Source: Acidithiobacillus thiooxidans ATCC 19377
GTDB lineage: Bacteria > Pseudomonadota > Gammaproteobacteria > Acidithiobacillales > Acidithiobacillaceae
Direction of reading: 5' to 3'
Assembly (NCBI RefSeq): GCF_009662475.1
Contig: NZ_CP045571.1
Span: 1,610,501-1,674,500 of the forward strand
Length of the DNA: 64,000 nt
The position numbers and the translations under genes were made by a program. Positions 1 to 64,000 of this stretch are shown in pieces. The notes below the pieces were generated by a model, which saw nothing but the letters and a program-made list of their open reading frames with translations, was not told the DNA's origin and searched no databases. The first letter of the stretch is position 1, and every line of letters starts with the position of its first letter.

Positions 1-1
1 A

Positions 2-841
2 TATGTGAAAAATGAACAAAAAAATATGGATACAATTCCTTCAAATATTAGTGAGCACTTCAACTTCTTTCGAAATTGGAGCAGATCCACCTATGGCGAT
101 GCTCCAGAAGGATTACAGGGATATTTATTCCTTTGGCGTATAGCGCGTGACGAAAGAAAAGGGTTGCTCATCAAGTTGCAAGATTCGTCCGTAGGGAGAT
201 TCGTGAAAACGTTTTCAAAGCGACACCGACTTCTGGACGACGAAGGAAAATTACTGAAACTCAATATATCGCGCCTGCGACCCACTATGGCCACGGATCT
301 ATACCGGCGTACACGAGACGTGCGTCGTGTGCAGATGGCGCTAGGGCATGCGCAGGCCGATACCACGCTTCGATACTACGTCACACAACCCTTAGAATCA
401 GAAAGAGATTATGCTTTTATAATTAATAGCATGGTGAATCAGTTCTCAAAGACGGAGGTAGAGGGTAAAGTCATGCTGGCAGCAGATGGTTCCGTGCCAC
501 TGGAGAATATAAAAAATCTAATGAGTGGTGGATACAATACAGGGATAGCGCGGTGTCAAAATCCGTTTCGCGAAAACGAATCGGTGTGCAAGAAGTTTCT
601 CACTTGTTTTCGTTGCCCCAATATGTGTGTTTTTGAGGATGATCTTTGGCGACTATTAAGCTTTTACTATAGGCTTTTAGCTGAACGTAGCAAAATCAAC
701 CCCAACCATTGGGCCAAAACCTATGCGCCCATTATTCGACGCATAGATATAGATATTCTTCCAAACTTCTCCAGTTCTGTCGTCGCCTTAGCGAAGGAAA
801 AAGCCCAAAAAGATCCACACCCTACCTGGCGGAGCGCTTAG
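2..841 (+). CDS. Tyrosine recombinase, Tn554 TnpA-like (5' end outside window)
   Basis: Catalytic C-terminal half of a tyrosine recombinase, first gene of a recombinase trio. The reading frame is open to the window edge, so the N-terminus probably lies upstream; a GTG at position 5 is only the first possible start inside the window. The segment NISRLRPTMATDLYRRT carries the second arginine region and LGHAQADTTLRYY carries the late histidine and the nucleophilic tyrosine. A cysteine-rich tail follows (CQNP, CKKF, CFRCPNMC), typical of Tn554-family recombinases. It ends with TAG at 839-841 directly against the ATG of the next recombinase, so the trio is translationally linked. Role inferred from the family: strand exchange during site-specific transposition. 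Confidence 0.75.
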   Translation, partial: YVKNEQKNMDTIPSNISEHFNFFRNWSRSTYGDAPEGLQGYLFLWRIARDERKGLLIKLQDSSVGRFVKTFSKRHRLLDDEGKLLKLNISRLRPTMATDLYRRTRDVRRVQMALGHAQADTTLRYYVTQPLESERDYAFIINSMVNQFSKTEVEGKVMLAADGSVPLENIKNLMSGGYNTGIARCQNPFRENESVCKKFLTCFRCPNMCVFEDDLWRLLSFYYRLLAERSKINPNHWAKTYAPIIRRIDIDILPNFSSSVVALAKEKAQKDPHPTWRSA

Positions 842-2758
842 ATGGCAGCAGGAAATTTATCGTTTCGTGAATTTCGCGCATTGAGCCTGATTGAAAAGAT
901 GAAAATACCTGTCTCTATGGATGTCGCTCGAGACGGTTCTTCAGTAGTGGTCAGCCGATTTGGCGATATTATATGGGACTTTTATCCGTTAATTCCACAA
1001 GATAATTTAAGCGAATCCGTAAAGAGAATATTATGGGATGTAGCCTTGCCGGATGGGAAAAGGTTGACTGATGCTGAATTTTTATCACTACTAATGGCCT
1101 CCAAGGAGTTTATATGGTCACTTTATGCTGAACCGGTAGAAGGGAAAAAGCGTCCTTCATTGCTTACAATAATTCACAAGCACGCTTATTTAAGGCATTT
1201 ATTGTACTGGATGACGAAAAATAAGATTCGTTCATTCTCAGAGTTGACTGGCCGCAGCATTGAATATTGTAATTATCTGAAGAACAAAAACAATAAACCA
1301 CTGAAGCCGGGAACTCTGCTAATGTATTTGGGTGTTGTTGAAGATTTATATAAACAACAAGATAAACTGAGTGATGCGATAAGAGCTCATCCATGGCCAT
1401 TGGAAACGACTTATTCTTTATCCGGCATACTTCAATCATCAAAAAACTACCGAATACCTTCGACAGAGTTTATTCCCGACGATTTTGCCGCTCTAATTGC
1501 TCAAAAAGCGATTGATTATGTTGTCAATAAATCTGATTATATATTGAAAATAGAAGAATTCTTTGATCCTTACGGGAAAATCAGCCCGTCAGACCAGTTG
1601 GAGTCATTAACAGCAAATATATCCGAGCCATACATTATAAGCACTAAAACCATTCTCAATAAAGAAAAAATATTATTGCGCACTGCTTGTTATATCATCA
1701 TTGCAATGTTTTCAGGAATACGCGATTCTGAAATAAAATCTCTTGAAACTGATTGTGTGATTCATAGACCAAGCAAAGATGGACTAGTAGATACGATCTG
1801 GATAAAAGGAATGATTTATAAAACTGGTCTGCGTCAAAAGTTATGGCAGGTACCGCCTATTGTAGAAACAGCAATTGATGTTTTGACTCGTTTATCGGAG
1901 CCATTGCGTTACATATTCGAACAGGAAGAGAAATATATAAAAGATCAATCAATTGAAAACCAAGGAATAATAAATATCGAACACAACAAAAGAATTAATA
2001 CTATAAAAAAACAAAAAAATAAGCTATTTATTGCTTTGAATAGGAAATATGGTAAATCTATATCCGTAATAAATGGTTCAACCATAAATCATAATATACA
2101 GCATTTCTGTGAGCAATTATTGAGTTCTGGTAGCTCTGAAAGCCCATTTCATCTACATCCTCATCAGTTTCGACGAACGTATGCGCGATTCATCGCCCGC
2201 TCGGAATTGGGTGATTTACTGGCACTGCGCGAACATTTCGGTCATTGGAGCCTGGATATGACCACTTATTATGCGGATGGGGGTGCAGATGAGTATGAAT
2301 CGGACATCGAATTGATGGCTATGGTCACGCAGGAAAAGCAAACCCGGCAATCCGAGATTATGACTGGGTTGTTGGATTCAGAGGCCCCTTTGGCCAAGGG
2401 TGGTGAATGGCTGAAAGCCTGGCGATCCTCAGTCCGCACGGCGGAAAACAAAGAAAAGCTGATTGCGGAGTATTCAGGATCCATCACCCTGAATGGAACC
2501 GGTCATTCCTGGTGCGTGGGAAACGCCCGGGGAACGGGATGTGGGGGCTTGTGCATTTTCGAAGCGCAAATGTGTGTGGATTGCCAGTATGGCATTATTG
2601 GTCCTGAACATCGGCCGGTCTGGGAGGGTATTCGTGACCAACAAAAGGAGGCGTTGGCTTTGGATGATATGGGAGAATCGGGTCGCGCCCGGGCGCAGCT
2701 GATCCTGGACAAAGCCGAAACCGTTCTACGCAGACTTGAAGCATCAAAGGATCAATAA
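842..2758 (+). CDS. Tyrosine recombinase, Tn554 TnpB-like (638 aa)
   Basis: Large tyrosine recombinase, second member of the trio. The length of 638 aa is close to the roughly 630 aa of Tn554 TnpB. Catalytic elements visible: FSGIRDSEIKSLE (first arginine), HPHQFRRTYARF (HxxR box), and LREHFGHWSLDMTTYYAD (histidine and tyrosine). A C-terminal cysteine cluster, GGLCIFEAQMCVDCQYG, suggests metal binding. The start ATG abuts the stop of the upstream recombinase and the gene ends two bases before the third member. The first two thirds are clearly AT-richer than the hydrogenase genes nearby, consistent with horizontal origin. Identification of family is firm; the target site is unknown. Confidence 0.85.
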   Translation: MAAGNLSFREFRALSLIEKMKIPVSMDVARDGSSVVVSRFGDIIWDFYPLIPQDNLSESVKRILWDVALPDGKRLTDAEFLSLLMASKEFIWSLYAEPVEGKKRPSLLTIIHKHAYLRHLLYWMTKNKIRSFSELTGRSIEYCNYLKNKNNKPLKPGTLLMYLGVVEDLYKQQDKLSDAIRAHPWPLETTYSLSGILQSSKNYRIPSTEFIPDDFAALIAQKAIDYVVNKSDYILKIEEFFDPYGKISPSDQLESLTANISEPYIISTKTILNKEKILLRTACYIIIAMFSGIRDSEIKSLETDCVIHRPSKDGLVDTIWIKGMIYKTGLRQKLWQVPPIVETAIDVLTRLSEPLRYIFEQEEKYIKDQSIENQGIINIEHNKRINTIKKQKNKLFIALNRKYGKSISVINGSTINHNIQHFCEQLLSSGSSESPFHLHPHQFRRTYARFIARSELGDLLALREHFGHWSLDMTTYYADGGADEYESDIELMAMVTQEKQTRQSEIMTGLLDSEAPLAKGGEWLKAWRSSVRTAENKEKLIAEYSGSITLNGTGHSWCVGNARGTGCGGLCIFEAQMCVDCQYGIIGPEHRPVWEGIRDQQKEALALDDMGESGRARAQLILDKAETVLRRLEASKDQ

Positions 2759-2760
2759 TC

Positions 2761-3273
2761 ATGGGTTCGGACAAAAGCCTCGCAGCCTTGACGCAGCACG
2801 GTCAAAACTCGCTCAAGGCGACCCGCCGCAAGCTGGAAGCGGCACTGAGCCGTTTGGTGCATGGTAATCCGCGCCGGGTGAAAAAAGGGAGCAAAATCAC
2901 GGCCGCCGCCGTGGCTGTAGAAGCAGACGTGGATCGGGCGACGCTATACCGTTTTCATGAACCGATCCTGGTACAGATTCGTAAAATCAACGACACGGCC
3001 CCTCGTACACAACTCAAGGCCCATCGTTCCGAATTGGCAGAGGCCGAAGCGAAACTCAAGGAATATCGGAAACTGGTAGAAGAAGCGCAAGCGGAAGTCG
3101 CCGCCCTGGCCCGAATCAATTACCGACTGGATCTCCGTATTCATGAACTGGAAACGCAACTGCAGGTTCGTGATGCCCGTATCGCGGACTATCAGAAACA
3201 GATGCGAGCGCCCGCAACCTTACAGAAAGTGGTCACCTTACCCAATGCCGGGGATGGAGAGACTCTATCCTGA
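2761..3273 (+). CDS. Third recombinase-trio protein, TnpC/DUF6262-like
   Basis: Small accessory protein of the trio, 170 aa. The N-terminal half has a helix-turn-helix-like stretch (KITAAAVAVEADVDRATLYRF) and the second half is a long charged coiled coil (about residues 80-145, rich in Glu, Ala, Arg and Leu heptads). This arrangement matches the Tn554 TnpC / DUF6262 family, which assists orientation or completion of transposition. It starts two bases after the TnpB-like stop. It is GC-rich, unlike the AT-rich first part of the preceding gene. Confidence 0.75.
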   Translation: MGSDKSLAALTQHGQNSLKATRRKLEAALSRLVHGNPRRVKKGSKITAAAVAVEADVDRATLYRFHEPILVQIRKINDTAPRTQLKAHRSELAEAEAKLKEYRKLVEEAQAEVAALARINYRLDLRIHELETQLQVRDARIADYQKQMRAPATLQKVVTLPNAGDGETLS

Positions 3274-3507
3274 CGGTTTTGCGCCGGAGAATGGCCAATT
3301 CCCAAAATGCGTACAAGATGATGCGCGATATTTTCTACAGGTATATCCACTTTTCTTTACTCAAGTGCAACAATAGTTCGCCCCAGTCGCTCACCAGCCA
3401 AGAGACTTTTAACTGATTACGGGTTTTCTTAGGAAACGGGAGGGCCTTTATTTTTAATCTGATCAACCCGCTGACACAATCCAACGCGGAGGACTGCGTT
3501 AGTTGCA
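3274..3507. other. Gap between recombinase trio and hydrogenase regulator
   Basis: No convincing gene. A weak stem, GTTTTC/GGAAAC around 3423-3437, followed by a T-rich stretch near 3447-3456, could terminate the plus-strand trio. An AACGC/GCGTT stem lies near 3482-3500. The end of the Tn554-like element probably falls here but no terminal repeat can be recognised. Confidence 0.3.
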
Positions 3508-4959
3508 TCATGATATCTCTATATCGATGGCGTACCGCTTAATTTTGTTGGCCAGTCCCACCCTGGAAAGGCCAAGTGCTTCGGCGGCGCGACTTTGATT
3601 GCCGTGGCAACGTTTCAGCGCAGAGATGACCATGCTACGTTCCAGATTTTCCGTCAGTTCCTTCAATGTACCGCTTTCTCCCGTCGGAATGGGCTGTTTA
3701 GGCTCTTTGATCCGGTAGTTAATGATCGTATCGGAAAGGCGATCCGCAGTGATCGGTTGCCCGGATGGGGCGAGTGCCACGGTCCGGCGAATTTCATTTT
3801 CCAGTTCCCGAACGTTTCCTGGGAAAGGATACTGTTGCAAGATGTTCAATGCCTCATGACCGATGCCGGCATAGGATTTACCCAGACTCGTGGAGAATTG
3901 TTTGGCAAAATGTTCCGCAAGTAATTGGATGTCTTCCGGCCGGTCTCGCAGTGGTGGAATGCTGATTTCGAGTCCCTTCAAACGATAATACAAATCCTGC
4001 CGAAAGTTGCCCTGCTCCACCAGTTGGTCGAGCGGCACATTGGTGACGGCGATGATCCGCACATCGGAATAATGCGTTTTATCGCTGCCGAGTGGTTTCA
4101 CTTCGCCGGATTGCAGGAAACGGAGCAAGTTGGCCTGCAAAGAGACGGACATGTCTTCTATTTCGTCCAACAGGACCGTGCCACCATCCGCCGCAGAGAA
4201 CAGGCCGAGACGATCGCTCAGCGCCCCAGTATAAGCCCCGCGATGATGGCCAAACAGTTCCGACTGGAGTAATTCTGCAGGAACGCCGCCACAGTTTTGC
4301 GCGAGAAATATCTGTTCACGGCGATGGCTGTGGTAATGGATGCCGCGTGCAAGCAATTCCTTCCCGGTGCCTGTCTCTCCATAAATTAGTATGGGTAAAT
4401 CCGTGGTTGCGGCACGTTTTGCCAGTTCGCATATTTTATGCATGGCCTGACTACAGAAGAATAATCCATCGAATTGGAGTGACGGTTGATTTGGATTCGA
4501 AGCGGCAGCGACTGCCTTGGATTTCTGATGTCTGGATAAATCATGGGTAAGTTGGCGATGTTCGCGGGAAATTTCACGGTATTCCAGCGCCCGTTTCAGG
4601 CTCAGGGTCACCAGTTCCGGAAATAGAGGTTTCCGCAGATATTCGTAAACGGCGGCGACATGCAGGGCGTCGGCAAACTCGCTGGAGTCCGTACCCAGGC
4701 CACATAGAAATCTTATCGCATATGGTTGTCGGGTGCGGAAGTCAAAGAGGCACTGGGTGCCTGACATATCCTCCAGTCTTGCGTCGCAGATGATGACATC
4801 CACAGGATGTGTGCCGACGAGGGCCAGCGCCTCTGCGGCGCTGGAGACGATGATGCATTCATACTGTGTGGACAACGCCCAGCTCAGGTTGCGGGCTTCC
4901 TGCTCATCCGTTAGGACTAACAAAATAGTAGCGGGGACCGCGCGCTGATTTGCCGTCAT
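3508..4959 (-). CDS. hupR: Sigma-54-dependent response regulator, HupR/HoxA-like
   Basis: NtrC-family activator, 483 aa. The receiver domain has the phospho-acceptor Asp59 (IICDARLEDM) and the conserved Lys110 (YLRKP). The AAA+ domain has Walker A GETGTGKE (about 194-201), the sigma-54 contact loop GAYTGA (241-246; Tyr for the usual Phe) and Walker B LLDE (263-266). A Fis-type helix-turn-helix ends the protein (NQSRAAEALGLSRVGLANKI). The gene is divergent from hupSL, whose upstream region holds a perfect sigma-54 promoter and a dyad, so it very likely activates the hydrogenase operon. No sensor kinase partner is in the window. In HupR/HoxA-type regulators the unphosphorylated form may be the active one; that cannot be read here. 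Confidence 0.88.
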   Translation of the reverse strand: MTANQRAVPATILLVLTDEQEARNLSWALSTQYECIIVSSAAEALALVGTHPVDVIICDARLEDMSGTQCLFDFRTRQPYAIRFLCGLGTDSSEFADALHVAAVYEYLRKPLFPELVTLSLKRALEYREISREHRQLTHDLSRHQKSKAVAAASNPNQPSLQFDGLFFCSQAMHKICELAKRAATTDLPILIYGETGTGKELLARGIHYHSHRREQIFLAQNCGGVPAELLQSELFGHHRGAYTGALSDRLGLFSAADGGTVLLDEIEDMSVSLQANLLRFLQSGEVKPLGSDKTHYSDVRIIAVTNVPLDQLVEQGNFRQDLYYRLKGLEISIPPLRDRPEDIQLLAEHFAKQFSTSLGKSYAGIGHEALNILQQYPFPGNVRELENEIRRTVALAPSGQPITADRLSDTIINYRIKEPKQPIPTGESGTLKELTENLERSMVISALKRCHGNQSRAAEALGLSRVGLANKIKRYAIDIEIS

Positions 4960-5008
4960 CTGTACCTCAGAATGAAAAGAAAGTATGCACGCAGTATATT
5001 AACTTTCT

Positions 5009-5022
5009 TTGCAATTATGCAA
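5009..5022. promoter_or_regulatory. Inverted repeat TTGCA-ATTA-TGCAA, candidate activator site
   Basis: A perfect 5-bp-arm dyad with a 4-bp spacer lies about 55 bp upstream of the sigma-54 -24 element and 50 bp from the divergent regulator gene. This is the usual position for an enhancer-type binding site of an NtrC-family activator. Binding by the neighbouring HupR-like protein is inferred. Confidence 0.45.
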
Positions 5023-5075
5023 GTTGTTTGGGTAGGTTTTTATATATCTTATTGTTTAACAGCAATGTTATTGTT

Positions 5076-5091
5076 TGGCACCTCTTTTGCT
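5076..5091 (+). promoter_or_regulatory. Sigma-54 (-24/-12) promoter of the hydrogenase operon
   Basis: TGGCACC-TCTT-TTGCT matches the sigma-54 consensus TGGCAC-N5-TTGCW exactly, with the GG and GC dinucleotides at the required spacing. It ends 52 bp before the hupS start codon. The divergent neighbour encodes a sigma-54 activator, which strongly supports the call. Confidence 0.85.
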
Positions 5092-5143
5092 TCGCGATTC
5101 TCGTAGTATCCATTGACTATTTTATTATGAGGAGGTTACGACG

Positions 5144-6106
5144 ATGGCGAACGTGCTTTGGCTCCAAGGAGGAGCCTGTTCTGGAAATACCATGTCTTTT
5201 CTTAATGCAGAGGAGCCGAGTGCTTGCGATCTGGTGACGGATTTTGGCATCAAGGTGCTCTGGCAGCCCTCTCTCGGAGTGGAACTGGGGGACAATGTTC
5301 AGAAGTTACTTCGGGATTGTGTGTCTGGGGCAATTCCCCTGGATATATTCGTTTTCGAGGGTACCGTGGTTAACGCCCCCAATGGTACTGGGACCTGGAA
5401 TCGTTTTGCCGGTCGTCCGATGAAAGACTGGGTGAAGGAGTTAACAGGTGCTGCCCAGTACGTAGTGGCGTTGGGAGATTGTGCGACATGGGGAGGCATC
5501 CCGGCAACGGCCCCGAACCCCAGTGATTCTCAGGGGCTTCAGTTCCTCAAAAAGCAGCACGGCGGTTTCCTGGGGGCGGGCTTCAAAAGCAAAGCTGGGC
5601 TTCCTGTCATCAATATCCCCGGTTGTCCTGCCCATCCGGACTGGATCACCCAGGTACTGGTGGCAGTGGCGACAGGGCGCGCCGGAGAACTGGAGCTGGA
5701 TGATCTGCAGCGTCCAAAGACGTTTTTCAAAAGTTTCACCCAGACGGGATGTACCCGCAACATGCACTTTGCTTACAAGGTTTCCGCCACGGAATTTGGG
5801 CAGAGAAAAGGCTGTCTCTTTTATGACCTGGGCTGCCGTGGCCCGATGACGCATTCACCCTGTAACCGCATTCTGTGGAACCGGCAGTCCTCGAAGACCC
5901 GTGCGGGGATGCCCTGCTTGGGTTGTACCGAGCCGGAGTTCCCTTTCTTCGATCTGGCACCAGGCAGTGTATTCAAAACCCAGACTGTGATGGGGGTGCC
6001 GAAAGACCTGCCAGAGGGTGTGGACAAGTCCGCTTATATCAAGCTTACGTCAGCCGCCAAGAGTGCTTCGCCAGCCTGGGCTGAAAAAGACATCTTTGTA
6101 GTTTGA
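5144..6106 (+). CDS. hupS: [NiFe] uptake hydrogenase small subunit, group 2 type
   Basis: Electron-transfer subunit carrying three Fe-S clusters, 320 aa. The proximal cluster region begins LQGGACSGNT (Cys12), then GDCATWGG and GCPAHPDW. The C-terminal medial and distal cluster ligands are in TGCTRNMHF, GCLFYDLGCRGP, SPCNRILW and GMPCLGCTEPE. There is no twin-arginine signal peptide, unlike the periplasmic group 1 enzymes, so the enzyme should be cytoplasmic or bound to the inner face of the membrane. The start ATG is preceded by GAGGAGG at about 5129. It is the first gene behind the sigma-54 promoter and is followed 51 bp later by hupL. Confidence 0.93.
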   Translation: MANVLWLQGGACSGNTMSFLNAEEPSACDLVTDFGIKVLWQPSLGVELGDNVQKLLRDCVSGAIPLDIFVFEGTVVNAPNGTGTWNRFAGRPMKDWVKELTGAAQYVVALGDCATWGGIPATAPNPSDSQGLQFLKKQHGGFLGAGFKSKAGLPVINIPGCPAHPDWITQVLVAVATGRAGELELDDLQRPKTFFKSFTQTGCTRNMHFAYKVSATEFGQRKGCLFYDLGCRGPMTHSPCNRILWNRQSSKTRAGMPCLGCTEPEFPFFDLAPGSVFKTQTVMGVPKDLPEGVDKSAYIKLTSAAKSASPAWAEKDIFVV

Positions 6107-6157
6107 GACGCGGAGCGACGCTTTTACTTTTTATTGCATTTTGGAGGAGATATTGAC

Positions 6158-7756
6158 ATGGCAACATCCGTACAGACACTGGATATCAGTCCAGTTGGCC
6201 GAGTGGAGGGGGATCTGGATGTACGCGTGGACATTCGGGACGGCGTGGTAGTCGAAGCCTACACGCAGGCTGAATTGTTCCGTGGCTTCGAGGTCATTTT
6301 AAGAGATAAGGACCCGCAGGCGGGGTTGGTGGTAACACCGCGTGCCTGTGGTATTTGCGGCGCCTCGCACCTGACCTGTGCCGCTTGGGCACTGGACACG
6401 GCATGGCAGACGGAAGTGCCACGCAACGCCATCCTGGCCAGAAATATCGGTCAGCTTGCGGAAAGTCTGCAAAGCTTGCCGCGTCATCATTATGGATTGT
6501 TCATGATTGATATGGTGAATGAGAACTATCGGCATGGCAAATTCTATGACGAGGCGGTCAGGCGGTACGCCCCGTTTACGGGTACCAATTACGAAATCGG
6601 CGTGACGATATCCGGCAAGCCCGTAGAAATCTATGCGCTCTTCGGGGGGCAGTGGCCGCATTCCAGCTACATGGTTCCCGGCGGCGTTATGTGCGCACCC
6701 ACCTTGGCTGATGTTACCCGTTCCTGGTCCATACTGGAGTATTACCGTACCAACTGGCTGGAACGGGTATGGTTGGGGTGTTCGATGGAGCGTTATGAGC
6801 AAATTAAGTCCTATGATGATTTCATGGCGTGGCTAGACGAGCGCCCGGAACACGCTAATTCCGACCTGGGAATGTATTATCGGATCGGCGAGGATATTGG
6901 GCTGATGAAGTTTGGTGAGGGGTTGGGCAAGTACGTTTCGTGGGGCTATCTTCCCCATGAGGACCGTTACCAGCATCCGACCATTGACACACGGCAACAG
7001 TCAGTCTTCATGAAGGGCGGGGTTTACGATGCGAAGGCCGACAAGTTTCATCCCATGGATCAGTCCTTCACCCGAGAATCGACGACCCACGGCTGGTATG
7101 ACGAAGGAAACAGCCCTGTCCATCCCTTCAACCGGAACACGAGGCCGATGCAATCCAATGATCGAGACTTCAATGGGGCCTACACTTGGTGTACCGAAGT
7201 TGCCCATGAGCAGTTGGGGCGCATGGAAGCCGGTCCCTTATCCCGGCAATTGATCGCCGGCGGCGACCATGGCGAATCCTGGCAGCATTCCGACCCCTTC
7301 ATTCTGGACGTCTACAAGAAAATGGGCCCCAGTCTATGGTTGCGGCATTTTGCGCGGATGCATGAGGCGGTGAAGCTTTATCGCCAGGCCGAACATTGCC
7401 TGCGTGAGTTCCGCCTGAACGAACCATTCTACATCAAGCCCCGCGAACGGGATGGGCAAGGGTGGGGTGCCACGGAGGCCATACGTGGCGCACTGGCACA
7501 CTGGATTGAAGTAAAGGGTGGCAAGATCAGTAATTACCAGATCATTGCACCTACCACCTGGAATGTAGGTCCCCACGACGCGCAGGGTGGCCGTGGTCCC
7601 ATCGAGGAGGCGTTGATTGGAACCCCTATCGCGAATCCAGCGGACCCGGTGGAAGTCGGGCATGTGGCCCGTTCGTTCGATTCCTGTCTGGTTTGTACGG
7701 TGCATGCCCATGATGCCAAGTCCGGAAAGGAGCTCGCCCGTTTCCGCACTGCCTGA
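6158..7756 (+). CDS. hupL: [NiFe] uptake hydrogenase large subunit, group 2 type
   Basis: Catalytic subunit, 532 aa, oxidising H2 at the NiFe(CN)2CO centre. The start at 6158 is chosen because GGAGGAG sits 15 bp upstream. Ligand motif L1 is RACGICGASH with Cys64 and Cys67; motif L2 is DSCLVCTVH with Cys510, Cys513 and His516. The 16-residue tail after His516 is the expected propeptide removed by the maturation protease encoded downstream. The L2 motif has Ser where many families have Pro (DPCxxC). The enzyme pairs with HupS. Confidence 0.93.
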   Translation: MATSVQTLDISPVGRVEGDLDVRVDIRDGVVVEAYTQAELFRGFEVILRDKDPQAGLVVTPRACGICGASHLTCAAWALDTAWQTEVPRNAILARNIGQLAESLQSLPRHHYGLFMIDMVNENYRHGKFYDEAVRRYAPFTGTNYEIGVTISGKPVEIYALFGGQWPHSSYMVPGGVMCAPTLADVTRSWSILEYYRTNWLERVWLGCSMERYEQIKSYDDFMAWLDERPEHANSDLGMYYRIGEDIGLMKFGEGLGKYVSWGYLPHEDRYQHPTIDTRQQSVFMKGGVYDAKADKFHPMDQSFTRESTTHGWYDEGNSPVHPFNRNTRPMQSNDRDFNGAYTWCTEVAHEQLGRMEAGPLSRQLIAGGDHGESWQHSDPFILDVYKKMGPSLWLRHFARMHEAVKLYRQAEHCLREFRLNEPFYIKPRERDGQGWGATEAIRGALAHWIEVKGGKISNYQIIAPTTWNVGPHDAQGGRGPIEEALIGTPIANPADPVEVGHVARSFDSCLVCTVHAHDAKSGKELARFRTA

Positions 7757-7775
7757 GTCGTATAATCTAAAAAAA

Positions 7776-7808
7776 GGGGGCGGATACCGGAGTGCAGGGT
7801 CCGGCCCC
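7776..7808 (+). terminator. Imperfect GC-rich hairpin after hupL
   Basis: GGGGGCGGA (7776-7784) pairs with TCCGGCCCC (7800-7808) with one mismatch; A-runs lie on both sides and no long T-run follows. It could attenuate transcription or protect the hupSL 3' end, giving more hupSL than maturation mRNA. It is not a classical terminator. Confidence 0.35.
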
Positions 7809-7847
7809 AAAAATTCAGCCACTTGAATCGAGAAAGGCAGGGGCATC

Positions 7848-8174
7848 ATGAATCACATGGCACATGAACATGAAGAGGACGCATTACGGGCACAAATTGC
7901 CAGCATGCTTAAAGCGGGACTGAAGACAGAAATCACTCCGTTTCCCGAAGACAGCAATGCTTTCGCGCAACTATTGCAGCGTATCCGCGAAGAAGCGGGA
8001 TCGGATCTGGAAAAGAAACTGGTGATTGGCGGCTTTACGGACTATCCCATGGGGGAAGACCAGCAGCGCTGTCAGGAGTGCATGTATTATCTCAACCACC
8101 GCCGCTGGTGTGATCTGCCGGAGCTGGACGTCCCGGTAGAGCCGGACTGGTGGTGCCGCCTGTGGCGTATATAG
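7848..8174 (+). CDS. Small four-cysteine hydrogenase-associated protein, copy 1
   Basis: 108 aa, function not recognised. The C-terminal half has a C-x2-C-x9-C-x14-C pattern in CQECMYYL, RRWCDLPEL and DWWCRLWRI, able to bind zinc or an Fe-S centre. It is a tandem paralogue of the next gene: both share the cysteine spacing, the CMYxL, CxLPEL and CRLWRI blocks, and an acidic N-terminus. The gene has a purine-rich site (AAAGGCAGGGG) about 10 bp upstream of the ATG. Its place between hupL and the protease suggests a role in assembly or electron transfer of this hydrogenase; that is inference. Confidence 0.7.
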   Translation: MNHMAHEHEEDALRAQIASMLKAGLKTEITPFPEDSNAFAQLLQRIREEAGSDLEKKLVIGGFTDYPMGEDQQRCQECMYYLNHRRWCDLPELDVPVEPDWWCRLWRI

Positions 8175-8189
8175 AGGGGGTATCTGGAT

Positions 8190-8522
8190 ATGCAGGACAT
8201 GGAAGAATTCCCGGAGGACGCGCCAATACGCGCGCGGCTGGAAAAATTGCTGCGTACTGGGTTGCGTACCGAAGCGGAGCCGCGTGCGTACGACCTGGAG
8301 ATGCAACAATCGGTGCTGACGCGTTTGCAAAAGGTGCCGGCGGAAGAGATCGCTGAACGTATCGGGATAGCCGGATTCACGCTGCATCCTTATGCAGCTG
8401 AGGGGATTGAGGAAGCGTGCGAAACGTGCATGTATTTCCTATCGCACCGGCAGTTCTGTGCGCTTCCTGAATTGATGTTACCGGTCAGGCCCGAATGGTC
8501 CTGTCGGTTGTGGCGAATTTAG
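8190..8522 (+). CDS. Small four-cysteine hydrogenase-associated protein, copy 2
   Basis: 110 aa, tandem paralogue of the preceding gene, 15 bp downstream of it. Same pattern: CETCMYFL, RQFCALPEL, EWSCRLWRI, with the cysteine spacing kept exactly. The N-terminus is more diverged. Two copies kept side by side imply either a heterodimer or two clients, for instance HupS and HupL or two Fe-S partners. No catalytic motif is visible. It ends TAG two bases before the hupD start. Confidence 0.7.
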   Translation: MQDMEEFPEDAPIRARLEKLLRTGLRTEAEPRAYDLEMQQSVLTRLQKVPAEEIAERIGIAGFTLHPYAAEGIEEACETCMYFLSHRQFCALPELMLPVRPEWSCRLWRI

Positions 8523-8524
8523 TC

Positions 8525-8998
8525 ATGCGTGTGGTGCTGGGATGCGGTAACTTGTACCGACGCGATGACGGAGTGGGAGTCACGGTTATTCAGCGGCTGC
8601 GAGGCGCGATGGATCCTTTGCCCGCAGATATCGCTCTCCATGATGCGGGCACCTCCGGCATGGATGTGATTTTCAGGGCCCGCGATTGTCGACAACTTAT
8701 CATTGTGGATGCGTGCCGGACGGGCAGTGAACCGGGAGCGGTGTTCAGGTTGCCTGGCAGCGAACTGGAATTGCCTCATACCCCAACCCTCACATTGCAC
8801 GACTTTCGCTGGGAACATGCGCTTTATGCCGGAAAGCGCATGTTTGGGGAGCGATTTCCCGAGCGGGTAACCGTCTTTTTGGTAGAGGGTACTGATTTCG
8901 GTTTTGGCGACGGGCTCACACCACCCGTGGAGAGAGCGATCCCCGCAGTATTAGCCCAGGTGAAAGCAGCGCTGGTCGAGCTGGAAACGGTATCATGA
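8525..8998 (+). CDS. hupD: Hydrogenase maturation protease (HupD/HyaD/HycI family)
   Basis: Nickel-dependent endopeptidase, 157 aa, which should remove the 16-residue tail of HupL after nickel insertion. The N-terminus GCGNLYRRDDGVG matches the family signature GxGNxLxxDDGxG, with an acidic nickel ligand. HDAGTSGMDV and the later HDFRWEHAL supply the second acidic and the histidine ligand regions. The ATG at 8525 is preferred over an upstream GTG because it begins just after the previous stop and aligns with the family N-terminus. It overlaps the next gene by 4 bp. Confidence 0.85.
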   Translation: MRVVLGCGNLYRRDDGVGVTVIQRLRGAMDPLPADIALHDAGTSGMDVIFRARDCRQLIIVDACRTGSEPGAVFRLPGSELELPHTPTLTLHDFRWEHALYAGKRMFGERFPERVTVFLVEGTDFGFGDGLTPPVERAIPAVLAQVKAALVELETVS

Positions 8999-9312
8999 CT
9001 GAGAATGTTGTTAATCTTCTGTTGAAGGACGGGTACCTTTTTATTCCCGCGTCCGTCTATCGCGATGCCATGGCCGATCTCCGGGCGGTTGCCGTGCTCT
9101 GGCGATCGGCATGTTTGCATTTGATCCCCTTACATCCTGGTAGTGTTGGTGGCTTTTTGCTGAAGCGTCGCAATCTTGCTGGCGATCGGGTGATCGATCT
9201 CCGCATCTTCCTGAGGGAGCATGAACTGCAGGAGAACTACGAGGGGGTTCTTTCCTTTCTGTGGATACCAGAACAGGGAGCGTGGCAGACGAGTCAGCTG
9301 TGTCCAGAGTGA
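8995..9312 (+). CDS. Hydrogenase-operon protein of unknown function
   Basis: 105 aa, not recognised. It starts with an ATGA overlap on hupD, so it is co-translated. The sequence is globular with a mixed hydrophobic centre (VLWRSACLHLIPLHPGSVGG) and an acidic, helical C-terminal part. No metal motif or membrane segment is visible. It is the last gene before a 111-bp gap with an internal promoter, so it closes the first sub-operon. Confidence 0.6.
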   Translation: MTENVVNLLLKDGYLFIPASVYRDAMADLRAVAVLWRSACLHLIPLHPGSVGGFLLKRRNLAGDRVIDLRIFLREHELQENYEGVLSFLWIPEQGAWQTSQLCPE

Positions 9313-9316
9313 TATT

Positions 9317-9331
9317 GATAAGAAACTTATC
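9317..9331. promoter_or_regulatory. Perfect dyad GATAAG-AAA-CTTATC, candidate operator
   Basis: Six-base arms around a 3-base centre, 17 bp upstream of the internal -35 box. Placement suits a transcription factor binding site, but the regulator is unknown. Confidence 0.4.
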
Positions 9332-9347
9332 ATATATGTAATTGTAC

Positions 9348-9375
9348 TTGACAGCACTGCTTTCTGCGCTATACT
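9348..9375 (+). promoter_or_regulatory. Internal sigma-70-type promoter before the TPR gene
   Basis: TTGACA (9348-9353) and TATACT (9370-9375) are separated by 16 bp. The -35 is perfect and the -10 has one deviation from TATAAT. This would let the TPR-to-hyp genes be transcribed without the sigma-54 promoter, for example to supply Hyp proteins to other hydrogenases. Confidence 0.7.
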
Positions 9376-9378
9376 AAG

Positions 9379-9399
9379 TTTGTAAATAAACATTACAAA
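9379..9399. promoter_or_regulatory. Inverted repeat TTTGTAA-N7-TTACAAA at the predicted start of transcription
   Basis: Seven-base perfect arms around a 7-base spacer, immediately downstream of the -10 box. A protein bound here would block the promoter, so this is a candidate repressor site. Confidence 0.5.
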
Positions 9400-9423
9400 C
9401 CGTGTTCCACTCGGAGGTCTTTC

Positions 9424-10404
9424 ATGTCCAGTACTTTGGCAGAAACGGAATATCAGGTCGCCTTGAGAACCGCTCGGGATGACAGTATTCCGGCTGGAGA
9501 GCGTGCGGAAATGCTCATGGAGATCGCGCTGGGTCTACAGCGGCACCCGCGCCGACCAGAGGATCTCGAGCAGGTCAACAACCTATATAAAGAAGGTTTA
9601 CAGGTTTGTCCGGATGGGGACGTCTTGCTACGGGCACGGCTATTGGCTGGACAGGCAACTGCCTTGCTGGCAACGCCTGGCGATACGCGGGTGCTTGAAG
9701 AAGCTGTTGCTTGTCTGCGTAGTGCGTTACCAGTACTGCAGACCTTGGGGAGCGCCGAAGAGGTTGCCGAAACCGAGATGAACGAGGGACTGGCCCTACA
9801 AGGACTCGCTGTGGCGGGGAAGGTGTCGTTTCCAGACGCCGTAACGAAGTATCACAGCGCCTTACGCATTTTTACTGCGGATAAATTCCCGCGCGAATAT
9901 GCGATCATCCATAACAATCTGGCTACCGCCTATCTGTCCATGACCATGGGTGATGAGGCTTCCAAAATGCGCGAGGCACTGGCCGTCCAATCCTATGAGT
10001 CTGCATTGCGTGCTGTCACCCTTGACGCTCATCCGACGGAATACGCCATGCTGCAAAACAACCTCGGTAATGCCCTGCAGTACAGCAGCAGTGCGCATCC
10101 GGTCGAAAATAACCTGCGCGCCCTGGAAGCCTATCGGGAGGCCTTGCGGGTACGAACCCCCAAAGAGCGACCGGAGGAATATGCAAACACCATCAGCAAT
10201 ATGGCCAACGCGCTGAGGAACCTGCCTGACGACCCAGAGAACCCGGAACTCGGCAATATTCGTAATCTGGGTGAAGCAGCCAGGCTATATGAGACCGCAG
10301 AAAAGATCTTCATGGAAATGGGGGAAATGGATAAGTCAAGGTTAGTCCGCGTAGCTCTGGACGAAACCCTGGCACTGTTAAGCGAACATGGATCTGTACA
10401 TTAA
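9424..10404 (+). CDS. TPR-repeat protein of the hydrogenase operon
   Basis: 326 aa with repeated helical hairpins of TPR type, clearest from about residue 130 to the end (blocks such as AIIHNNLATAYL, AMLQNNLGNALQ, ANTISNMANALR). The asparagine-rich NNL repeats match the long-TPR proteins found beside group 2 hydrogenases and in tetratricopeptide kinesin-like repeats. No signal peptide, so cytoplasmic. RBS CGGAGG is 8 bp upstream. It probably acts as a scaffold or chaperone; that is inferred from the fold. Confidence 0.8.
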   Translation: MSSTLAETEYQVALRTARDDSIPAGERAEMLMEIALGLQRHPRRPEDLEQVNNLYKEGLQVCPDGDVLLRARLLAGQATALLATPGDTRVLEEAVACLRSALPVLQTLGSAEEVAETEMNEGLALQGLAVAGKVSFPDAVTKYHSALRIFTADKFPREYAIIHNNLATAYLSMTMGDEASKMREALAVQSYESALRAVTLDAHPTEYAMLQNNLGNALQYSSSAHPVENNLRALEAYREALRVRTPKERPEEYANTISNMANALRNLPDDPENPELGNIRNLGEAARLYETAEKIFMEMGEMDKSRLVRVALDETLALLSEHGSVH

Positions 10405-10428
10405 CCGGGAAAATATTGGAGAGCACCT

Positions 10429-10656
10429 ATGTCGGCACTGAACGCGTTCGACGGTCAACAGATACAGGCGATCGTCATTCTATGGATTTTGCTGGGTGGA
10501 TTGGTTGGGGTGTTGGCGGGTGCCGTGTCGGGGATGCTGATCGGCGGCAAAAATCTGGGTGATTACAAACTGGCGGCAATGATGGGGGGCATGTATGCGG
10601 CGATGCCCGTCATTCCCGGCGTGGTCTTGGGTACGATTATCCTTGTACTGATCTGA
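10429..10656 (+). CDS. Small glycine-rich membrane protein, 75 aa
   Basis: Two predicted membrane helices (about residues 12-37 and 49-74), with glycine zippers such as GGLVGVLAGAVSGMLIGG between and within them. The shape resembles small oligomerising membrane proteins. It follows the TPR gene after 24 bp with a GGAGAG site. A membrane anchor or quinone-delivery scaffold for the soluble hydrogenase would fit, as the HucM protein does for mycobacterial Huc, but sequence similarity to HucM is not evident. Confidence 0.6.
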   Translation: MSALNAFDGQQIQAIVILWILLGGLVGVLAGAVSGMLIGGKNLGDYKLAAMMGGMYAAMPVIPGVVLGTIILVLI

Positions 10657-10686
10657 AGTCGAGGATACCCAAAGGAGGAGGATAAT

Positions 10687-10911
10687 ATGTGGGACATGAT
10701 ATGGAACTCGGCAGGATTATTCCTGCGCGGAAAGCTGTTCAAAGATACCCGGCTGGTTCTGATGCTGCTGGCGGCCAACATCATCTTGGCTGCTGTGGTC
10801 GTCGTTGCCGGACATTTAGCCGGCATTCCGTATCTGGTGGATTGTCTGGTTGCTGGCCTCCTGTGTGGCGCCCTGCAACCCATCCTTTTTCTGAATTTGA
10901 AGTACGCATGA
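10687..10911 (+). CDS. Small membrane protein, 74 aa
   Basis: Two predicted membrane helices (about residues 20-42 and 47-68) after a short amphipathic N-terminus. It has a strong AAGGAGGAGG site 5-8 bp before the ATG. Together with the preceding gene it forms a pair of tiny membrane proteins between soluble electron-transfer factors, so it may be part of a membrane docking site. No family recognised. Confidence 0.6.
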   Translation: MWDMIWNSAGLFLRGKLFKDTRLVLMLLAANIILAAVVVVAGHLAGIPYLVDCLVAGLLCGALQPILFLNLKYA

Positions 10912-10912
10912 C

Positions 10913-11818
10913 ATGGCGACGTCACCCGTGCCTGAGGACATTGAAAGCAGGGAAGCTGATACCCTGACAGAAGATATTGCCCGGTTGGGCAGCCTCGAAA
11001 AAATCATACAGGGATGGGATGAAACACAGCTAAGAACGGTGCTGGCACTGCGCAATGGCTGGGAGGCGATTTACAGGGAATGTTTGCGGCGTCTTATTCG
11101 TACCGTGCAGAATGCTCCACAGGGGGCCACCGGCTTGCGGGAAGCTGCAGCAGATCCGTATGTCTATGCGGTGCTGCGGACCCTGGGTCTGGTTCGGCCC
11201 TCCCTGCAGGAACGCATCGAAGCGGCACTGGATAGTGTGCGCCCAGGTCTGGAAGGCCATGGCGGCAATGTCGAACTGGTCGAATTGCGTCCGCCCGATA
11301 CGGTAGTTTTGCGCTTGCTGGGGTCTTGTCACGGTTGCCCATCTTCCTCACTGACCCTGTCGGAAGGGGTGGAGAAAGCAATCCGCGAGGCCTGCCCGGA
11401 AATATGCCATATTGAAACGGTAGGTCGTCAACATGCAGCCACCGTGCCGAACGGTGAAGGGACTGAACAGCGTATCAGCCCCTTTGCTATTGGCGGGCGT
11501 CATCCCTGGCTGCCGGCACTGCGGCTGGAGGATCTGCCGCGAAACAGCCTGCTCGCCCGGGATGTTCTTTCCGATGCCTTGCTGTTTTGGCGCGGTCCGG
11601 ATGGGGATGTGCACTGTTACCGTAATGCCTGCGCCCATCTGGGTATGCCTCTTGATGAGGGAGAGATAGATCCAGCTGGTGTTCTGACTTGTCCGCATCA
11701 CGGATTCCAGTTTGCGTTGGAGAGCGGAGAATGTCTGACGATACCCGAAATCCAGTTGGAGCCCTGGGCGGTGCGGATGGTCGATGGCGAGATCCAGGTG
11801 AGGAGGAATCATGACTGA
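10913..11818 (+). CDS. NifU C-terminal / Rieske [2Fe-2S] fusion protein
   Basis: 301 aa. The central NifU-like domain has the CxxC motif GSCHGCPSS (Cys139, Cys142), used to carry an Fe-S cluster. The C-terminal Rieske domain has CAHLG (Cys240, His242) and CPHHGFQF (Cys260, His263). The N-terminal about 95 residues are helical and unassigned. Such fusions sit beside group 2 hydrogenases in several phyla. It may pass electrons from HupS to an acceptor or load Fe-S clusters. Starts one base after the previous stop and overlaps the next gene by 8 bp. Confidence 0.85.
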   Translation: MATSPVPEDIESREADTLTEDIARLGSLEKIIQGWDETQLRTVLALRNGWEAIYRECLRRLIRTVQNAPQGATGLREAAADPYVYAVLRTLGLVRPSLQERIEAALDSVRPGLEGHGGNVELVELRPPDTVVLRLLGSCHGCPSSSLTLSEGVEKAIREACPEICHIETVGRQHAATVPNGEGTEQRISPFAIGGRHPWLPALRLEDLPRNSLLARDVLSDALLFWRGPDGDVHCYRNACAHLGMPLDEGEIDPAGVLTCPHHGFQFALESGECLTIPEIQLEPWAVRMVDGEIQVRRNHD

Positions 11819-13007
11819 ATATACCCTTCCCCTGAGTGCCACCAACCGGAACCGGCCAGCCGCCAGCCCTTCAGAGCAGTTACTGGTAGAGACCGGAGCA
11901 CGGGTCATCCTGGGGGAGCAGGTACAGCCCAAGGGGGTCGTCGTTCCTGTGGCTCCTTCCTCGCAGACGCTTTTCGGTCCTCGCGGGGCCAGTCTCATGA
12001 CTGACGGATCTTTTTGGGTGGCGGATACCGGCCATCATCGCTTGCTGGGGTGGCCGATGTTACCCGAAGCGGATGGTCAGCCTGCCACTTGGCTCATTGG
12101 TCAGCCGGACTTCAAGCGGGACGGGGGACGCAATGCTCACGGCCCTGTGGGCGCGGCATCGCTGAATGTTCCCACCGGAATCTGTCCGGTTGGCGACGGG
12201 ATGGCGGTGGCAGATGTCTGGAACCACCGGGTGTTGATCTGGCATAAAGTACCGAATGAAAGCCATACTCCGGCGGATCTGGTTCTCGGCCAAACCGATT
12301 TTGTGTCGATGGAAATCAATTGCGGTGCGTCGCAACCATCCGCGTCTACCCTGTACTGGCCCTATGGGGTCTTTTGGGACGGGGTCAGGCTTTATGTCGC
12401 GGATTCGGGCAACCGTCGCGTTCTCTGGTGGGAAGGGATTCCCACGGGAAATGGACAACCTGCGGACGGCGTCCTGGGCCAAGCAGATTTTCATTGCCGG
12501 GACGAGAACGGTGGTCATGAAGCGGACGCCATGAGTATGCGCTGGCCCCATGCGGTAACCCGTTTCAAGGATTGGCTGGTTATTGGAGATGCGGGGAACA
12601 ACCGGGTGTTACTCTGGCGTGGGGCACCACAACATCATGGTCAGATGGCCGATATGGTCCTCGGGCAGCCCGATTTTACTCAGAACGCCCACAATCGTGG
12701 TAGTTATTTTCCCAATGCGGCCTGCTTCAATATGCCCTATGGGGTGACCGCCACGGAAAACTGGCTAATTGTGGCGGATACGGCCAACAGCCGGCTGTTG
12801 GGTTGGCAGGCGGACGATCTGTTGACGGATGCTCCAGCACGTACCCTTGCCGGTCAGGATGGTTTTCAGCACAAGGGGGATAACCGCTGGGGCGTGGTGG
12901 GGCGCAATACGCTGTGCTGGCCCTATGGGATTTCTCCTGCGGGAAAGAGCGTGATCATCGCCGACTCGGGTAACAACCGTGTCCTGCTTTGGGACAGACG
13001 GTCATGA
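11811..13007 (+). CDS. NHL-repeat beta-propeller protein
   Basis: 398 aa with about six repeats of the NHL type, recognisable by blocks VADTGHHRLLGW, VADVWNHRVLIW, VADSGNRRVLWW, IGDAGNNRVLLW, VADTANSRLLGW and IADSGNNRVLLW. Each repeat also carries a DxVLGQxDF-like strand. No signal peptide is seen, so it should be cytoplasmic. A propeller beside the hydrogenase genes suggests a protein-protein platform. It overlaps hypF by 4 bp (ATGA). Confidence 0.85.
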   Translation: MTEYTLPLSATNRNRPAASPSEQLLVETGARVILGEQVQPKGVVVPVAPSSQTLFGPRGASLMTDGSFWVADTGHHRLLGWPMLPEADGQPATWLIGQPDFKRDGGRNAHGPVGAASLNVPTGICPVGDGMAVADVWNHRVLIWHKVPNESHTPADLVLGQTDFVSMEINCGASQPSASTLYWPYGVFWDGVRLYVADSGNRRVLWWEGIPTGNGQPADGVLGQADFHCRDENGGHEADAMSMRWPHAVTRFKDWLVIGDAGNNRVLLWRGAPQHHGQMADMVLGQPDFTQNAHNRGSYFPNAACFNMPYGVTATENWLIVADTANSRLLGWQADDLLTDAPARTLAGQDGFQHKGDNRWGVVGRNTLCWPYGISPAGKSVIIADSGNNRVLLWDRRS

Positions 13008-15415
13008 GTTTCTCCCCAGACCAGACCGCAACCCTGGGCGAGGAAGTCCGGGTGCGCGGACTGGTTCAGGGCGTTGGGTTCCGTCCTGCGGTTTGGCGCC
13101 TTGCCCGCGACTGTGGACTCTCTGGCGATGTATGCAACGATGGGAAAGGCGTGCTGATCCGGATCTGGGGGCCTGCATCAGAGCGGGATCGATTTCTGAT
13201 CCGGCTGCGCGACGAACCACCTCCCCTCGCACGCATTGACGAGGTGGTGCGCGGATATTTGTGCGAAGATCCGCCTGAGGGAACTTTCAGCATCAGTACC
13301 AGCCGCTCTGGAGAGGTACATACGGGGGCGGTGCCCGATGCCGCTACCTGTCCTGCCTGCCTACAGGAGATTTTCGATCCCTTCAATCGGCGTTATCGTT
13401 ATCCTTTCACCAATTGTACGCACTGTGGTCCGCGTTTTTCGATCCTCGAAGACATTCCTTATGACCGCGCCCATACTTCCATGAACATCTTTCCCCTCTG
13501 CAAGGATTGCCGTGCGGAGTACGAAAATCCGGAAGACCGGCGCTTCCACGCGCAACCGGTGGCCTGCCATGCCTGCGGCCCGAAGGCCCGGCTCGTCCGG
13601 CTCGATGGCCACGCGGTCAGTGCCGACCGGTATACCCAACTGGACGCGGTGGACGCGGCGACCAATCTTCTCAAACGCGGGGAAATCGTCCTCATCAAAG
13701 GGCTTGGCGGTTTTCATCTCGCCTGCGATGCCACGAATGACCATGCAGTGTCCGCTTTGCGCCTGCGCAAACACCGTCCCCATAAGCCTTTGGCGTTAAT
13801 GGCCAGGGATCTGGAGATCGTGCGTCGCTATGCGCACGTGAGCCACGCAGAAGAGAATTTGCTGCAGTCTCATCAGGCGCCCATCGTGCTGCTGAACCGT
13901 TTGAACACCGACTCCCTGGCGTTCGATATTGCGCCGGGGATGCAGCGGCTCGGGTTTATGCTGCCCTATACCCCCCTGCACCATCTCCTGATGCGCCGGA
14001 TGGACCGACCGATTGTACTGACAAGTGGAAATCTCTCGGATGCTCCGCAGGTTGTTGACGATGCGGCTGCCGTCCGGGCACTGCGGGGAGTGACCGACTG
14101 GATGCTGACCCATGATCGGGCAATCATCAACCGCGTCGATGATTCTGTGATACAGATGGCGGGAGACGACACCATGATGCTGCGCCGGGGGCGTGGCTAC
14201 GCGCCGGAGTCATTGCCGCTGCCCGAGGGGTTCGATGCGTCTCCGGACTTGCTGGCGTTAGGTGGGGAGCTCAAGAACACTTTCTGCCTGATCAAGGACG
14301 GGCAAGCAATCCTTTCCCAGCACATGGGCGATCTTGAACAGGCAGCGGTCTGGGATGACACTGTCCGGAATCATGCCCTCTACGCCCGGATTTTTCAGCA
14401 TGTACCCAAAGCCGTCGTAGTGGACCGTCACCCCGAATATCTGTCGCGCAAGTGGGGAGTGGAGATATCGGAAAAAAGCGACCTCCCCCTGATTTCCGTA
14501 CAACACCATCACGCCCATATTGCGGCCGTCATGGCAGAACACCGCCTGCCGCTGGACCATCCGCCGATCATCGCCTTAGCGCTGGACGGTATGGGTCTGG
14601 GCGATGCGGGCGCTTTGTGGGGTTGTGAGTGTTTGCAGGTGAGTTACTGCGAAATTCGTCACCTGGGTGGGTTGCGCCCGTCCGCTTTACCGGGGGGCAA
14701 TCTCGCGATGCGTGAACCGTGGCGTAACGCCCTTGTGCAGTTTGCGGATGCCTTCGGTTGGCCTGTTGCACGCCAACGATTCACTAATCTGTCCATCATG
14801 GAATACCTTGGCAAAAAGCCGGTGGAGCAGTTGTTACATATGCGGGACAGAAACGTCTGCACACCGCTCTGTAGCTCTGCCGGACGGCTTTTCGACGCCG
14901 TCAGCGCAGTCTGTGGCCTGTGTATGGACCGGGTGAGCTATGAAGGGCAGGCGGCCATGCTGCTGGAGGCCAGCGTCGATCTGTCTGTCATGGGAAATGC
15001 CTCGGAACCTGGCTATCCTTTCGAGATCGCTGAAAGCGAAAAACACTTCATTCAGATGGATCCGCGAACCTTGTGGTCGCCGTTGCTGGACGACCTCCAG
15101 GGCGGAATTCCGGTAGAAACGATTGCTGCGCGCTTCCACAAAGGCCTCGCCGCCAGCCTGGTGCAATTAATCAGGAGGACCTTGGGTGCCACCCCCTGGA
15201 CCACTACCGTCGCTTTGTCAGGGGGCGTTTTTCAGAATCTGACCCTGCTGCGGGCAACCCGGGAGGCTCTGGAATCCTTGGGGCTGGAGGTTCTGGTTCC
15301 GCATCTGATCCCCGCCAACGACGGCGGCCTCGCTTTTGGGCAGGCTGTGGTGGCGGCCGCGCAAATCGTTACTGGTCAACATCATATTGCAGGAGGGCAT
15401 GAGCCATGTGTCTAG
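13004..15415 (+). CDS. hypF: Carbamoyltransferase HypF
   Basis: 803 aa. Makes the thiocarbamate donor for the cyanide ligands of the NiFe centre from carbamoyl phosphate. Domains in order: acylphosphatase (VRGLVQGVGFRPAVW), two zinc fingers (CPACLQEIF with CTHCGPRF; CKDCRAEYE with CHACGPKA), YrdC-like (KRGEIVLIKGLGGFHLACDA) and Kae1-like carbamoyltransferase (HHHAHIAAVMAEH, ALDGMGLGDAGALWG). The start at 13004 uses an ATGA overlap with the NHL gene and brings the acylphosphatase domain to the N-terminus as usual. Full length. Confidence 0.95.
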   Translation: MSFSPDQTATLGEEVRVRGLVQGVGFRPAVWRLARDCGLSGDVCNDGKGVLIRIWGPASERDRFLIRLRDEPPPLARIDEVVRGYLCEDPPEGTFSISTSRSGEVHTGAVPDAATCPACLQEIFDPFNRRYRYPFTNCTHCGPRFSILEDIPYDRAHTSMNIFPLCKDCRAEYENPEDRRFHAQPVACHACGPKARLVRLDGHAVSADRYTQLDAVDAATNLLKRGEIVLIKGLGGFHLACDATNDHAVSALRLRKHRPHKPLALMARDLEIVRRYAHVSHAEENLLQSHQAPIVLLNRLNTDSLAFDIAPGMQRLGFMLPYTPLHHLLMRRMDRPIVLTSGNLSDAPQVVDDAAAVRALRGVTDWMLTHDRAIINRVDDSVIQMAGDDTMMLRRGRGYAPESLPLPEGFDASPDLLALGGELKNTFCLIKDGQAILSQHMGDLEQAAVWDDTVRNHALYARIFQHVPKAVVVDRHPEYLSRKWGVEISEKSDLPLISVQHHHAHIAAVMAEHRLPLDHPPIIALALDGMGLGDAGALWGCECLQVSYCEIRHLGGLRPSALPGGNLAMREPWRNALVQFADAFGWPVARQRFTNLSIMEYLGKKPVEQLLHMRDRNVCTPLCSSAGRLFDAVSAVCGLCMDRVSYEGQAAMLLEASVDLSVMGNASEPGYPFEIAESEKHFIQMDPRTLWSPLLDDLQGGIPVETIAARFHKGLAASLVQLIRRTLGATPWTTTVALSGGVFQNLTLLRATREALESLGLEVLVPHLIPANDGGLAFGQAVVAAAQIVTGQHHIAGGHEPCV

Positions 15416-15699
15416 GTATTCCAGGTCAGATCACCAGAGTCATCAGCGCGCGAGAACGGCGGGCGGAGGTAGCCATCAATGGGGTACGACGGGAGGTCAA
15501 TATCGCCTGCATTACCGATGCGGAGCACTCCCCAGAGTCCTGTGTCGGTGACTGGGTGCTGGTACATGTGGGTTTTGCCATGAGTCGCATCAGCGCAGAA
15601 GAAGCAGCCCTGACGCTGGATGTGTTGACGCAACTGGGCGAAGCCCAACTGGAAATGGATCGTATGCGGGAGTCCGCGTCAACAGGTCCCATGGCGTAA
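15406..15699 (+). CDS. hypC: Hydrogenase assembly chaperone HypC
   Basis: 97 aa. The N-terminal MCLGIPGQ with the essential Cys2 is diagnostic. It carries the Fe(CN)2CO unit together with HypD and docks on the large-subunit precursor. The gene overlaps the end of hypF by 10 bp, with AGGAGG about 10 bp before the ATG. Confidence 0.93.
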   Translation: MCLGIPGQITRVISARERRAEVAINGVRREVNIACITDAEHSPESCVGDWVLVHVGFAMSRISAEEAALTLDVLTQLGEAQLEMDRMRESASTGPMA

Positions 15700-15714
15700 T
15701 CGCCAGGAGGTGCA

Positions 15715-16413
15715 ATGATGGATCCTCTACAGGAGCTCTATCCTTTTCTGCATGGCCAAGCCAAAAATTCGCAGCGGGAAAAAATGACGCTGCTGGAGTC
15801 TGTGCGGCAGAAATCCGCCGAAAGCCGGAACGTCAAGGCACAGTTTTTTGCGGTGCACGCAGAGGCACTGGTTTCCATGGCGGCAGCCCTGGCAGCGGTT
15901 TATCAGATTGGCGGCGTACTCTACACCATGGGGAACGGTGGCTCTTCCTGTGATGCGGACCACTTGGCGGTCGAGTTCATGCACCCTGTTACCACGGGCC
16001 GTCCGGCTTTGGCTGCGCACAGTCTGGTGAGTGACCGGGCCATGCTGACCGCCGTCGGTAATGACGTGGGTTTTCAGCATGTGTTTTTACGGCAATTGAC
16101 AGCCTTGGCCAGGCAGGGGGATGCGCTGTTCGGCTTTTCGACCAGTGGCAACTCCACCAATCTCATGGCCGCCTACCGCAAGGCCCGGGAAATCGGCATG
16201 GTAACTTTCGGCCTTGCTGGCATGCAGGGAGGTGAGATGCAGACAAGCGGCCTGGTGGACTACCTCTTGGTGGTGGAGACGGACAGTATCCACCGTATCC
16301 AGGAATGCCACGTCACGGCCTTTCACATACTCTGGGATCTGGTGCATACCATCCTGGCAGACCGGCGCGGAGACTTACAGGCGGAGGTAACCGAAGATGC
16401 GTTACGTGGATGA
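15715..16413 (+). CDS. SIS-domain phosphoheptose isomerase-like protein (GmhA family)
   Basis: 232 aa. The SIS-domain signature is clear: TMGNGGSSCDADHLAVEF and FGFSTSGNSTN, both matching GmhA-type sedoheptulose 7-phosphate isomerases. A lipopolysaccharide enzyme would be out of place here, yet SIS proteins recur between hypC and hypD in other group 2 clusters, so a role in hydrogenase maturation is possible. The start has AGGAGG 7 bp upstream; it overlaps hypD by 17 bp. Confidence 0.8.
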   Translation: MMDPLQELYPFLHGQAKNSQREKMTLLESVRQKSAESRNVKAQFFAVHAEALVSMAAALAAVYQIGGVLYTMGNGGSSCDADHLAVEFMHPVTTGRPALAAHSLVSDRAMLTAVGNDVGFQHVFLRQLTALARQGDALFGFSTSGNSTNLMAAYRKAREIGMVTFGLAGMQGGEMQTSGLVDYLLVVETDSIHRIQECHVTAFHILWDLVHTILADRRGDLQAEVTEDALRG

Positions 16414-17542
16414 GTTCCGGGATCCTGAAAAGGCCCGCTATTTGGTCAAGGATATTCAAAGGCTGGCAGCGTTGATCCCGGCTACCGCGAACCGACCCTT
16501 ACAACTTATGGAGTTTTGCGGTGGCCACACCCATACCATTTTCAAATACGGTATTGAGCAGATGCTGCCGTCCTCGGTGGAACTGGTGCATGGGCCAGGT
16601 TGTCCGGTTTGCGTGCTACCCATGGGCCGGGTGGACGATTGCGTGGCGATTGCCGAGTGTCCAGAAGTGATATTCACTACCTTTGGTGACGCCATGCGGG
16701 TTCCCGGCTCGCGCAAGAGCCTGTTGCAGGCCAAGGCCACGGGTGCGGATGTGCGGATGGTCTATTCGCCGCTGGATGCGCTGGCCCTCGCCAGAGATAA
16801 CCCGGACCGGGAAGTGGTATTCTTTGGTCTCGGTTTTGAAACGACCATGCCGGCGACGGCGCTGACTATTCTTGCCGCAGAACGCCAGCAGGTATCCAAT
16901 TTTTCCGTATTCTGCAATCACATTACGACGTTGCCCACCATCAAAGCTATTCTTGACTCATCCGATATGGAGCTGGACGGTTTCCTCGGCCCTGGTCATG
17001 TCAGCATGGTGATTGGCACCCATCCCTATCACTTTATCGCCGGGCATTATCACAAACCCGTGGTGATCGCAGGATTCGAGCCTCTGGACATCCTGCAGTC
17101 CCTATGGATGCTGCTGAAACAATTGGCCGAGGGGCGCTGTGTAGTGGAAAACCAGTACGCACGGATCGTACCCGAAGCGGGCAACACCCAGGCTCTCGAC
17201 GCCATCCAGCAAGTGTTCGAAATTCGCGAATACTTCGAGTGGCGGGGACTCGGCTCCATCGACCATTCCGGGGTAAGAATCCGCGATCGCTTTGCCGCCT
17301 TTGACGCCGAGCGCGGCTTTACCGTACCCAATCTGTCCATTGCCGATCCTAAGGCGTGTCAATGCGGAGAGGTGCTCAAAGGGGTCATAAAACCTTGGGA
17401 ATGCAAGGTCTTTGGTGCCGCATGCACCCCGGAAACGCCACTGGGCTCCTTGATGGTTTCCTCGGAAGGAGCATGTGCCGCCTACTTCAATTATGGAAAG
17501 ATGCCGGGAAATATTCACACTAAGTCAGAGGAGGTGTCCTGA
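16397..17542 (+). CDS. hypD: Fe-S scaffold HypD
   Basis: 381 aa. Redox-active scaffold on which the Fe(CN)2CO unit is built with HypC. Visible: MEFCGGHTHTIFKYG, HGPGCPVCVLP, the central FETTMPATA region, and the C-terminal [4Fe-4S] ligand region CQCGEVLKG, WECKVFGAACTPE, EGACAAYFNYG. Length is normal for the family. It overlaps both neighbours (hypE ATG lies in the TGATG junction). Confidence 0.95.
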   Translation: MRYVDEFRDPEKARYLVKDIQRLAALIPATANRPLQLMEFCGGHTHTIFKYGIEQMLPSSVELVHGPGCPVCVLPMGRVDDCVAIAECPEVIFTTFGDAMRVPGSRKSLLQAKATGADVRMVYSPLDALALARDNPDREVVFFGLGFETTMPATALTILAAERQQVSNFSVFCNHITTLPTIKAILDSSDMELDGFLGPGHVSMVIGTHPYHFIAGHYHKPVVIAGFEPLDILQSLWMLLKQLAEGRCVVENQYARIVPEAGNTQALDAIQQVFEIREYFEWRGLGSIDHSGVRIRDRFAAFDAERGFTVPNLSIADPKACQCGEVLKGVIKPWECKVFGAACTPETPLGSLMVSSEGACAAYFNYGKMPGNIHTKSEEVS

Positions 17543-18600
17543 TGGCTGCAAATCTGCAACCACGCGTCAAAAGACCTCATGGTAATGTAGTCAACCTTTC
17601 CCATGGCAGTGGTGGCAAGGCCATGCGAGATCTGATCGAAGGATTGATTTTGCCCGCCCTGGGTGCCTCCAGTGCCACGCCTCTGGAGGATCAAGCCCGC
17701 ATTGATGTGCTGGAAACCCTTGGAACAGGTGGCCAGATCGCTTTCACCACGGATTCATATGTTGTCGATCCCCTCAGCTTTCCGGGCGGCGACATCGGCA
17801 CGCTGGCCGTCAATGGTACCGTAAACGATCTGGCGGTGGGCGGCGCACGGCCCATTGTGTTGAGTTGCTCGTTGATTCTCGAAGAGGGGCTGCCCTTCAC
17901 TATTCTGGAGAAAATGATGTGCAGCATGGCACAGGCAGCACAGGCAGCGCGGGTCAGGATTGTCACAGGGGACACCAAAGTGGTGCCCCGGGGCAGCGCG
18001 GACAAGATGTTTATTAATACCGCTGGCATTGGAATCATTCCAACAGGTGTTCATCTGGAGATCGCACGGATCCGACCGGGTGACCAACTGCTGTTGAATG
18101 GTCACCTGGGGGATCATGGCGCTGCCATTTTGAAGGCGCGCGGCGATCTGTCCCTGGACGCCGATGTGGAAAGCGATTGCCAGCCTCTGAATGGGATCAT
18201 CGCCGCGCTGCTGATGGCAGCACCAGGCACCCGCTGCATCCGCGACGTAACTCGCGGTGGCTTGGCCACAGTGCTCAACGAATTTGCTGCGGGGGCTGGC
18301 GTAGGCATGCGCATTGTGGAGGATAGCATTCCCGTCCGCCCTGTGGTCAGAGGTATCTGCGAAGTGCTCGGCCTGGACCCACTCTATCTGGCCAACGAAG
18401 GCAAACTCCTTGCAGTCGTGCCAAAGGAAGAGGCCGGGGCTGCTCTGGATGCGCTACGCTCCTGCCCGGAAGGCACCTACGCCGGAGTGATCGGCGAGGT
18501 GCTCGCGGGGCCCCCCGGAAGGGTCGTGCTGAGCAGCCATTTCGGCGGTGAGCGCATCGTTGACATGTTGGTGGGCGAACAGTTGCCACGAATCTGTTAG
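17542..18600 (+). CDS. hypE: Carbamoyl dehydratase HypE
   Basis: 352 aa, PurM-like ATPase which turns the thiocarbamate into thiocyanate. The C-terminal tail ends LPRIC, the PRIC motif whose cysteine receives the carbamoyl group from HypF. The N-terminal SHGSGGKAMRDLIEG and FTTDSYVVDPLSFPGGDIG are typical. Ends at TAG 18598-18600; hypA follows after 13 bp. Confidence 0.95.
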   Translation: MAANLQPRVKRPHGNVVNLSHGSGGKAMRDLIEGLILPALGASSATPLEDQARIDVLETLGTGGQIAFTTDSYVVDPLSFPGGDIGTLAVNGTVNDLAVGGARPIVLSCSLILEEGLPFTILEKMMCSMAQAAQAARVRIVTGDTKVVPRGSADKMFINTAGIGIIPTGVHLEIARIRPGDQLLLNGHLGDHGAAILKARGDLSLDADVESDCQPLNGIIAALLMAAPGTRCIRDVTRGGLATVLNEFAAGAGVGMRIVEDSIPVRPVVRGICEVLGLDPLYLANEGKLLAVVPKEEAGAALDALRSCPEGTYAGVIGEVLAGPPGRVVLSSHFGGERIVDMLVGEQLPRIC

Positions 18601-18613
18601 ATGAGGAACCGAG

Positions 18614-18943
18614 ATGCACGAACTTGGGATCACCCGCAACATTGTCTCCATCTGCAGCGAGCAGGCCCGTGGTCGCAAGGTGATCCGGGTACGGCTGGAA
18701 GTGGGGTTGTTATCGGGGGTAGTGCCGGAGTCCATCCGCTTTTGCTTCGATGTGTGCAGTCAGGGCACAGCGCTGGAGGGGGCGGATCTTGAAGTGCTGG
18801 AGATTCCCGGTGAGGGCGAATGCCGGTCCTGTGGCAAACGTGTCCCTCTGCGGCAAGTATTTGGACGTTGTTCGTGTGGTGCAGGCGACCTGATCTGTGT
18901 GGCCGGCAAGGAACTCAACATCAAGGATATGGAGGTGCAGTGA
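18614..18943 (+). CDS. hypA: Nickel-delivery protein HypA
   Basis: 109 aa. The N-terminal MHELGITRN gives the nickel ligands (Met1, His2, Glu3). The zinc site begins with CRSCGK as usual but the second half is RCSCGAG, a CxC pair instead of the common CxxC; the codons TGT TCG TGT make this clear. Works with HypB to insert Ni into HupL. Its stop overlaps the hypB ATG (TGATG). Confidence 0.9.
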   Translation: MHELGITRNIVSICSEQARGRKVIRVRLEVGLLSGVVPESIRFCFDVCSQGTALEGADLEVLEIPGEGECRSCGKRVPLRQVFGRCSCGAGDLICVAGKELNIKDMEVQ

Positions 18944-19845
18944 TGTGTAAAACCTGTGGTTGCTCCGATGGAGCGCAAACGCGGATAACGCGCCTGGATG
19001 TTGCGGGGCGGGCGGATCCGGATACTCTGGAATCATCGGGTGATATGCCCGGATATATCCAAGAGCACCGGCATGATGATGAAATGGAGCATGCGCATAC
19101 CCACGGTAGTACAGGCTCCCACTCTCACTCTCATCCCCATGTACCGAAGGACGAGGATGGCCACCTGGTATCTCTGGAGGCCCGTATTCTGGACAAAAAT
19201 GATCGCCTTGCGGAACGCAATCGTGGCTGGCTGGCAGGACGGGGCGTGTTTTCCCTGAATCTCATGAGTTCACCTGGCGCCGGGAAGACGACCCTGCTGG
19301 AAAAAACCTTGGCAGAGCTGGCGGACGAGTTTCTCTTGGCGGTCGTGGAGGGCGATCAGGAAACCACCCACGATGCAGAACGCATACGCCAGGCGGGTTG
19401 CAATGTGGTGCAGATCAATACCGGCCAAGGCTGTCATCTGGAAGCGGATATGGTAGCGCAGGGACTGCGGGAGATTGACCCGGCTACCGGTTCCGTCGTC
19501 TTCATCGAAAACGTCGGAAACTTGGTGTGTCCGGCTCTCTTTGATCTCGGTGAAGCCGCACGGGTGGTCATTCTGGCGGTCACCGAGGGCGAAGACAAAC
19601 CAGCAAAATACCCCCACATGTTTCACGGCGCGGACTTAATTCTGATCAATAAGATCGATCTATTGCCCTATCTCTCCTTCGACCTGGAACGTTGCCTCGG
19701 TTACTTGCACGAAGTAGCGCATCATGCCGAGGTGCTGCAGATTTCCGCCACCACGGGAACAGGGCTGGAACCATGGTTTGCCTGGTTGCGTGCGCGCCGA
19801 AACCAGGCTTTGTCGGAGGCAGGAAAACTGTTGTCGGGTTCCTGA
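18943..19845 (+). CDS. hypB: Nickel-storing GTPase HypB
   Basis: 300 aa. The start at 18943 (TGATG overlap with hypA) gives the N-terminal MCKTCGC metal site. A histidine-rich stretch follows at about residues 38-70 (HAHTHG, HSHSHPH), for nickel storage. GTPase motifs: SSPGAGKTTLLEKT (G1), EGDQETTHDA, and ENVGNLVCPALFDLGE (metal-linked switch region), NKIDLLPY (G4). Completes the maturation set hypFCDEAB. Confidence 0.95.
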   Translation: MCKTCGCSDGAQTRITRLDVAGRADPDTLESSGDMPGYIQEHRHDDEMEHAHTHGSTGSHSHSHPHVPKDEDGHLVSLEARILDKNDRLAERNRGWLAGRGVFSLNLMSSPGAGKTTLLEKTLAELADEFLLAVVEGDQETTHDAERIRQAGCNVVQINTGQGCHLEADMVAQGLREIDPATGSVVFIENVGNLVCPALFDLGEAARVVILAVTEGEDKPAKYPHMFHGADLILINKIDLLPYLSFDLERCLGYLHEVAHHAEVLQISATTGTGLEPWFAWLRARRNQALSEAGKLLSGS

Positions 19846-19871
19846 TCTGCCTTGTGTCTAAGGAGGCTGTC

Positions 19872-21281
19872 ATGCCTGCGGATGCCCGTCAGACGCTACA
19901 CAAGACATTTCAGTTTGTTGATTTGTCCAGTCTGTCCATCTCCAGCGTGGCCCCTATCTTCAGCGTGGCGGCGGCGGGGTCGGCCATGGTCCAGGCAGCA
20001 GGCGCAGAGGTGCCTTTGGCGATCGTGCTGATTGCCATACCCTTCATTCTGTGTTCCTGGATATTCCTGTCGCTGAATCAACATTTTCCCAATGCCGGAG
20101 CCTCCTATCACTGGTCCCGGCAGATAATGGGCATCGATTACTCGAATTTTCAGGCATGGATCGTGATCATGGCCTATTTCTGGTCGATCCCACCAATACT
20201 GATTCCGGCAGCGCAGTTCACGCTGGGCGCACTGGGAGTACCGCACCCCGGCACCGGACTGCAAATTGTTGGGGCCACGTTCTGGGCATTGTTTGCGGCG
20301 GGAGTTTTGTTATTCGGGGCGCACATCACCGCCAGGGTTACGCAGATATTTCTGTACATCGAAATCGTATCCGTCGCCTTCATGGCGATTGTTGGGTATT
20401 CCCATTGGGGACCGCCCGCAGTGGGGGCTGGCTCATTTTCCCTCAGCCATATTCACTGGGCCGGCGTCATTGTCTGCATGGTAGTGGCCGCCACCATCGT
20501 GGACGGATGGGAAATCGACTCTTACGCCTCAGAAGAATCCAGAAAACCGCGTATCACCCCGGGATGGGGAGGAATTATCGGAGCCGTGAGCGTGGTGCTT
20601 TACTACCTGCTGATCTGGCCCTTGCTCCTACATCAAGTGCCGCTCGAACGGTTGCAAAACACCAGTGATACCCTGAGTCTCTGGGCGGCAACGGTTTCCC
20701 CGCAATTCCTCCCATGGATGCGCGTGGCGATTGTTGCGTCAACCGCCGGTAGCCTCTGGCTCACCACCTTCATCCTGTCTCGTGCCCTTTTCGCCATGTC
20801 TCGGGATAAGGTGATGCCAGGGTGGCTGGGTCGACTGAATCGTGGGCACGTACCGCACTGGTCCATCATCCTGCCTATCCTGCTGGCGATGGCGGTCGTC
20901 CTCATGCAGGTTTTCTTCCCCAATATGCGGAACCTCTTCAACCTGGCACTGAGCGCAGCGGGGTTCTTTCTGGTTGCGGAATTCTTACTGGATGGGATCA
21001 ACATGATGCGTTTTTTATTGATTCAGCACCACTCTGTCCGGCACCATTATAAGACGCATCACCACGCCGGTCTCCTGCTCGGATCGTTGGTCGTGATCAT
21101 TAGTCTTTCTGCTGTGGAGGTGCTGTTCTTCATCTATGGCCCGAAATATATTGCGGCCGGTATTGATCAGACTGTTGGAGTGTTTTTGCTGTTGGGTATC
21201 TTTTATGTGCTTTGGCTGCGCTGGCGGAAGGCGGGGCAAGGCATTTACGTCTTCGATGGGTTGGAGTCGCAGGAAGATTGA
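19872..21281 (+). CDS. APC-superfamily amino acid/amine permease
   Basis: 469 aa, about 12 hydrophobic membrane segments. The N-terminal FVDLSSLSISSVAPIFSV and the GASYHWSRQIMG loop are typical of APC amino acid transporters. The start at 19872 follows AGGAGG at 19861, 27 bp after hypB. Substrate cannot be read. It ends the plus-strand operon; whether it has any link with hydrogenase function is unclear. Confidence 0.8.
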   Translation: MPADARQTLHKTFQFVDLSSLSISSVAPIFSVAAAGSAMVQAAGAEVPLAIVLIAIPFILCSWIFLSLNQHFPNAGASYHWSRQIMGIDYSNFQAWIVIMAYFWSIPPILIPAAQFTLGALGVPHPGTGLQIVGATFWALFAAGVLLFGAHITARVTQIFLYIEIVSVAFMAIVGYSHWGPPAVGAGSFSLSHIHWAGVIVCMVVAATIVDGWEIDSYASEESRKPRITPGWGGIIGAVSVVLYYLLIWPLLLHQVPLERLQNTSDTLSLWAATVSPQFLPWMRVAIVASTAGSLWLTTFILSRALFAMSRDKVMPGWLGRLNRGHVPHWSIILPILLAMAVVLMQVFFPNMRNLFNLALSAAGFFLVAEFLLDGINMMRFLLIQHHSVRHHYKTHHHAGLLLGSLVVIISLSAVEVLFFIYGPKYIAAGIDQTVGVFLLLGIFYVLWLRWRKAGQGIYVFDGLESQED

Positions 21282-21574
21282 CCAGGAATGTAAATCAGCG
21301 TCATTCGTTTGCCATCTGTCAGCACCAGGTGTTTACCACCCCATATCGCGGAATATGAATCATTAGTCCGTTGAAATATTATGCGCATTAGCGAAACACT
21401 GAGGTTCTCAAAGGCCAACAATCCAAACGCTGATTTTTGCTGAAAACTGACTTATGACCAGCGCTGTTTAACAGGCTGAATCTTGCATGATGAGACCACG
21501 GGCGCTACACTGAATCTGTTGCTAGAGATTTTATATGATTGTTTTATAACAACACTAATCGTACGCAACGCGAT
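21282..21574. other. Junction between hydrogenase island and ICE-like region
   Basis: No gene seen. The gene direction flips here and the character changes from a compact operon to mobile-element genes. A possible element end lies near 21530-21575, where an AT-rich stretch (TTTTATATGATTGTTTTATA) borders a truncated phospholipase-D-like gene. No tRNA and no direct repeat was recognised. Confidence 0.3.
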
Positions 21575-21889
21575 CTAAAGATGACATAATGCATGGTCGA
21601 AGGCCCAGTAAGAACCATGGGAAGTAAAACGATACGGCGCCCATTGTACGGCCGCACCCGTGGCCTGTGCTTCCCGCATTTCCCGAGAGATTTTCCAGGC
21701 GGGCATCTTATAGGGTTTTTTCTCCAGAATGATACGGACTTTTACGCCCCGCTCATTGGCGGCTTTGAGCGCATTGAGAATTTTCCGATCACTCAAAAAG
21801 TAAACCTCAAGATTGACTTCCTTTCGGGCCGATTGAATCAACTGGACAATCGGGGCAGTGCCTGCGTAGGGTTCGGTATAAACGTGCAA
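21575..21889 (-). pseudogene. Truncated phospholipase D-like nuclease
   Basis: 104 aa read from a TTG start with AAGGAGA upstream. The N-terminal fold is PLD-like (EVNLEVYFLSDRKILNALKAA, GVKVRIILEKKP). The catalytic HxK(x4)D(x6)GSxN motif is not intact: the protein ends SHGSYWAFDHALCHL, with no lysine at the expected place and no GSxN. So it is either a C-terminally cut copy or a decayed one, right at the edge of the ICE-like region. Confidence 0.55.
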
Positions 21890-21903
21890 AATATTCTCCT
21901 TTG

Positions 21904-22089
21904 TTAAGCAATATTCCGTATTTTCTTGGGCACGCGCTTTTCACTCACGTGAATTTTCCCTGTGTTCACCCAATAGCTAAAATCCGCACAAGAAAGGCTT
22001 TCCGTCTGGCAACGGGCACGATGCGCGCAGCCATCACAGGGAATGGCTCCATTCATCAACTCGCGCAACAAGTTCTTTTTTTGTCCCAA
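21904..22089 (-). CDS. Small four-cysteine protein, 61 aa
   Basis: TTG start with a strong AGGAGG 6 bp upstream, which is why the short frame is accepted. Cysteines in CDGCAHRARC and LSCADF could bind zinc or Fe-S. Function not recognised. It lies between the phospholipase remnant and the coiled-coil gene, all on the minus strand, and is probably co-transcribed with them. Confidence 0.5.
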   Translation of the reverse strand: MGQKKNLLRELMNGAIPCDGCAHRARCQTESLSCADFSYWVNTGKIHVSEKRVPKKIRNIA

Positions 22090-22098
22090 AATAACCTC

Positions 22099-22644
22099 CT
22101 ATTTACTTTCGAACGTGGCGAGTATTTTATTTTGCAAAATCAATCGCGCCTGCCGCTCCGCTTGGAGTTCAGAATGCGTGTCTTGCAAAAGGCGTTGATA
22201 CCGTTCTTCTGCTTCAAAAGATCGGTTAGCCAACACCATAATCAAAAGCTTTAACCCATCCAGAGCGCTTTTGCTCGCCACTTTCTGTCTGGTCGTTATT
22301 GTATCATGCTGTGCCTTTTCCGCCTGGGCAGCCGGTGTTTTTGTCTGGGCAACGGGCGGCGCAAAGACAAATTTCCCCTCTGGCGTCAAAGCGGCCAGTT
22401 CTTCTTTCAAGAGTTGGGTCAATACGGCTGAAACCTGTTTATGTGGATAGGCCTTGGCCGCCTGGCATAAACTCTCCCAATCTTGGTTGCCGGTTTTCAG
22501 CGCCTTGATTAACAGGTCACGCACGGTTTCTTTGGGCGGAGGGATATCTCCCCGTCTGAGAACCTTCGGAGGCTTGTACTCACCCCGATGTGCCATGTCC
22601 ACGCCCAAAGGCCGTGCCGATGCTGTTGTATCCATAAGTCCCAT
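22099..22644 (-). CDS. Unknown ICE protein with C-terminal coiled coil
   Basis: 181 aa from the chosen ATG at 22644, which has GAGGG 4 bp upstream (an open frame continues 5' into the palindrome, but that part is unlikely to be coding). The middle has a helical domain (ETVRDLLIKALKTGNQDWESLCQ region), then an Ala/Pro linker, then a coiled coil rich in Glu, Arg and Gln at the end. It may be a DNA-binding or replication accessory protein; no family recognised. Confidence 0.6.
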   Translation of the reverse strand: MGLMDTTASARPLGVDMAHRGEYKPPKVLRRGDIPPPKETVRDLLIKALKTGNQDWESLCQAAKAYPHKQVSAVLTQLLKEELAALTPEGKFVFAPPVAQTKTPAAQAEKAQHDTITTRQKVASKSALDGLKLLIMVLANRSFEAEERYQRLLQDTHSELQAERQARLILQNKILATFESK

Positions 22645-22769
22645 AAAACCCTCAACCAATAACCATTGAGGCCATGATACGGAAGCATTGGAGGCTTTAG
22701 TGGCGCAATAAAGGCCCAAAATCCGGTTTTTTTTGTAAGGTGATTTTTCCACAGAGGGCCAAGGTTGCG

Positions 22770-22786
22770 GGATCAATTTGATCCCG
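22770..22786. repeat. 17-bp palindrome, copy 1
   Basis: GGGATCAATTTGATCCC core (22769-22785) extended to 21 bp by GC/GC on either side (22767-22787). It lies about 125 bp upstream of the minus-strand gene starting at 22644. Confidence 0.85.
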
Positions 22787-22853
22787 CACCTGCAACGTCC
22801 CTATTACGCATCATATTCCAGGCATTTACGTGCCATAAAAATTGTCATCGAAA

Positions 22854-23717
22854 TTAAAAGAGTTCGGAAATCAGTGTGGACTTATCAGCAAAAAGGATCT
22901 TCTTCCCAATTTTTTTGGCATCGGAATTTTTCATGCCATTAATTTGATGCAATGAACCTATCGCCCCGCGCAAGTGCCCTATCAAAATCTTGCCTGCAGC
23001 TTCTGGATCGATTTTGTGCAGTCGAAAAAACGCTTCCCCAAAGCGTCTTGCTCTTTGGATGCTTCCTGCGGATTTCCCCAGTTCACTGGAAACAACGTCC
23101 CTGAGCCTCCCCTGATAGCCGCGCGTCACAATTTCTTGTTCGACCCTCTGGATTTCTTGGTACAGCAAAATTACTCTTTCTTCCGTTGTCATCATGGGCG
23201 GGCGCTGCCCATCCGGAAAATATGAAGCATCTAGTCTGGGGGTACTATTGTCCAGTTGGTCCTGCAGGCTAATCACACGCTGCATGGCCTGCTGCAAAAT
23301 ACCAGCAACCTGAAGTGGGTTATCCCACTCTATGATCCCAGGCGCGGCATGAGCCGCCTCTTTTGCCATTTTTTCGCACTGGATGAAATATTGTCAGGCT
23401 ATTTTGCCTTGGGCATTCCGCTCGACCATGGATAACTCTTTCGCCATGTCCAGAGTCAGATGATATTCCTTGCTTGGACGACCGCCATGGCGACCGCCTT
23501 GAGGGTTTTCGCCAAAATTGGCGAAAACTAAAAAGTCCTGATTTTCAATAAAATGGTACTTATTGATACGGTCTTTGATCCAGTTGGAGAAGTCCTTACC
23601 CACTTTCAGAAAGGTGTGCAGGTCGCGGGCATTGACGGTCTGTACGTGGTCCCCATCCATTTGCATGGTAGCCAATGGCAAGTTACTGCTGGTTTGCATT
23701 TCCATCATCTCGTTCAT
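22854..23717 (-). pseudogene. AntA-type antirepressor split by one in-frame TGA
   Basis: Two adjacent open frames (23394-23717 and 22854-23369) are one gene. The N-terminal part is an AntA/AntB domain (VNARDLHTFLKVGKDFSNW, FIENQDF, TLDMAKELSMVERN). It stops at TGA 23394-23396; reading on in the same frame gives QYFIQCEK and then the second frame, MAKEAAHAAP. AntA domains normally continue ARxYFIxCE, so TGA stands where Arg (CGA) is expected. The C-terminal part (about 170 aa) is helical with a possible HTH. Either a point-mutated pseudogene, or a truncated and a downstream product are both made. Confidence 0.8.
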
Positions 23718-23775
23718 TAAAAAATCCTCTTATGCAACGTGTAATGGCCACAGATATCTGTTACTGAATGGTGCC

Positions 23776-23792
23776 GGGATCAAATTGATCCC
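23776..23792. repeat. 17-bp palindrome, copy 2
   Basis: GGGATCAAATTGATCCC, 59 bp upstream of the antirepressor start. Flanking sequence on both sides is shared with copy 3 at 24.4 kb (CCATTC..TAACAGATATCTG on one side, ATACCG and CCCACTTG on the other), so the whole upstream region was duplicated. Confidence 0.85.
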
Positions 23793-23804
23793 CACACCTA
23801 TATA

Positions 23805-23965
23805 CCGTAACTTATTGATTTCCCACTTGCCCAAATTGGCAAATGGGGAACATAGTCTACGTTTTCAATAAAATCTTACTTGTTTGCGGCCCTTGATCCC
23901 GTTCGAAAAATCCTTGCCCCTCTCAGGCAACGCGTATTAAGGCCATTCCACAACAATTTGATCCC
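23805..23965 (-). pseudogene. Degraded second copy of an AntA antirepressor
   Basis: Minus-strand reading gives ERGKDFSNGIKGRK and, in another frame, FIENVDYVPHLPIWA, which parallel KVGKDFSNWIKDRI and FIENQDFLVFANFG of the neighbouring antirepressor. The frame is broken by at least one indel. A half palindrome (AATTTGATCCCC at 23955-23966) lies upstream of it. It is a remnant of a tandem duplication. Confidence 0.6.
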
Positions 23966-24004
23966 CAGGTTTTCGCCAAAATGGGCAAAAACCCCACTAA
24001 CCCA

Positions 24005-24379
24005 CTATGTTGCATCTCCAGGATCCTCCAAAGTGAGCATGGCCGGCCAGGTTACATGGCACGACCCAAATTTGGCAGGATACAAAGATTCGGGTCCGCC
24101 AAAAATCCACTGGCGTTCAGGATGCATCCTTTCACGCGTAACAATCTTCAATGGCGTAATTTCCACTATGGTAAGATGTAGATCAAATCCATCCTCGTGG
24201 CAATATTCTACACAATCCCCCACATGAAGATTCCGGCAAATAGCCCGCCCTTTTTCCGCTTCGGCTTCTCTGCGAGCGAAATAAGCCTCTGTCACACCTT
24301 TCCGCGTCTGAGCATTGTTGGCCCAGGCATAACTTCTGGCGCTGACATAACTATGGTGATGTCTGTGATGATAACGCAT
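24005..24379 (-). CDS. Unknown ICE protein with histidine-rich N-terminus
   Basis: 124 aa from ATG 24379, which has AGGAG 7 bp upstream. The start MRYHHRHHHSYVS is histidine-rich, followed by a basic helical part and a beta-rich C-terminal part (VGDCVEYC, LHLTIVEITPLKIVT). No family recognised. It is preceded by palindrome copy 3. Confidence 0.55.
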   Translation of the reverse strand: MRYHHRHHHSYVSARSYAWANNAQTRKGVTEAYFARREAEAEKGRAICRNLHVGDCVEYCHEDGFDLHLTIVEITPLKIVTRERMHPERQWIFGGPESLYPAKFGSCHVTWPAMLTLEDPGDAT

Positions 24380-24427
24380 AAAAAACGCTCCTGGCATAGT
24401 TCCAGATATCTGTTAAGGAATGGCGCG

Positions 24428-24444
24428 GGGATCAAATTGATCCC
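24428..24444. repeat. 17-bp palindrome, copy 3
   Basis: GGGATCAAATTGATCCC with GC-rich extension to 24425-24446, about 49 bp upstream of the gene at 24005-24379. Confidence 0.85.
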
Positions 24445-24545
24445 GCAGCTGCATACCGCTAAGCTCTTGATTTTTCCCACTTGCAAAAATTGGCAAAAAC
24501 CTAAACCGCCCGCGACCTGCACAAAGCAGCGTGTGTATTTTCTTT

Positions 24546-25394
24546 TTAATACGGGGATTCGTGGCTTGCCGTGGCCCTTTGCGCCAGCAGTTTTTGCCTG
24601 ATCCCTGGATGCCACTTTTCGAGTTCGGCGGCGGTCTGGTCAGAAAGGTGTTGCAGGTCCCACGCGCTAAACGTCTCCGGCATGTACCGAATTTTGATAT
24701 TCAGCTTTTCATGGTCAACCATGTTGCGCACCTTGTAACACCGCTCTCCTTGTAATCGCTCGGCGACTTCCTTGCGCATAAGTGATTCCCCGAGCGGTTC
24801 CAAGGAAGGAGAAAACGTGGTCGGCCAAAGCAGGATATATGCGGGTATGAGGCCGTCAGCAGCCCACTGGCGGAGAAGAATATCCATAGGGTACGCATCG
24901 CCCGTATGCAACCAAGTGGTTATATCGCTATGCACCAAGGCGGGATAGACTTGCCAGGTGTATGCGGCCATAACCAACATAACGATGGCGATCACGCCGA
25001 GAAACCGAAACAGCTTGGTCAGCGTCCACCACATTTTCGCAAAAAACAGATGAATCACATAGCCGTAGTCCGTGAGCACAGCCAATTCAGTTTGCTTGAT
25101 CTGAGTAGCGGTGTAGGAACCGTAACTTTTCCCGTCTACCCGTAAAATTTGTGACCATCCCGTTCTACGGCCCTGCTCATAATCAAAAATTCGGCTGCTA
25201 CGTTCGTATTCTTGAAAAACAAAGAACAGAACGGTAATACATCCAGCTACCACAGCAAATGGAAGCGTAATCGTGCTGTACTGAAACAGGGTAACCAGTT
25301 CCCCGAAGAACCCAAAAAGCACGGTGGACAAAACAAATTCCAGGATATGCAGTTTGCCGTGCGCTTTAAACTGATGCCAATATGTGGGTCGCAT
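24546..25394 (-). CDS. ICE membrane protein, 282 aa
   Basis: Start ATG at 25394 is chosen because GGAGG lies 9 bp upstream. Two or three hydrophobic segments near the N-terminus (LEFVLSTVLFGFFGELVTLF, LPFAVVAGCITVLFFVF) and two in the middle (FLGVIAIVMLVMAAYTW, LIPAYILLWPTTF). The C-terminal third is soluble with charged helices. Function not recognised; may belong to the conjugation or entry-exclusion set. Confidence 0.6.
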   Translation of the reverse strand: MRPTYWHQFKAHGKLHILEFVLSTVLFGFFGELVTLFQYSTITLPFAVVAGCITVLFFVFQEYERSSRIFDYEQGRRTGWSQILRVDGKSYGSYTATQIKQTELAVLTDYGYVIHLFFAKMWWTLTKLFRFLGVIAIVMLVMAAYTWQVYPALVHSDITTWLHTGDAYPMDILLRQWAADGLIPAYILLWPTTFSPSLEPLGESLMRKEVAERLQGERCYKVRNMVDHEKLNIKIRYMPETFSAWDLQHLSDQTAAELEKWHPGIRQKLLAQRATASHESPY

Positions 25395-25451
25395 GATGCT
25401 TTTCCTCCAATATCCAACCACAAGCGAATCTTTCTGGTATGAGCTAGGCCC

Positions 25452-25468
25452 GGGATCAAATTGATCCC
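25452..25468. repeat. 17-bp palindrome, copy 4
   Basis: GGGATCAAATTGATCCC, between the stop of the YdjM-like gene and the membrane protein start (about 57 bp upstream of the latter). Confidence 0.85.
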
Positions 25469-25473
25469 GCGCT

Positions 25474-25995
25474 CTACCCCGGGAGTAACAACCAGGCCCC
25501 CGCCGTCACCCCCCAAAACAAGAGAATCTCCAGCCATTCAAACCCCGAACCGGACTTCCACAAACGCAAACTGATACGATGTTTGGCCGTGGGCAAAAGG
25601 ACAGGAACCCCGGTTGGATTGGGAATATCGCAAATCAGATGGGACAAACCGCCGGTCAAAAAGCCGAGTAACAAGGCCAAGGCGTCTGCCCGATAGGGAT
25701 GCAAGAAAATTTGCCCATGGACGGGAAGAAAATACAAAACCGCTATAGCCGGAAGCGTCCAGAGGGGTAACCAATGGGTAAAGGTTCGATGCGGAATGAC
25801 CGAGACCCGCTGCCATTTGCCGTTATACCCTTTTTCGGCATGGGCAATTTCCAGCCAGTCTGGAGCGGTCGCGCCCCAAAAGGCTAAAAAGGCCGCACCT
25901 ACTCTGGAAAAAACACCGTAACCCAGGCTCTCCAGATAGAGAAATATCAAGAGCCCTACAGAAATACCTACAATTTGATGATCGATTTTGGACAT
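25474..25995 (-). CDS. YdjM-like membrane-bound metal-dependent hydrolase (DUF457)
   Basis: 173 aa. Start ATG at 25995 has GGAGG upstream. Typical DUF457 marks: HQ near the N-terminus, GATAPDWLE, the HRTFTHWL motif, and GGLSHLICDIPNPTGVPVLLP. About four membrane helices. The family is often LexA- or phage-linked; here it is an ICE cargo gene of unknown substrate. Confidence 0.75.
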   Translation of the reverse strand: MSKIDHQIVGISVGLLIFLYLESLGYGVFSRVGAAFLAFWGATAPDWLEIAHAEKGYNGKWQRVSVIPHRTFTHWLPLWTLPAIAVLYFLPVHGQIFLHPYRADALALLLGFLTGGLSHLICDIPNPTGVPVLLPTAKHRISLRLWKSGSGFEWLEILLFWGVTAGAWLLLPG

Positions 25996-26144
25996 GGCGA
26001 AATACCTCCATATCCAGATTACCACGCACTTTTTGGCGTTATTTTTTTGTAAAAGCGGTTATTTGTAGGATTTTTTAAAAGCCCATCGATTGGAACATCT
26101 TTGGGCGAGACGCCTTGAGCAAGGGAAGGTCAGGCGTCTGTTGT

Positions 26145-26570
26145 CTAATTCCAGGTGATTTCTTTGGCTTTTTCCTGGGCAATGTAGTTGACGGCCTGTT
26201 TGGAAAGGACATTACTGTGCATTTTGTTGGCTGACACCGCTTTCACGTATTCGACCGCCTTCACATAAGCATCCATTTCCAGAGCCGGATGGCTGTTTTC
26301 GTTGAATTCTATTTTTGGATTGAACAGCACAGACACCAGCGCTTCTTCATCATTGCGCGGAATCGTCACAATAACCACTGCATTGATAGACTCCTTCTCA
26401 GGTGCCTTTTGATAACGCCAGGACTTGTGCGCAGCATAGATCATTTCATTAATGAGTTTATTGCCCGAATGAAATCCAGCCCCGGAAATCACCAAAGGCT
26501 TCCCCTGGTATGACGGTTTTTGGGCAGTGGATTCATGCTTATAAAAATGCCATTTGTTAATCTTACTCAT
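26145..26570 (-). CDS. Unknown ICE protein, 141 aa
   Basis: Start ATG at 26570, overlapping the end of the upstream membrane protein gene by 8 bp. Soluble, mixed alpha/beta; contains PLVISGAGFHSGNKLINEMI and NAVVIVTIPRNDEEALVSV. No family recognised. Co-translated with its upstream neighbour. Confidence 0.55.
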   Translation of the reverse strand: MSKINKWHFYKHESTAQKPSYQGKPLVISGAGFHSGNKLINEMIYAAHKSWRYQKAPEKESINAVVIVTIPRNDEEALVSVLFNPKIEFNENSHPALEMDAYVKAVEYVKAVSANKMHSNVLSKQAVNYIAQEKAKEITWN

Positions 26571-27282
26571 CCGAAACACCCATATCCTTATCCAAAGTCA
26601 GTCCATAAACAAAGGCCCATCCAGAAGATAGCACGGTCAATATTGCCAATACAACGATCATAGCCAGTGATTCCCAGGACTTAAAAAGGCTCGGCATATC
26701 ACTGACCCAAAACCAATACCCTCCCCCTACAATGATCCCTATTGACAACCACACGCGAAAAGTCAGCCGTTCCAGCATCTCCGAAGTCCACAGAATCATA
26801 TCCATGACGGCAATCTTTTGAGCCGAAAACATAATCGCGGATATGGCCGGCCAGAACAGGAAAAAGCCCACAATAATCAGCCCCAATACCAGAGGGAAAT
26901 TATCGCAAAACCGTAACCATAGACTATGTACTGCACCCGCCCCAGGATACATCCAGGCCTGATAGCTCTGCAGACTGTCCATTTGAATTAGTCCTGTTAG
27001 CAGGATGACCGGAGCAGAATAAAAGGCCAAGAGAATGAGTATGGGGCGCACATGACGCCGGACCCGTCCCCAGGTTTCCGCAAACGACCAGTGAAAATAC
27101 ACCTTGGCATACAGCACCCATAACGCGGGAATCCATAGAAACAAAATCCCAAAGAGCGCTATCCCCGGTAAAAAAGTGACGGCCAATAAGGTCAGGGTCA
27201 TCAGCAAAAAACAGGGGCTGCAGCGCCCAATCAGCGCAAAGGGCGCATACAAACTGCGTACATTAAAATCACGAGACAACAT
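26563..27282 (-). CDS. ICE polytopic membrane protein, 239 aa
   Basis: About six hydrophobic segments (for example FLLMTLTLLAVTFLPGIALF, ILILLAFYSAPVILLTGLI, LVLGLIIVGFFLFWPAI). AGGAGG precedes the ATG. It overlaps the upstream DUF6475 gene by 14 bp and the downstream gene by 8 bp, so the three form a tight operon. Function unknown. Confidence 0.6.
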   Translation of the reverse strand: MLSRDFNVRSLYAPFALIGRCSPCFLLMTLTLLAVTFLPGIALFGILFLWIPALWVLYAKVYFHWSFAETWGRVRRHVRPILILLAFYSAPVILLTGLIQMDSLQSYQAWMYPGAGAVHSLWLRFCDNFPLVLGLIIVGFFLFWPAISAIMFSAQKIAVMDMILWTSEMLERLTFRVWLSIGIIVGGGYWFWVSDMPSLFKSWESLAMIVVLAILTVLSSGWAFVYGLTLDKDMGVSDE

Positions 27283-27994
27283 ATTCGTCCTCCTTTTCCT
27301 TCTGCGATTTTTCGTTAGAATCCATCCAGGCTATTTTATCCACCTTCTTTTGGGTGACCGAGGGCACACTCTGAGCATTCAACAGCGCAAAAACCTGCTC
27401 CGCTTTTTCCCCATGTGTAATCACCTGCAGGCACAGTGCGCGGTCCCCCCAAAGTACCGGCGGATCCAGTGGAAAACTGGCGCTCCAGTTCTCTCCATTG
27501 GAGCGCCCGCGCAAGCTGGCCGGATACAACCCCGTGAGGCCGCGTGAGCGATAAGCGGTATATCGCGCCCGAAAATCATTCCCCACGAATGGCCATTTAT
27601 CCAGCGTGATTTCCCCAAAGTGAATCCATCCCCCCATATCCCGAATCACGGCATGCAGATAGGGGTCGTCAAACACAATATCCTGATAGGTCCCCACATG
27701 CTTCAAGGCCTCTTCCAGTTTGGTCCAGGCCAAAGCCGCATTATCCTTATGACCACCGTCCAGCAGCCGGATAAAATCTGCCACTTTCGGTAAATAAACC
27801 CCGGACTCCGTATGTGTCAAATGCACACCGATGACCCTTTTAATTTCACTCAGTGGATAGCCCCGTAAGGCTTGCCAGTAAAAATCCACCACCATGGGGC
27901 TGATGCCTCGATGATAATATTCACCCAAGGCCATCAGCATTTTGGTAAATTGCGCAAAATTTTCTTCGTACCCGATTTCTTCAGAGGGTTCCAT
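27269..27994 (-). CDS. DUF6475-type replication-module protein, 241 aa
   Basis: The N-terminal part FTKMLMALGEYYHRGISPM and FYWQALRGYPLSEIKRVIG, then YLPKVADFIRLL, match the DUF6475/phage replication accessory pattern. AAGGAGAGG stands 7 bp before the ATG. It follows the DUF1376 gene in the same direction, an arrangement like phage initiator and helicase-loader pairs. Exact function inferred. Confidence 0.65.
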   Translation of the reverse strand: MEPSEEIGYEENFAQFTKMLMALGEYYHRGISPMVVDFYWQALRGYPLSEIKRVIGVHLTHTESGVYLPKVADFIRLLDGGHKDNAALAWTKLEEALKHVGTYQDIVFDDPYLHAVIRDMGGWIHFGEITLDKWPFVGNDFRARYTAYRSRGLTGLYPASLRGRSNGENWSASFPLDPPVLWGDRALCLQVITHGEKAEQVFALLNAQSVPSVTQKKVDKIAWMDSNEKSQKEKEDEYVVS

Positions 27995-28116
27995 AAGGCC
28001 TCTCCTTTTCCATATCCAATAATAGCTATTTTACCATCCCGGTTGTGTGGCCAGACCGCACATTATCTTCCTGTGGAAAAACCCCGGGGAAAGCGTGTCG
28101 ATGTTAAAAATCCGCA

Positions 28117-30309
28117 TCAGCCATCAACAGGGGTTTTTGCGCCTTTGGATCGCATCCATTCCACCATGTTGACCGCGTTTCGCCTGCTGACTTTACTCAG
28201 ACCATTCAAGAACGCGGGATCTGCATCCTTACCATATATCTGCCTTAACGCCGCGTCTTCTTTCTGACGCTGTGCATCAATTGAGGCACTTGAAGAGCCA
28301 TTTTTATGGCCCGGCCTTTCGGACTCGGGAAGAATATCGTCCTCCCATCGGTTCCCGTTCAGATAGGTTTCCGGGTTGGGGATATAGCCATCTAACCACC
28401 GATAATCTTTTTTGAGACGTTCCGCAATATCGGCCAATATCACATCTGCTTTCTCGTCCAGCTTCCGCGCCTTCCACTTTTTTTCACAGACCTTTCTAGC
28501 AACCCTTTTGGGATAGGCTGCCCAGAACTCCGCAAAACGAGCGCCATTTTTGGCAGCCCGCGCCGGTAAAGCAGACTGGTCGGCATCGGCAGCCGCCTCG
28601 CCAGACGTGGAGGCTTCTGGAACCGTCTCCTGCGCCAAGACTTTTTTCTCCGTCCCATCCCCCAGCGCTTCGTGCACAGCACGCTCCAGGCGAGTATTCG
28701 GGGTGGGTGCGGCATCGGTTTCGGGGTCCTGCACGTCCACCGGTACTTCAGCAGCGGCGTCATCGACCTCATCCTGGTCTATCGACAGACCCGCCCTTTT
28801 CATGGACTCGAATAAAGCCCGCGCCGCTTCTTCGTCTCCAGGGGACATCTCTTCATTATCTTCCCTTCCCCAGGGCGCCTCATATGATTCCTGGGCATCA
28901 CCATCCAAAGGGGGCACCGGATCATTCGGGGCTACCGCATCCTCTGCAGCAGGAATGGAATCAGTGGCGGCACCCTCAAGCGGTTCATGGTCGCTCGAAC
29001 CGGCCAAGGCAACAGCACCATCATCGAGCGCAACAGTCTGCCCATCCTTTATAAAAAGATCCCACAGGGAGTCCTGTTCGTCGGAAGGCTCAACATCACT
29101 GGATGGTAACCCTGTGTCACCCATCGGCTCTGGGAGATTTTCGGGCACTGTTTCCTGCACGACTTCTTGCGCAGATTCGCGCGCCGAATTTTCAAAAAAT
29201 TTTTCACTTTGAAAAAAGTTTTTTTCATCAACCTGCACGGATGGTTCACCAACCGCGTCATGATGATTTTCCAAAACCGATTCGGGTGGCATCAATGCCG
29301 TGCAGGACTCGGTTTCATTCCATGGGATTTCCGAGACGGGTTCACAGTCGGTAATGGCACCATCCTGAGCGTAGCCATCCTGGAAAGGCAAATCCGTTTC
29401 AGGCGGCAAGGGCTTGTTTTCAGGCACCTTTGTTGAAGACTGTACCGCATCCCCTGGTAAGTTTGGGGTATCTGCCGTATCGGTGTAACGCGTTACATCC
29501 GGTGCTTCGTTACGCATTACATCACGCGTTACAGCGGCATTACGCTGTAACGCTGTAACGCCTTTAGGCGTTACAGCTTGGTTATATATATTCTCTCTCT
29601 CTATCTTTATCTGTATCTTATCTGATATTACAGCATTACTGTAACGCATTACGGTAACGCCATTTGTAACGCTGTAACGCGTTACATCGGGCGTTACATC
29701 AGGCATTACACGCATTACATCTGACCTTACTCCAGGTGTTACCGTGGGCCGTACTGCAGGGACAGATTGCTTGGATTGGGCATCTACCCCCGCCGCCTGC
29801 CCAGAGGCTGTCGCTTGCTCGGCGGCTTCCGCCCGGGCCTTGCGCCAGCGCTTGACCCGTTCACGATTCTTCCGGCGCCGCTCGGCGGCGGCATCCTCTT
29901 TCCCGTCCCGGAGGGCATGTTGGACACCCCCTTTACTCCCCTGCACTTCCAGCACCATTTCCGAAATGACCGGGTGATACAGGCGATCATTATTGCAGGG
30001 TATCCAGCCATACAAGGCCATGTCCCGCACCTTGTTCCAGCGGCGCGGTACATTGGCATAGCCTGCCAGAGAAGCAATAATCCGGTCATTGTTGGGCAAG
30101 CTGCCGGCTGGCACCTGTTGCATGGAAGCCATCCATAACTTCACGGCTGCACCAAACTCTTCATTATCCGCCAAATGGCGAAAGTCACTGCCTTGAAGTC
30201 GGCACATGTCCAGCTTCATCCAGCACAGACTGCGTAAGTCTACCGTATCGGGGAGCAAAGGCTCCCCGCAATCTCCCGTCAGGGCGGGTTTGCTTTTGAC
30301 AATAGGCAT
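28117..30309 (-). CDS. DUF1376-type replication initiator-like protein, 730 aa
   Basis: The N-terminus (about residues 20-125) is a DUF1376 domain: VDLRSLCWMKLDMCRLQGSD, AAVKLWMASMQQVPAGSLPN, YGWIPCNNDRLYHPVISE. A basic linker follows (about 145-165). Residues about 190-285 are made of repeats DVTRY, DVMR, GVT that are encoded by the iteron-like array described separately. A long acidic, low-complexity region (about 290-620) leads to a C-terminal domain (FAEFWAAYPKRVARKVCEKKW, YIPNPETYLNGNRWEDD) common in phage primosomal proteins. Likely replication initiation; origin inside the gene. Confidence 0.7.
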   Translation of the reverse strand: MPIVKSKPALTGDCGEPLLPDTVDLRSLCWMKLDMCRLQGSDFRHLADNEEFGAAVKLWMASMQQVPAGSLPNNDRIIASLAGYANVPRRWNKVRDMALYGWIPCNNDRLYHPVISEMVLEVQGSKGGVQHALRDGKEDAAAERRRKNRERVKRWRKARAEAAEQATASGQAAGVDAQSKQSVPAVRPTVTPGVRSDVMRVMPDVTPDVTRYSVTNGVTVMRYSNAVISDKIQIKIERENIYNQAVTPKGVTALQRNAAVTRDVMRNEAPDVTRYTDTADTPNLPGDAVQSSTKVPENKPLPPETDLPFQDGYAQDGAITDCEPVSEIPWNETESCTALMPPESVLENHHDAVGEPSVQVDEKNFFQSEKFFENSARESAQEVVQETVPENLPEPMGDTGLPSSDVEPSDEQDSLWDLFIKDGQTVALDDGAVALAGSSDHEPLEGAATDSIPAAEDAVAPNDPVPPLDGDAQESYEAPWGREDNEEMSPGDEEAARALFESMKRAGLSIDQDEVDDAAAEVPVDVQDPETDAAPTPNTRLERAVHEALGDGTEKKVLAQETVPEASTSGEAAADADQSALPARAAKNGARFAEFWAAYPKRVARKVCEKKWKARKLDEKADVILADIAERLKKDYRWLDGYIPNPETYLNGNRWEDDILPESERPGHKNGSSSASIDAQRQKEDAALRQIYGKDADPAFLNGLSKVSRRNAVNMVEWMRSKGAKTPVDG
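29484..29740. repeat. Iteron-like array with AT-rich centre, candidate replication origin
   Basis: About 15 copies of TGTAACG/CGTTACA-type heptamers, in both orientations, flank an AT-rich pyrimidine tract at 29578-29632 (TTATATATATTCTCTCTCT). The perfect 14-mer TGTAACGCGTTACA occurs at 29484-29497 and 29673-29686. The array lies inside the reading frame of the DUF1376 gene, which stays open. This layout recalls lambda ori inside gene O. Confidence 0.65.
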
Positions 30310-30688
30310 AAAATACTCTCCTGAAAAAATTTCGGGCTAAGAATAGAATACACTGCCATTTTTTCAGGATGCGTTTGTCGTCATAAACGATCTAATTTCG
30401 CGTTTATTTAAAAAGTGGATTTTTCGCCAGGGTGGTAGACGGCCGCTTTGTGGGGGAGCGGACCAATCTCGCCATTCAGAAGTTGGAGGCTTTGGAAGGA
30501 AAACATCGACCACACAGCGGCTGAGTCTTTGCAATGTTGCCTACAAATCGTTTCTTTCTTAAGCTGTCAGCCAGTTGCGATTGCCACCAGGGGCTACCTG
30601 GAACCATCGCCGCTCCCAACCCCCGTACCGGGCATCTGGCATTGCGCCATCCCGGACGTGGATGTGCGCGGAGGAAACTACAGAGAGC
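30310..30688. other. Gap before the DUF1640-like gene
   Basis: No firm gene. Plus-strand 30430-30523 reads as a possible protein tail (VVDGRFVGERTNLAIQKL ending in TGA) and may be a remnant. The divergent promoters for the DUF1376 gene and the coiled-coil gene should lie here but no strong -35/-10 pair was seen. Confidence 0.3.
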
Positions 30689-30928
30689 ATGGATACCTTA
30701 CGTTCCGAAGTAAATGTGACTGAAACCCAGGCTAAAGCCATTGCTAAAGCGGTGGGCGTAGCTCTTCACCAGAGTGTCGCCACACACGACGATATCAACG
30801 ATGTGAAAACCATAATTGGTACCGTTGACACACGCGTAACGCTCTTGGAAACCAAGATGGACGCTGGGTTTAAAAATCTGGAAACCAAGCTGAACGCGAA
30901 ATTGAAAATCCAGCAATTCTGGATTTAC
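30689..30928 (+). pseudogene. DUF1640-like coiled-coil protein, cut by TnpB element
   Basis: Starts at ATG 30689 (GAGAG upstream). Residues include TETQAKAIAKAVGVAL, ATHDDINDVKTIIGTVDTRVTLLE, a typical bacterial DUF1640/CCDC90-like coiled coil. The frame runs into the TnpB element after ...KIQQFWIY. The C-terminal membrane anchor normal for the family is missing. If the element is removed at its predicted ends the frame continues only about 8-9 codons, so the gene was short or already decayed. Confidence 0.6.
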
Positions 30929-31062
30929 CAAAAAGCGCGAAAAGCCCCGGCGTTCAGGCCGGGGATGGATAGCGCGGCGGCGAGACGGCTTAACGCCGTC
31001 GAAGCCGTCTGCCTAGCGATAAATTTTGCCAGCCAATGACTGAAGCTGTATAATTATACACC

Positions 31063-32271
31063 ATGCTGATTCGCAAAGCCGTGCGCTACCGTCTCGAAAC
31101 CACTCCGGAGCAGGAAAATCTTATGGCCCGTGCGGTCGGCTGCGTGCGCTTCGTCTGGAACCGGGCGCTGGCCGTGCAGAAGAGCTATCTCGATCATCAT
31201 TGCGGCACCCTGAATTATGCCGGCCTGTGCGAACTACTCACGTCTTGGCGCAATTCGGAAGCCTTTGGGTTTCTCGCAGAATCCCCGTCGATGCCGCAAC
31301 AGCAGACGCTCAGATATCTGACGCAGGCGTTGAAAGAGGCATTCAATAAGAACTCAGCTAAAAACTTCCCAAATTTCAAAAAGAAGTTCGTCCACGACAG
31401 CATGCGCTACCCGGAACCGGGCCATATTCACTTTGATCTGAATCCCGTTGATCGGGATGGCCGCAAGGTGCTCCCCAAAATCTTCCTGCCGCGTATTGGC
31501 TGGGTGAAATTTCGCAAATCCTGCATCATTGGCGGCGAAATCCGCAATGTCACCGTCAGCAGGGCTGGTGGTCACTGGTATGTCGCCATACAGACCGAAA
31601 AAGAAGTGCCGGACCCCGTGCATCCCTCCACTACAGCGGTCGGTGGCGACCGGGGAGTAGCAAACCTGCTTACATTGTCCGATGGCACCATGTTTCTGCC
31701 AGTAACCGCCTATCGGGATTTGGAGAAGAAACTAGCGCGGGAGCAAAGAAAGCTCGCGCACAAAGTGAAGTTTTCGGCCAACTGGAAGAAACAGAAGGCC
31801 AAAATCACGCGCTTGCACCAGCGTATCGCGGAAATACGGAAAAACGTGCTCCATCAGGTCAGCACCACCATCAGCAAAAACCACGCGGTCGTGGTGCTGG
31901 AAGACCTGAAAGTGCGGAACATGACGGCATCCGCAAAGGGTACCGTGGATAAACCCGGACGCAATATCCGGCAGAAATCAGGATTGAACAAATCCATCCT
32001 TGATCAGGGATGGGGCCTACTCAAACGGATACTGGACTACAAGCTCCAATGGGCCGGTGGCATGCTATTTTTGGTGAATCCGGCTTACACCTCGCAAACC
32101 TGTTCGGTTTGCGGGGTGGTGGATGCCGGGAATCGCCCCCATCAGGCGGTATTCCATTGCCTGCACTGTGGGCATGAAGCACATGCCGACGTGAATGCGG
32201 CACAGAACATCCTCGCAAGAGGGTTGCAGTCAACGGCGGGGCACGCCGGGGTAGCCTGTTCTCCAAAGTAG
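31063..32271 (+). CDS. tnpB: TnpB RNA-guided nuclease
   Basis: 402 aa. RuvC catalytic residues are all present: Asp196 (GGDRGVAN), Glu280 (VVVLEDLKVRNM) and Asp376 (HADVNAAQN). The zinc finger is CSVCG (347, 350) and CLHCG (366, 369). The N-terminal WED/REC part (LETTPEQENLMARAVGCVRF) is intact. TnpB proteins cut DNA guided by an RNA from the element's right end, next to a short target motif. Appears functional. Confidence 0.88.
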   Translation: MLIRKAVRYRLETTPEQENLMARAVGCVRFVWNRALAVQKSYLDHHCGTLNYAGLCELLTSWRNSEAFGFLAESPSMPQQQTLRYLTQALKEAFNKNSAKNFPNFKKKFVHDSMRYPEPGHIHFDLNPVDRDGRKVLPKIFLPRIGWVKFRKSCIIGGEIRNVTVSRAGGHWYVAIQTEKEVPDPVHPSTTAVGGDRGVANLLTLSDGTMFLPVTAYRDLEKKLAREQRKLAHKVKFSANWKKQKAKITRLHQRIAEIRKNVLHQVSTTISKNHAVVVLEDLKVRNMTASAKGTVDKPGRNIRQKSGLNKSILDQGWGLLKRILDYKLQWAGGMLFLVNPAYTSQTCSVCGVVDAGNRPHQAVFHCLHCGHEAHADVNAAQNILARGLQSTAGHAGVACSPK

Positions 32272-32346
32272 CGGAGAGAAGCGGCTGAGGTAGGGCCGCT
32301 GCTGGCAGGAAGGAATCCTCGTCCTTCAGGACGAGGAGGAAGTCAA
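32200..32346 (+). ncRNA. Predicted omega/reRNA at the right end of the TnpB element
   Basis: The 3' end of tnpB and the 75 bp after it are GC-rich and fold into several hairpins (for example GCGGC/GCCGC at 32281-32299 and TCCTCGTCC/GGACGAGGA at 32317-32338), as expected for the guide-RNA scaffold. The guide would start at 32347 (ATATCTACCAATCGC). Extent inferred from other TnpB systems. Confidence 0.5.
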
Positions 32347-32399
32347 ATATCTACCAATCGCTGGGTTTGGTAAAATAATCTGAGACAAGAAACAAGCCA

Positions 32400-32427
32400 A
32401 GCCGATGACCATTCATCGGCTTTTTTT
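32400..32427 (+). terminator. Rho-independent terminator
   Basis: GCCGATGA (32401-32408) pairs with TCATCGGC (32413-32420) across a CCAT loop, followed by seven T. It is the original terminator of the coiled-coil gene, displaced by the TnpB insertion. Confidence 0.85.
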
Positions 32428-32499
32428 CTGAGCCTTTTGGTTGCCAAAGCTGCCGAGCAACCAAATCCGATTAAACCCTTTTTTTTGTCAACCAGCCCT

Positions 32500-32560
32500 A
32501 ATGCAGGATGTGGCCACCAGAATCATTGTGCGTACGTGCCAGGCATCGGCTTTATCAACA
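32500..32560 (-). pseudogene. 3' fragment duplicated from the 432-aa gene
   Basis: Minus-strand reading CLARTHNDSGGHILH-stop parallels the end of the neighbouring gene, GLAHTHNGSGGQPLH-stop. Nucleotide similarity covers CCACCAGAAYCATTGTG. Only the tail of the copy is left. Confidence 0.5.
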
Positions 32561-32571
32561 GGAAGATCCGG

Positions 32572-32985
32572 TTATGAGTGACCATAGATTTTAAACGCAC
32601 GGTCAAGCCACACAACATAGAATGTTTCATCAAGCCGGTAACCAATCATTGGTTTCATTCCGGAAAAACGGAAAGCCAATACCTTACTGTCAGGCGTGAT
32701 TGCGTCTTTTCCGGGCGCCTTGATTTCCTCTAAGCTGATTGTTTCGCACCCGGATTTATGCCGATCTGTCTGCATTATTTGTGCCCATGTCATTTGTCCA
32801 AGCTTATAAAGCGTATCCGCAAGTGCTGCCTTCTCTTCGGTCTCGCATTCAAACACGCTATGGGATGATGACATCTTTTCAAAAGAAGATTTGGGATGAA
32901 GAGACTGTCTTGAGCCCTTTGAGGATCTTGGCGCTCTGATTCTGTCCCCCTCGTTACTCTGAGGGCGTTTGATGCGTTTTTGCAT
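32572..32985 (-). CDS. Toxin partner of a Panacea antitoxin (predicted)
   Basis: 137 aa, directly downstream of the Panacea-domain gene (2 bp gap). The core reads TWAQIMQTDRHKSGCETI, VLAFRFSGMKPMIGYRLDETFYVVWLD and KIYGH at the end, a pattern I associate with small toxins paired with Panacea antitoxins. The first about 40 residues are basic and low-complexity; the true start may be at the internal Met near residue 38. Toxic mode unknown. Confidence 0.55.
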   Translation of the reverse strand: MQKRIKRPQSNEGDRIRAPRSSKGSRQSLHPKSSFEKMSSSHSVFECETEEKAALADTLYKLGQMTWAQIMQTDRHKSGCETISLEEIKAPGKDAITPDSKVLAFRFSGMKPMIGYRLDETFYVVWLDRAFKIYGHS

Positions 32986-32987
32986 GG

Positions 32988-33428
32988 TTACGATATGCGT
33001 GTGGAAAAGTATGTCTTCAAGGAATCGTTGGAGATAGTAGTCCCAGGTGTAGAGTCATAGGCATTTTTCCAAGGATCCTCCTCGTGCGTCATATTGCGAA
33101 GCTTCCACGCAGAAAATTGGCCATAGACATTATAAACCTCGTTCAAAAAGTCCCGCGTTTCTTCAGAGAAGTCAGTAGGATCAAATCCTGATTGACCAGG
33201 AATAGCGCTTCCCCCATAGTTTTTGAATTCATGATAGACGTTTGGCACCACAGGTCCATGCGTCCAAGCCTCAATTTCATCCTCGAATAAGGGCACCCCG
33301 AAAACAGCCAGATGGAATCCCTGTGCATAATACAGAAGCTTTTGCAGCTTCAGATTTGACATGGTATCTCCCGCTTCCTCATCATCGAGAGAGAGGAAAT
33401 ACTTGGCAACCTCAAGCACTGGTGTCAT
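32988..33428 (-). CDS. Panacea-domain (SocA/DUF4065) antitoxin
   Basis: 146 aa. Family marks: LKLQKLLYYAQGFHLAVFG, PLFEDEIEAWTHGPVVPNVYHEFK, YGGSAIP. Panacea proteins neutralise many unrelated toxins, the gene normally sitting beside the toxin as here. GGAGG lies upstream of the ATG. Order antitoxin then toxin on the minus strand. Confidence 0.8.
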   Translation of the reverse strand: MTPVLEVAKYFLSLDDEEAGDTMSNLKLQKLLYYAQGFHLAVFGVPLFEDEIEAWTHGPVVPNVYHEFKNYGGSAIPGQSGFDPTDFSEETRDFLNEVYNVYGQFSAWKLRNMTHEEDPWKNAYDSTPGTTISNDSLKTYFSTRIS

Positions 33429-33577
33429 TACAAAACCTCCGCTTATTCAAGATACTATAGCCATCATTAGGGCCTGACTAATAGACGGATAGTACAGGGC
33501 CGTACTTTGACTGTAAATCACAAGCCTCTACTGGTGGTGCCGCATGTTGCCCTGACTCGCTCGCGCAAAACAAACCT

Positions 33578-34876
33578 TCAGTGTAAGGGCTGACCACCAG
33601 AACCATTGTGGGTATGCGCCAGGCCCTCATCCTCCTCAAAAAGGTTCGGGAAATATGGCTCCCCACAGTCCGAGCACTGCTCATCACCCAATAGCATTTC
33701 AGAGATGCGGATCTGATCTGGCGGCACGCCTATTTGCAGCAAAACATCCCGCACTGTTTGTATTTCCATATCGATATCCTGGCGGTTATTCCATACAAAG
33801 CCATCCACAAATTCGCCGTCCTGGACGATGCCAATGCGCAATTCAGAAACGCCATCCACCAGATAACACCCCACAGAGGCCTGAGTCGCCAACAATTTCT
33901 CCCGTATATTCTCTGGCGTATGGTCTGCCACGACGGTCATTATCAACCCGGTCATGTTGCGCAGGTCAAAGCCCGCATGAATCGCTTCCTGCCACCAGTC
34001 AGGCTTGCCTATGCGGGCGGCCATCACCCCGGGCAAATGCTGCGTCAGGATGTGCTCCACTTCTTCCTGCCAGGCCAACAATGAAGGATGGACTTCCGAC
34101 AATACCAGCGCATCGCTGTCGTCATCATCAAAATCATCCTCCCCAAAAAACCCACTCAGCAACGGGCTTTCGCGAATATCGCTGCCAAACGGGGAGAAAA
34201 CACCGACCATAGCAAAGCGTATCGCCGTGGTCACTTCGTCTTCGCCCAGAACGGTTTCTGAGGTATGGGCTGGGCGCACCATGCGGTTTTCCTGGCTCTG
34301 AAATCCATCCGCCATTTGCCGCACCACCGCACGTTGCCCGGATAGAGTGTCCGGTAAATCCGCATAGGCATACAGCCACGGACACAGGAAAACGGAGGTT
34401 GCCGGTCCGATAAGGTCATGCTGGTGCAAACTGGCCGCCAAGTCACTGAGCACGGATTGAGCGTCATCCATGGCACCCGGTATCTTGTCCGGGAGTGGCT
34501 GTCCCGGTTCGGAAATTAAAAACATCGGCACCAGCAAAAGCTCGACTTCCCCAAAAACCGCACCGTCCTTACCCTCAAAAATAACCGGCATGCAGGACGC
34601 CGCATTGTCGGCATGAAAAGCCACGTTTCCAGCCGCTTCTTCGAGACCCGCCTCATCCAGATCCTCAATGGCACGAAGCACCTGTTTTTCGGCGCCGGCA
34701 TCCAGGGCATCGGCAACCAGGTCCGACAAACGTGCTTCAGCGGCTATATGGGCATCCTCATCCTGCCCCGATGTTTTGTCGGCCAACCGCGCTGCAACAA
34801 AAATACGATGGGTCCAACTGGTAGCGGTTTTCGAACGCTTGCGCCGTTTGTTGGCCAAGTGACGCTTTTTACTCAT
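33578..34876 (-). CDS. Unknown ICE protein, 432 aa
   Basis: Basic N-terminus (KKRHLANKRRKRSK), then an acidic globular body. Pieces of note: an Asp-rich loop (EDDFDDDDSDAL), and a C-terminal CSDCGEPYFPN possible zinc hook followed by a His-rich tail. RBS AGGAGGAG. The tail of a second copy survives at 32.5 kb. Function unknown; the length and composition suggest a cytoplasmic protein, possibly DUF2863-like, but that is weak. Confidence 0.6.
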   Translation of the reverse strand: MSKKRHLANKRRKRSKTATSWTHRIFVAARLADKTSGQDEDAHIAAEARLSDLVADALDAGAEKQVLRAIEDLDEAGLEEAAGNVAFHADNAASCMPVIFEGKDGAVFGEVELLLVPMFLISEPGQPLPDKIPGAMDDAQSVLSDLAASLHQHDLIGPATSVFLCPWLYAYADLPDTLSGQRAVVRQMADGFQSQENRMVRPAHTSETVLGEDEVTTAIRFAMVGVFSPFGSDIRESPLLSGFFGEDDFDDDDSDALVLSEVHPSLLAWQEEVEHILTQHLPGVMAARIGKPDWWQEAIHAGFDLRNMTGLIMTVVADHTPENIREKLLATQASVGCYLVDGVSELRIGIVQDGEFVDGFVWNNRQDIDMEIQTVRDVLLQIGVPPDQIRISEMLLGDEQCSDCGEPYFPNLFEEDEGLAHTHNGSGGQPLH

Positions 34877-34972
34877 GATGCTCCTCCTAAAAAATACCCG
34901 TACCCATGATAACGCAGCATTTTAAGATGGGCCGTTCGCTGCGAGAGCAACTAACCGGGATTAAAAATGATC

Positions 34973-34994
34973 GCGGGGAACATTTTTGACCCGC
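34973..34994. repeat. Second palindrome family, copy 1
   Basis: GCGGGGAACATTTTTGACCCGC, an imperfect palindrome preceded by AAAATGATC, about 97 bp upstream of the 432-aa gene start. Followed by CAGAAAGGAT...GCCCAGCC, shared with copy 3. Confidence 0.6.
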
Positions 34995-35130
34995 AGAAAG
35001 GATGGCGCGCCCAGCCAGAAAATTCAACAACACCGGCAATCGTTCCACCGCAAATCACGTACTTGAGGACGGACGATTGGCGGTTATCCGTCCGTAGCGC
35101 TGAAAATCAACCCAAAAAACGAAAATGATC

Positions 35131-35151
35131 GCGGGAACATTTTGGACCCGC
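35131..35151. repeat. Second palindrome family, copy 2
   Basis: GCGGGAACATTTTGGACCCG then C, again preceded by AAAATGATC. It abuts the stop codon of the ImmA/IrrE-like gene. Confidence 0.6.
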
Positions 35152-36468
35152 CTATGCAGCCGAGATGTCTAACGGATCCTTTATCCGACTACCATTTTCC
35201 AGCGCATGCTCGACAACGTAAGTCGATACACGAAAAGATTCGGCAATGTCAGCGATGACTTCTTCATCAGCGCTGTCACAGTCCAGCCGATTCTGGACTT
35301 CCTCTCTTGGACAAAGAAATTCCGCAGCAAAGGCCCGTTGAAACTTTTGTCGATACGTTTTGCTACGCGTGATCAAACTAAACTGTTTGTCTTTTTTCTC
35401 CAATAATTCTTCACCAAGAAGTCTTGCCAGTGCAAAGCGACGACTCTCTGGCCGCCGACCTGCACCTAAGACAAGGCGTTTTTCGTCTGCGCTGTATACG
35501 GTCAATTGGTCCAATGACCCAGGCAACCCATCATGCAGGATAGCCTCTGGTTTCACTCCGCAAATTTCCGCAAGGCGCCGATCCGTAACCTGTCCCTGTA
35601 TCCCCAAATGGCGACGCAAACTTTGGGCGGACTCCATTGCCGTCATCCATGCAGGACTGTTCACTTTCAGATCGACGGGATCCAGACCGAGTGCTTGCGG
35701 TTGTCTAGCAATGCCCTGTGCATGCATCCAGGATTTGAAATCTGTTGCGGATACAAAGGTGCGCTCTCCATTCGCTGCGAGTTCCGAGACGTTTTCTTCT
35801 CCCAGGTAATCCATAAGGGCCGGGAATACATCCTGAAAACCTTGCGGCGCCCCGTCAGGGTCAAACCCCAGCATGGCCTCCGTTTTTCTCCAAAGACGTG
35901 CTCTATCGTCCTGAAGCTCTTCCTGTAGTTCCGCATAAACCTGTTGGAAAGGGGCGTCACTTATACCCTGCTCGCTCAGCCGAGATTGGCATAATCTTAA
36001 AAACCGCAAAATGGCTTCTTGCAAGTCGGTGACCGGCAAAACGAGCGGCACCGTACTCGTATAACGAACAGGATCAAGACTTTCTACTTCCGTAATACCC
36101 GGTCGAAAAACAGACCTCGCGCCATCTGAGTAGATCGTCAAGGGGGGCCAAATATACCCATCACCCACGTTGGCCATGTCATGGGCTAACGCCCACTCCA
36201 GAGGTAATGAACGGCTTCGCGTTTCCGGGATAGGCTCGTAAGAGAGACGATAAAAATTCCAGGCGAGCCAAAGGGCAAGAGGGTGTAGGCAGAGTCGAGC
36301 ATGCTCACGAAATTGCCAGTGACCGTCCGCTTCAAGAACATCATTACGGGTCAGGCAAACCCCGTTACCTTGAATGGTGAAGTCGGCTGATGTGGCTTCA
36401 CAAGGCCCTCCCTCATACTCTGCAAGACCACGCGCATCTATCCAGGACACCCCGAACAGTTCTTCCAT
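35152..36468 (-). CDS. Degenerate ImmA/IrrE-like protein, 438 aa
   Basis: The start at 36468 overlaps the upstream stop (TAATG). The C-terminal part has the ImmA/IrrE layout: SRRFALARLLGEELLEKK, then FQRAFAAEFLCPREEVQNRL, then a helix FRVSTYVVEHAL. The zinc-binding HExxH is replaced by RLLGE, so proteolysis by this site is not expected; the domain may have kept a regulatory role. The N-terminal about 250 residues are unassigned. Paired with the 150-aa gene just upstream, like a toxin-antitoxin operon. Confidence 0.6.
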   Translation of the reverse strand: MEELFGVSWIDARGLAEYEGGPCEATSADFTIQGNGVCLTRNDVLEADGHWQFREHARLCLHPLALWLAWNFYRLSYEPIPETRSRSLPLEWALAHDMANVGDGYIWPPLTIYSDGARSVFRPGITEVESLDPVRYTSTVPLVLPVTDLQEAILRFLRLCQSRLSEQGISDAPFQQVYAELQEELQDDRARLWRKTEAMLGFDPDGAPQGFQDVFPALMDYLGEENVSELAANGERTFVSATDFKSWMHAQGIARQPQALGLDPVDLKVNSPAWMTAMESAQSLRRHLGIQGQVTDRRLAEICGVKPEAILHDGLPGSLDQLTVYSADEKRLVLGAGRRPESRRFALARLLGEELLEKKDKQFSLITRSKTYRQKFQRAFAAEFLCPREEVQNRLDCDSADEEVIADIAESFRVSTYVVEHALENGSRIKDPLDISAA

Positions 36469-36920
36469 TAGTCGTCGTCCCCCCACAGATAGCTAATACG
36501 GTCAATCAAATTCCGCTGTTTCGAGGCGAGGGGATAACCGTGATAAGTACCCTGATCTGGGTTATCCAGTTTTGCCTCAAACACTATGCCTTCTCCATCC
36601 ACGGCCCAAATTCTTCTGGGGAATCCATTTTCTGATGTATCGCTGTACAAGCCCCTCCGAACGCCATCCTTGAAAAGCCGCAAAGCTGCTGTTTTGGGTA
36701 GCCTCCTGGTGCTCTTTATCGGGTCTCGTGGATCCAAATCGCAAAGCGTTTTATCCTGGCGAGGACACACCGGTGGTTTCAGGTTGTCATCCTCTGGATA
36801 ACGCTTATGCACAGGATTGCCCACATAACCAGGTTCTTTTGCAAAAACGCCGAGGATTTCATCAGGCGCCGCCTTGCGAACCTTTACCCTTGATCCACTA
36901 TGCATTCTTCTGCGTATCAT
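36468..36920 (-). CDS. Small partner of the ImmA/IrrE-like protein, toxin-like
   Basis: About 150 aa; the start is uncertain (ATG 36920 or 36905, or TTG 36959). The C-terminal half reads GFPRRIWAVDGEGIVFEAKLD, GTYHGYPLASKQRN, a pattern seen in small proteins beside ImmA/IrrE-like genes. Translationally coupled (TAATG) to the downstream gene. A toxin role is inferred from the operon shape alone. Confidence 0.5.
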   Translation of the reverse strand: MIRRRMHSGSRVKVRKAAPDEILGVFAKEPGYVGNPVHKRYPEDDNLKPPVCPRQDKTLCDLDPRDPIKSTRRLPKTAALRLFKDGVRRGLYSDTSENGFPRRIWAVDGEGIVFEAKLDNPDQGTYHGYPLASKQRNLIDRISYLWGDDD

Positions 36921-36969
36921 CGCGAAATTATCAATAGGCGTACATTTAAAGTCAATCAACCATTCCTCT

Positions 36970-36990
36970 CGGGGAACATTTTTGTCCCGC
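36970..36990. repeat. Second palindrome family, copy 3
   Basis: CGGGGAACATTTTTGTCCCG then C, about 50 bp upstream of the toxin-like gene. The following CAGTAAGGATAAGCG...GCCCAGCC parallels the sequence after copy 1. Confidence 0.6.
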
Positions 36991-37364
36991 AGTAAGGATA
37001 AGCGAAGAGTCCGCCCAGCCTAGTCCGGGAATCTCCCAAAATTTTCCAGCATCCAGGCCGCTGCAAACGCCGGCCGCATCTCGTCGTATCCTGCCCATGG
37101 CGCGACCTGTAGTATGCGTTCTATCAGAAAAAACCAGACGCACCCAAGCGTCTAATCCGCATATAGACGACGAATCACATCAGAAAAATAACGGAAAGCC
37201 CACACATTCGCGGGATATTGTGGAATGTCCACGAAAAAATAAGTCGAGGTTTTGTCATCCCAGAAAAACAGGAGCTTCGGAGGGCATATACTATAGTCAG
37301 CATTGATCTGCTTCAATATACATTAATAAATATTAATCAGCATGTTATAATTATTTTGCACGGG
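36991..37364. other. Non-coding stretch
   Basis: No gene supported. The right part (37250-37360) is strongly AT-rich with ATTAATAAATATTAAT, different from the surrounding composition. Confidence 0.4.
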
Positions 37365-37586
37365 TTATCCGGCACCATTATCGCCACTTAAGGTTACATA
37401 ATACAGTCCATTGACAGGATCCAATGAGAAAATGTAAATTTTAAGTTTCTGACCATTAGCCTCACTATCTTGTGATTTATAGGGGTCGAAGAGCGGTGGT
37501 GATTGTCCGATATTCAGCAGAAATAAGATGCCGTCTGGATTGGCCACCTTCTTGAAAACATCAGCATTTTTTAACACACAAAACAT
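37365..37586 (-). CDS. Small AT-rich open frame, 73 aa
   Basis: Possible small or cut gene. Contains DGILFLLNIGQSPPLFDPYKSQD and LYYVTLSGDNG, which look like real protein, but no clear RBS is visible. It lies just left of the first ISAs1 element. No family recognised. Confidence 0.3.
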   Translation of the reverse strand: MFCVLKNADVFKKVANPDGILFLLNIGQSPPLFDPYKSQDSEANGQKLKIYIFSLDPVNGLYYVTLSGDNGAG

Positions 37587-37643
37587 TCAATGAGCCAATA
37601 TTTCATATTCTGCAATATGGGGCAAAGCCTACTGCTGACAGAT

Positions 37644-39567
37644 GCACGGTAGATTTGTCCTCCCTAAAACCTGGATATAAACCAAGCCCGTAACCCGCGA
37701 TACTGGACTCCGGCCCGGATTTTCGGTATAACGGGCGGTATGGAATCGACAAAATCCTTCAATCAAATACTCGCAGATATCCGGGTTCGCCCGATCGAAC
37801 GCGGCGAGGAAGCGCGCTATCAGGCCCTGATGACGGAGCATCATTATCTGGGTGCGTTGCCCAAGATCGGCGAGACGCTGTTGTACGTCGCCATGTGGCA
37901 GGATCAGTGGGTGGCGCAGATCAGCATGTCCGGGGCCGCACTAAAATGCGGTGTGCGCGATCGCTGGATTGGCTGGGACTTTCGTTCCCAGTATGGGCGC
38001 CTCCGGCTCATCGCCAATAACAGTCGCTTTCTGATTTTGCCGGACTGGCATCGCCCCAATGTCGGATCGCGCGTACTGTCGCTGCTCGAGCGGCGTATTG
38101 CGGGTGATTGGCAGGCCCGCTTCAGACATCCCTTGTTCCTCCTGGAAACCTTCGTTGATCCAGAGCGCTTTTACGGAGGCGTGTATCGCGCCGCCAACTG
38201 GATAGAGTTAGGATTGACCCAAGGCTATCGACGCACCCCAAGCGGCTACAGCGCCACTGCTGTGTCCCCCAAATGGGTCTTTATCCGGCCCCTGGTACGC
38301 GACCCTCAAGCCCGCCTGACCCATCCGGACTACACCCACCTGCAACTCACTGGAGACCCCAATCGCATGCTCAATGCTGAAGAAATGCGCGCGTTACCGC
38401 TCTGCTTCTCGGATATCAAAGACCCCCGTCGGCCACAAGGGAGACGGCATCGTTTATCGGTCGTGCTGGGGATCGCGGCGGGAGCCACGCTCTGCGGCAT
38501 GTCCGGTTACAAGTCCATGGCGGACTGGGCCCAAGGACTGGGGCAAGCCGCCCGAGAGCGTTTCGGCTGCCGGCGCGAGAACAAACGTTATGTCGTTCCC
38601 AGTGAATTTGTGATCCGCGATTGCCTGGTGCGGGTGGAACCGGGAACCTTGGATCGGGCACTCAGTCTCTGGAATCAGTCTTGGGGACAGACGGCGGACA
38701 GCGCCTTGGCCATGGATGGCAAAACCATGAAAAACGCCGTCGACGCCAACGGTGCCCAGACCCATATCCTCAGTGCGGTGGGCCATACGTCGCGCACCTG
38801 TTACGCTCAAAAAAAGTAGGCACCTTACCCGTAGCCCATAGCGATGCGGTCAAACGCACCAATGAGATCGGGATGGCGATTCCCGTACTGGAAGACTGCG
38901 ATATCGCGGGCAAAGATGTGACGGCAGATGCCCTGCTGACCCAACGGGCGCTGGCTACCTACCTGATAGAACAGCAGGCCCATTACCACTTTACCGTGAA
39001 GGGAAATCAGCCGACCCTGGAACAGGATATCGCGGCACAGTTTGCCCATTGTGGGGCCCCTGACTTCGTGGAGGTCTCGCCAGCCGATCACGGTCGCATT
39101 GAAACCCGCCGGATCTGGTGCAGTACAACCCTCAATGACTACGTCGACTTCCCCCATGTCGGCCAGACTTTCCGGATAGAGCGGGAATGTATCCAGAAGA
39201 AAACCGGCAAGCGCTCTCTGGAAGTGGCATTGGGGATCACCAGTCGTACTCCGCAGGAGGCTTCACCGCAGCGTCTGCTGGAAGTGAACCGTGGACACTG
39301 GGCCATAGAGAGCGTGCATTATCTCATTGACTGGAACTTCAACGAGGACCGCAGTCGTGTCCGCACCGGCTTCGGCCCGGAAAATCTCACTCGGCTGCGC
39401 CGCTTCGCCATCGGCATCCTAAAATCCTTCCAGAAACCCTCTCAGTCTATCGCAGAAATGATGCGCACCCTCTGCTTCCGCACCCGTCTCGTCTTCGATT
39501 ATCTGCGCATGACAAAAAACTCAGCACCTGCAATACCCGGGGCTGGCTGAGAACAAATTTACCGTGC
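37644..39567 (+). mobile_element. ISAs1-family element 1, with 8-bp target duplication
   Basis: Terminal inverted repeats GCACGGTAGATTTGTCCTC (left) and GCACGGTAAATTTGTTCTC (right, complement). The flanks carry TGACAGAT at 37636-37643 and again at 39568-39575, an 8-bp target duplication as the family makes. Length 1924 bp. Recent insertion, since both duplication copies are identical. Confidence 0.85.
37740..39550 (+). CDS. DruA-type (DUF4338) domain fused to ISAs1 transposase, -1 frameshift
   Basis: First frame 37740-38819 (359 aa), then a -1 shift into a frame that runs to 39550. The N-terminal about 210 residues are a DUF4338/DruA-like domain (YQALMTEHHYLG, WIGWDFRSQYGRLRLIANNSRFLIL, LETFVDPERFYGGVYRAANW). 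The rest is ISAs1 transposase with DDE residues in AMDGKTMKNA, VTADALLTQRA and RGHWAIESVHY. The shift is at codons CAA AAA AAG TAG, containing the slippery heptamer A AAA AAG in the zero frame; after slippage the reading continues KKVGTLPV. Programmed shifting or an indel are both possible. Confidence 0.75.
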
Positions 39568-39690
39568 TGACAGATGGCTAACAAATGACTTTGATTAACA
39601 CGCACGGGAAGCAGTTCAGGGCCCTGTCAACCTTCCATCTAAGCTACTGATGAAGTAGCACAAAGGGTTTTTCTGGACTTCTCAGGATGA

Positions 39691-39711
39691 ATGCGGTAAC
39701 TTTTGCCGCAT
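39691..39711 (+). promoter_or_regulatory. Hairpin covering the transposase start codon
   Basis: ATGCGG (39691-39696) pairs with CCGCAT (39706-39711); the start ATG at 39710 overlaps the stem. Such stems block translation of read-through mRNA in several insertion sequences. Confidence 0.4.
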
Positions 39712-41465
39712 GGAAGTCCCAACTCTCACCGAAAAGCAGCAAGCCAGCCTGCACCGTGTTCAGGTGCGACCCATCCTGCCCACGGAGCGGGAACGCTGGA
39801 ATACGCTGATGCAAACGTATCACTACCGGGGCTTTCGCACCTTGGCGGGCCGTAACCTGCGCTATGTGGCTACGCTCGATGGTCGCTGGGTGGCGTTACT
39901 GGGCTGGCATGCCGCCGCTTTTCAATGCCAGGCGCGGGATCGGTGGATCGGCTGGTCCTGGATCTTGCGCCGCCAGCGCTTGCATCTCATCGCCAATAAT
40001 GCCCGTTTTCTGATCCTGTCCGGAGAATCCTTCCCGAATCTGGCGTCCCGTATTCTGGCGCTGAACCTGCACAGGCTCTCTGCGGACTGGCAATCCGTCT
40101 ATGGGCATCCCATCGTGCTGGCCGAGACCTTTGTGGAATCCCCCCGTTTTACCGGTGCCTGCTACCGGGCCGCCAACTGGGTGGATGTCGGCGGAACCAA
40201 GGGCTTCGCCCGCCGTCCCGGTGGTGGCTATGTCCACCACGGCCAACCCAAACGTCTTCTGCTCTTTCCTCTCCATCCACAGGCGCGGGCCTGGTTGGCC
40301 CAGCCGCAGCCCCAACTCGAATGGACCCATACCCCCATGCAAACCGTGACGTTGAGCGACGCGCAAATGGAAGGCTTGCGCCAAATCTTTTTCCGCCTTC
40401 CCGATACCCGCAGCAAACTGGGCAAGCAGCATCCCCTCCCGGCCATCCTGACGGTGGCCGTGGCCGCCGTCCTGACGCAGGCCGAAAGTTATGCCGCCAT
40501 CGCCGAGTGGGCCGGTCGGCTGACCCAGGCCCAACTGAAGCGCATCCGCGCCCGATTCGATCCCAAAACCAAACGCTACGTCGCCCCCTCCGAACCGACC
40601 ATCCGGCGCGTCTTGCAAGGGGCCGATGTGGAGGCGCTGGATGCGGCGATCGGCGCCTGGCTACTGGGTACGGCGGGCTTTGAAGCGGTGGCCGTCGATG
40701 GCAAAGTCCTCAAAGGGGCCGTACGCGCAGAGGGCGCTCAGGTACATCTGCTCAGCGCGTTCCTGCATGGACAGGGGGTCCCCATCGCGCAAAAACAAAT
40801 CGCCCGGAAAACCAACGAAATTCCAGAACTGCGCAACCTGCTCCAGGACGTCAACATCGCGGGCAAGGTCGTCACCGCCGATGCCCTGCATACCCAGCGG
40901 GAGACCGCCCGCTTCCTCGTCGAAGACAAGAAAGCCGATTATCTCTTCACCGCCGTCAAAGGCAATCAACGAAAACTCCGCGACCGTCTGACGTGCCTCC
41001 CTTGGGGCGATTTTCCCCCTCAACGCTGAAACCACAGAGGTCGGGCATGGCCGCTTTGAATACCGCAAAATCATTGTCGCCACCCGGGCAACCGGCCTCC
41101 ATTTTCCGCATGTCGGACAAGCTTTCCTGATCCAACGCTCCACTATCAACAGCAAAGAGGGCACGATTCGGGATGATTATGCCTTCGGACTCACCAGCCT
41201 GACCCCGGATCGTGCCACGCCCGAAAATCTGTTGGGCTTGGCCCGTGGTCACTGGGAAATTGAAAACCGGAACCATCATGTCCGCGATGTGACTTTCCAC
41301 GAGGACCTCTCCCAAGTCCGTACCCAGAACGGTCCCCATATGATGGCGACCTTGCGCGAACTGGCCATGAGCATTATGCGTCTCACTGGCGTCAAGAATA
41401 TCGCCAAAGCGTGTCGGGATTTCGCCGCCAGCGCGCACAAAACGCTCCGCCAACTCGGATACTGA
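39710..41465 (+). CDS. DruA-type (DUF4338) domain fused to ISAs1 transposase, +1 frameshift
   Basis: First frame 39710-41029 (439 aa). The reading must shift +1 at GAT TTT CCC CCT to continue FPLNAETTEVGHGRFEYR to 41465. The N-terminal DUF4338/DruA-like domain (WNTLMQTYHYRG, WIGWSWILRRQRLHLIANN, LAETFVESPRFTGACYRAANW) precedes the ISAs1 transposase (AVDGKVLKGA, VTADALHTQRE, RGHWEIENRNHH). The five-C run at the shift suggests an indel or slippage. Same architecture as element 1 at a clear distance in sequence. Confidence 0.7.
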
Positions 41466-41662
41466 GGCGCCACCACGGGGTTTACCTATCCGAGAATAGC
41501 TCCGGAGGGCGAGCTGCGTCCGCCAGCCACCCCATTCACGATTCTGCACCCAAAATCGCCTGAAAATGCCGCATTTCCACCAACACGATTCCCTCAAGCC
41601 ACCACTAAAGTCAGTGGCAGGAAGCCTCTGCCACTATATCTGACGAGCTTGACGGGGCCCTG

Positions 41663-42093
41663 GCCGTCTGCCCCTCATAGATGTTGACCAGAGAACCATC
41701 AATTTGGGTGACCACACTCACCTGGCCGGAGAAATGTTCCATCCAGTCTGCATCCGCCAAAAACCATTGCGGCGCGGCCTGCAAAGCGCTGAGGCGCCCC
41801 TGGGCCGAACAGGTTTGGCTCCGCAAAACGGTCTGTAGTGACCGAAAAATCAAATATATTCCCTTCCCCGTCTGGTACACAGCAAAAGGCAAATTGGTCA
41901 AACTGGCAATCAGTATCGCCAACGGCCCCTGAAAGCTGGACTGATGATGGAATCCATACCGATAGCAGTAGATCAAAGAAATCCAGGCAATGCCCGCCAA
42001 CAGCCCACGCAGGGCTGCTTCCGTCGCGTACATCCAGACATCCGGACTGGTCGCGATGGGAAATAGGCGATGATTTTCCGTTTCCATCCTCAT
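41663..42093 (-). pseudogene. N-terminal fragment of an ICE membrane protein, cut by ISAs1 element 2
   Basis: The open frame reads 160 aa to 41611, but its last 17 codons lie in the IS end. The native part is a paralogue of the first about 150 residues of the 57.9-kb gene: ASVWLFEGLFRLLLSG versus PDVWMYATEAALRGLLAG, SLIYCYHF versus SLIYCYRY, LVILIASVTNLPMGLYQLTKG versus LAILIASLTNLPFAVYQTGKG. Two membrane helices remain. GAGGAGAGG precedes the ATG. Confidence 0.75.
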
Positions 42094-42250
42094 GTCCTCT
42101 CCTCCAAGCGCTACACCTAATACAGAGTACTACGCGGAAAAGACCGATTTTGGTGGTGCATAACCGGGGGATTTTGAGCGTTTTTCGATCTGTGACCGAC
42201 GCTGTAACCGGACACCCCGCATTCGGTTAGGTCTCTCGAAAAACGATCAA

Positions 42251-42267
42251 GAGATCAAATTGATCCC
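42251..42267. repeat. 17-bp palindrome, copy 5 (one mismatch)
   Basis: GAGATCAAATTGATCCC, 104 bp upstream of the next plus-strand gene. The extended stretch AAAAACGATCAAGAGATCAA is shared, inverted, with copy 11 at 59.1 kb, next to the paralogous gene. Confidence 0.75.
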
Positions 42268-42370
42268 GCCGGCGATTGGAATAAAGCCCAATTGCCCCAC
42301 TTTATGACGACCAAAAAACGCGCTTCCCCAGATACAGTAGGCCTATCCACGAATTCATTGGGGTTGGCGG

Positions 42371-43225
42371 ATGGACAAGGTTGGATTTTTTGTATTCATT
42401 GTATTGATGTACGCGGTTTACCTGTCCATGTTCAGGAAGCGAAAGACCATGGATTTTTTTCGTGCTGCGCGTTACTGGTTCAGCATGGGCGTGGTAAGGC
42501 GTCCGGACAGTGCCGAAGAGCGTGCTTTGCGCTACCTGGCTGAAGTGTATGGCTCGGGAATCTATTTGCCATGGGTGAACCGCCTACTGGCGGGCTTCGG
42601 GATACTCGGTTGTTTGGCGGCTTTCATATTTCTGGCCAATGGGCTCTGTTCACTCTACTTCGCGCCAGCCGCTCTCTCGCCGTATTGGCTCGATATGATG
42701 GCATTGGGCATGCTTATCGGCGTCTTTCTGCCTATTGGCGTGATGGTTTTTGGGAAATGGCAGAAAACCATCAGCCAGCGGCGACTCGGGGCTGTCCGCA
42801 GGATCTTTGGCAATCTGGACCGAGCGGCGGACGTGGCCGATGGATTACGGAACCAATATCCCAACGCATCCGATACGCCAACTACCTGGGCCTTCCCCAT
42901 CCACCCGGACTATGCCGCCTTTGAGGTTGGAAAGCCGTTTTTGTATGCCTATGCCGCCATTGCGCTCTCTTCATTATATGTTGCACACACCGCTTCTCGA
43001 TTTGGGGAGACCTTATTTTTGGCGTTTTGCCTCTACTTTGTGCCGGTCGTATTTCACGGCGTACTCACTGCCTTCGGCGGATGGAACCAAAAACGGCAAG
43101 AATTGATGGCCTACCCAGTGTCTGTTTTTTTGCGGGATATCCGGATGCTCGAGAAGCAGAGCAAGCTCGTGAAGATAAATCTGGCACTCGACTCAAGAGA
43201 AAACAGCGCTACCTGCAAACCCTAA
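42371..43225 (+). CDS. ICE membrane protein, 284 aa
   Basis: One N-terminal membrane helix (VGFFVFIVLMYAVYLSMF), two more at about residues 72-125 (LAGFGILGCLAAFIFLANGL, MALGMLIGVFLPIGVMVF) and two near 190-240. Soluble segments between are amphipathic. An ICE-specific gene flanked by palindrome copies 5 and 6. A part in the conjugation apparatus is possible; no family recognised. Confidence 0.6.
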   Translation: MDKVGFFVFIVLMYAVYLSMFRKRKTMDFFRAARYWFSMGVVRRPDSAEERALRYLAEVYGSGIYLPWVNRLLAGFGILGCLAAFIFLANGLCSLYFAPAALSPYWLDMMALGMLIGVFLPIGVMVFGKWQKTISQRRLGAVRRIFGNLDRAADVADGLRNQYPNASDTPTTWAFPIHPDYAAFEVGKPFLYAYAAIALSSLYVAHTASRFGETLFLAFCLYFVPVVFHGVLTAFGGWNQKRQELMAYPVSVFLRDIRMLEKQSKLVKINLALDSRENSATCKP

Positions 43226-43229
43226 GGCC

Positions 43230-43246
43230 GGGATCAATTTGATCCC
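43230..43246. repeat. 17-bp palindrome, copy 6
   Basis: GGGATCAATTTGATCCC, 4 bp after the stop of the 284-aa membrane protein gene, followed by GCACCTCACAACG, like copies 1 and 10 (GCACCT). Confidence 0.85.
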
Positions 43247-43388
43247 GCACCTCACAACGCCCCGTATTCAGCGTGTTTCCTCAAAAAAATTGGTCATCAA
43301 AATGTCATCGAAATTAACCGCAGAAGGAAGCATGACAGCCTGACATGTCCTTGATCTGCGCATCGCCAAACCTATCCATTAGGAATCA

Positions 43389-43628
43389 CTATGCTGGAGA
43401 ACGCCATCCTGAGCCAGGACCAAGAAACTGGTGACGTCCTCTTGTCTTGCAAACCCAGGCCCCAAGCTTCAATTGCTTCAGAGCCCTCTCTCTCTTTTGG
43501 TTTAACAGTGAATCGCGTTGCGTGAGTTCTTTGGCGATGGACAATACAGCCAAACGTAGTGCTTCGCAGGATGGTTCAGAGGCTTTAATGCTGGTTTCTA
43601 ACGCTTCCATGAGTCGTCTATGGTCCAT
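43389..43628 (-). CDS. Small helical protein, 79 aa
   Basis: ATG with GGGGTG upstream. Helical, charged (LRLAVLSIAKELTQRDSLLNQKRERALKQLKLG). No family recognised. It lies between the membrane protein and the restriction-modification genes and may be an ICE accessory gene. Confidence 0.45.
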   Translation of the reverse strand: MDHRRLMEALETSIKASEPSCEALRLAVLSIAKELTQRDSLLNQKRERALKQLKLGAWVCKTRGRHQFLGPGSGWRSPA

Positions 43629-43719
43629 GTTTTCACCCCTAAGAGAAATGCATATCGGTTAAAAATCAAGTACAGCTTAGCCAAGCGATGAAAAATCCTC
43701 GTGAACCGCCATAATTTTT

Positions 43720-44043
43720 TTAACCGATCGGTGAAACCCGAAACATTATTGTACCCAGCACAGCATCAGAAGCTCCGCGAGCAAGCGCTTGTAGACATGC
43801 TTTCTGCGCATCCCGCACAACACTCACGTCCGCAGAACAAATCATGTCATAAACCAGTGGCGGTAGCTCATCGTCATCTGACGAAGTGATATTCAGCTGA
43901 TAAGAACGAATTCCACGTTGATTCAAAACGTCTTTAAAAATCCGCATCGCAGACTGTAACTCTTCTTCGTGTAGACCTGTTTTTTCAAAAATGTTCATAA
44001 TTTCTGGCGATGTCATATCCTCTTTCTCCAAAGCATCATCCAC
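43720..44043 (-). CDS. Third gene of the restriction-modification operon, 107 aa
   Basis: Overlaps the stop of the RM gene by 8 bp (GTG start at 44043; ATG 44016 with GAGG upstream is an alternative). Soluble, acidic. It has no clear DNA-binding motif, so it is not an obvious C protein. Coupled translation suggests a partner of the RM complex or an antirestriction factor. Confidence 0.5.
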   Translation of the reverse strand: MDDALEKEDMTSPEIMNIFEKTGLHEEELQSAMRIFKDVLNQRGIRSYQLNITSSDDDELPPLVYDMICSADVSVVRDAQKACLQALARGASDAVLGTIMFRVSPIG

Positions 44044-45955
44044 AATCAGGACGAATGATGGACTCGTTCGACATTAACCAGTTTTGGTAAGCTGCGGGAA
44101 CCATCGATATCTGGTCATCAGGAACACGTGCACCATCTTGATCAAGAATATACTCACCATTTGGATGACGCAGAAAAATAGTGTTTCCTCTTTTGTCGAT
44201 ACCTGATGTAGCGGGAGCACACATAAACACCTCTCGACGCGTGTCAATGATGTTTTTTTCAGCATCTAAATATTCCTGATGGGAAAACTTTTGCACAATA
44301 AGTACGCTTGGATTGTTAACTCCTTTATTGCGGCCAAATGTCTCTTTCGGAAGCGCTATAGAAGCCACAATATTTGATCGACGAAGCAACCATCCCCGAA
44401 GAAAAAGTAACCCAGGATTGTTTAATATGCTATCGGGAATCACAATACCTAACAAACCACCAGGCTTCAGAAAATTCATGCCCGTTTCTACAAATATCTG
44501 TTCCGCAGGCATCATAGAACGTCTACTTTCGGATCCCCATTCAGCGATTTGATATTGAGAAAGAACATGCGCATCATCCACTTTTACCTCATCACCAAAT
44601 GGAGGATTAGTAATCACCACATCCATAGAGCCAAAAGGTACGTTTTGCCTAGCCTTTTCGGGCCACTCACCTGGCCTCAACAGCGTATTCGCACGGTAGA
44701 CGTTCGTCGATCCGTCACCATGCATAACTAGGTTCATCTGAGCTGTTCGCACTAGAAACGGATTAATGTCCAATCCGTATAAGTTCTGTCCGCAGATCTG
44801 TTTAATGCGTTCACGTACCCGGGCCGCAGGTTCAGAATTTCCGCGTGCACACTCCTGTTCAGTCAGTTTACTGCGCAAGTTATCGATCCAGGAAACGAGA
44901 AACCCACCTGTTCCGCAGCAACAATCCATCACCTTGATGGTACTCAATGCAGTATCCTTAAAGTGCTTCATAATCATCTGTACCGTCATATCGCAGACAT
45001 TTCTTGGCGTGAAATATTCTCCCCTGTCACCGCGTAAGTTTGCGCCAACCAGCGTTTCGTAAGCCTCTCCTTTTACGTCAGTTGCACTATTTAGTATCGA
45101 TATGAATTGCAACTCTCCTACCACATAGGCTGCAACAGACGGCTCTAACTTGATAGTTTCGTCTTCTAGAAAAATAAACGGATAAGCTTTCTTTACCTGT
45201 TCAAATAACGGTTTCAGACGATCCTCTACCAATTTACGCTGACCGCCTATTGATTTCTGCTCTGCAGGAGATACCGAGAAGTCTAATTCGAGTCCGCCAT
45301 CTTGTTCGTCATAGCTCTTACAAAAAATGAGCTTTAGCATTTCGTGAAATGCCTCTGCTTTTTGCAAGCCAGTATTTGTGTGAATATAGTTGTGACACCG
45401 CCTAAACACGGACGTGAGCTCATGCACAACCCGCAAATCTGCACGAAGTGGCCTACGTGGTGCGTCATCACCGGCTCTAGGAATATCAGCCACCCGTTCA
45501 ACGGATGCGTCCTCATTTTTCTGATATCCTCTCATTTCTTGGCCAACCCAAAGACCAAATTTTGCTGGGCAAGCCGCTAAGTAACTAATAAGCTGGCCAT
45601 CACCGTCTTTGGCATCAGACGGTTTAACGTCGTCTCTTTTTACTTCAATGCATATTGCAATATTTTCCTGTTTATGGTCTTTCCCCCGCCGATAGACTGT
45701 AAGATCGCAGGACTTGGTAGCCCTACCCATCTTGATGCGGGTTTCCACACCGATATCAGATTTAGGATATCCATAGTCATCAACCAACGCCCGCGCCCAT
45801 CTCTGGCGTACATTTTCTTCGGGTGTATCTGGCCTTAAAACGCCCGTAATAAAACACAAGATTTTCCCTGGCGGAATTAACGGTACAATTTTTTCCAACT
45901 TACGCGAAAAATCGCGTCCTTCAGGGTGTAGAAGCGGATGTTTTTCAACCACCAT
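44036..45955 (-). CDS. Type IIB-like restriction-modification subunit (nuclease fused to N6-adenine methyltransferase)
   Basis: About 640 aa, close to BcgI A (637 aa). The N-terminal HSDR_N-like nuclease has Asp86 (CDLTVYRR) and Glu106-x-Lys108 (ICIEVKRD), a PD-(D/E)xK site. The methyltransferase part has motif I DCCCGTGGF (about 346-354) and motif IV TNPPF (451-455). A fused single chain with a separate S subunit fits type IIB enzymes, which cut on both sides of the site. Start at ATG 45955, overlapping the S gene by 11 bp. No HsdR helicase is present, which rules against classical type I. Confidence 0.75.
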   Translation of the reverse strand: MVVEKHPLLHPEGRDFSRKLEKIVPLIPPGKILCFITGVLRPDTPEENVRQRWARALVDDYGYPKSDIGVETRIKMGRATKSCDLTVYRRGKDHKQENIAICIEVKRDDVKPSDAKDGDGQLISYLAACPAKFGLWVGQEMRGYQKNEDASVERVADIPRAGDDAPRRPLRADLRVVHELTSVFRRCHNYIHTNTGLQKAEAFHEMLKLIFCKSYDEQDGGLELDFSVSPAEQKSIGGQRKLVEDRLKPLFEQVKKAYPFIFLEDETIKLEPSVAAYVVGELQFISILNSATDVKGEAYETLVGANLRGDRGEYFTPRNVCDMTVQMIMKHFKDTALSTIKVMDCCCGTGGFLVSWIDNLRSKLTEQECARGNSEPAARVRERIKQICGQNLYGLDINPFLVRTAQMNLVMHGDGSTNVYRANTLLRPGEWPEKARQNVPFGSMDVVITNPPFGDEVKVDDAHVLSQYQIAEWGSESRRSMMPAEQIFVETGMNFLKPGGLLGIVIPDSILNNPGLLFLRGWLLRRSNIVASIALPKETFGRNKGVNNPSVLIVQKFSHQEYLDAEKNIIDTRREVFMCAPATSGIDKRGNTIFLRHPNGEYILDQDGARVPDDQISMVPAAYQNWLMSNESIIRPDCG

Positions 45956-46724
45956 GATCAATTATCTCCGATAACTCAGACAAGGCATCATTCATAAACA
46001 ACACACTGCCGCTGCGCATTTGATCAGCTTGGTCTGCCAATTTCGAGATTCGCAAAATGCTCTCTGCATCGAACTGTGGCACAAGACAGGATGCCACTTG
46101 GTCACCAGTAACGTGGTCGATTTGACCACCATGGGTATGACTCAATATCTGCACTTGCGCAAAATCTGAAGCAAGATACGCGCGCAAAAAGCCCTTTAGT
46201 TCAGGTTGGTGTGGTATAATGCGCACCATATCATGCGTACCAGCCCAACCATCCAAGGCGGTTGGCACATCAAACACTCTGCCAATGGTGCCTGAGCATG
46301 TGATCAGAATCATTTCCTTTCTGATAATGAGTGAATTCATTTTCACATTGGATGCCCGCGAAAGATAGCGCTCTTGGGCCGGTACACCGAAAACAAAATA
46401 ACTCATCAGATCCGTGGCATTGATGTACGGCACCCCATACTCAGTATCTTGCGCCCATATGCGTGTGAAAATGCCGGGTAGATGAACATCGGCCAGGTCG
46501 GAGAGTGGTACGAGCGTAACGCCAAGGGCTTTCAACCGCATATTGTTTCCCATCACCACAGGATCATAGTGCTCTGCATCCATACGCTTTCCCGGCTGTG
46601 TTGCAATATCATGCACCGATACTCCCCAACCAGGAGGCGTTGTTAGAAGCCTTATCAATCCAGCATGATCCGACATCACTGACAGATCTTGGCCTGCGAT
46701 GTCGAATTTATGCATAGTATCCAT
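45945..46724 (-). CDS. Specificity (S) subunit with one target-recognition domain
   Basis: About 259 aa, half the size of a two-domain HsdS. The typical start of a recognition domain is VPLSDLADVHLPGIFTRIW and GVPYINATDLMS; the tail has helical spacer character (ESILRISKLADQADQMRSG). Single-domain S subunits work as dimers on palindromic or bipartite sites. AAGGAG precedes the ATG. First gene of the operon S-RM-small. Confidence 0.75.
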   Translation of the reverse strand: MDTMHKFDIAGQDLSVMSDHAGLIRLLTTPPGWGVSVHDIATQPGKRMDAEHYDPVVMGNNMRLKALGVTLVPLSDLADVHLPGIFTRIWAQDTEYGVPYINATDLMSYFVFGVPAQERYLSRASNVKMNSLIIRKEMILITCSGTIGRVFDVPTALDGWAGTHDMVRIIPHQPELKGFLRAYLASDFAQVQILSHTHGGQIDHVTGDQVASCLVPQFDAESILRISKLADQADQMRSGSVLFMNDALSELSEIIDHGG

Positions 46725-46859
46725 CAAATTTTTCTCCTTTTTAGTTTTTAATCAACCTGTTTCTATTTTTTTGAAATGCTTTGCACAAAGTGTATCAACA
46801 AAGCACCGAATCGCTCAATGCAATGAACCGCGCGAAAATCATCAGGCACCAACACCACC

Positions 46860-46876
46860 GGGATCAATTTGATCCC
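46860..46876. repeat. 17-bp palindrome, copy 7
   Basis: GGGATCAATTTGATCCC in the divergent gap between the S-subunit gene and the secreted-protein gene. Confidence 0.85.
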
Positions 46877-47010
46877 AAGAAAGCGATCTTATTCAGACGC
46901 ACAAACCTGGCAAATCTTGAAAAAACGCGAAAAAAGCCCGTTAATTATTGCCTGATGCCCTTTGCATTCCGGTAGCCTTTCTAAATACGCTTTCACAAAG
47001 GATGCCCGCC

Positions 47011-48588
47011 ATGCTCTACCATCACCGCAAAAACAAGCTCCGCACCGCCATTGCCAGCGCCATTCTCATCGGTATGGGCGCGCTGTTACCCATGGAACAG
47101 GCCTATGCCGCCTCTGTGGGCATAACCTCTGCGGGCATGAATTGGCAGACGGTTAATAATGGTTCATTCAAGCTCTCCGAACCCGTCCATGAATTGTATA
47201 AATCCCTGGATGCCGACAAGATCTACGTCAATAACAATCTCGGCGGCGCCGTGGCCCTGATTAAACTGAGCGCTAAACAGGTCGCTATGTTACAGAAAGG
47301 CGGGGATGCCTTTGACATGAGCTGGAACAGCCCGGTCGTGTTCGCCAATTATGACCCGCAGAGCTATACCGGCACCATCTTTGTGGTACGCCTCATTCGC
47401 TTACCGAGTGGCCAGGGCCTCATTGAAATGGCGCAATTCACACCGGCCATGGGCAATATCTACAAGGCGGATTTTGAGGGAACGAATCCTTTCTGGCAGT
47501 TCATTCCCGGGCAGAATGGAAATGGCGCTGGCCCGAATGCCGGTTCCTTTGTGTCCATCACCCCCGCCGCTTTCAACACGGCGGTCGGCCTGGTCATGCA
47601 GCATGCCCAAAGCGGCATCGGCTGGATTGCGGCGGCGGATACCACCTCCCACATGAGCACATCCTCCTCCAGCGACTTTTTCACCAGCACCGTCACCCAC
47701 AAGGAAACGGCCCATACGAAGCCGGTATGGACAGCGGTTTTACCGGAAGGCGCGGCGCCAGGCGAACAGGCCGGTTATCTCCTGCCGGTGCCGAGCACGC
47801 TGGAAGGATCCCCGCAGGCCGCCGTGGCTTCGCTGGAAGTCGGGGCGCAGGATGACGCCCATAATGTCGGACAGGTCACGAGTGCCGTGGCACAAATGAA
47901 TGATGGCTATGTCGGTCAGTTGGGTGTCAGCGGCGGTTACGTGTATGTCCCTGCTGGTCAAGGCTCCACCCTACCCGTTGGCGCTTTCCAATCGTTCTTT
48001 CACTCCACCAGCAAGACGGGTATCAATGGGATTGTTTTTGATTTGATTATGGCAGCGGTTACGGCGGTTACCAGTGGGGTATTAGGACCGGAATTAGCTG
48101 GGTTAGGGGCTAGCGCTTCTGCAGCCGTAGGTGCCGCTGCAGGCTTCGTCACCGGCATGCTTTACGATGTCGCTAGCCAAGGCACACTCGGTTTCACCAC
48201 CATTCAGGAGCACCTCATCGGCGGAAACTGCGGCGCGCATAACCATGCTTGCATCAGCGGCGCGCCCACCACAATGAACGCCGCTTATACGGCAGCGCAA
48301 GCATTTGACGGGATGCAGGAGGGCTATGTCAATCAGGACACAAACCCCACACAGCAAACCGGCCAGTGGGACTATGTTCCACAATCTTCCCAGGAAATTG
48401 AGCAATCCCCTGGCACAGTACAAGGCGGATTTGGTCAGGGATATAGCGAAGACACTATCAAGCCCGACGAAGCCGCCAAGGGCGAAACCCTGGAGCAGCT
48501 TGGCAGTCAGGGCACAAAAAACAGTAGCGGCTACTACAACTTCGGGCAGAGTAATATCTCAGGGCTACCAAGTGGATCGCCTGGATAA
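47011..48588 (+). CDS. Secreted protein of unknown function, 525 aa
   Basis: Start ATG 47011 has AAAGGATG upstream and gives a normal Sec signal peptide: basic KNKLR, hydrophobic core AIASAILIGMGALLP, cut after AYA-A. The mature protein is beta-rich then has a glycine/alanine hydrophobic patch (about residues 350-400, LAGLGASASAAVGAAAGF), which could insert into a membrane, and a Gln/Ser/Gly-rich tail. Surface adhesin, effector or bacteriocin-like roles are all possible. No family recognised. Confidence 0.65.
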   Translation: MLYHHRKNKLRTAIASAILIGMGALLPMEQAYAASVGITSAGMNWQTVNNGSFKLSEPVHELYKSLDADKIYVNNNLGGAVALIKLSAKQVAMLQKGGDAFDMSWNSPVVFANYDPQSYTGTIFVVRLIRLPSGQGLIEMAQFTPAMGNIYKADFEGTNPFWQFIPGQNGNGAGPNAGSFVSITPAAFNTAVGLVMQHAQSGIGWIAAADTTSHMSTSSSSDFFTSTVTHKETAHTKPVWTAVLPEGAAPGEQAGYLLPVPSTLEGSPQAAVASLEVGAQDDAHNVGQVTSAVAQMNDGYVGQLGVSGGYVYVPAGQGSTLPVGAFQSFFHSTSKTGINGIVFDLIMAAVTAVTSGVLGPELAGLGASASAAVGAAAGFVTGMLYDVASQGTLGFTTIQEHLIGGNCGAHNHACISGAPTTMNAAYTAAQAFDGMQEGYVNQDTNPTQQTGQWDYVPQSSQEIEQSPGTVQGGFGQGYSEDTIKPDEAAKGETLEQLGSQGTKNSSGYYNFGQSNISGLPSGSPG

Positions 48589-48597
48589 AACATACCA

Positions 48598-48615
48598 AGC
48601 CAAACATAATTGGCT
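48598..48615 (+). terminator. Weak hairpin after the secreted-protein gene
   Basis: AGCCAA/TTGGCT arms with a 6-base loop, 10 bp after the stop, followed by AACTTTACC. No strong T-run. Confidence 0.3.
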
Positions 48616-48681
48616 AACTTTACCGTTCAGTATACAACAAAAACGTAAACACGTTTTATAGTTACCGATTACCCATGATTA

Positions 48682-49284
48682 TTAGCCAATAAGACTTTTA
48701 ATCATGGTGTTATCCGAAGTTATCCTGTTCACAACATCATCTAAAAATATTGTGGCAGCTTCACGGTGATGCCCAGAGAATGACCAACTCGATCCCAATT
48801 TTATTTTTTTCATATCAACAACAAATTTTTTCATGAACAAAGGATTTGATTCTTTATTTTTTACCACTATTGATATTACCGATTCTCCAGAATAGAACAT
48901 TCCTGAAAAATCGTTTGTTTCTTTGATAAAAAACTTGTGGACCACAACATCAACAGTCCTATCTCCGTTAGTCCCAATTCTGAAGCCATGCGCTGATAGT
49001 GCTTTGTCAAAGGCATCTTTAAAATTCTTTGAGACATGCATATAGACACCTGCAGCATCCATGTCATAGCCATTTTTAATCCAGCTTACTTGACCATCCT
49101 TATGCTTCTTCTCATTCTTAACAATCACATCCACCACCACCTTATCGGCACCGGGCACCTTAGTGACATTGGCCGGCGGCGTGTAGGTAGGATGCACGGT
49201 ATCCGGCACAAAGGCGCACCCAGTCAGCGCGAAGGCTCCGGCGAATGCGGCGAGCTTGGCGGCGGTTTTGATGTTCGTATTCAT
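48682..49284 (-). CDS. Lipoprotein (YajG-like), 200 aa
   Basis: N-terminal signal with lipobox LTGC, Cys22 lipidated. The mature part has a beta-rich fold with NGYDMDAAGVYMHVSKNFKDAF, typical for small outer-membrane lipoproteins of the YajG kind. GGAGAG precedes the ATG. AT-rich in its 3' half. Confidence 0.65.
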   Translation of the reverse strand: MNTNIKTAAKLAAFAGAFALTGCAFVPDTVHPTYTPPANVTKVPGADKVVVDVIVKNEKKHKDGQVSWIKNGYDMDAAGVYMHVSKNFKDAFDKALSAHGFRIGTNGDRTVDVVVHKFFIKETNDFSGMFYSGESVISIVVKNKESNPLFMKKFVVDMKKIKLGSSWSFSGHHREAATIFLDDVVNRITSDNTMIKSLIG

Positions 49285-49419
49285 GATGAAATCTCTCCTT
49301 AGTTGGTCATCATGGGGTTATTGTATCATGGGTGTGGTGCTAGTTATTTCGCTACCCAGGCTGATGCATCTTGCATCTTGAACACATTGACCAAGGCCAG
49401 ACGCAAGTGACCATTGTTA

Positions 49420-49800
49420 CTATTTGCTTGAGTGACCTTTAATGAACACAACAGCCAATCCGGTTAGCGCTGCCGTAGATATAGAAACACCAGCCCATGG
49501 CTGACCGCGAGTTGCAACCCAGGCTCCGCCGACTACACCCGATACCCCGATCAGAAAGGCGAATATTTGCCCGATAATACGTTCAATGAACACAAGAGTA
49601 TTAATCCTATGAGTTTCTCTTCTTCTATGATCAGCTTCTGACGATGTTTCTTTAAGTACCCAGTCAATAGCTTCAGGTTTGAAAGCATTTAATCGTTCAA
49701 AATCATCTACAGGAAGGAACGGAGTATCTGTCACATTTTGTGCAACAGAAAGTTCTCCTTCCTTATGTTTTAAGCGCGCGGCTGTTTGTTTTGTGCTCAT
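49420..49800 (-). CDS. DUF2335 membrane protein, 126 aa
   Basis: Start ATG at 49800. The family mark is DDFERLNAFKPEAIDWVLKET then EADHRR, followed by two membrane helices (IIGQIFAFLIGVSGVVGG, VSISTAALTGLAVVFIKG). DUF2335 proteins are small phage- or ICE-linked membrane proteins of unknown role. Overlaps the end of the upstream small gene. Confidence 0.65.
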   Translation of the reverse strand: MSTKQTAARLKHKEGELSVAQNVTDTPFLPVDDFERLNAFKPEAIDWVLKETSSEADHRRRETHRINTLVFIERIIGQIFAFLIGVSGVVGGAWVATRGQPWAGVSISTAALTGLAVVFIKGHSSK

Positions 49801-49966
49801 AACGCTCCACAGATTTGTGCATGTCTTTAGACACATGAACAACGTCCCCACGCAGCGCGCGTCTGTCACGAGATAGCTCATGACGATCAGGCTTGCGGTA
49901 AGATGTTCCAGTATCCAAAACGAGTACGCGACCAGCGCCTTCTACGAAGTAACTAAATGTTTTCAT
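49763..49966 (-). CDS. Small basic protein, 67 aa
   Basis: Start ATG 49966, AAGGAG upstream. Basic, charged sequence (YRKPDRHELSRDRRALRGD). Overlaps the DUF2335 gene by 38 bp in another frame. No family recognised; probably co-transcribed with the DUF2335 gene. Confidence 0.5.
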   Translation of the reverse strand: MKTFSYFVEGAGRVLVLDTGTSYRKPDRHELSRDRRALRGDVVHVSKDMHKSVERYEHKTNSRALKT

Positions 49967-50188
49967 GGCATTCTCTCCTTTCATGCTATGGAAAACAGCT
50001 ATTCACAGCCAGTTTAGTTCATCTGTGACCTGCCTACAAACCACCTCGACTTACTCAAAATCTGATGGATGGCTCGTTACGGTGTAACGACCAGCCGATA
50101 CACGTCCTAGCTTGCCGACCACATCCGCACGGCCTTCGGGTTGTAGATTTCGTCACTTCGCTTGGATTAGAGTCCGCCAGGTAGAGGT

Positions 50189-50330
50189 TCATTCACGACA
50201 CCTTTCCTCCAGTGCCTCCGTAGCGCTTCTCCGATTAATCGGTATGCCCCTTTGCCCTGCCGCGCTAATGAACGCTGCACGACTCACACAAAACATCTCC
50301 GCTGCCTTGGATTGCACATTACTCAGTACG
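50189..50330 (-). pseudogene. UPF0175-like antitoxin fragment
   Basis: Minus-strand frame SKAAEMFCVSRAAFISAA then GQRGIPINRRSATEALEE resembles the C-terminal half of UPF0175 antitoxins (KAAELAGMS, RGIPIN). It begins right at the end of the MazF-like gene without an own N-terminus, so it is a remnant. Confidence 0.4.
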
Positions 50331-50759
50331 GGTCACAAATCCAAGTTCACCATGACGGCCTTTCTCGACAAATTTATCGCGAATTATTTTGAAAAATCGT
50401 GGCGGCAGAAAACCGTATGCTGCGCTGTCCAGCCACATACCGGAAAGCGGACGCAGATCAGGCCCCGGCCATGAAAACCGGTTGGCCTCACTAATAACCA
50501 CCCACGAGCATAACCCATCCAAGCCAAGGCGTAAGATGGTTTGCTGCGGTAACTCAACAGCCTCTGAATGGTCGATAGGAGAGGAATGTGTTATGGGCAA
50601 CACATACACTGCCTGCCCGCCAGATTCGTTTCTGGCGGCGGCAACAATGGCGCACGAACGGTCTTTCACGCCCTCCTCCCTGCCTTGATCTGCTTCGCGT
50701 CGCCACAAATAGCTGTAACGGATGACCAGACCTGGAGCAGGGTCTGGCCAATGGCTCAA
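50319..50759 (-). CDS. MazF/PemK-like toxin, 146 aa
   Basis: The N-terminal PGLVIRYSYLWRRE, then AIVAAARN, VYVLPITHS, and SWVVISEANRFSWPGPDLRP follow the PemK/MazF fold, where the toxin is an RNA-cleaving endoribonuclease. TTG start overlaps the antitoxin stop (TTGA). Toxin follows antitoxin on the minus strand. Confidence 0.65.
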   Translation of the reverse strand: MSHWPDPAPGLVIRYSYLWRREADQGREEGVKDRSCAIVAAARNESGGQAVYVLPITHSSPIDHSEAVELPQQTILRLGLDGLCSWVVISEANRFSWPGPDLRPLSGMWLDSAAYGFLPPRFFKIIRDKFVEKGRHGELGFVTRTE

Positions 50760-51019
50760 AGAGCGTATCCTTCCATCTCGGCATCCAGCACTTCATGTTC
50801 CACGGGCACTTCAGATTGAGCTATGAGATCCAGTTCAGCATTACTCAGATGCTCCGGCAAAATGGCCCGTCGCTCTCGACTTTTCAGCCGAAAAAATTCC
50901 TCAGCGGATACCAATACCAAACGATCACGGCCATTTTTCGTAATGGTTAGCGGCTCTGACAGAGCCTGATCAGCCAATGTCCCATAGCGCCTTATAAAGT
51001 CAGCAGTAGTTACACGCAT
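50756..51019 (-). CDS. Phd/YefM-family antitoxin, 87 aa
   Basis: N-terminal DNA-binding part VTTADFIRRYGTLADQALSEPLTITKNGRDRLVLVS is typical of Phd/YefM folds; the acidic C-terminus would bind the toxin. GGAGAT precedes the ATG. The upstream region should hold the autoregulated operator. Confidence 0.75.
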   Translation of the reverse strand: MRVTTADFIRRYGTLADQALSEPLTITKNGRDRLVLVSAEEFFRLKSRERRAILPEHLSNAELDLIAQSEVPVEHEVLDAEMEGYAL

Positions 51020-51178
51020 GATAGTATCTCCAATAAGTACAACGCATATTGTATGTATAATTTGTACTTTCTTGCAAGGGCAACAGGCCTGCCCTGGTCC
51101 AAAAACAGCATCAGTTAGGCAGGTCTCCCGGAGGATGAAAGTGGCGTTTGCAGCGTAGCGTGTGGCGCAGCAACTAAC

Positions 51179-51215
51179 CCTCCGAAGCGTACGGTAGATT
51201 CCGTCAGATCGGAGG
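51179..51215 (-). repeat. Nested stem at the broken hipA site
   Basis: CCTCCGA (51179-51185) pairs with TCGGAGG (51209-51215), with an inner ACGG/CCGT stem. No clear T-run follows in either direction. Could be the end of an unknown insertion. Confidence 0.35.
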
Positions 51216-51229
51216 ATTACTTGGGGGCT

Positions 51230-51284
51230 ACTTGACCCATAGGTCGAGAACTTTGGTTTTGGATGGGCGGCACGGATTCACCAT
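51230..51284 (-). pseudogene. hipA 5' fragment
   Basis: Right after hipB the minus strand reads MVNPCRPSKTKVLDLWVK then TAG. The TKVLDLWV piece is the usual start of HipA kinases. The kinase domain is missing, so hipA is lost and hipB is left alone. Confidence 0.4.
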
Positions 51285-51538
51285 GAAGCCTCTCCTGTGT
51301 CCACGATGGCGTCCCATTCTGCGTCCAGGGTGTGCACATGGAGCTTGGCTCCTAGCGCCATGAGCACGGTCAAAATCTGATCCAAGGAGACCTGCTCTGG
51401 ATGAGCCTCGATGGCGGAAATGCGCTTTTGAGACAGGCCCAACTTCTCGCCAAGCCTCTTTTGCGTGAAGCCGCGCTCCAGCCGTAAGCGCTTTAACACA
51501 GACGAGAAATCAGCAATTGTCGAAATGGGTGTATCCAT
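51278..51538 (-). CDS. hipB: HipB-like HTH antitoxin, 86 aa
   Basis: Start ATG at 51538. XRE helix-turn-helix: LKRLRLERGFTQKRLGEKL, GLSQKRISAIEAHPEQVSLDQILTVLMALGA. HipB-type C-terminus. Only a broken hipA follows. It can still repress its own promoter. Confidence 0.7.
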   Translation of the reverse strand: MDTPISTIADFSSVLKRLRLERGFTQKRLGEKLGLSQKRISAIEAHPEQVSLDQILTVLMALGAKLHVHTLDAEWDAIVDTGEASW

Positions 51539-51728
51539 GGGCAGAGCACTCGCAAAGAAGAGTACACAACAAATACTACAAATTACGAGTATGTAGCATA
51601 TACTCGTAATCAGGAGTGCGCAATATTGGGCCTTGTCCAAGGTAAAATGAGTCTGGAGTGGTCTGCAACTAAATCGAGTTCCGTATGTAGGTACTCTTTC
51701 GGTTTGTTATCGCAGAAATATTACATCT

Positions 51729-53027
51729 TTAGGAATCATAAATAAACTACATGGACTTTTTGTTTGGTGAGATGACGTAATTCCATTCCCCATGGAAGTT
51801 ATCGCGATCAATTTGGATGGTAGCGAATTCAGCGTCAGTGACTTTGATACCCCTGGGGTAGGGTGTAGGATCAATGGCGGCGTACACTTTCAAGCCTTTG
51901 CTGGTGGTTGTAGCCGCGATCAAATTGACAATGACTTCGTGACTCACCAAAGGTCGCCCCCGCCAATTCATGCTGATATAGGAAAACAGACGGTGCTCGA
52001 TTTTGTTCCATTTGCTGGTGCCCGGAGGAAAGTGGCACACCCGAATCGGCAGATTGAGTTCATCGGCAAGCCCTTGTAATTCCAGCTTCCAGAGGCGCAC
52101 CCGAGAACCATTGCTCCCGCCCCCATCGGCCGTGATCATCAACTCCTTGGCGTCGGGATAAAGGGGCTGACCCATGCCTAACCACCAGCGCCGGATAGTG
52201 GCCACCGCAAAGCTGGCGGTATCATGATCCGTGCCCACGCTCACCCACCCCGCGTTTTGGGCGAGATCGTAAACCCCATAGGGGTTGGCCCGCCCCAGTT
52301 CCTTATCCACAAAGTCATGCACCTGGACGACTTCCGGTTCGCCCTGCGGCCGCCACTCCTGACCCGCATTTTTGTAGTTGCCAACCAATTCTTTTTTCTT
52401 GGTGTCCACCGAAATGACGGGCTGCACTGCGTCCAGTGCCTGCTGCGTCTTCTCCTGTATATACCGGAATTGGGCATCTCGGTCTGGGTGATCGGTGCCT
52501 TCCAAGGTCTTGCGATTGCCTTGCAAGCTGTACCCTAATTCCTTGAGCAGAATGCCCACAGAAACATGGCTGATGCGGTGCCCCTGTTCGCCCAGTTCCC
52601 GTGCCAATTGCTTGAGGCTCTTGCAAGTCCAGCGCAGCGGTGACTGGGGATCACCGCGTGCCGCAGGATCTACCAAACCCTCCAAGGCCACCAGCAAGTC
52701 CGGATCGCGATCCACCAGCCTTTTTCTCCCGCCACCCGATCGACGAACTCTGCCTTGCGGGAGCCTGTTCTCCGGATCCTTGAGCTCTTTGAGACCCGCC
52801 ATGATGGACCCCCGCGCGACTCCGGTAGCCTCACTCACCCGCTTGACACCGCCATGACCCAGCACCTTCGCTTCTACTGCCGCATATAGCCGTCTCTGCC
52901 GCTCATCCAGTATCCCTTCGAGCGCTTGGTGTCGAGCGGCTATCAGTGCGTCTGCTTCCATGCCGCAAGACTATACCCGCTATATAGTGAGTACAAGTTA
53001 TTTATTTATGAATACTTAGTCTATTGA
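51729..53027 (-). mobile_element. ISAzo13-family element
   Basis: Imperfect end repeats TCATAAATAAA at 51738-51748 and complement near 53006-53016, with surrounding partial match (TTAGGAA / TAAGTAT). Exact ends and target duplication cannot be fixed. Lies in the tail of an orphan antitoxin operon. Confidence 0.5.
51747..52961 (-). CDS. ISAzo13-family transposase, 404 aa
   Basis: Full-length DDE transposase of the ISAzo13 type. Marks: helical N-terminus with VSEATGVARGSIMAGLKEL; RWTCKSLKQLARELGEQGH; the first Asp in PVISVDTKKKELVGNYKN; TADGGGSNGSRVRLWK; and FPPGTSKWNKIEHRLFSYI. The frame is intact, so the element may be active. Confidence 0.88.
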   Translation of the reverse strand: MEADALIAARHQALEGILDERQRRLYAAVEAKVLGHGGVKRVSEATGVARGSIMAGLKELKDPENRLPQGRVRRSGGGRKRLVDRDPDLLVALEGLVDPAARGDPQSPLRWTCKSLKQLARELGEQGHRISHVSVGILLKELGYSLQGNRKTLEGTDHPDRDAQFRYIQEKTQQALDAVQPVISVDTKKKELVGNYKNAGQEWRPQGEPEVVQVHDFVDKELGRANPYGVYDLAQNAGWVSVGTDHDTASFAVATIRRWWLGMGQPLYPDAKELMITADGGGSNGSRVRLWKLELQGLADELNLPIRVCHFPPGTSKWNKIEHRLFSYISMNWRGRPLVSHEVIVNLIAATTTSKGLKVYAAIDPTPYPRGIKVTDAEFATIQIDRDNFHGEWNYVISPNKKSM

Positions 53028-53070
53028 AGCATCGTGCTGCCCCTCTATAGAACCGGAGCAGAAAGTGATT

Positions 53071-53448
53071 CTATGACCGCCAGGGAGCAGTTGCCCGCAT
53101 GGTTTTTTGCAAACGCACACTTGGAGCAGCAGGCCGTTCCAGTATGGCTAGAAATTCTGCATATGCTTCCTGGCTAGCATAGATGACAGTTTGCTCGTGT
53201 AAGGCATCCTCAGCAGCCAGAGTGGATTCAGGTTTTCTTGCCCAGCTAACGGCTTCCGCAACATCAGAATCATCAATCCCGAGTTCCGCCAGCTTGGAAC
53301 GAACCGCATCGCCTCTCTGCACGCGAACGGGGGTCAAGACAATCTGGCCGGCGCGGACCTGAACATCAAAGTATTCAGGCTTAGAAACTGAATCCACCAC
53401 AGATTTGGGAAGCGTCAACTGATTCTTGGAAGTAAGTTTCGCCAGCAT
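53071..53448 (-). CDS. Orphan AbrB-type antitoxin with a second antitoxin-like tail
   Basis: 125 aa. N-terminal MazE/AbrB fold (LAKLTSKNQLTLPKSVV, YFDVQVRAGQIVLTPV) and a middle helix SDVAEAVSWARK. The last about 35 residues (SQEAYAEFLAILERPAAPSVRLQKTM, ending APW) resemble the toxin-binding tail of DUF1778-like antitoxins. The toxin expected downstream is absent; only about 45 bp separate this gene from the ISAzo13 element. Confidence 0.6.
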   Translation of the reverse strand: MLAKLTSKNQLTLPKSVVDSVSKPEYFDVQVRAGQIVLTPVRVQRGDAVRSKLAELGIDDSDVAEAVSWARKPESTLAAEDALHEQTVIYASQEAYAEFLAILERPAAPSVRLQKTMRATAPWRS

Positions 53449-53646
53449 AAAAAATCCTGCCGATTAAAGTTTGTAAGGAGTTCTTACATTGTCACAACAT
53501 CACATCACCGGCAAGTCCGAGCCTTGTCCAATATGAAATGCGTCTGGAGCGAGCAACAACGCAAGCGGGTCACGTCATCGTTATGCACGTCGATATTGTC
53601 TGACACTTCAAGTCACGGAAGAACCGGCAGCGTCAGTTTCGCATCT

Positions 53647-54177
53647 CTAACCACTTATCATTCCAGACAGCAGGTACGCTCCGCCGCCCCAGACGGTTAC
53701 CCACAATATGGCTCCTATGGCACTCCAAAGGGCAAAGGCAAAAAAACCCATTTCCGATGTGCCCGCTATATAACCCTGTAATTGGCGCAAGGGCACAATA
53801 AAACGCCCGCCGAGGACGACAGGCGCACCAAAGCGCAAGAAGAACCTATGCGCCTTGCCCACCATGATCGGTTTAATGCCCACATAGCGACCATAGCGCA
53901 ATAAGACCCTGTGACCGAACCGGTCACCTAACCAATAAGCCAAATAACCGCCCAAGGTGGCTGCAATCATTGCTACGGGCAGAACAGCCCATATCGAAAA
54001 CATCCCTTTTGCAGAGAGGAATCCGGCAGCCACGATGGTTGCCTCACCGGGTGCAAATATCACCCCTGCACTCTCAATGAAAAGCAGGACAAATAACGCC
54101 AGCATTCCATAGGTCTTGAGGATTGGGCTTGCGGTATGAATCAAAACGACCAGCGTGGAAAGAAACCAATGTAGCAT
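53647..54177 (-). CDS. DedA-family membrane protein, 176 aa
   Basis: Start ATG at 54177. DedA/SNARE-associated fold: ESAGVIFAPGEATIVAAGFLSAKG, GGYLAYWLGDRFGHRVLLRYG, RFGAPVVLGGRFIVPLRQLQGYIAG. About five membrane helices. The family flips lipid or transports undecaprenyl phosphate. Cargo gene of the ICE. Confidence 0.8.
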   Translation of the reverse strand: MLHWFLSTLVVLIHTASPILKTYGMLALFVLLFIESAGVIFAPGEATIVAAGFLSAKGMFSIWAVLPVAMIAATLGGYLAYWLGDRFGHRVLLRYGRYVGIKPIMVGKAHRFFLRFGAPVVLGGRFIVPLRQLQGYIAGTSEMGFFAFALWSAIGAILWVTVWGGGAYLLSGMISG

Positions 54178-54628
54178 TAGCGGAGTTCCTAAGAATGACT
54201 GCGTCGTCACCCCTTAAAAACAAGGACGGCGAAGTGATAGAGAAACGGTCAGGCACGGTCACTTCGACCCCGATTCAGCTATTGTACTGCAATGCACAGC
54301 AAAGTCCGATATGCATTCCAGGGTCTTGAGTAGATCCACCATTGGAAGAGGACTTATGGCACGGCAGGAATCCACCAGAAATATCTTCCAGCAGAAGCCG
54401 AAAACGCTGCTAGTTTGCCATTTCCAGGGCTACGCAAAAATAAACCGTCAAAAAACGATTTTCACATCGGGCCGGGATCAAATTGATCCCGCACCCTGGA
54501 CGCGAACGCACAAAAAACGCCAAAACAGCCGCCTTATGAGTGCGATAAGCCGCGTTTCTTTCGGGTACCATCCTCTCGTGACGCCTCTTTGGGCGGGTAA
54601 ACGTGCATAGAAAGCAAAAGGAAAACCC
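54178..54628. other. Gap with palindrome copy 8
   Basis: No gene supported. Contains the palindrome at 54474-54490; nothing else stands out. Confidence 0.4.
54474..54490. repeat. 17-bp palindrome, copy 8
   Basis: GGGATCAAATTGATCCC, followed by GCACCCTGG; about 140 bp upstream of the next plus-strand gene. Confidence 0.85.
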
Positions 54629-55060
54629 ATGTCAAAACTATCAAATGTGTTGAAAGTCGGTGCGCTAAGTCTTTCCATGATGGTTGCTACAGCCATCACA
54701 GTAGAGGCAATCAATCTCCATTACTTTGGCAACTTTTTGATCATCAAAGCAGGCCATCAGCAAAACGCCCGTTGGATGATTAACGGAGAAATGCCCGTAG
54801 ATGGCGGTTTCTTCACGTCAACCATAAAGGGTAAAACCATTATTGCTTATGCTTTCAAAGACAAAAGAAACTATCTTGTAGAGGCAAAGTATAGGCAGAA
54901 CGGCAAGGATAGTCGGCCATTTTTCGACAAAACGATAACAGTAAATACCTGGTCGGCGGGGCCGAATGATATAAGGGCTGAAGTGTATAGCACAGATTGG
55001 AAACAATCTTTCTGGCAATCCGGCCAATTCTTCCTGCACCAGCTAAGCGATGTGATGTAG
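54629..55060 (+). CDS. Secreted or membrane-anchored protein, 143 aa
   Basis: AAAGGAAAACCC precedes the ATG. N-terminal hydrophobic segment (VGALSLSMMVATAITVEA) is a signal peptide or anchor. The rest is beta-rich (GKTIIAYAFKDKRNYLVEAKY, FFDKTITVNTWSAG) with no family recognised. ICE cargo. Confidence 0.55.
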   Translation: MSKLSNVLKVGALSLSMMVATAITVEAINLHYFGNFLIIKAGHQQNARWMINGEMPVDGGFFTSTIKGKTIIAYAFKDKRNYLVEAKYRQNGKDSRPFFDKTITVNTWSAGPNDIRAEVYSTDWKQSFWQSGQFFLHQLSDVM

Positions 55061-55104
55061 TCATGGCATCCCGAAAACGCATAATAACGCTTTGCTTTTA
55101 AGAG

Positions 55105-55569
55105 CTATTTCGCCGGGATGAGTCGGCTATCGGTATCGATTTTTAATGGCTCCCCGATAGTGATGCTTGAAAACTCTGGGTGCATTGGGTTTAAAAGATA
55201 ATTCTGTTCTGCAGGAATAACGGCACTGGGTACGATAAGCACAGCACTCCGGCGTTCCTCCAGCCATCTCATGCCCATCTCCCGCAATGCTCGATTAGGT
55301 TGTGCATTACGCCAGTCAGCCGGTAGCTGTTCAACCGAAATCGTCTCCATCTTGAGATGATCTGGCAACACTGCCGGAATCACCACATAACGCGCCCGCA
55401 ATGGGTCATCCTGGACCAGCATTTCCAGCATGGCTAGCGATTGGCTTTCTGCCGTATAGACAACCGGTACGCCTTTCCTATTCCATCGGCCGCTATAGCG
55501 GCGGGCACCATCACCGCTAAAAGCCGTCTCGGCAAACCGATCCATCACCATCCGCCAAACGGTGTACAT
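55105..55569 (-). CDS. RES-domain toxin, 154 aa
   Basis: RES family marks: YTVWRMVMDRFAETAFSGDGARRYSGRWN-like start (split here), VPVVYTAESQSLAMLEMLV, and FSSITIGEPLKIDTDSRL at the end. RES toxins deplete NAD+ or ADP-ribosylate a target. Starts in the TAATG overlap with its antitoxin. Confidence 0.85.
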   Translation of the reverse strand: MYTVWRMVMDRFAETAFSGDGARRYSGRWNRKGVPVVYTAESQSLAMLEMLVQDDPLRARYVVIPAVLPDHLKMETISVEQLPADWRNAQPNRALREMGMRWLEERRSAVLIVPSAVIPAEQNYLLNPMHPEFSSITIGEPLKIDTDSRLIPAK

Positions 55570-56003
55570 TAGGCAAATACGCCATGCTCTATCCGCCCGA
55601 GAGTATCCAACACGCTTTCGGCACCCACATCCGTATCGACCAGAGAAAGCGGGGTTAAGCCAGATAAAGACGCATTCCGATTTTTCAACCAGTCAATAGC
55701 CTTATCCAAGCTATCAAAGACATTCTCCGCCCGTTCTATAATTCTCGCCAAACGAATCACTTTGGCCGATTCCTCACTGTTCAGCATCGCTTCCCGCTTG
55801 CGCCTGGCCAAGGTGCGGTAGGAAATACCCAATACCGCCGCCAATTCCGCCTGCGAAATGTGCAAGGTACTGGAGAGAGAAACCAGGGACGCAGAAGAAA
55901 TTCCATGGCGAATCACATCAACCCACTGCAAGGGGCTCTCTGGTAAAACGAGCAGCACTTCATTGCCGCCCAGCAGCTGACCTATCGAAATGCATTCCGT
56001 CAT
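55569..56003 (-). CDS. Xre/MbcA/ParS-type antitoxin, 144 aa
   Basis: N-terminal HTH (LHISQAELAAVLGISYRTLARRK) and the DUF2384 C-terminus (ERAENVFDSLDKAIDWLKNRNASLSGLTPLSL). This is the normal partner of RES toxins. It overlaps the toxin start by 1 bp and a short leader frame by 4 bp. Confidence 0.88.
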   Translation of the reverse strand: MTECISIGQLLGGNEVLLVLPESPLQWVDVIRHGISSASLVSLSSTLHISQAELAAVLGISYRTLARRKREAMLNSEESAKVIRLARIIERAENVFDSLDKAIDWLKNRNASLSGLTPLSLVDTDVGAESVLDTLGRIEHGVFA

Positions 56004-56083
56004 AACGCCCTCTCCAAATCATGCCACATGGCACGATACAGAGTAAAAATGGCACTCAAATGTTTTTCGGTCAAGCGCACCAT
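56000..56083 (-). CDS. Possible 27-codon leader frame before the RES/Xre operon
   Basis: MVRLTEKHLSAIFTLYRAM then WHDLERAL, stopping in the ATGA of the antitoxin gene. The overlap suggests translational coupling. No RBS is obvious, so it is uncertain. Confidence 0.3.
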   Translation of the reverse strand: MVRLTEKHLSAIFTLYRAMWHDLERAL

Positions 56084-56116
56084 GCCCACGTAATCAGCAA
56101 AAAAACCTTTTACCCC

Positions 56117-56133
56117 GGGATCAATTTGATCCC
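56117..56133. repeat. 17-bp palindrome, copy 9
   Basis: GGGATCAATTTGATCCC, extended to CC/GG on both sides (56115-56135), in the divergent gap between the RES/Xre operon and the 75-aa gene. Confidence 0.85.
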
Positions 56134-56253
56134 GGCAAACGACATTGACGCTCAACAAAAGAGAATAAAGCGAAAATAGCGCGTTTATGTTCAACAACAC
56201 CTGAATGCTCCGGCGTAATCTTCTTGACGCACATTCGTAATTTGGAGGTTAAA

Positions 56254-56481
56254 ATGGAAGCAAACGAAGTACGCAAGCATCATGATTTTACTACGACACA
56301 TGCACCGATCATCGCTGCAGCATTCATTGAGGAACACCAGGATGTTTTCGCGGAATGGTTGGAAAACAAGGAAATTGACTACGACGAATTTAAATGTTGG
56401 TTGCGAAACATGCACCTGCAGTTATTGGCTGCCAGATCCATCGCCGAATGCCCGATTGACGTGACCAATCCTACTGCCTGA
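56254..56481 (+). CDS. Small acidic protein, 75 aa
   Basis: Start ATG 56254 has GGAGG 7 bp upstream. Helical, acidic: HHDFTTTHAPIIAAAFIEEHQD, DYDEFKCWLRNMH. No family recognised. Confidence 0.5.
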   Translation: MEANEVRKHHDFTTTHAPIIAAAFIEEHQDVFAEWLENKEIDYDEFKCWLRNMHLQLLAARSIAECPIDVTNPTA

Positions 56482-56617
56482 ATCCGCAACCTCACAAAAG
56501 CCTACACGCTCCGCCTCCTCACCTCAGATTATGGGCGGAGCGCTGCTGCTGTAGGTCATCCTGTCTAAAATGAGGCCCCATATTCTCCAAAGCGCTCCAT
56601 CGTGCTAGATTTCCGCC

Positions 56618-57286
56618 ATGAACAACGTGCATCCATTCCCTACAGGCGGCCAATCAGCTAACCCTATCCGCAAAAAACGCAAACGCCTGACCGCCTATGG
56701 TCCGGCTCTGTTATTACCCAACATCGACGGCCACGCCGTAGACGTGCTCGACCACATTATCCAGGCAGGCAGCCTATATCTCTCTCCAATCCAGGAAGCA
56801 CTTGAGGATTCGCCCGGCGCCCAGTTTCTCCGGACCATCCACGGAATGGATGCCCTGATAGACGCGACCAATGTGCTGATCTATGCAGCACGGGAACACC
56901 CGAAACGGAGGGACCAGGAATCCATCGACGAACTGATTCAACAAGCCAAGGCCACGCAAAAGCTGATTCGCAAGCTGGACGATATGCTGCCAGAGGATGC
57001 GTTCATTCTTTCTTCAGATAGTTTCGGCCCGGACCTGATAGCGGAATATGCCACCAACACCGCCATGCTCGTTGTTAGTCGTTTTGCAGTGGGCCTTCTG
57101 GACTATTATGATGCGCGATTTATTCAGACCAAGAAGGATCAGCGCAAAACCATGATGATGGACTTTCGGGATGCGTACCGGGAGACGATTCAGGATGGCC
57201 GCGCACGTTTGGACGCCCACCAACACCTGATGAAAACACTGAAAACAACACAACGCGCATTGAATAAGGTGATGAAAGAACTATGA
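56618..57286 (+). CDS. Unknown ICE protein, 222 aa
   Basis: Mostly helical, with a basic start (IRKKRKRLTAYG) and long amphipathic helices. It overlaps the IHF-like gene by 4 bp (ATGA), so the two are translated together. It may be a nucleoid- or relaxosome-related factor, by neighbour only. Confidence 0.55.
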   Translation: MNNVHPFPTGGQSANPIRKKRKRLTAYGPALLLPNIDGHAVDVLDHIIQAGSLYLSPIQEALEDSPGAQFLRTIHGMDALIDATNVLIYAAREHPKRRDQESIDELIQQAKATQKLIRKLDDMLPEDAFILSSDSFGPDLIAEYATNTAMLVVSRFAVGLLDYYDARFIQTKKDQRKTMMMDFRDAYRETIQDGRARLDAHQHLMKTLKTTQRALNKVMKEL

Positions 57287-57564
57287 CCGTTACAAAAGCA
57301 GAAATAGCCCATGCATTGACCGATGCAATGGGCTTTACGCACAGAGAAAGCCTGGATCTGGTGAATAGCCTGTTTGATACGATACGGGAAACGCTGGCGT
57401 CTGGTGAGAACGTCAAATTATCCAGCTTCGGAAATTTCACCCTGCGGGACAAGGTAGCCAGACCCGGCCGGAATCCCAAGACGGGTGTATCCTGCGAGAT
57501 TAAGGCTCGGCGGGTGGTGACATTCAAGCCCAGCCTGATTTTGCGGAAAAAAATAGACAACTAA
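57283..57564 (+). CDS. IHF alpha-like DNA-bending protein, 93 aa
   Basis: HU/IHF fold: VTKAEIAHALTDAMGFTHRESLDLVN and LSSFGNFTLRDKVARPGRNPKTG with the Pro-containing DNA arm. IHF-type proteins help relaxosome assembly and integration. Encoded inside the ICE, it may be its own copy distinct from the host IhfA. Confidence 0.85.
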   Translation: MTVTKAEIAHALTDAMGFTHRESLDLVNSLFDTIRETLASGENVKLSSFGNFTLRDKVARPGRNPKTGVSCEIKARRVVTFKPSLILRKKIDN

Positions 57565-57925
57565 TTTGTAACGCAAAGGCTTCGCTAGCCCGTCCAGCCA
57601 GCGACTTCCCGCCAGGATTAACCATGCCATCGCGGGATCAATTTGATCCCGCACCTTGCAGCACCTACCATCTAATCTGATTTTTCGAAGCAACCATCAT
57701 CAGCCAGCCCCGGCCCATACGAGGCAACCCCATAACATCACCACTCAAACTTCACCGTAAAGAATAAAAGCCTTTTTGTCCGTTTTATGCACACAAGATC
57801 ACGGTCGCACTACTGGTACCATTCGTTTTAGGGCGGCGCCCATTGTAGCGCCGAGCCAGAAACGTTCTGGCGGTCCATAGGGCGACCCCTCCCTTCTGCG
57901 AAAAAGCAAAGGAGTGATGACCAGC
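57565..57925. other. Gap with palindrome copy 10
   Basis: No gene supported. Contains palindrome copy 10 at 57634-57650 and the short inverted GGGCGGCGCCC near 57831-57842. Confidence 0.4.
57634..57650. repeat. 17-bp palindrome, copy 10
   Basis: GGGATCAATTTGATCCC extended by GC/GC, followed by GCACCTTGCAGC, like copy 1 (GCACCTGCAAC). Confidence 0.85.
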
Positions 57926-59092
57926 ATGCCGACAGCGACCATACCAAACGGGAAACCCCATGCATCCATCATCAGCGTGGACGCATCCGTGTGGCTGTTC
58001 GAGGGCCTTTTCCGTTTACTGTTATCTGGCGTGGCATTTGCCTCTCTGATCTACTGCTACCATTTCGCCGCCCAGCATGCGGGGAGTTTCGTCCAAGGCA
58101 CCTTGGTTATTCTGATAGCCAGCGTAACGAATCTTCCCATGGGCCTGTACCAGTTGACGAAAGGGGTATACTTGCTGCTAAAAGCGCTCATGGATATCGT
58201 TTTAGCCGTAAATGAATCGCTCGCAACCTGGGAAGAAGGCGGTGCCAAGCAAGGTTCCACATCGCTAGAGTCGGCACCACATCTATGGGTTTCCGATGAG
58301 GCCTGGCTATCCCACTTTTCGATACAATCCGAGCTGGATCTCGCGCAATCTTCCTTAATACCGAACACACTAATGACCTGGAAAGAGCTGCCCTACCCAA
58401 AATACCTGAATGATATGCTGGCCACTTCGCTGTTGTTCCACAGAATATACAGCGGCACGGAAATTCTGCCGCCCAATCTGGCGCGGCATGTACAGCAAGC
58501 GGATGTCTGGCTGATTCGCATGCTACTGTTGGCCTCTGCGGCGAACCTGTCCCTATTTTGGTTGGGCACCACTCCCTGGCGCTGGCTTCCCATTGGCATA
58601 TTGGTTGCCACTGTAGCCCAAATCTTACGCTGGATCTGGATTCAAACGCTGGCTACCAACATGCGCGCCCGAATGCTGGGTTGCTACAAAACGCCCCTTT
58701 TTTGGATTTCGCAGCGCATCCTCCAAAAACGCTTGATCCTGTTACTCACCCAACCATTTGGTGGCCCTTATGCCTTTTTGGAAAAAGTTCGGGAAAACGG
58801 GGATGCCGCCGCCAGAATTTCCAGCCTGTTTCGGCTTCCTCCGATTATCACGACTATTTTTCTTTTTTTGCCCTTAGCCACATGGGCTGCCAATCTGGTA
58901 CCGATGATAACCGGACGATGGTCCGTGGCTTTGCCATTGGGTGCCGCTGCTATGAGTCTGATTGCCGCCTTTTTCTTTTTTCTGCTACATAAAATTTCCC
59001 TGTACCGTCAGGTCAATATTCAGCAATTCCCTGCCAATATCTGGGTGTTTCGCTATTTTGCTGACACCATTCGCCGGATGTACGGGGGGTGA
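57926..59092 (+). CDS. ICE polytopic membrane protein, about 388 aa
   Basis: ATG 57926 is preferred over 57914/57917 because GGAG is 11 bp away, not too near. Two N-terminal membrane helices, two about residues 195-240, and two near the C-terminus (PPIITTIFLFLPLATWAANLV, ALPLGAAAMSLIAAFFFFLLH). Its N-terminal about 150 residues have a paralogue at 41.7-42.1 kb. It lies just before the partition genes; function unknown. Confidence 0.6.
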   Translation: MPTATIPNGKPHASIISVDASVWLFEGLFRLLLSGVAFASLIYCYHFAAQHAGSFVQGTLVILIASVTNLPMGLYQLTKGVYLLLKALMDIVLAVNESLATWEEGGAKQGSTSLESAPHLWVSDEAWLSHFSIQSELDLAQSSLIPNTLMTWKELPYPKYLNDMLATSLLFHRIYSGTEILPPNLARHVQQADVWLIRMLLLASAANLSLFWLGTTPWRWLPIGILVATVAQILRWIWIQTLATNMRARMLGCYKTPLFWISQRILQKRLILLLTQPFGGPYAFLEKVRENGDAAARISSLFRLPPIITTIFLFLPLATWAANLVPMITGRWSVALPLGAAAMSLIAAFFFFLLHKISLYRQVNIQQFPANIWVFRYFADTIRRMYGG

Positions 59093-59144
59093 TGCACGCC
59101 AAGACAACGGAAGTCTTGGCAACCTGCAATTCTCGAATATCCGT

Positions 59145-59161
59145 GGGATCAAATTGATCTC
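59145..59161. repeat. 17-bp palindrome, copy 11 (one mismatch)
   Basis: GGGATCAAATTGATCTC between two convergent genes, then TTGATCGTTTTTC, which is the inverted counterpart of the flank of copy 5. Confidence 0.75.
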
Positions 59162-59172
59162 TTGATCGTTTT

Positions 59173-59586
59173 TCAGCTTTTGTGCGTTTTTTGCGTTTTT
59201 TGCGAAGGCTCACCCAAAGACTGCCCCAACTGCGCCATAGCCTTTCGTCGCGCCGGACTCAGCGCCCGCTTTGGGTCATGGGAAGCACCCGTCTCGGCAG
59301 CGCCATGGGCGGCAACAGATGTAGCCCCTGCTTCGCCCGCGTCCGGCTTTTCATGACCGTTTTCGGCATCCAGGTTGCTGGCCTGAACCGCCGCCAGGGA
59401 ACCGCGCCCCTGCAAGACCAGCAAACCCAGTTGCGCCAAAAACCGCAAACGCTCAGGACGCAACCGGGGTTCGGAAACAGCCTGTATATCTTTCAGTAAT
59501 TCCGGTTGCCTGGTACTGATAGTCACATCTATCCGTACAAAATCAGACAAAGCTTTGTGCTCCCAAATGCCAGAAGCCTTGCGCAT
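59173..59586 (-). CDS. ParR/StbB-like partition adaptor, up to 137 aa
   Basis: Core FVRIDVTISTRQPELLKDIQA then RLRPERLRFLAQLGLLVLQG resembles ParR/StbB DNA-binding adaptors. The C-terminal half is low-complexity and charged. The start is uncertain: the listed ATG overlaps parM by 44 bp. It follows parM, as in ParMR operons. Confidence 0.6.
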   Translation of the reverse strand: MRKASGIWEHKALSDFVRIDVTISTRQPELLKDIQAVSEPRLRPERLRFLAQLGLLVLQGRGSLAAVQASNLDAENGHEKPDAGEAGATSVAAHGAAETGASHDPKRALSPARRKAMAQLGQSLGEPSQKTQKTHKS

Positions 59587-60559
59587 TCGCCAGTTCTGGA
59601 TGATCTGCCATTAAAATTTGACTGTCCGGATATACCTCCTGAGCCATGGGGGTATATAGACGCGCGCCGCCACCTGCAAGAATGATAAAGTTGATGGGGT
59701 CGTCCACCTGCCGGAGCATGCCGCGCATTTCGCTCAGCGCCTCCCGCCCGACCATCTGGGCCGCCTGCTCAAAAACCGGCGGCAACACGACATCCTGATT
59801 GAAAATGTACAAGTGTTCCCGTCCGTTTTGCAGACAGTTTTCCAATTGCGCGACCGTCGGGGCCTTGCCATAGGTGTCTGCAATGATCTTCCGTGCTTCA
59901 CTCAACACTTGGGAAACGGCAAACAGACTGCTGCCAGACGCCAGAGCGGCATACCGACCACCGGCCCGAACCAACGTCCAATCCAGCGAGAAAAATCCCG
60001 GGTCCACCACCAGACTGGTTTCTTCTGCCAACCGATCCTGCACCGGCTCTGGGCACCAGCTGCCATTGATGGCATCCACATAGGCGCCGACAGGCTGCGG
60101 AACCACCTGAACCTGCCGGACTTCAATACTTCTTTTGGGCAGGACCGCATGCACCCCCTGCAGAACCTCTTTGAGCGCCTGACGGCGTTCGGGGTCTTCA
60201 TAATGCTGAACCGGCAGTCCGACAACCAGCCTATCGATGACCGTCTGGCCGGTCATCAAAATCCCCGCATAGGCCAGCGCAGTCCACGCATCACTCCCGA
60301 CATAGCCCTCATGGAGTTGTCGCGGCGCATGGCGCTGTACCGCATCCCCGGGCACACCCGCCATCCATGATTTTCCGTGCACCTGGACACGGATGCCGGT
60401 TTCGTTTTCCGTATCGGCCCCAAACAGGGAAGTCGCCACCAATTCGGCGGGCACCGCACAGGCCGGATAAATTTCGCAGACTGGCGCAGGGTCCAGTGCT
60501 TCCCCAAAGGCAATTTTCAGATTGCCGTACCCAATATCCATACCTGTCACAAAAGCCAT
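59543..60559 (-). CDS. parM: ParM/StbA-like actin-family ATPase, 338 aa
   Basis: Phosphate-1 loop GMDIGYGNLKIAFG with Asp7; later VVDPGFFSLDWTLVRAGG (phosphate 2) and NFIILAGGGARLYTPMA (adenosine loop). This is the actin-like fold of plasmid partition motors that push DNA copies apart. ICEs of the SXT kind carry a similar srpM-type system. AGGAG precedes the ATG. Divergent from traI. Confidence 0.85.
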   Translation of the reverse strand: MAFVTGMDIGYGNLKIAFGEALDPAPVCEIYPACAVPAELVATSLFGADTENETGIRVQVHGKSWMAGVPGDAVQRHAPRQLHEGYVGSDAWTALAYAGILMTGQTVIDRLVVGLPVQHYEDPERRQALKEVLQGVHAVLPKRSIEVRQVQVVPQPVGAYVDAINGSWCPEPVQDRLAEETSLVVDPGFFSLDWTLVRAGGRYAALASGSSLFAVSQVLSEARKIIADTYGKAPTVAQLENCLQNGREHLYIFNQDVVLPPVFEQAAQMVGREALSEMRGMLRQVDDPINFIILAGGGARLYTPMAQEVYPDSQILMADHPELANAQGFWHLGAQSFV

Positions 60560-60748
60560 GCGTATCTCCTAACCGATCTATTTGCCATTAAGGGCATTAT
60601 ACCGCACCCATTTTTGACAAAATTTTCATAAAACCGCCAAAAAAGCCTTTTTTCATGCACGATTCTTCCGCCCGAAGAAAAGGATGGTACGAAAAAACGC
60701 AAATTTAGCCGCTTTATCCCGCGCTAAAAGCCGCCCGAATGCGCCACC

Positions 60749-63103
60749 ATGACCGACATGGAAAAACTCTGGTCAGAACGCATCTCGGAAAAATTCGCCG
60801 CACAATGGGATCGGTGGACAGGTCATCGTCGCTTCCCATGGGGTGCCCCTGACGCCCACGCGGCAGACGCGGGGCAGGCTTCTACCCCGCCGGGTCGAAA
60901 AGCACCCAAACCCGCCAAAGCCTCCCCCATCCCCGAAGACTGGAAACAACAGGTACTCACCGATGTGCCCGTTTATCCCCCTTTCCGGCAGGGGCTGCCC
61001 CTGCTGCCTGTGACCGATATTATCCAGTCACAGGCACGGCTCATTCGGGAAGTGTATGCTGCCGTAGGGGTTACTCCGGAATTCTGGAAACGGATTTATC
61101 TGCCTGCCATTCACAACTATGCCCACTATGTCCATTTATTGCCGGCCAGTGAAGGCAATCACCATCGCGGTGCAGGCGGGCTTTTTCGTCATGGGTTAGA
61201 GGCCTGCCTGTATGCCGTGCGGCTCACCGATGGTCAGGACAGCCTTGAAAAATCCGCCCATCTGCTGCACCCCACGGAACGGCGTCGGCACGAAGACGCC
61301 CTGCGCCTGGCCACATTTTGCGCCGCCCTGTTTCATGATATTGGCAAGCCCATGGTCGATATGCAGGTGTACGACCAGCAACAGGGCCACATCTGGAACC
61401 CGGCCCTATATCCTTCCCTCTATCGGTGGGGGCAAGAGACCCATGTGCAGTTCTACAACCTGCGCTGGCGTTCGGGGCGTATGGACCGCCATAAAAATCT
61501 GGGGATGGCCACTGCTCCGCATCTCATGACCCGGGACATTCTCGCGTTCTTGACGGATGTGGACGCCTATTGGGTGGAAACGGTTTTACGCGCCATTTCC
61601 GGTGATGAAATGGGTATCAACAAAGTCCGCGACTTTGCCACCTATGGCGATCGTGAATCCGTCCGTTATGACCTCAAAAATCAGGGCGGTGAAGGAAATG
61701 ATATCGGGATTCCGGTGGAACGCTATCTGCTGGATGCCATGCGTACCCTGGTGCGGGAACAGATATGGAAAGTCAATGAAAGTGGCGCCGTACTGTGGAC
61801 GACGCGTATCCCCAAAGAAGAGGTAGAACGGGAAATTGCCGCTGAAACACCGGTTATCGCACTGGTCTGGCCGAAAGCCGCTACCGATGTGGCCGGCTGG
61901 CTCCATCAACAGGGTACGCCCGGGATACCCAAGGATCCGCAAGTCATCGCGGATATGCTGCTCGACCGGGAGTTGGCCGTACCCAGTCGGGATGAAAGCG
62001 ACGGTCAGCAGCGGATTCCTTTCTGGTTTCTTTCTCCGGAAAACCAGGATGGCACAGGAAACCGGGAAACACTCGGGCAACGCGTCCTGGTACTGCGCCA
62101 TCCCGAATACCTGCTCGATATTGTCCCCCCCCTTTCTGCACGCAGTCTGTACAGCGTCCGCAAGGCCGATGCCCCGGCAGCCACATCCGTCTCTCCCGCA
62201 TCTCCTGCCCCTTCTGCATCTTCTGCAACTGTCACACCCGCCGCCAGACCCGCAGAAAAAAATACGACCGCACGGTCATCAGCCTCTGTGACCCCGACCG
62301 CTTCTCAGCCTGTGCCCGCTTCGCCACAACCACAACGGAAAACGGCCAGTCACCCCGTAGCACCGCCTCCCGTGGCAGAACCCCAGACGACAGCGAAGAC
62401 GTCCACCCCACACACGCAAGCCGCAACCGCCTCTCCAGAAGCGGGCCGCCAAGCGGACAAGGCCGTACAGGATGTACACACCGCCGACCGCACGGCACCC
62501 CCCTCTGCACGGGATGACCGTCAAATCAGTCTGGGCTTACGCATACTGCGTACCATCATTCGGGAAATTCTGATACAGCGCCGGGATGCCGCGATCCTTA
62601 TTCCCGGCGGAGAGGAAGCCGCCTATCTCCAGTTTCCAGAGGCATTTCGGGATATGGGTATGAAACCCATTGAAATGCTCGGCATCCTGAACGATGAACA
62701 CCTGTTGATACCCTCACCTGACAGCCCGGAAAAACTCACGCAAAAAAAGACCCTGCCCGGCCAAAGCAAGGAACGGACAGTGGTAGTGCTCTCTCCCACG
62801 GCCCTGAAAAAATTGCCTTGCCTGAAAATGCCGTTGAGTCTTTTCCCGAAAGAACAGCGCAGGACCTACCATCGCTACCTGATCGAACAGGCCCGGGACT
62901 ATTCAGCCGCCCAGTTTTCCGCCAACAAGGACACCCAAAAAGGCTACTGGTTTATCCCCCTGGAATGGGTCGTGGAAACCCTGTCCAGACAATTCCCGGA
63001 TGATCCCTGTCCAGAGCGGTTTTTGCGGGAATGCACCATTGGACCGGGCGGCTCTGAGGGCGGCGGTCTGTTGTTGCGGCTGGATAGCGACTTACCCAGC
63101 TAA
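60749..63103 (+). CDS. traI: MobH-family relaxase TraI
   Basis: 784 aa. The HD-type relaxase core is clear: HHRGAGGLFRHGLEACLYAV (about 138-157), LFHDIGKPMVD (about 195-205) and YLPAIHNYAHYVHLLP. A long Ala/Pro/Thr-rich linker (about 470-590) leads to a C-terminal domain (TraI_2_C; DMGMKPIEMLGIL, LPCLKMPLSLFPKEQRR). MobH relaxases nick oriT to start conjugation. Upstream 190 bp separate it from parM. Confidence 0.9.
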   Translation: MTDMEKLWSERISEKFAAQWDRWTGHRRFPWGAPDAHAADAGQASTPPGRKAPKPAKASPIPEDWKQQVLTDVPVYPPFRQGLPLLPVTDIIQSQARLIREVYAAVGVTPEFWKRIYLPAIHNYAHYVHLLPASEGNHHRGAGGLFRHGLEACLYAVRLTDGQDSLEKSAHLLHPTERRRHEDALRLATFCAALFHDIGKPMVDMQVYDQQQGHIWNPALYPSLYRWGQETHVQFYNLRWRSGRMDRHKNLGMATAPHLMTRDILAFLTDVDAYWVETVLRAISGDEMGINKVRDFATYGDRESVRYDLKNQGGEGNDIGIPVERYLLDAMRTLVREQIWKVNESGAVLWTTRIPKEEVEREIAAETPVIALVWPKAATDVAGWLHQQGTPGIPKDPQVIADMLLDRELAVPSRDESDGQQRIPFWFLSPENQDGTGNRETLGQRVLVLRHPEYLLDIVPPLSARSLYSVRKADAPAATSVSPASPAPSASSATVTPAARPAEKNTTARSSASVTPTASQPVPASPQPQRKTASHPVAPPPVAEPQTTAKTSTPHTQAATASPEAGRQADKAVQDVHTADRTAPPSARDDRQISLGLRILRTIIREILIQRRDAAILIPGGEEAAYLQFPEAFRDMGMKPIEMLGILNDEHLLIPSPDSPEKLTQKKTLPGQSKERTVVVLSPTALKKLPCLKMPLSLFPKEQRRTYHRYLIEQARDYSAAQFSANKDTQKGYWFIPLEWVVETLSRQFPDDPCPERFLRECTIGPGGSEGGGLLLRLDSDLPS

Positions 63104-63117
63104 AAGGAGATTCTGTC

Positions 63118-64000
63118 ATGGCCCTACTGCAGCGCAAAACCCAATATCAATCCAAGGTCGCTCCTTACGAAATCCCTTTCCGTCCGGCCTATGAACTGCA
63201 TGCGTCGGCGGCCTGGGCGGCGGCCGGCCTGAGTGGTCTATCCCTGGGTTTGCTGACAGGGATTCCTTTATCGCCCCTATTCATCAGCGCGGGCGTTGCC
63301 GGTTATTTCTCCTGGAATCGCTATAAAATCGGTCAGGTCTATCGTCAAAAACTGCTCAATATCCGGCAAAACGGCGGTCTCTGGTTCATGGACCGTGAAA
63401 GCGCCAATACGGTCTATCAGTACGCCCGCGAGCATCAAGCGGTCTGGTACGGGCGCGGTTTTCGCTGGAATAAAAAAGCCGCCGAAAGCATGTATTACTT
63501 ATTGGGACCCGGCGCCCCGCTGATTGAACCGCTCAAAGCCTATGAGACCGACGATCAAGGCGAATTTCTGGGGAAAGCCTGGATACACGCGCTGGGTCAG
63601 GAAAGAGACATCTTTCTGCCTCTGGATGCCTTGAAAGGTCAAACCCTGATTCTCGGTACCACGCGCGCCGGCAAAACCCGTCTTTACGATCTGCTCATCA
63701 GTCAGGCCATCGAACGGGATGAGCCCGTCATTATCATCGATCCCAAAGGAGACAAAGAACTCAAGGAAAACGCGCAAAAAGCCTGTGAACGCATTGGCGC
63801 GCCAGAACGTTTTGCCTATTTCCATCCCGCCCATCCAGAAGACTCTTGTGCCATAGATGTGATGGGGTCCTGGAATCGGGCTACGGGTCTCGCCTCTCGC
63901 ATTGCGGCGTTAATCTCTGCCGGAGGGGACTCCAATTCTGACCCTTTTATCAGCTTCGGTTGGCGCGTCATAAACAACTTCGTTCATGGCCTGCTCATCC
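63118..64000 (+). CDS. traD: Type IV coupling protein TraD (3' end outside window)
   Basis: First 294 residues. Two N-terminal membrane segments (about 30-64), then the ATPase with Walker A LGTTRAGKT (about 179-187) and VIIIDPKGDKEL. The protein brings relaxosome DNA to the secretion channel. AAAGGAG precedes the ATG; 14 bp after traI, the usual traI-traD order of SXT-like ICEs. Confidence 0.9.
   Translation, partial: MALLQRKTQYQSKVAPYEIPFRPAYELHASAAWAAAGLSGLSLGLLTGIPLSPLFISAGVAGYFSWNRYKIGQVYRQKLLNIRQNGGLWFMDRESANTVYQYAREHQAVWYGRGFRWNKKAAESMYYLLGPGAPLIEPLKAYETDDQGEFLGKAWIHALGQERDIFLPLDALKGQTLILGTTRAGKTRLYDLLISQAIERDEPVIIIDPKGDKELKENAQKACERIGAPERFAYFHPAHPEDSCAIDVMGSWNRATGLASRIAALISAGGDSNSDPFISFGWRVINNFVHGLLI

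Follow-up and report, generated by a model that had tools for sequence, protein, structure and literature searches.

A DUF1376-type gene of Acidithiobacillus thiooxidans with a probable replication origin embedded in its coding sequence

Within 64,000 nucleotides of the Acidithiobacillus thiooxidans ATCC 19377 chromosome (NZ_CP045571.1, positions 1,610,501 to 1,674,500; hereafter the window), we find that a DUF1376-type gene (28117–30309, minus strand, 730 codons) and the DUF6475 gene that follows it on the same strand (27269–27994) probably constitute a replicon resembling lambda O/P, with the origin embedded in the initiator gene. We put the probability of this reading at roughly 0.8, because the repeats are retained at the DNA level, they accompany an AT-rich strand-biased tract, the layout recurs in relatives with other repeats, and the next gene looks like a helicase loader. 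If the reading is correct, two families of "unknown function", DUF1376 and DUF6475, would become an initiator that contains its origin and the probable loader of its helicase, and sequence alone could then suffice to locate replication origins in many temperate phages and mobile elements.

Results

A heptamer array surrounds an AT-rich tract

Exact copies of TGTAACG, counted on both strands, occur 16 times in the window (mean 4.05 and maximum 8 in dinucleotide shuffles of the whole window), and 11 of them lie at 29484–29698. The presumed origin (29484–29740), in which these iterons flank the tract, falls entirely inside the minus-strand open reading frame, as an earlier note made from the letters alone had stated, and sits mid-gene, about 610–830 nt past the start codon. 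The "about 15" heptamers of that note are reached only with degenerate copies, codons 191–280 holding 14 TGTAAYG and 19 GTAAYG.

The array opens with a perfect palindrome formed by an iteron pair, TGTAACGCGTTACA, at 29484–29497, followed by an exact minus-strand iteron at 29527–29533 and three more at 29546–29552 (plus), 29554–29560 (plus) and 29569–29575 (minus), the last two of which create an inverted repeat with 12-bp arms (29552–29577). Beyond the tract stand a plus-strand exact match at 29640–29646 and four iterons at 29665–29671 (plus), 29673–29679 (plus), 29680–29686 (minus) and 29692–29698 (minus), with a second perfect TGTAACGCGTTACA palindrome at 29673–29686. The tract itself (about 29580–29629), a presumed unwinding element, is pyrimidine on the plus strand and purine on the coding strand; it is 72% A+T, and coding-strand purine reaches 75–78% in the two 40-bp windows inside it. 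It is real, though nearer 50 bp than the 55 bp first proposed. The most purine-rich stretch of this gene is in its C-terminal part (28449–28484) and not in the linker tract.

Across the whole 3.4-Mb genome, same-orientation TGTAACG...GTAACG pairs, 2–8 bases apart, give 14 matches in all, restricted to the initiator array and one SbcD-like gene about 81 kb away whose 11 copies share a single orientation and a single frame. GC skew, which the earlier note had offered as a check, shows no switch at the array and is uninformative as an origin marker. No DnaA-box consensus occurs inside 29484–29740 (the whole window has 11, against 4.7 expected), a promoter scan found 2 against 3.0 expected, and Rfam gave no match within 26000–34000.

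The repeats are retained as DNA words

A repetitive, disordered linker peptide (DVTP/DVTR) spread by DNA duplication could in principle leave such heptamers as a by-product, and both the low-complexity V-T repeats and the SbcD-like array, with its one orientation and frame, resemble an expansion of this kind. When we recoded the same peptide synonymously, however, TGTAACG appeared 0.37 times on average against the 11 observed, and 0 of 5000 trials reached 11. Moreover, the one DNA word is used in both orientations and in four strand/frame readings: on the coding strand it reads V-T at five sites, R-Y at three, L-Q at one, and V-T via GTT ACA at two, so that the DVTRY/DVMR reading given earlier was right but incomplete. 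The valine codon GTA accounts for 11 of 14 in the linker vs 8 of 44 elsewhere in this gene, and inverted pairs in the linker number 25 vs 6.5 under synonymous recoding (p 0.002). As a positive control for this inverted-pair test, the lambda O linker gave p 0.011, the O C-terminal part 0.54 and lambda P 0.12. In the codon table of this lambda control, one gene entered twice.

Relatives extend this result. A search of 57 genomes, its own among them, turned up no close ortholog of the window gene, and a genome-wide DUF1376 family search returned a paralog as its sole match and did not report the 730-aa window protein. The paralog, in the same chromosome, has the same layout with TGAAACG/CGTTTCA repeats; it and six genus counterparts contain 7–11 of these each, above 300 recodings, and one further relative (L012) has 10 CGTAACG, likewise above 300 recodings. 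In the same set, the repeat counts of L011, L013 and L017 were not above their recoding maxima, and L019–L021 gave no open reading frame. Between species, the iteron codons of two paralog counterparts (L008 vs L002) are frozen, 22 of 22 being identical compared with 94 of 193 other codons (in the reverse direction, 23 of 24 and 93 of 191), while outside the iterons only 22 of 41 codons for the same amino acids are identical (p 8e-5). In the paralog group the peptide is altogether different (ETF) and the inverted DNA repeats are still there. Peptide repeats without DNA repeats, which the earlier note had named as grounds for rejecting an origin, were not found among genus relatives, where peptides change and inverted DNA repeats stay. 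Computation thus shows that the repeats are kept as DNA words, not as peptide. Recoding, multi-frame reading and codon freezing lead us to reject the peptide-repeat explanation, to which we assign only a very small residual chance.

Embedded repeats and purine tracts recur across the DUF1376-type family

We extended the survey to 84 dereplicated DUF1376-type genes, and inverted linker repeats exceeded synonymous recoding (p<=0.01) in 26 of them, compared with 19 of 635 control segments (Fisher 5.7e-15); the other 58 of 84 did not reach p<=0.01 on their own. The most strand-biased 36-bp stretch falls at nt 400–700 in 72 of 82 genes (about 30% expected), with purine on the coding strand in 72 of those 72. 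A blind whole-gene top-7-mer test, which is weak, singled out 25 of 82 family genes and 9 of 280 controls. One of these nine controls, L063, carries 11 copies of the same word and is likely to overlap the array. As purine content guided the choice of tract, its raw AGR enrichment (68/92 vs 240/2359) is in part circular; a like search of control genes gave 67/89 vs 33/249, and 46 of 80 tracts exceeded their own synonymous recodings at p<=0.05 (34 did not). Before the 82-gene tests, 3 short loci and 36 near-duplicates were removed from 121 (L038–L158); for the strand-bias and AGR tests genes shorter than 700–740 nt were left out, so that 82/84 and 80/82 were used; and of the loci confirmed in the viral scans, 80 of 521 and 80 of 454 were retained.

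Other members of the DUF1376/YdaU family use other words, including TGTCCC/GGGACA and, by eye, TTCCGGCGGAA and GTCACGCGTGAC. All 72 aligned members match PF07120 at E<=1. Among the 20 of 58 phage records listed, most annotations read "hypothetical protein" and a few "replication protein" or "primosomal protein". PMC7760358 describes a prophage YdaU protein as function-unknown and encoded directly before a helicase/helicase-loader gene, and our searches of the open-licence PMC literature yielded no description of an origin within DUF1376/YdaU genes.

The DUF1376-type gene precedes a helicase or loader in two of the four phage records that we looked at: in phi297 it lies two genes after a cII-like gene and is followed immediately by DnaB, and in phage Hali it directly precedes a helicase loader and helicase. 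In phages Magia and Alize the neighbours are RusA-like and hypothetical, respectively, with no helicase or loader. The ydaU gene (DUF1376) of the E. coli Rac prophage gives an inverted-repeat p of 0.024 and adjoins ydaV. Rac has an active origin, oriJ (PMC3945230), which PMC11014345 reports as well; the passages on oriJ in these two papers gave no placement relative to ydaU. One of four circular plasmid records reaches p<=0.05 in the repeat test, and a circular Marinobacter record places "replication protein O" directly before DUF6475.

Clustered palindromic sites are also used by repressors and partition proteins, and the array might accordingly be an autoregulatory operator of the operon or a centromere-like partition site, with replication starting elsewhere. 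Compatible with this are a ParM-like actin homolog in the window (59543–60559, minus strand), a ParB gene in the neighbourhood (L035, G000:C1:1743628–1745283), a ParA-like gene about 2.7 kb before the DUF1376-type gene of phi297, and the second same-heptamer array in the SbcD-like gene. The array is, by contrast, mid-gene rather than at a promoter, it includes an AT-rich strand-biased tract, strand-biased tracts being similarly placed in 72 of 82 family genes, and its host is a replication-type gene beside a loader-like gene; we therefore regard an operator or partition role as unlikely.

Predicted domains resemble an initiator and a helicase loader

The 730-aa protein comprises a DUF1376-type N-terminal domain, the iteron-coding linker, a long acidic region (delimited by eye) and a C-terminal replication-protein domain. 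It matches PF07120 with 26.4–29.4 bits (E 9.2e-6 at 26.4 bits), just below the cut-off of 30.1, and among PHROGs it matches phrog_22470 ("replication protein", 1.4e-31) and phrog_9474/270 ("replication initiation protein"). The N-terminal domain (29860–30309, minus strand), the presumed iteron binder, is modelled as a winged helix with pLDDT 89.8. Compared with 320 aligned chains, the modelled DUF1376 domain had as its top four rows entries titled initiator, Rep-DNA complex or DNA-binding N-domain (Z 4.1–5.0). The C-terminal domain (28243–28632, minus strand; phrog_9474, aa 560–684), a presumed loader contact, is common to other phage replication proteins; a 38% identical homolog (L020) adjoins a DUF6475 gene.

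The neighbouring protein (27269–27994, minus strand) matches PF20081 at 1.7e-26 and is a presumed lambda P-like DnaB helicase loader. The top PDB fold match of its model is lambda P (E 0.014, prob 0.93, Z 6.5, rmsd 7.5 over 142 residues). Among DUF6475 relatives, 31 of 56 match phrog_2289 ("helicase loader"), and the homolog in Shewanella phage X14 is annotated as replication protein P. Of 83 DUF6475 loci, 2 had no upstream open reading frame; the 62 dereplicated upstream genes of at least 180 aa showed a weaker inverted-repeat signal (10/62 vs 10/424 controls). The fold and PHROG matches make the predicted protein next to the initiator a probable helicase loader. We found no paper on DUF6475 in the open-licence PMC literature.

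Structure predictions used 72 rows for the DUF1376 domain and 56 for DUF6475. The fold matches are weak, Foldseek searches of the PDB with both models giving nothing at E<=0.001 (best Z 5.0 and 6.5); a BFVD fold search gave 6 matches at E<=0.001, the named ones including DUF1376 proteins. Single-sequence hhalign to lambda O and P found no similarity, with a probability of 0.04% for the N-domain profile against lambda O and 0.3% for DUF6475 against lambda P, and the lambda O family was absent from the Pfam matches of the window protein and the aligned members. Pfam RepA_N (PF06970) matched 0 of 72 members at E<=1.

The module lies near conjugation genes

The earlier note had placed the array in an integrative and conjugative element (ICE) with ParM/ParR genes, and this holds as far as a MobH-family relaxase (60749–63103, plus strand; TraI_2; NF041494, 2.1e-86), a VirB4-like type IV secretion ATPase (CagE_TrbE_VirB/TraG-like; L032:10387–12888) and the ParM-like gene are concerned; relaxase and secretion ATPase of such an element are thus both present. 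A small gene beside the ParM-like gene may be ParR. Integrase-family genes lie at the left end of the window and shortly before it. An integrase-like short ORF without a Pfam match sits beside tRNA-Lys, and the 3' end of this tRNA is repeated (about 34 bp) further right, which suggests an island to the right and gives no clear element end. A TnpB gene adjoins the initiator gene.

These surroundings raise the question of whether a once-functional phage-type origin was captured and now stands idle, the element replicating, if at all, from oriT via its relaxase. SXT/R391 ICEs are described in PMC4489591 as replicating by TraI at oriT, and the MobH relaxase, the TnpB gene beside the initiator and the absence of a GC-skew switch would all fit an idle origin. 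Both reading frames are intact, however, and eleven repeats are still exact where decay would be expected to blur them, so that we consider idleness rather doubtful. Under the alternative that we favour, a working replicon, oriT may not be the only start for a conjugative element, which could also use an origin of phage type.

Discussion

The earlier proposal of a lambda O-like candidate origin in a DUF1376-type replication gene is supported here by DNA-level selection, by the layout in relatives, by the position ahead of a helicase or loader in two of the four phage records, by the predicted winged helix and by the loader-like neighbour. We propose that the winged-helix N-domain, as a dimer or a larger oligomer, would bind the palindromic or semi-palindromic TGTAACG iterons, and that the resulting complex would melt the AT-rich tract. 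The C-terminal domain may then dock the DUF6475 protein, which would deliver host DnaB to the melted strands and thereby start theta replication. The role of the linker peptide would be mainly that of a spacer, free to follow the demands of the DNA signal. In a conjugative element, such a module would allow the excised circle to replicate, and the N-domain with its cognate iterons would travel as one block that sets replicon specificity.

More tentatively, DUF1376-type genes could be replicons complete in themselves and form a large class: winged-helix domain and cognate palindromic iterons would be inherited and swapped as one block within a single gene, giving many mutually compatible specificities in phages, phage-plasmids and conjugative elements. 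Two such replicons, with iterons differing by one base (TGTAACG and TGAAACG), would coexist in one chromosome here, and the distant iteron array in the SbcD-like gene could control copy number by titrating the initiator. Such near-identical iteron pairs offer ready material for experiments on the evolution of replicon specificity and incompatibility.

The plan of an origin embedded in its initiator gene is already known from lambda and RepA_N plasmids, and the literature searched seems to contain no report of its use throughout this family. The ori-in-gene-O layout is described for lambdoid phages in PMC7466680. Shared with lambda are the order of initiator gene and (here predicted) loader gene, presumed iterons that lie within the initiator gene and adjoin an AT-rich purine-biased tract, and the predicted lambda P-like fold of DUF6475. 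The window pair has, by contrast, no sequence similarity to O or P. In lambda, four annotated 18-bp iterons (nt 349–433 of O) stand on one side of a 36-bp stretch that is 81% AT and 78% purine, whereas here short heptamers flank the tract on either side and in either orientation; the window initiator differs in its C-terminal domain and has a long acidic stretch, and the module lies near conjugation genes.

In pSK41-type RepA_N plasmids, as PMC5703833 describes, the origin lies within the rep gene, the winged-helix N-domain binds it, the middle is a linker and the C-domain is partner-specific; in pPR9 the N-domain and origin were naturally swapped as one block. The window gene holds its presumed origin, with repeats and tract, within the coding sequence, and its N-domain is modelled as a winged helix; none of the 72 members gave a Pfam RepA_N match, and the Z scores of 4.1–5.0 are too low for a claim of kinship. 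The pSK41 C-domain binds DnaG (PMC5703833), whereas here a loader-like gene follows. The DUF1376/YdaU genes of Rac (ydaU-ydaV) and of Pseudomonas, Xanthomonas and Burkholderia phages differ from the window gene in their repeat words and in being mostly "hypothetical" among the phage records listed, and share with it the same N-domain family, linker repeats and a purine tract in many members, and in some a helicase, loader or ATPase gene next to them.

A repeat array inside a putative initiator gene

A minus-strand gene (28117-30309) encodes a putative 730-aa initiator whose N-terminus matches phrog_22470, 'replication protein', strongly (1.4e-31) and DUF1376 weakly (26.4 bits; cut-off 30.1), and whose C-terminal hits are to PHROGs of replication initiation proteins. 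The earlier note had proposed that heptamers surrounding an AT-rich tract in this gene form a replication origin. We confirmed the array: 11 exact TGTAACG/CGTTACA copies, candidate initiator-binding repeats or iterons, lie at 29484-29698 in the linker between the N- and C-terminal match regions, or 14 when counted as TGTAAYG, and they flank a tract (29580-29629) with an A+T content of 72% and with 75-78% purines in the coding strand. The whole window holds 16 exact copies, versus 4.05 in shuffles, and the host replicon is a 3.4-Mb chromosome. Sequence evolution and context likewise give good support to the proposal of an origin embedded in the initiator gene, which we consider probable (roughly 0.78). 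Two of the iterons also form a hairpin followed by a T-rich plus strand (29552-29577), which scored as terminator-like and may be incidental.

Selection acts on the DNA word

Randomizing codons 191-280 with local codon usage yielded a mean of 0.37 and a maximum of 4 TGTAACG words in 5000 trials, compared with the 11 observed, and valine is encoded by GTA in 11 of 14 linker codons versus 8 of 44 in the rest of the gene. The heptamer is read as V-T at five sites, R-Y at three, L-Q at one, and V-T via GTT ACA at two. As one DNA word in these four strand and frame readings, the array is explained neither by peptide selection nor by simple duplication. The linker contains 25 inverted 7-mer pairs, versus 6.5 expected from synonymous recodings of the same peptide (p 0.002; hereafter the inverted-pair test).

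The search of 57 genomes, the source genome included, found no close ortholog of the window gene, so the test for frozen codons applies to its paralog, a second DUF1376 gene on the same chromosome (L002, beginning at G000:C1:546825). In sequence, such relatives keep the layout and change the repeat word. L002 and its genus counterparts (L006-L010, L016) each carry between 7 and 11 copies of CGTTTCA/TGAAACG, spread over three or four strand/frame classes and placed around a purine-coded peptide stretch, and L012 has 10 CGTAACG words; all these counts exceed the maxima of 300 recodings each, while those of L011, L013 and L017 do not. Between L002 and its distant counterpart L008, amino-acid-identical codons are unchanged at 22/22 iteron positions versus 94/193 elsewhere (23/24 versus 93/191 counted from L002), and at 22/22 versus 22/41 when restricted to the same amino acids (p 8e-5). 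The contrast is weaker in the closer L016/L002 pair (27/28 versus 82/107), where 819 of 20000 amino-acid-matched simulations reached it. The paralog region (L037, G000:C1:543312-547778), with TGAAACG in place of TGTAACG, lies beside a tRNA-Pro and an integrase gene.

Embedded repeats across DUF1376-type genes

A genome scan, a viral scan (80 of 521 loci kept) and four phage records gave 121 loci, of which 82 remained after dropping 3 short ones and 36 near-duplicates; the window gene and E. coli YdaU complete an 84-gene set. Inverted pairs exceed synonymous expectation (p<=0.01) in 26/84 linkers versus 19/635 control segments, with no such excess in the other 58. Phage lambda O, whose origin is known, gives p 0.011 for the linker and 0.54 for the C-terminal part (lambda P, 0.12), indicating that the test has moderate power; the YdaU linker scores p 0.024. 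The most strand-biased 36-bp stretch falls at nt 400-700 in 72/82 genes (about 30% expected), and in every case the coding strand carries the purines. The window gene departs from this pattern: a C-terminal stretch of it is more purine-rich than the linker tract. Repeat words in relatives include TGTCCC/GGGACA and, by eye, TTCCGGCGGAA and GTCACGCGTGAC. In L041, L063, L097 and L157 a G-rich tandem of the GGGACA/GGGAGA type makes up the purine tract next to the repeats, and its coding strand might fold into a G-quadruplex.

In phi297 the DUF1376-type gene stands two after a cII-like gene and immediately 5' of DnaB, and in phage Hali a helicase loader and helicase follow directly 3'; in phages Magia and Alize it is not directly before a helicase or loader. 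E. coli ydaU adjoins ydaV in the Rac prophage, for which the sections of PMC3945230 consulted describe an active origin, oriJ, whose position relative to ydaU we did not locate there.

A candidate helicase loader and a proposed modular machine

The adjacent DUF6475 gene (27269-27994) presumably encodes a helicase loader. The top Foldseek PDB match of its model (56 sequences, pLDDT 84.9) is lambda P of the DnaB-P complex (E 0.014, prob 0.93), which VIA also ranks first (Z 6.5, rmsd 7.5 over 142 residues) ahead of an unrelated structure (Z 5.6). The PHROG annotated 'helicase loader', phrog_2289, is hit by 31 of 56 relatives; the DUF6475 protein of the window hits phrog_10105 alone, a family of unknown function. 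A 22% identical homolog in Shewanella phage X14 is annotated as replication protein P, and in a circular Marinobacter record the gene immediately 5' of DUF6475 is labelled 'replication protein O'. An ORF ends near the DUF6475 start in 81/83 loci, many of these ORFs having, by eye, a DUF1376-like or other helix-turn-helix-like N-domain. Genes upstream of DUF6475 show excess inverted pairs in 10/62 cases versus 10/424 controls, and four circular plasmid records with genes of this kind gave p 0.052, 0.014, 0.515 and 0.629, so the signal is not universal.

We propose a modular machine in which the N-domain and iterons would determine specificity and the C-domain and loader would bring DnaB. Genome G014 fits this model: it retains a homologous C-terminal domain (38% identity) and DUF6475 (49%), together with an N-domain that has no match to the query. 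By eye, repeats resembling CAATTG can be made out in the linker of that gene (L164:311-2200), along with a purine tract; the inverted-pair test is not significant here (p 0.20).

The AlphaFold2 model of the N-domain (72 sequences, pLDDT 89.8) is helical, carries a short wing of two strands and ends in a long helix, an element order that we read as a winged helix. Foldseek found nothing in the PDB at E 0.001 or better. The best four of 320 chains in VIA were 4pql (Z 5.0), 5kbj (4.8), 4pt7 (4.6) and 4pta (4.1), with titles naming a DNA-binding N-domain, a Rep-DNA complex and an initiator. 4PTA and 4PT7 are staphylococcal RepA_N initiators according to the portion of PMC7145576 consulted; from their titles and the same aligned range, 4pql and 5kbj are probably of the same kind. 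At such low Z-scores, kinship with RepA_N cannot be claimed.

A second array and the surrounding element

Genome-wide, the initiator gene shares TGTAACG pairs of the same orientation, spaced 2-8 bases apart, with just one other gene, an SbcD-like phosphoesterase gene outside the window (L034:5431-7041, G000:C1:1719931-1721541); an SbcC-like gene lies further on. The SbcD-like gene has 11 TGTAACG, most of them within a 12-bp tandem repeat that encodes (PDVT)n, closely spaced at G000:C1:1721304-1721424 in one orientation and one frame, with GTA in 13/14 valine codons. This array may be a copied linker piece, later expanded, or else a titration site. Two TnpB genes with near-identical N-termini lie at 31063-32271, upstream of the initiator gene, and at G000:C1:1717687-1718910. 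A SocA/Panacea-type antitoxin-like gene (32988-33428) has a small ORF downstream (32572-32985) that could be its partner.

To the right of the initiator gene are a VirB4-like ATPase, a ParM-like gene (59543-60559) and a MobH relaxase (60749-63103), and by eye no phage structural genes were noticed among window ORFs of at least 150 aa. The main alternative to the embedded origin is that the element replicates from oriT, driven by its relaxase, by analogy with SXT/R391, for which the part of PMC4489591 consulted describes this mode. The MobH gene would suit such replication. Further along the chromosome, a tRNA-Lys (G000:C1:1772539) precedes a short ORF that looks integrase-like by eye and has no Pfam match, and about 34 bp of the tRNA 3' end recur 29.6 kb on at 1802116, possibly delimiting a separate island.

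Comparison with known systems

Embedded origins, and replication-protein annotations on some of these genes, are already known. In the literature searched, the proposed embedded origins across the DUF1376 family, the interpretation of DUF6475 as a loader, and the use of such a replicon near conjugation genes appear to be new. We found no sequence kinship to lambda O/P or RepA_N. The embedded origin in the window gene and its DUF6475 partner would work in the same way as lambda O/P, and the modularity of the system would resemble that of RepA_N: the portion of PMC5703833 consulted places the origin of pSK41-type RepA_N plasmids within rep and describes pPR9, in which the N-domain and origin were swapped jointly.
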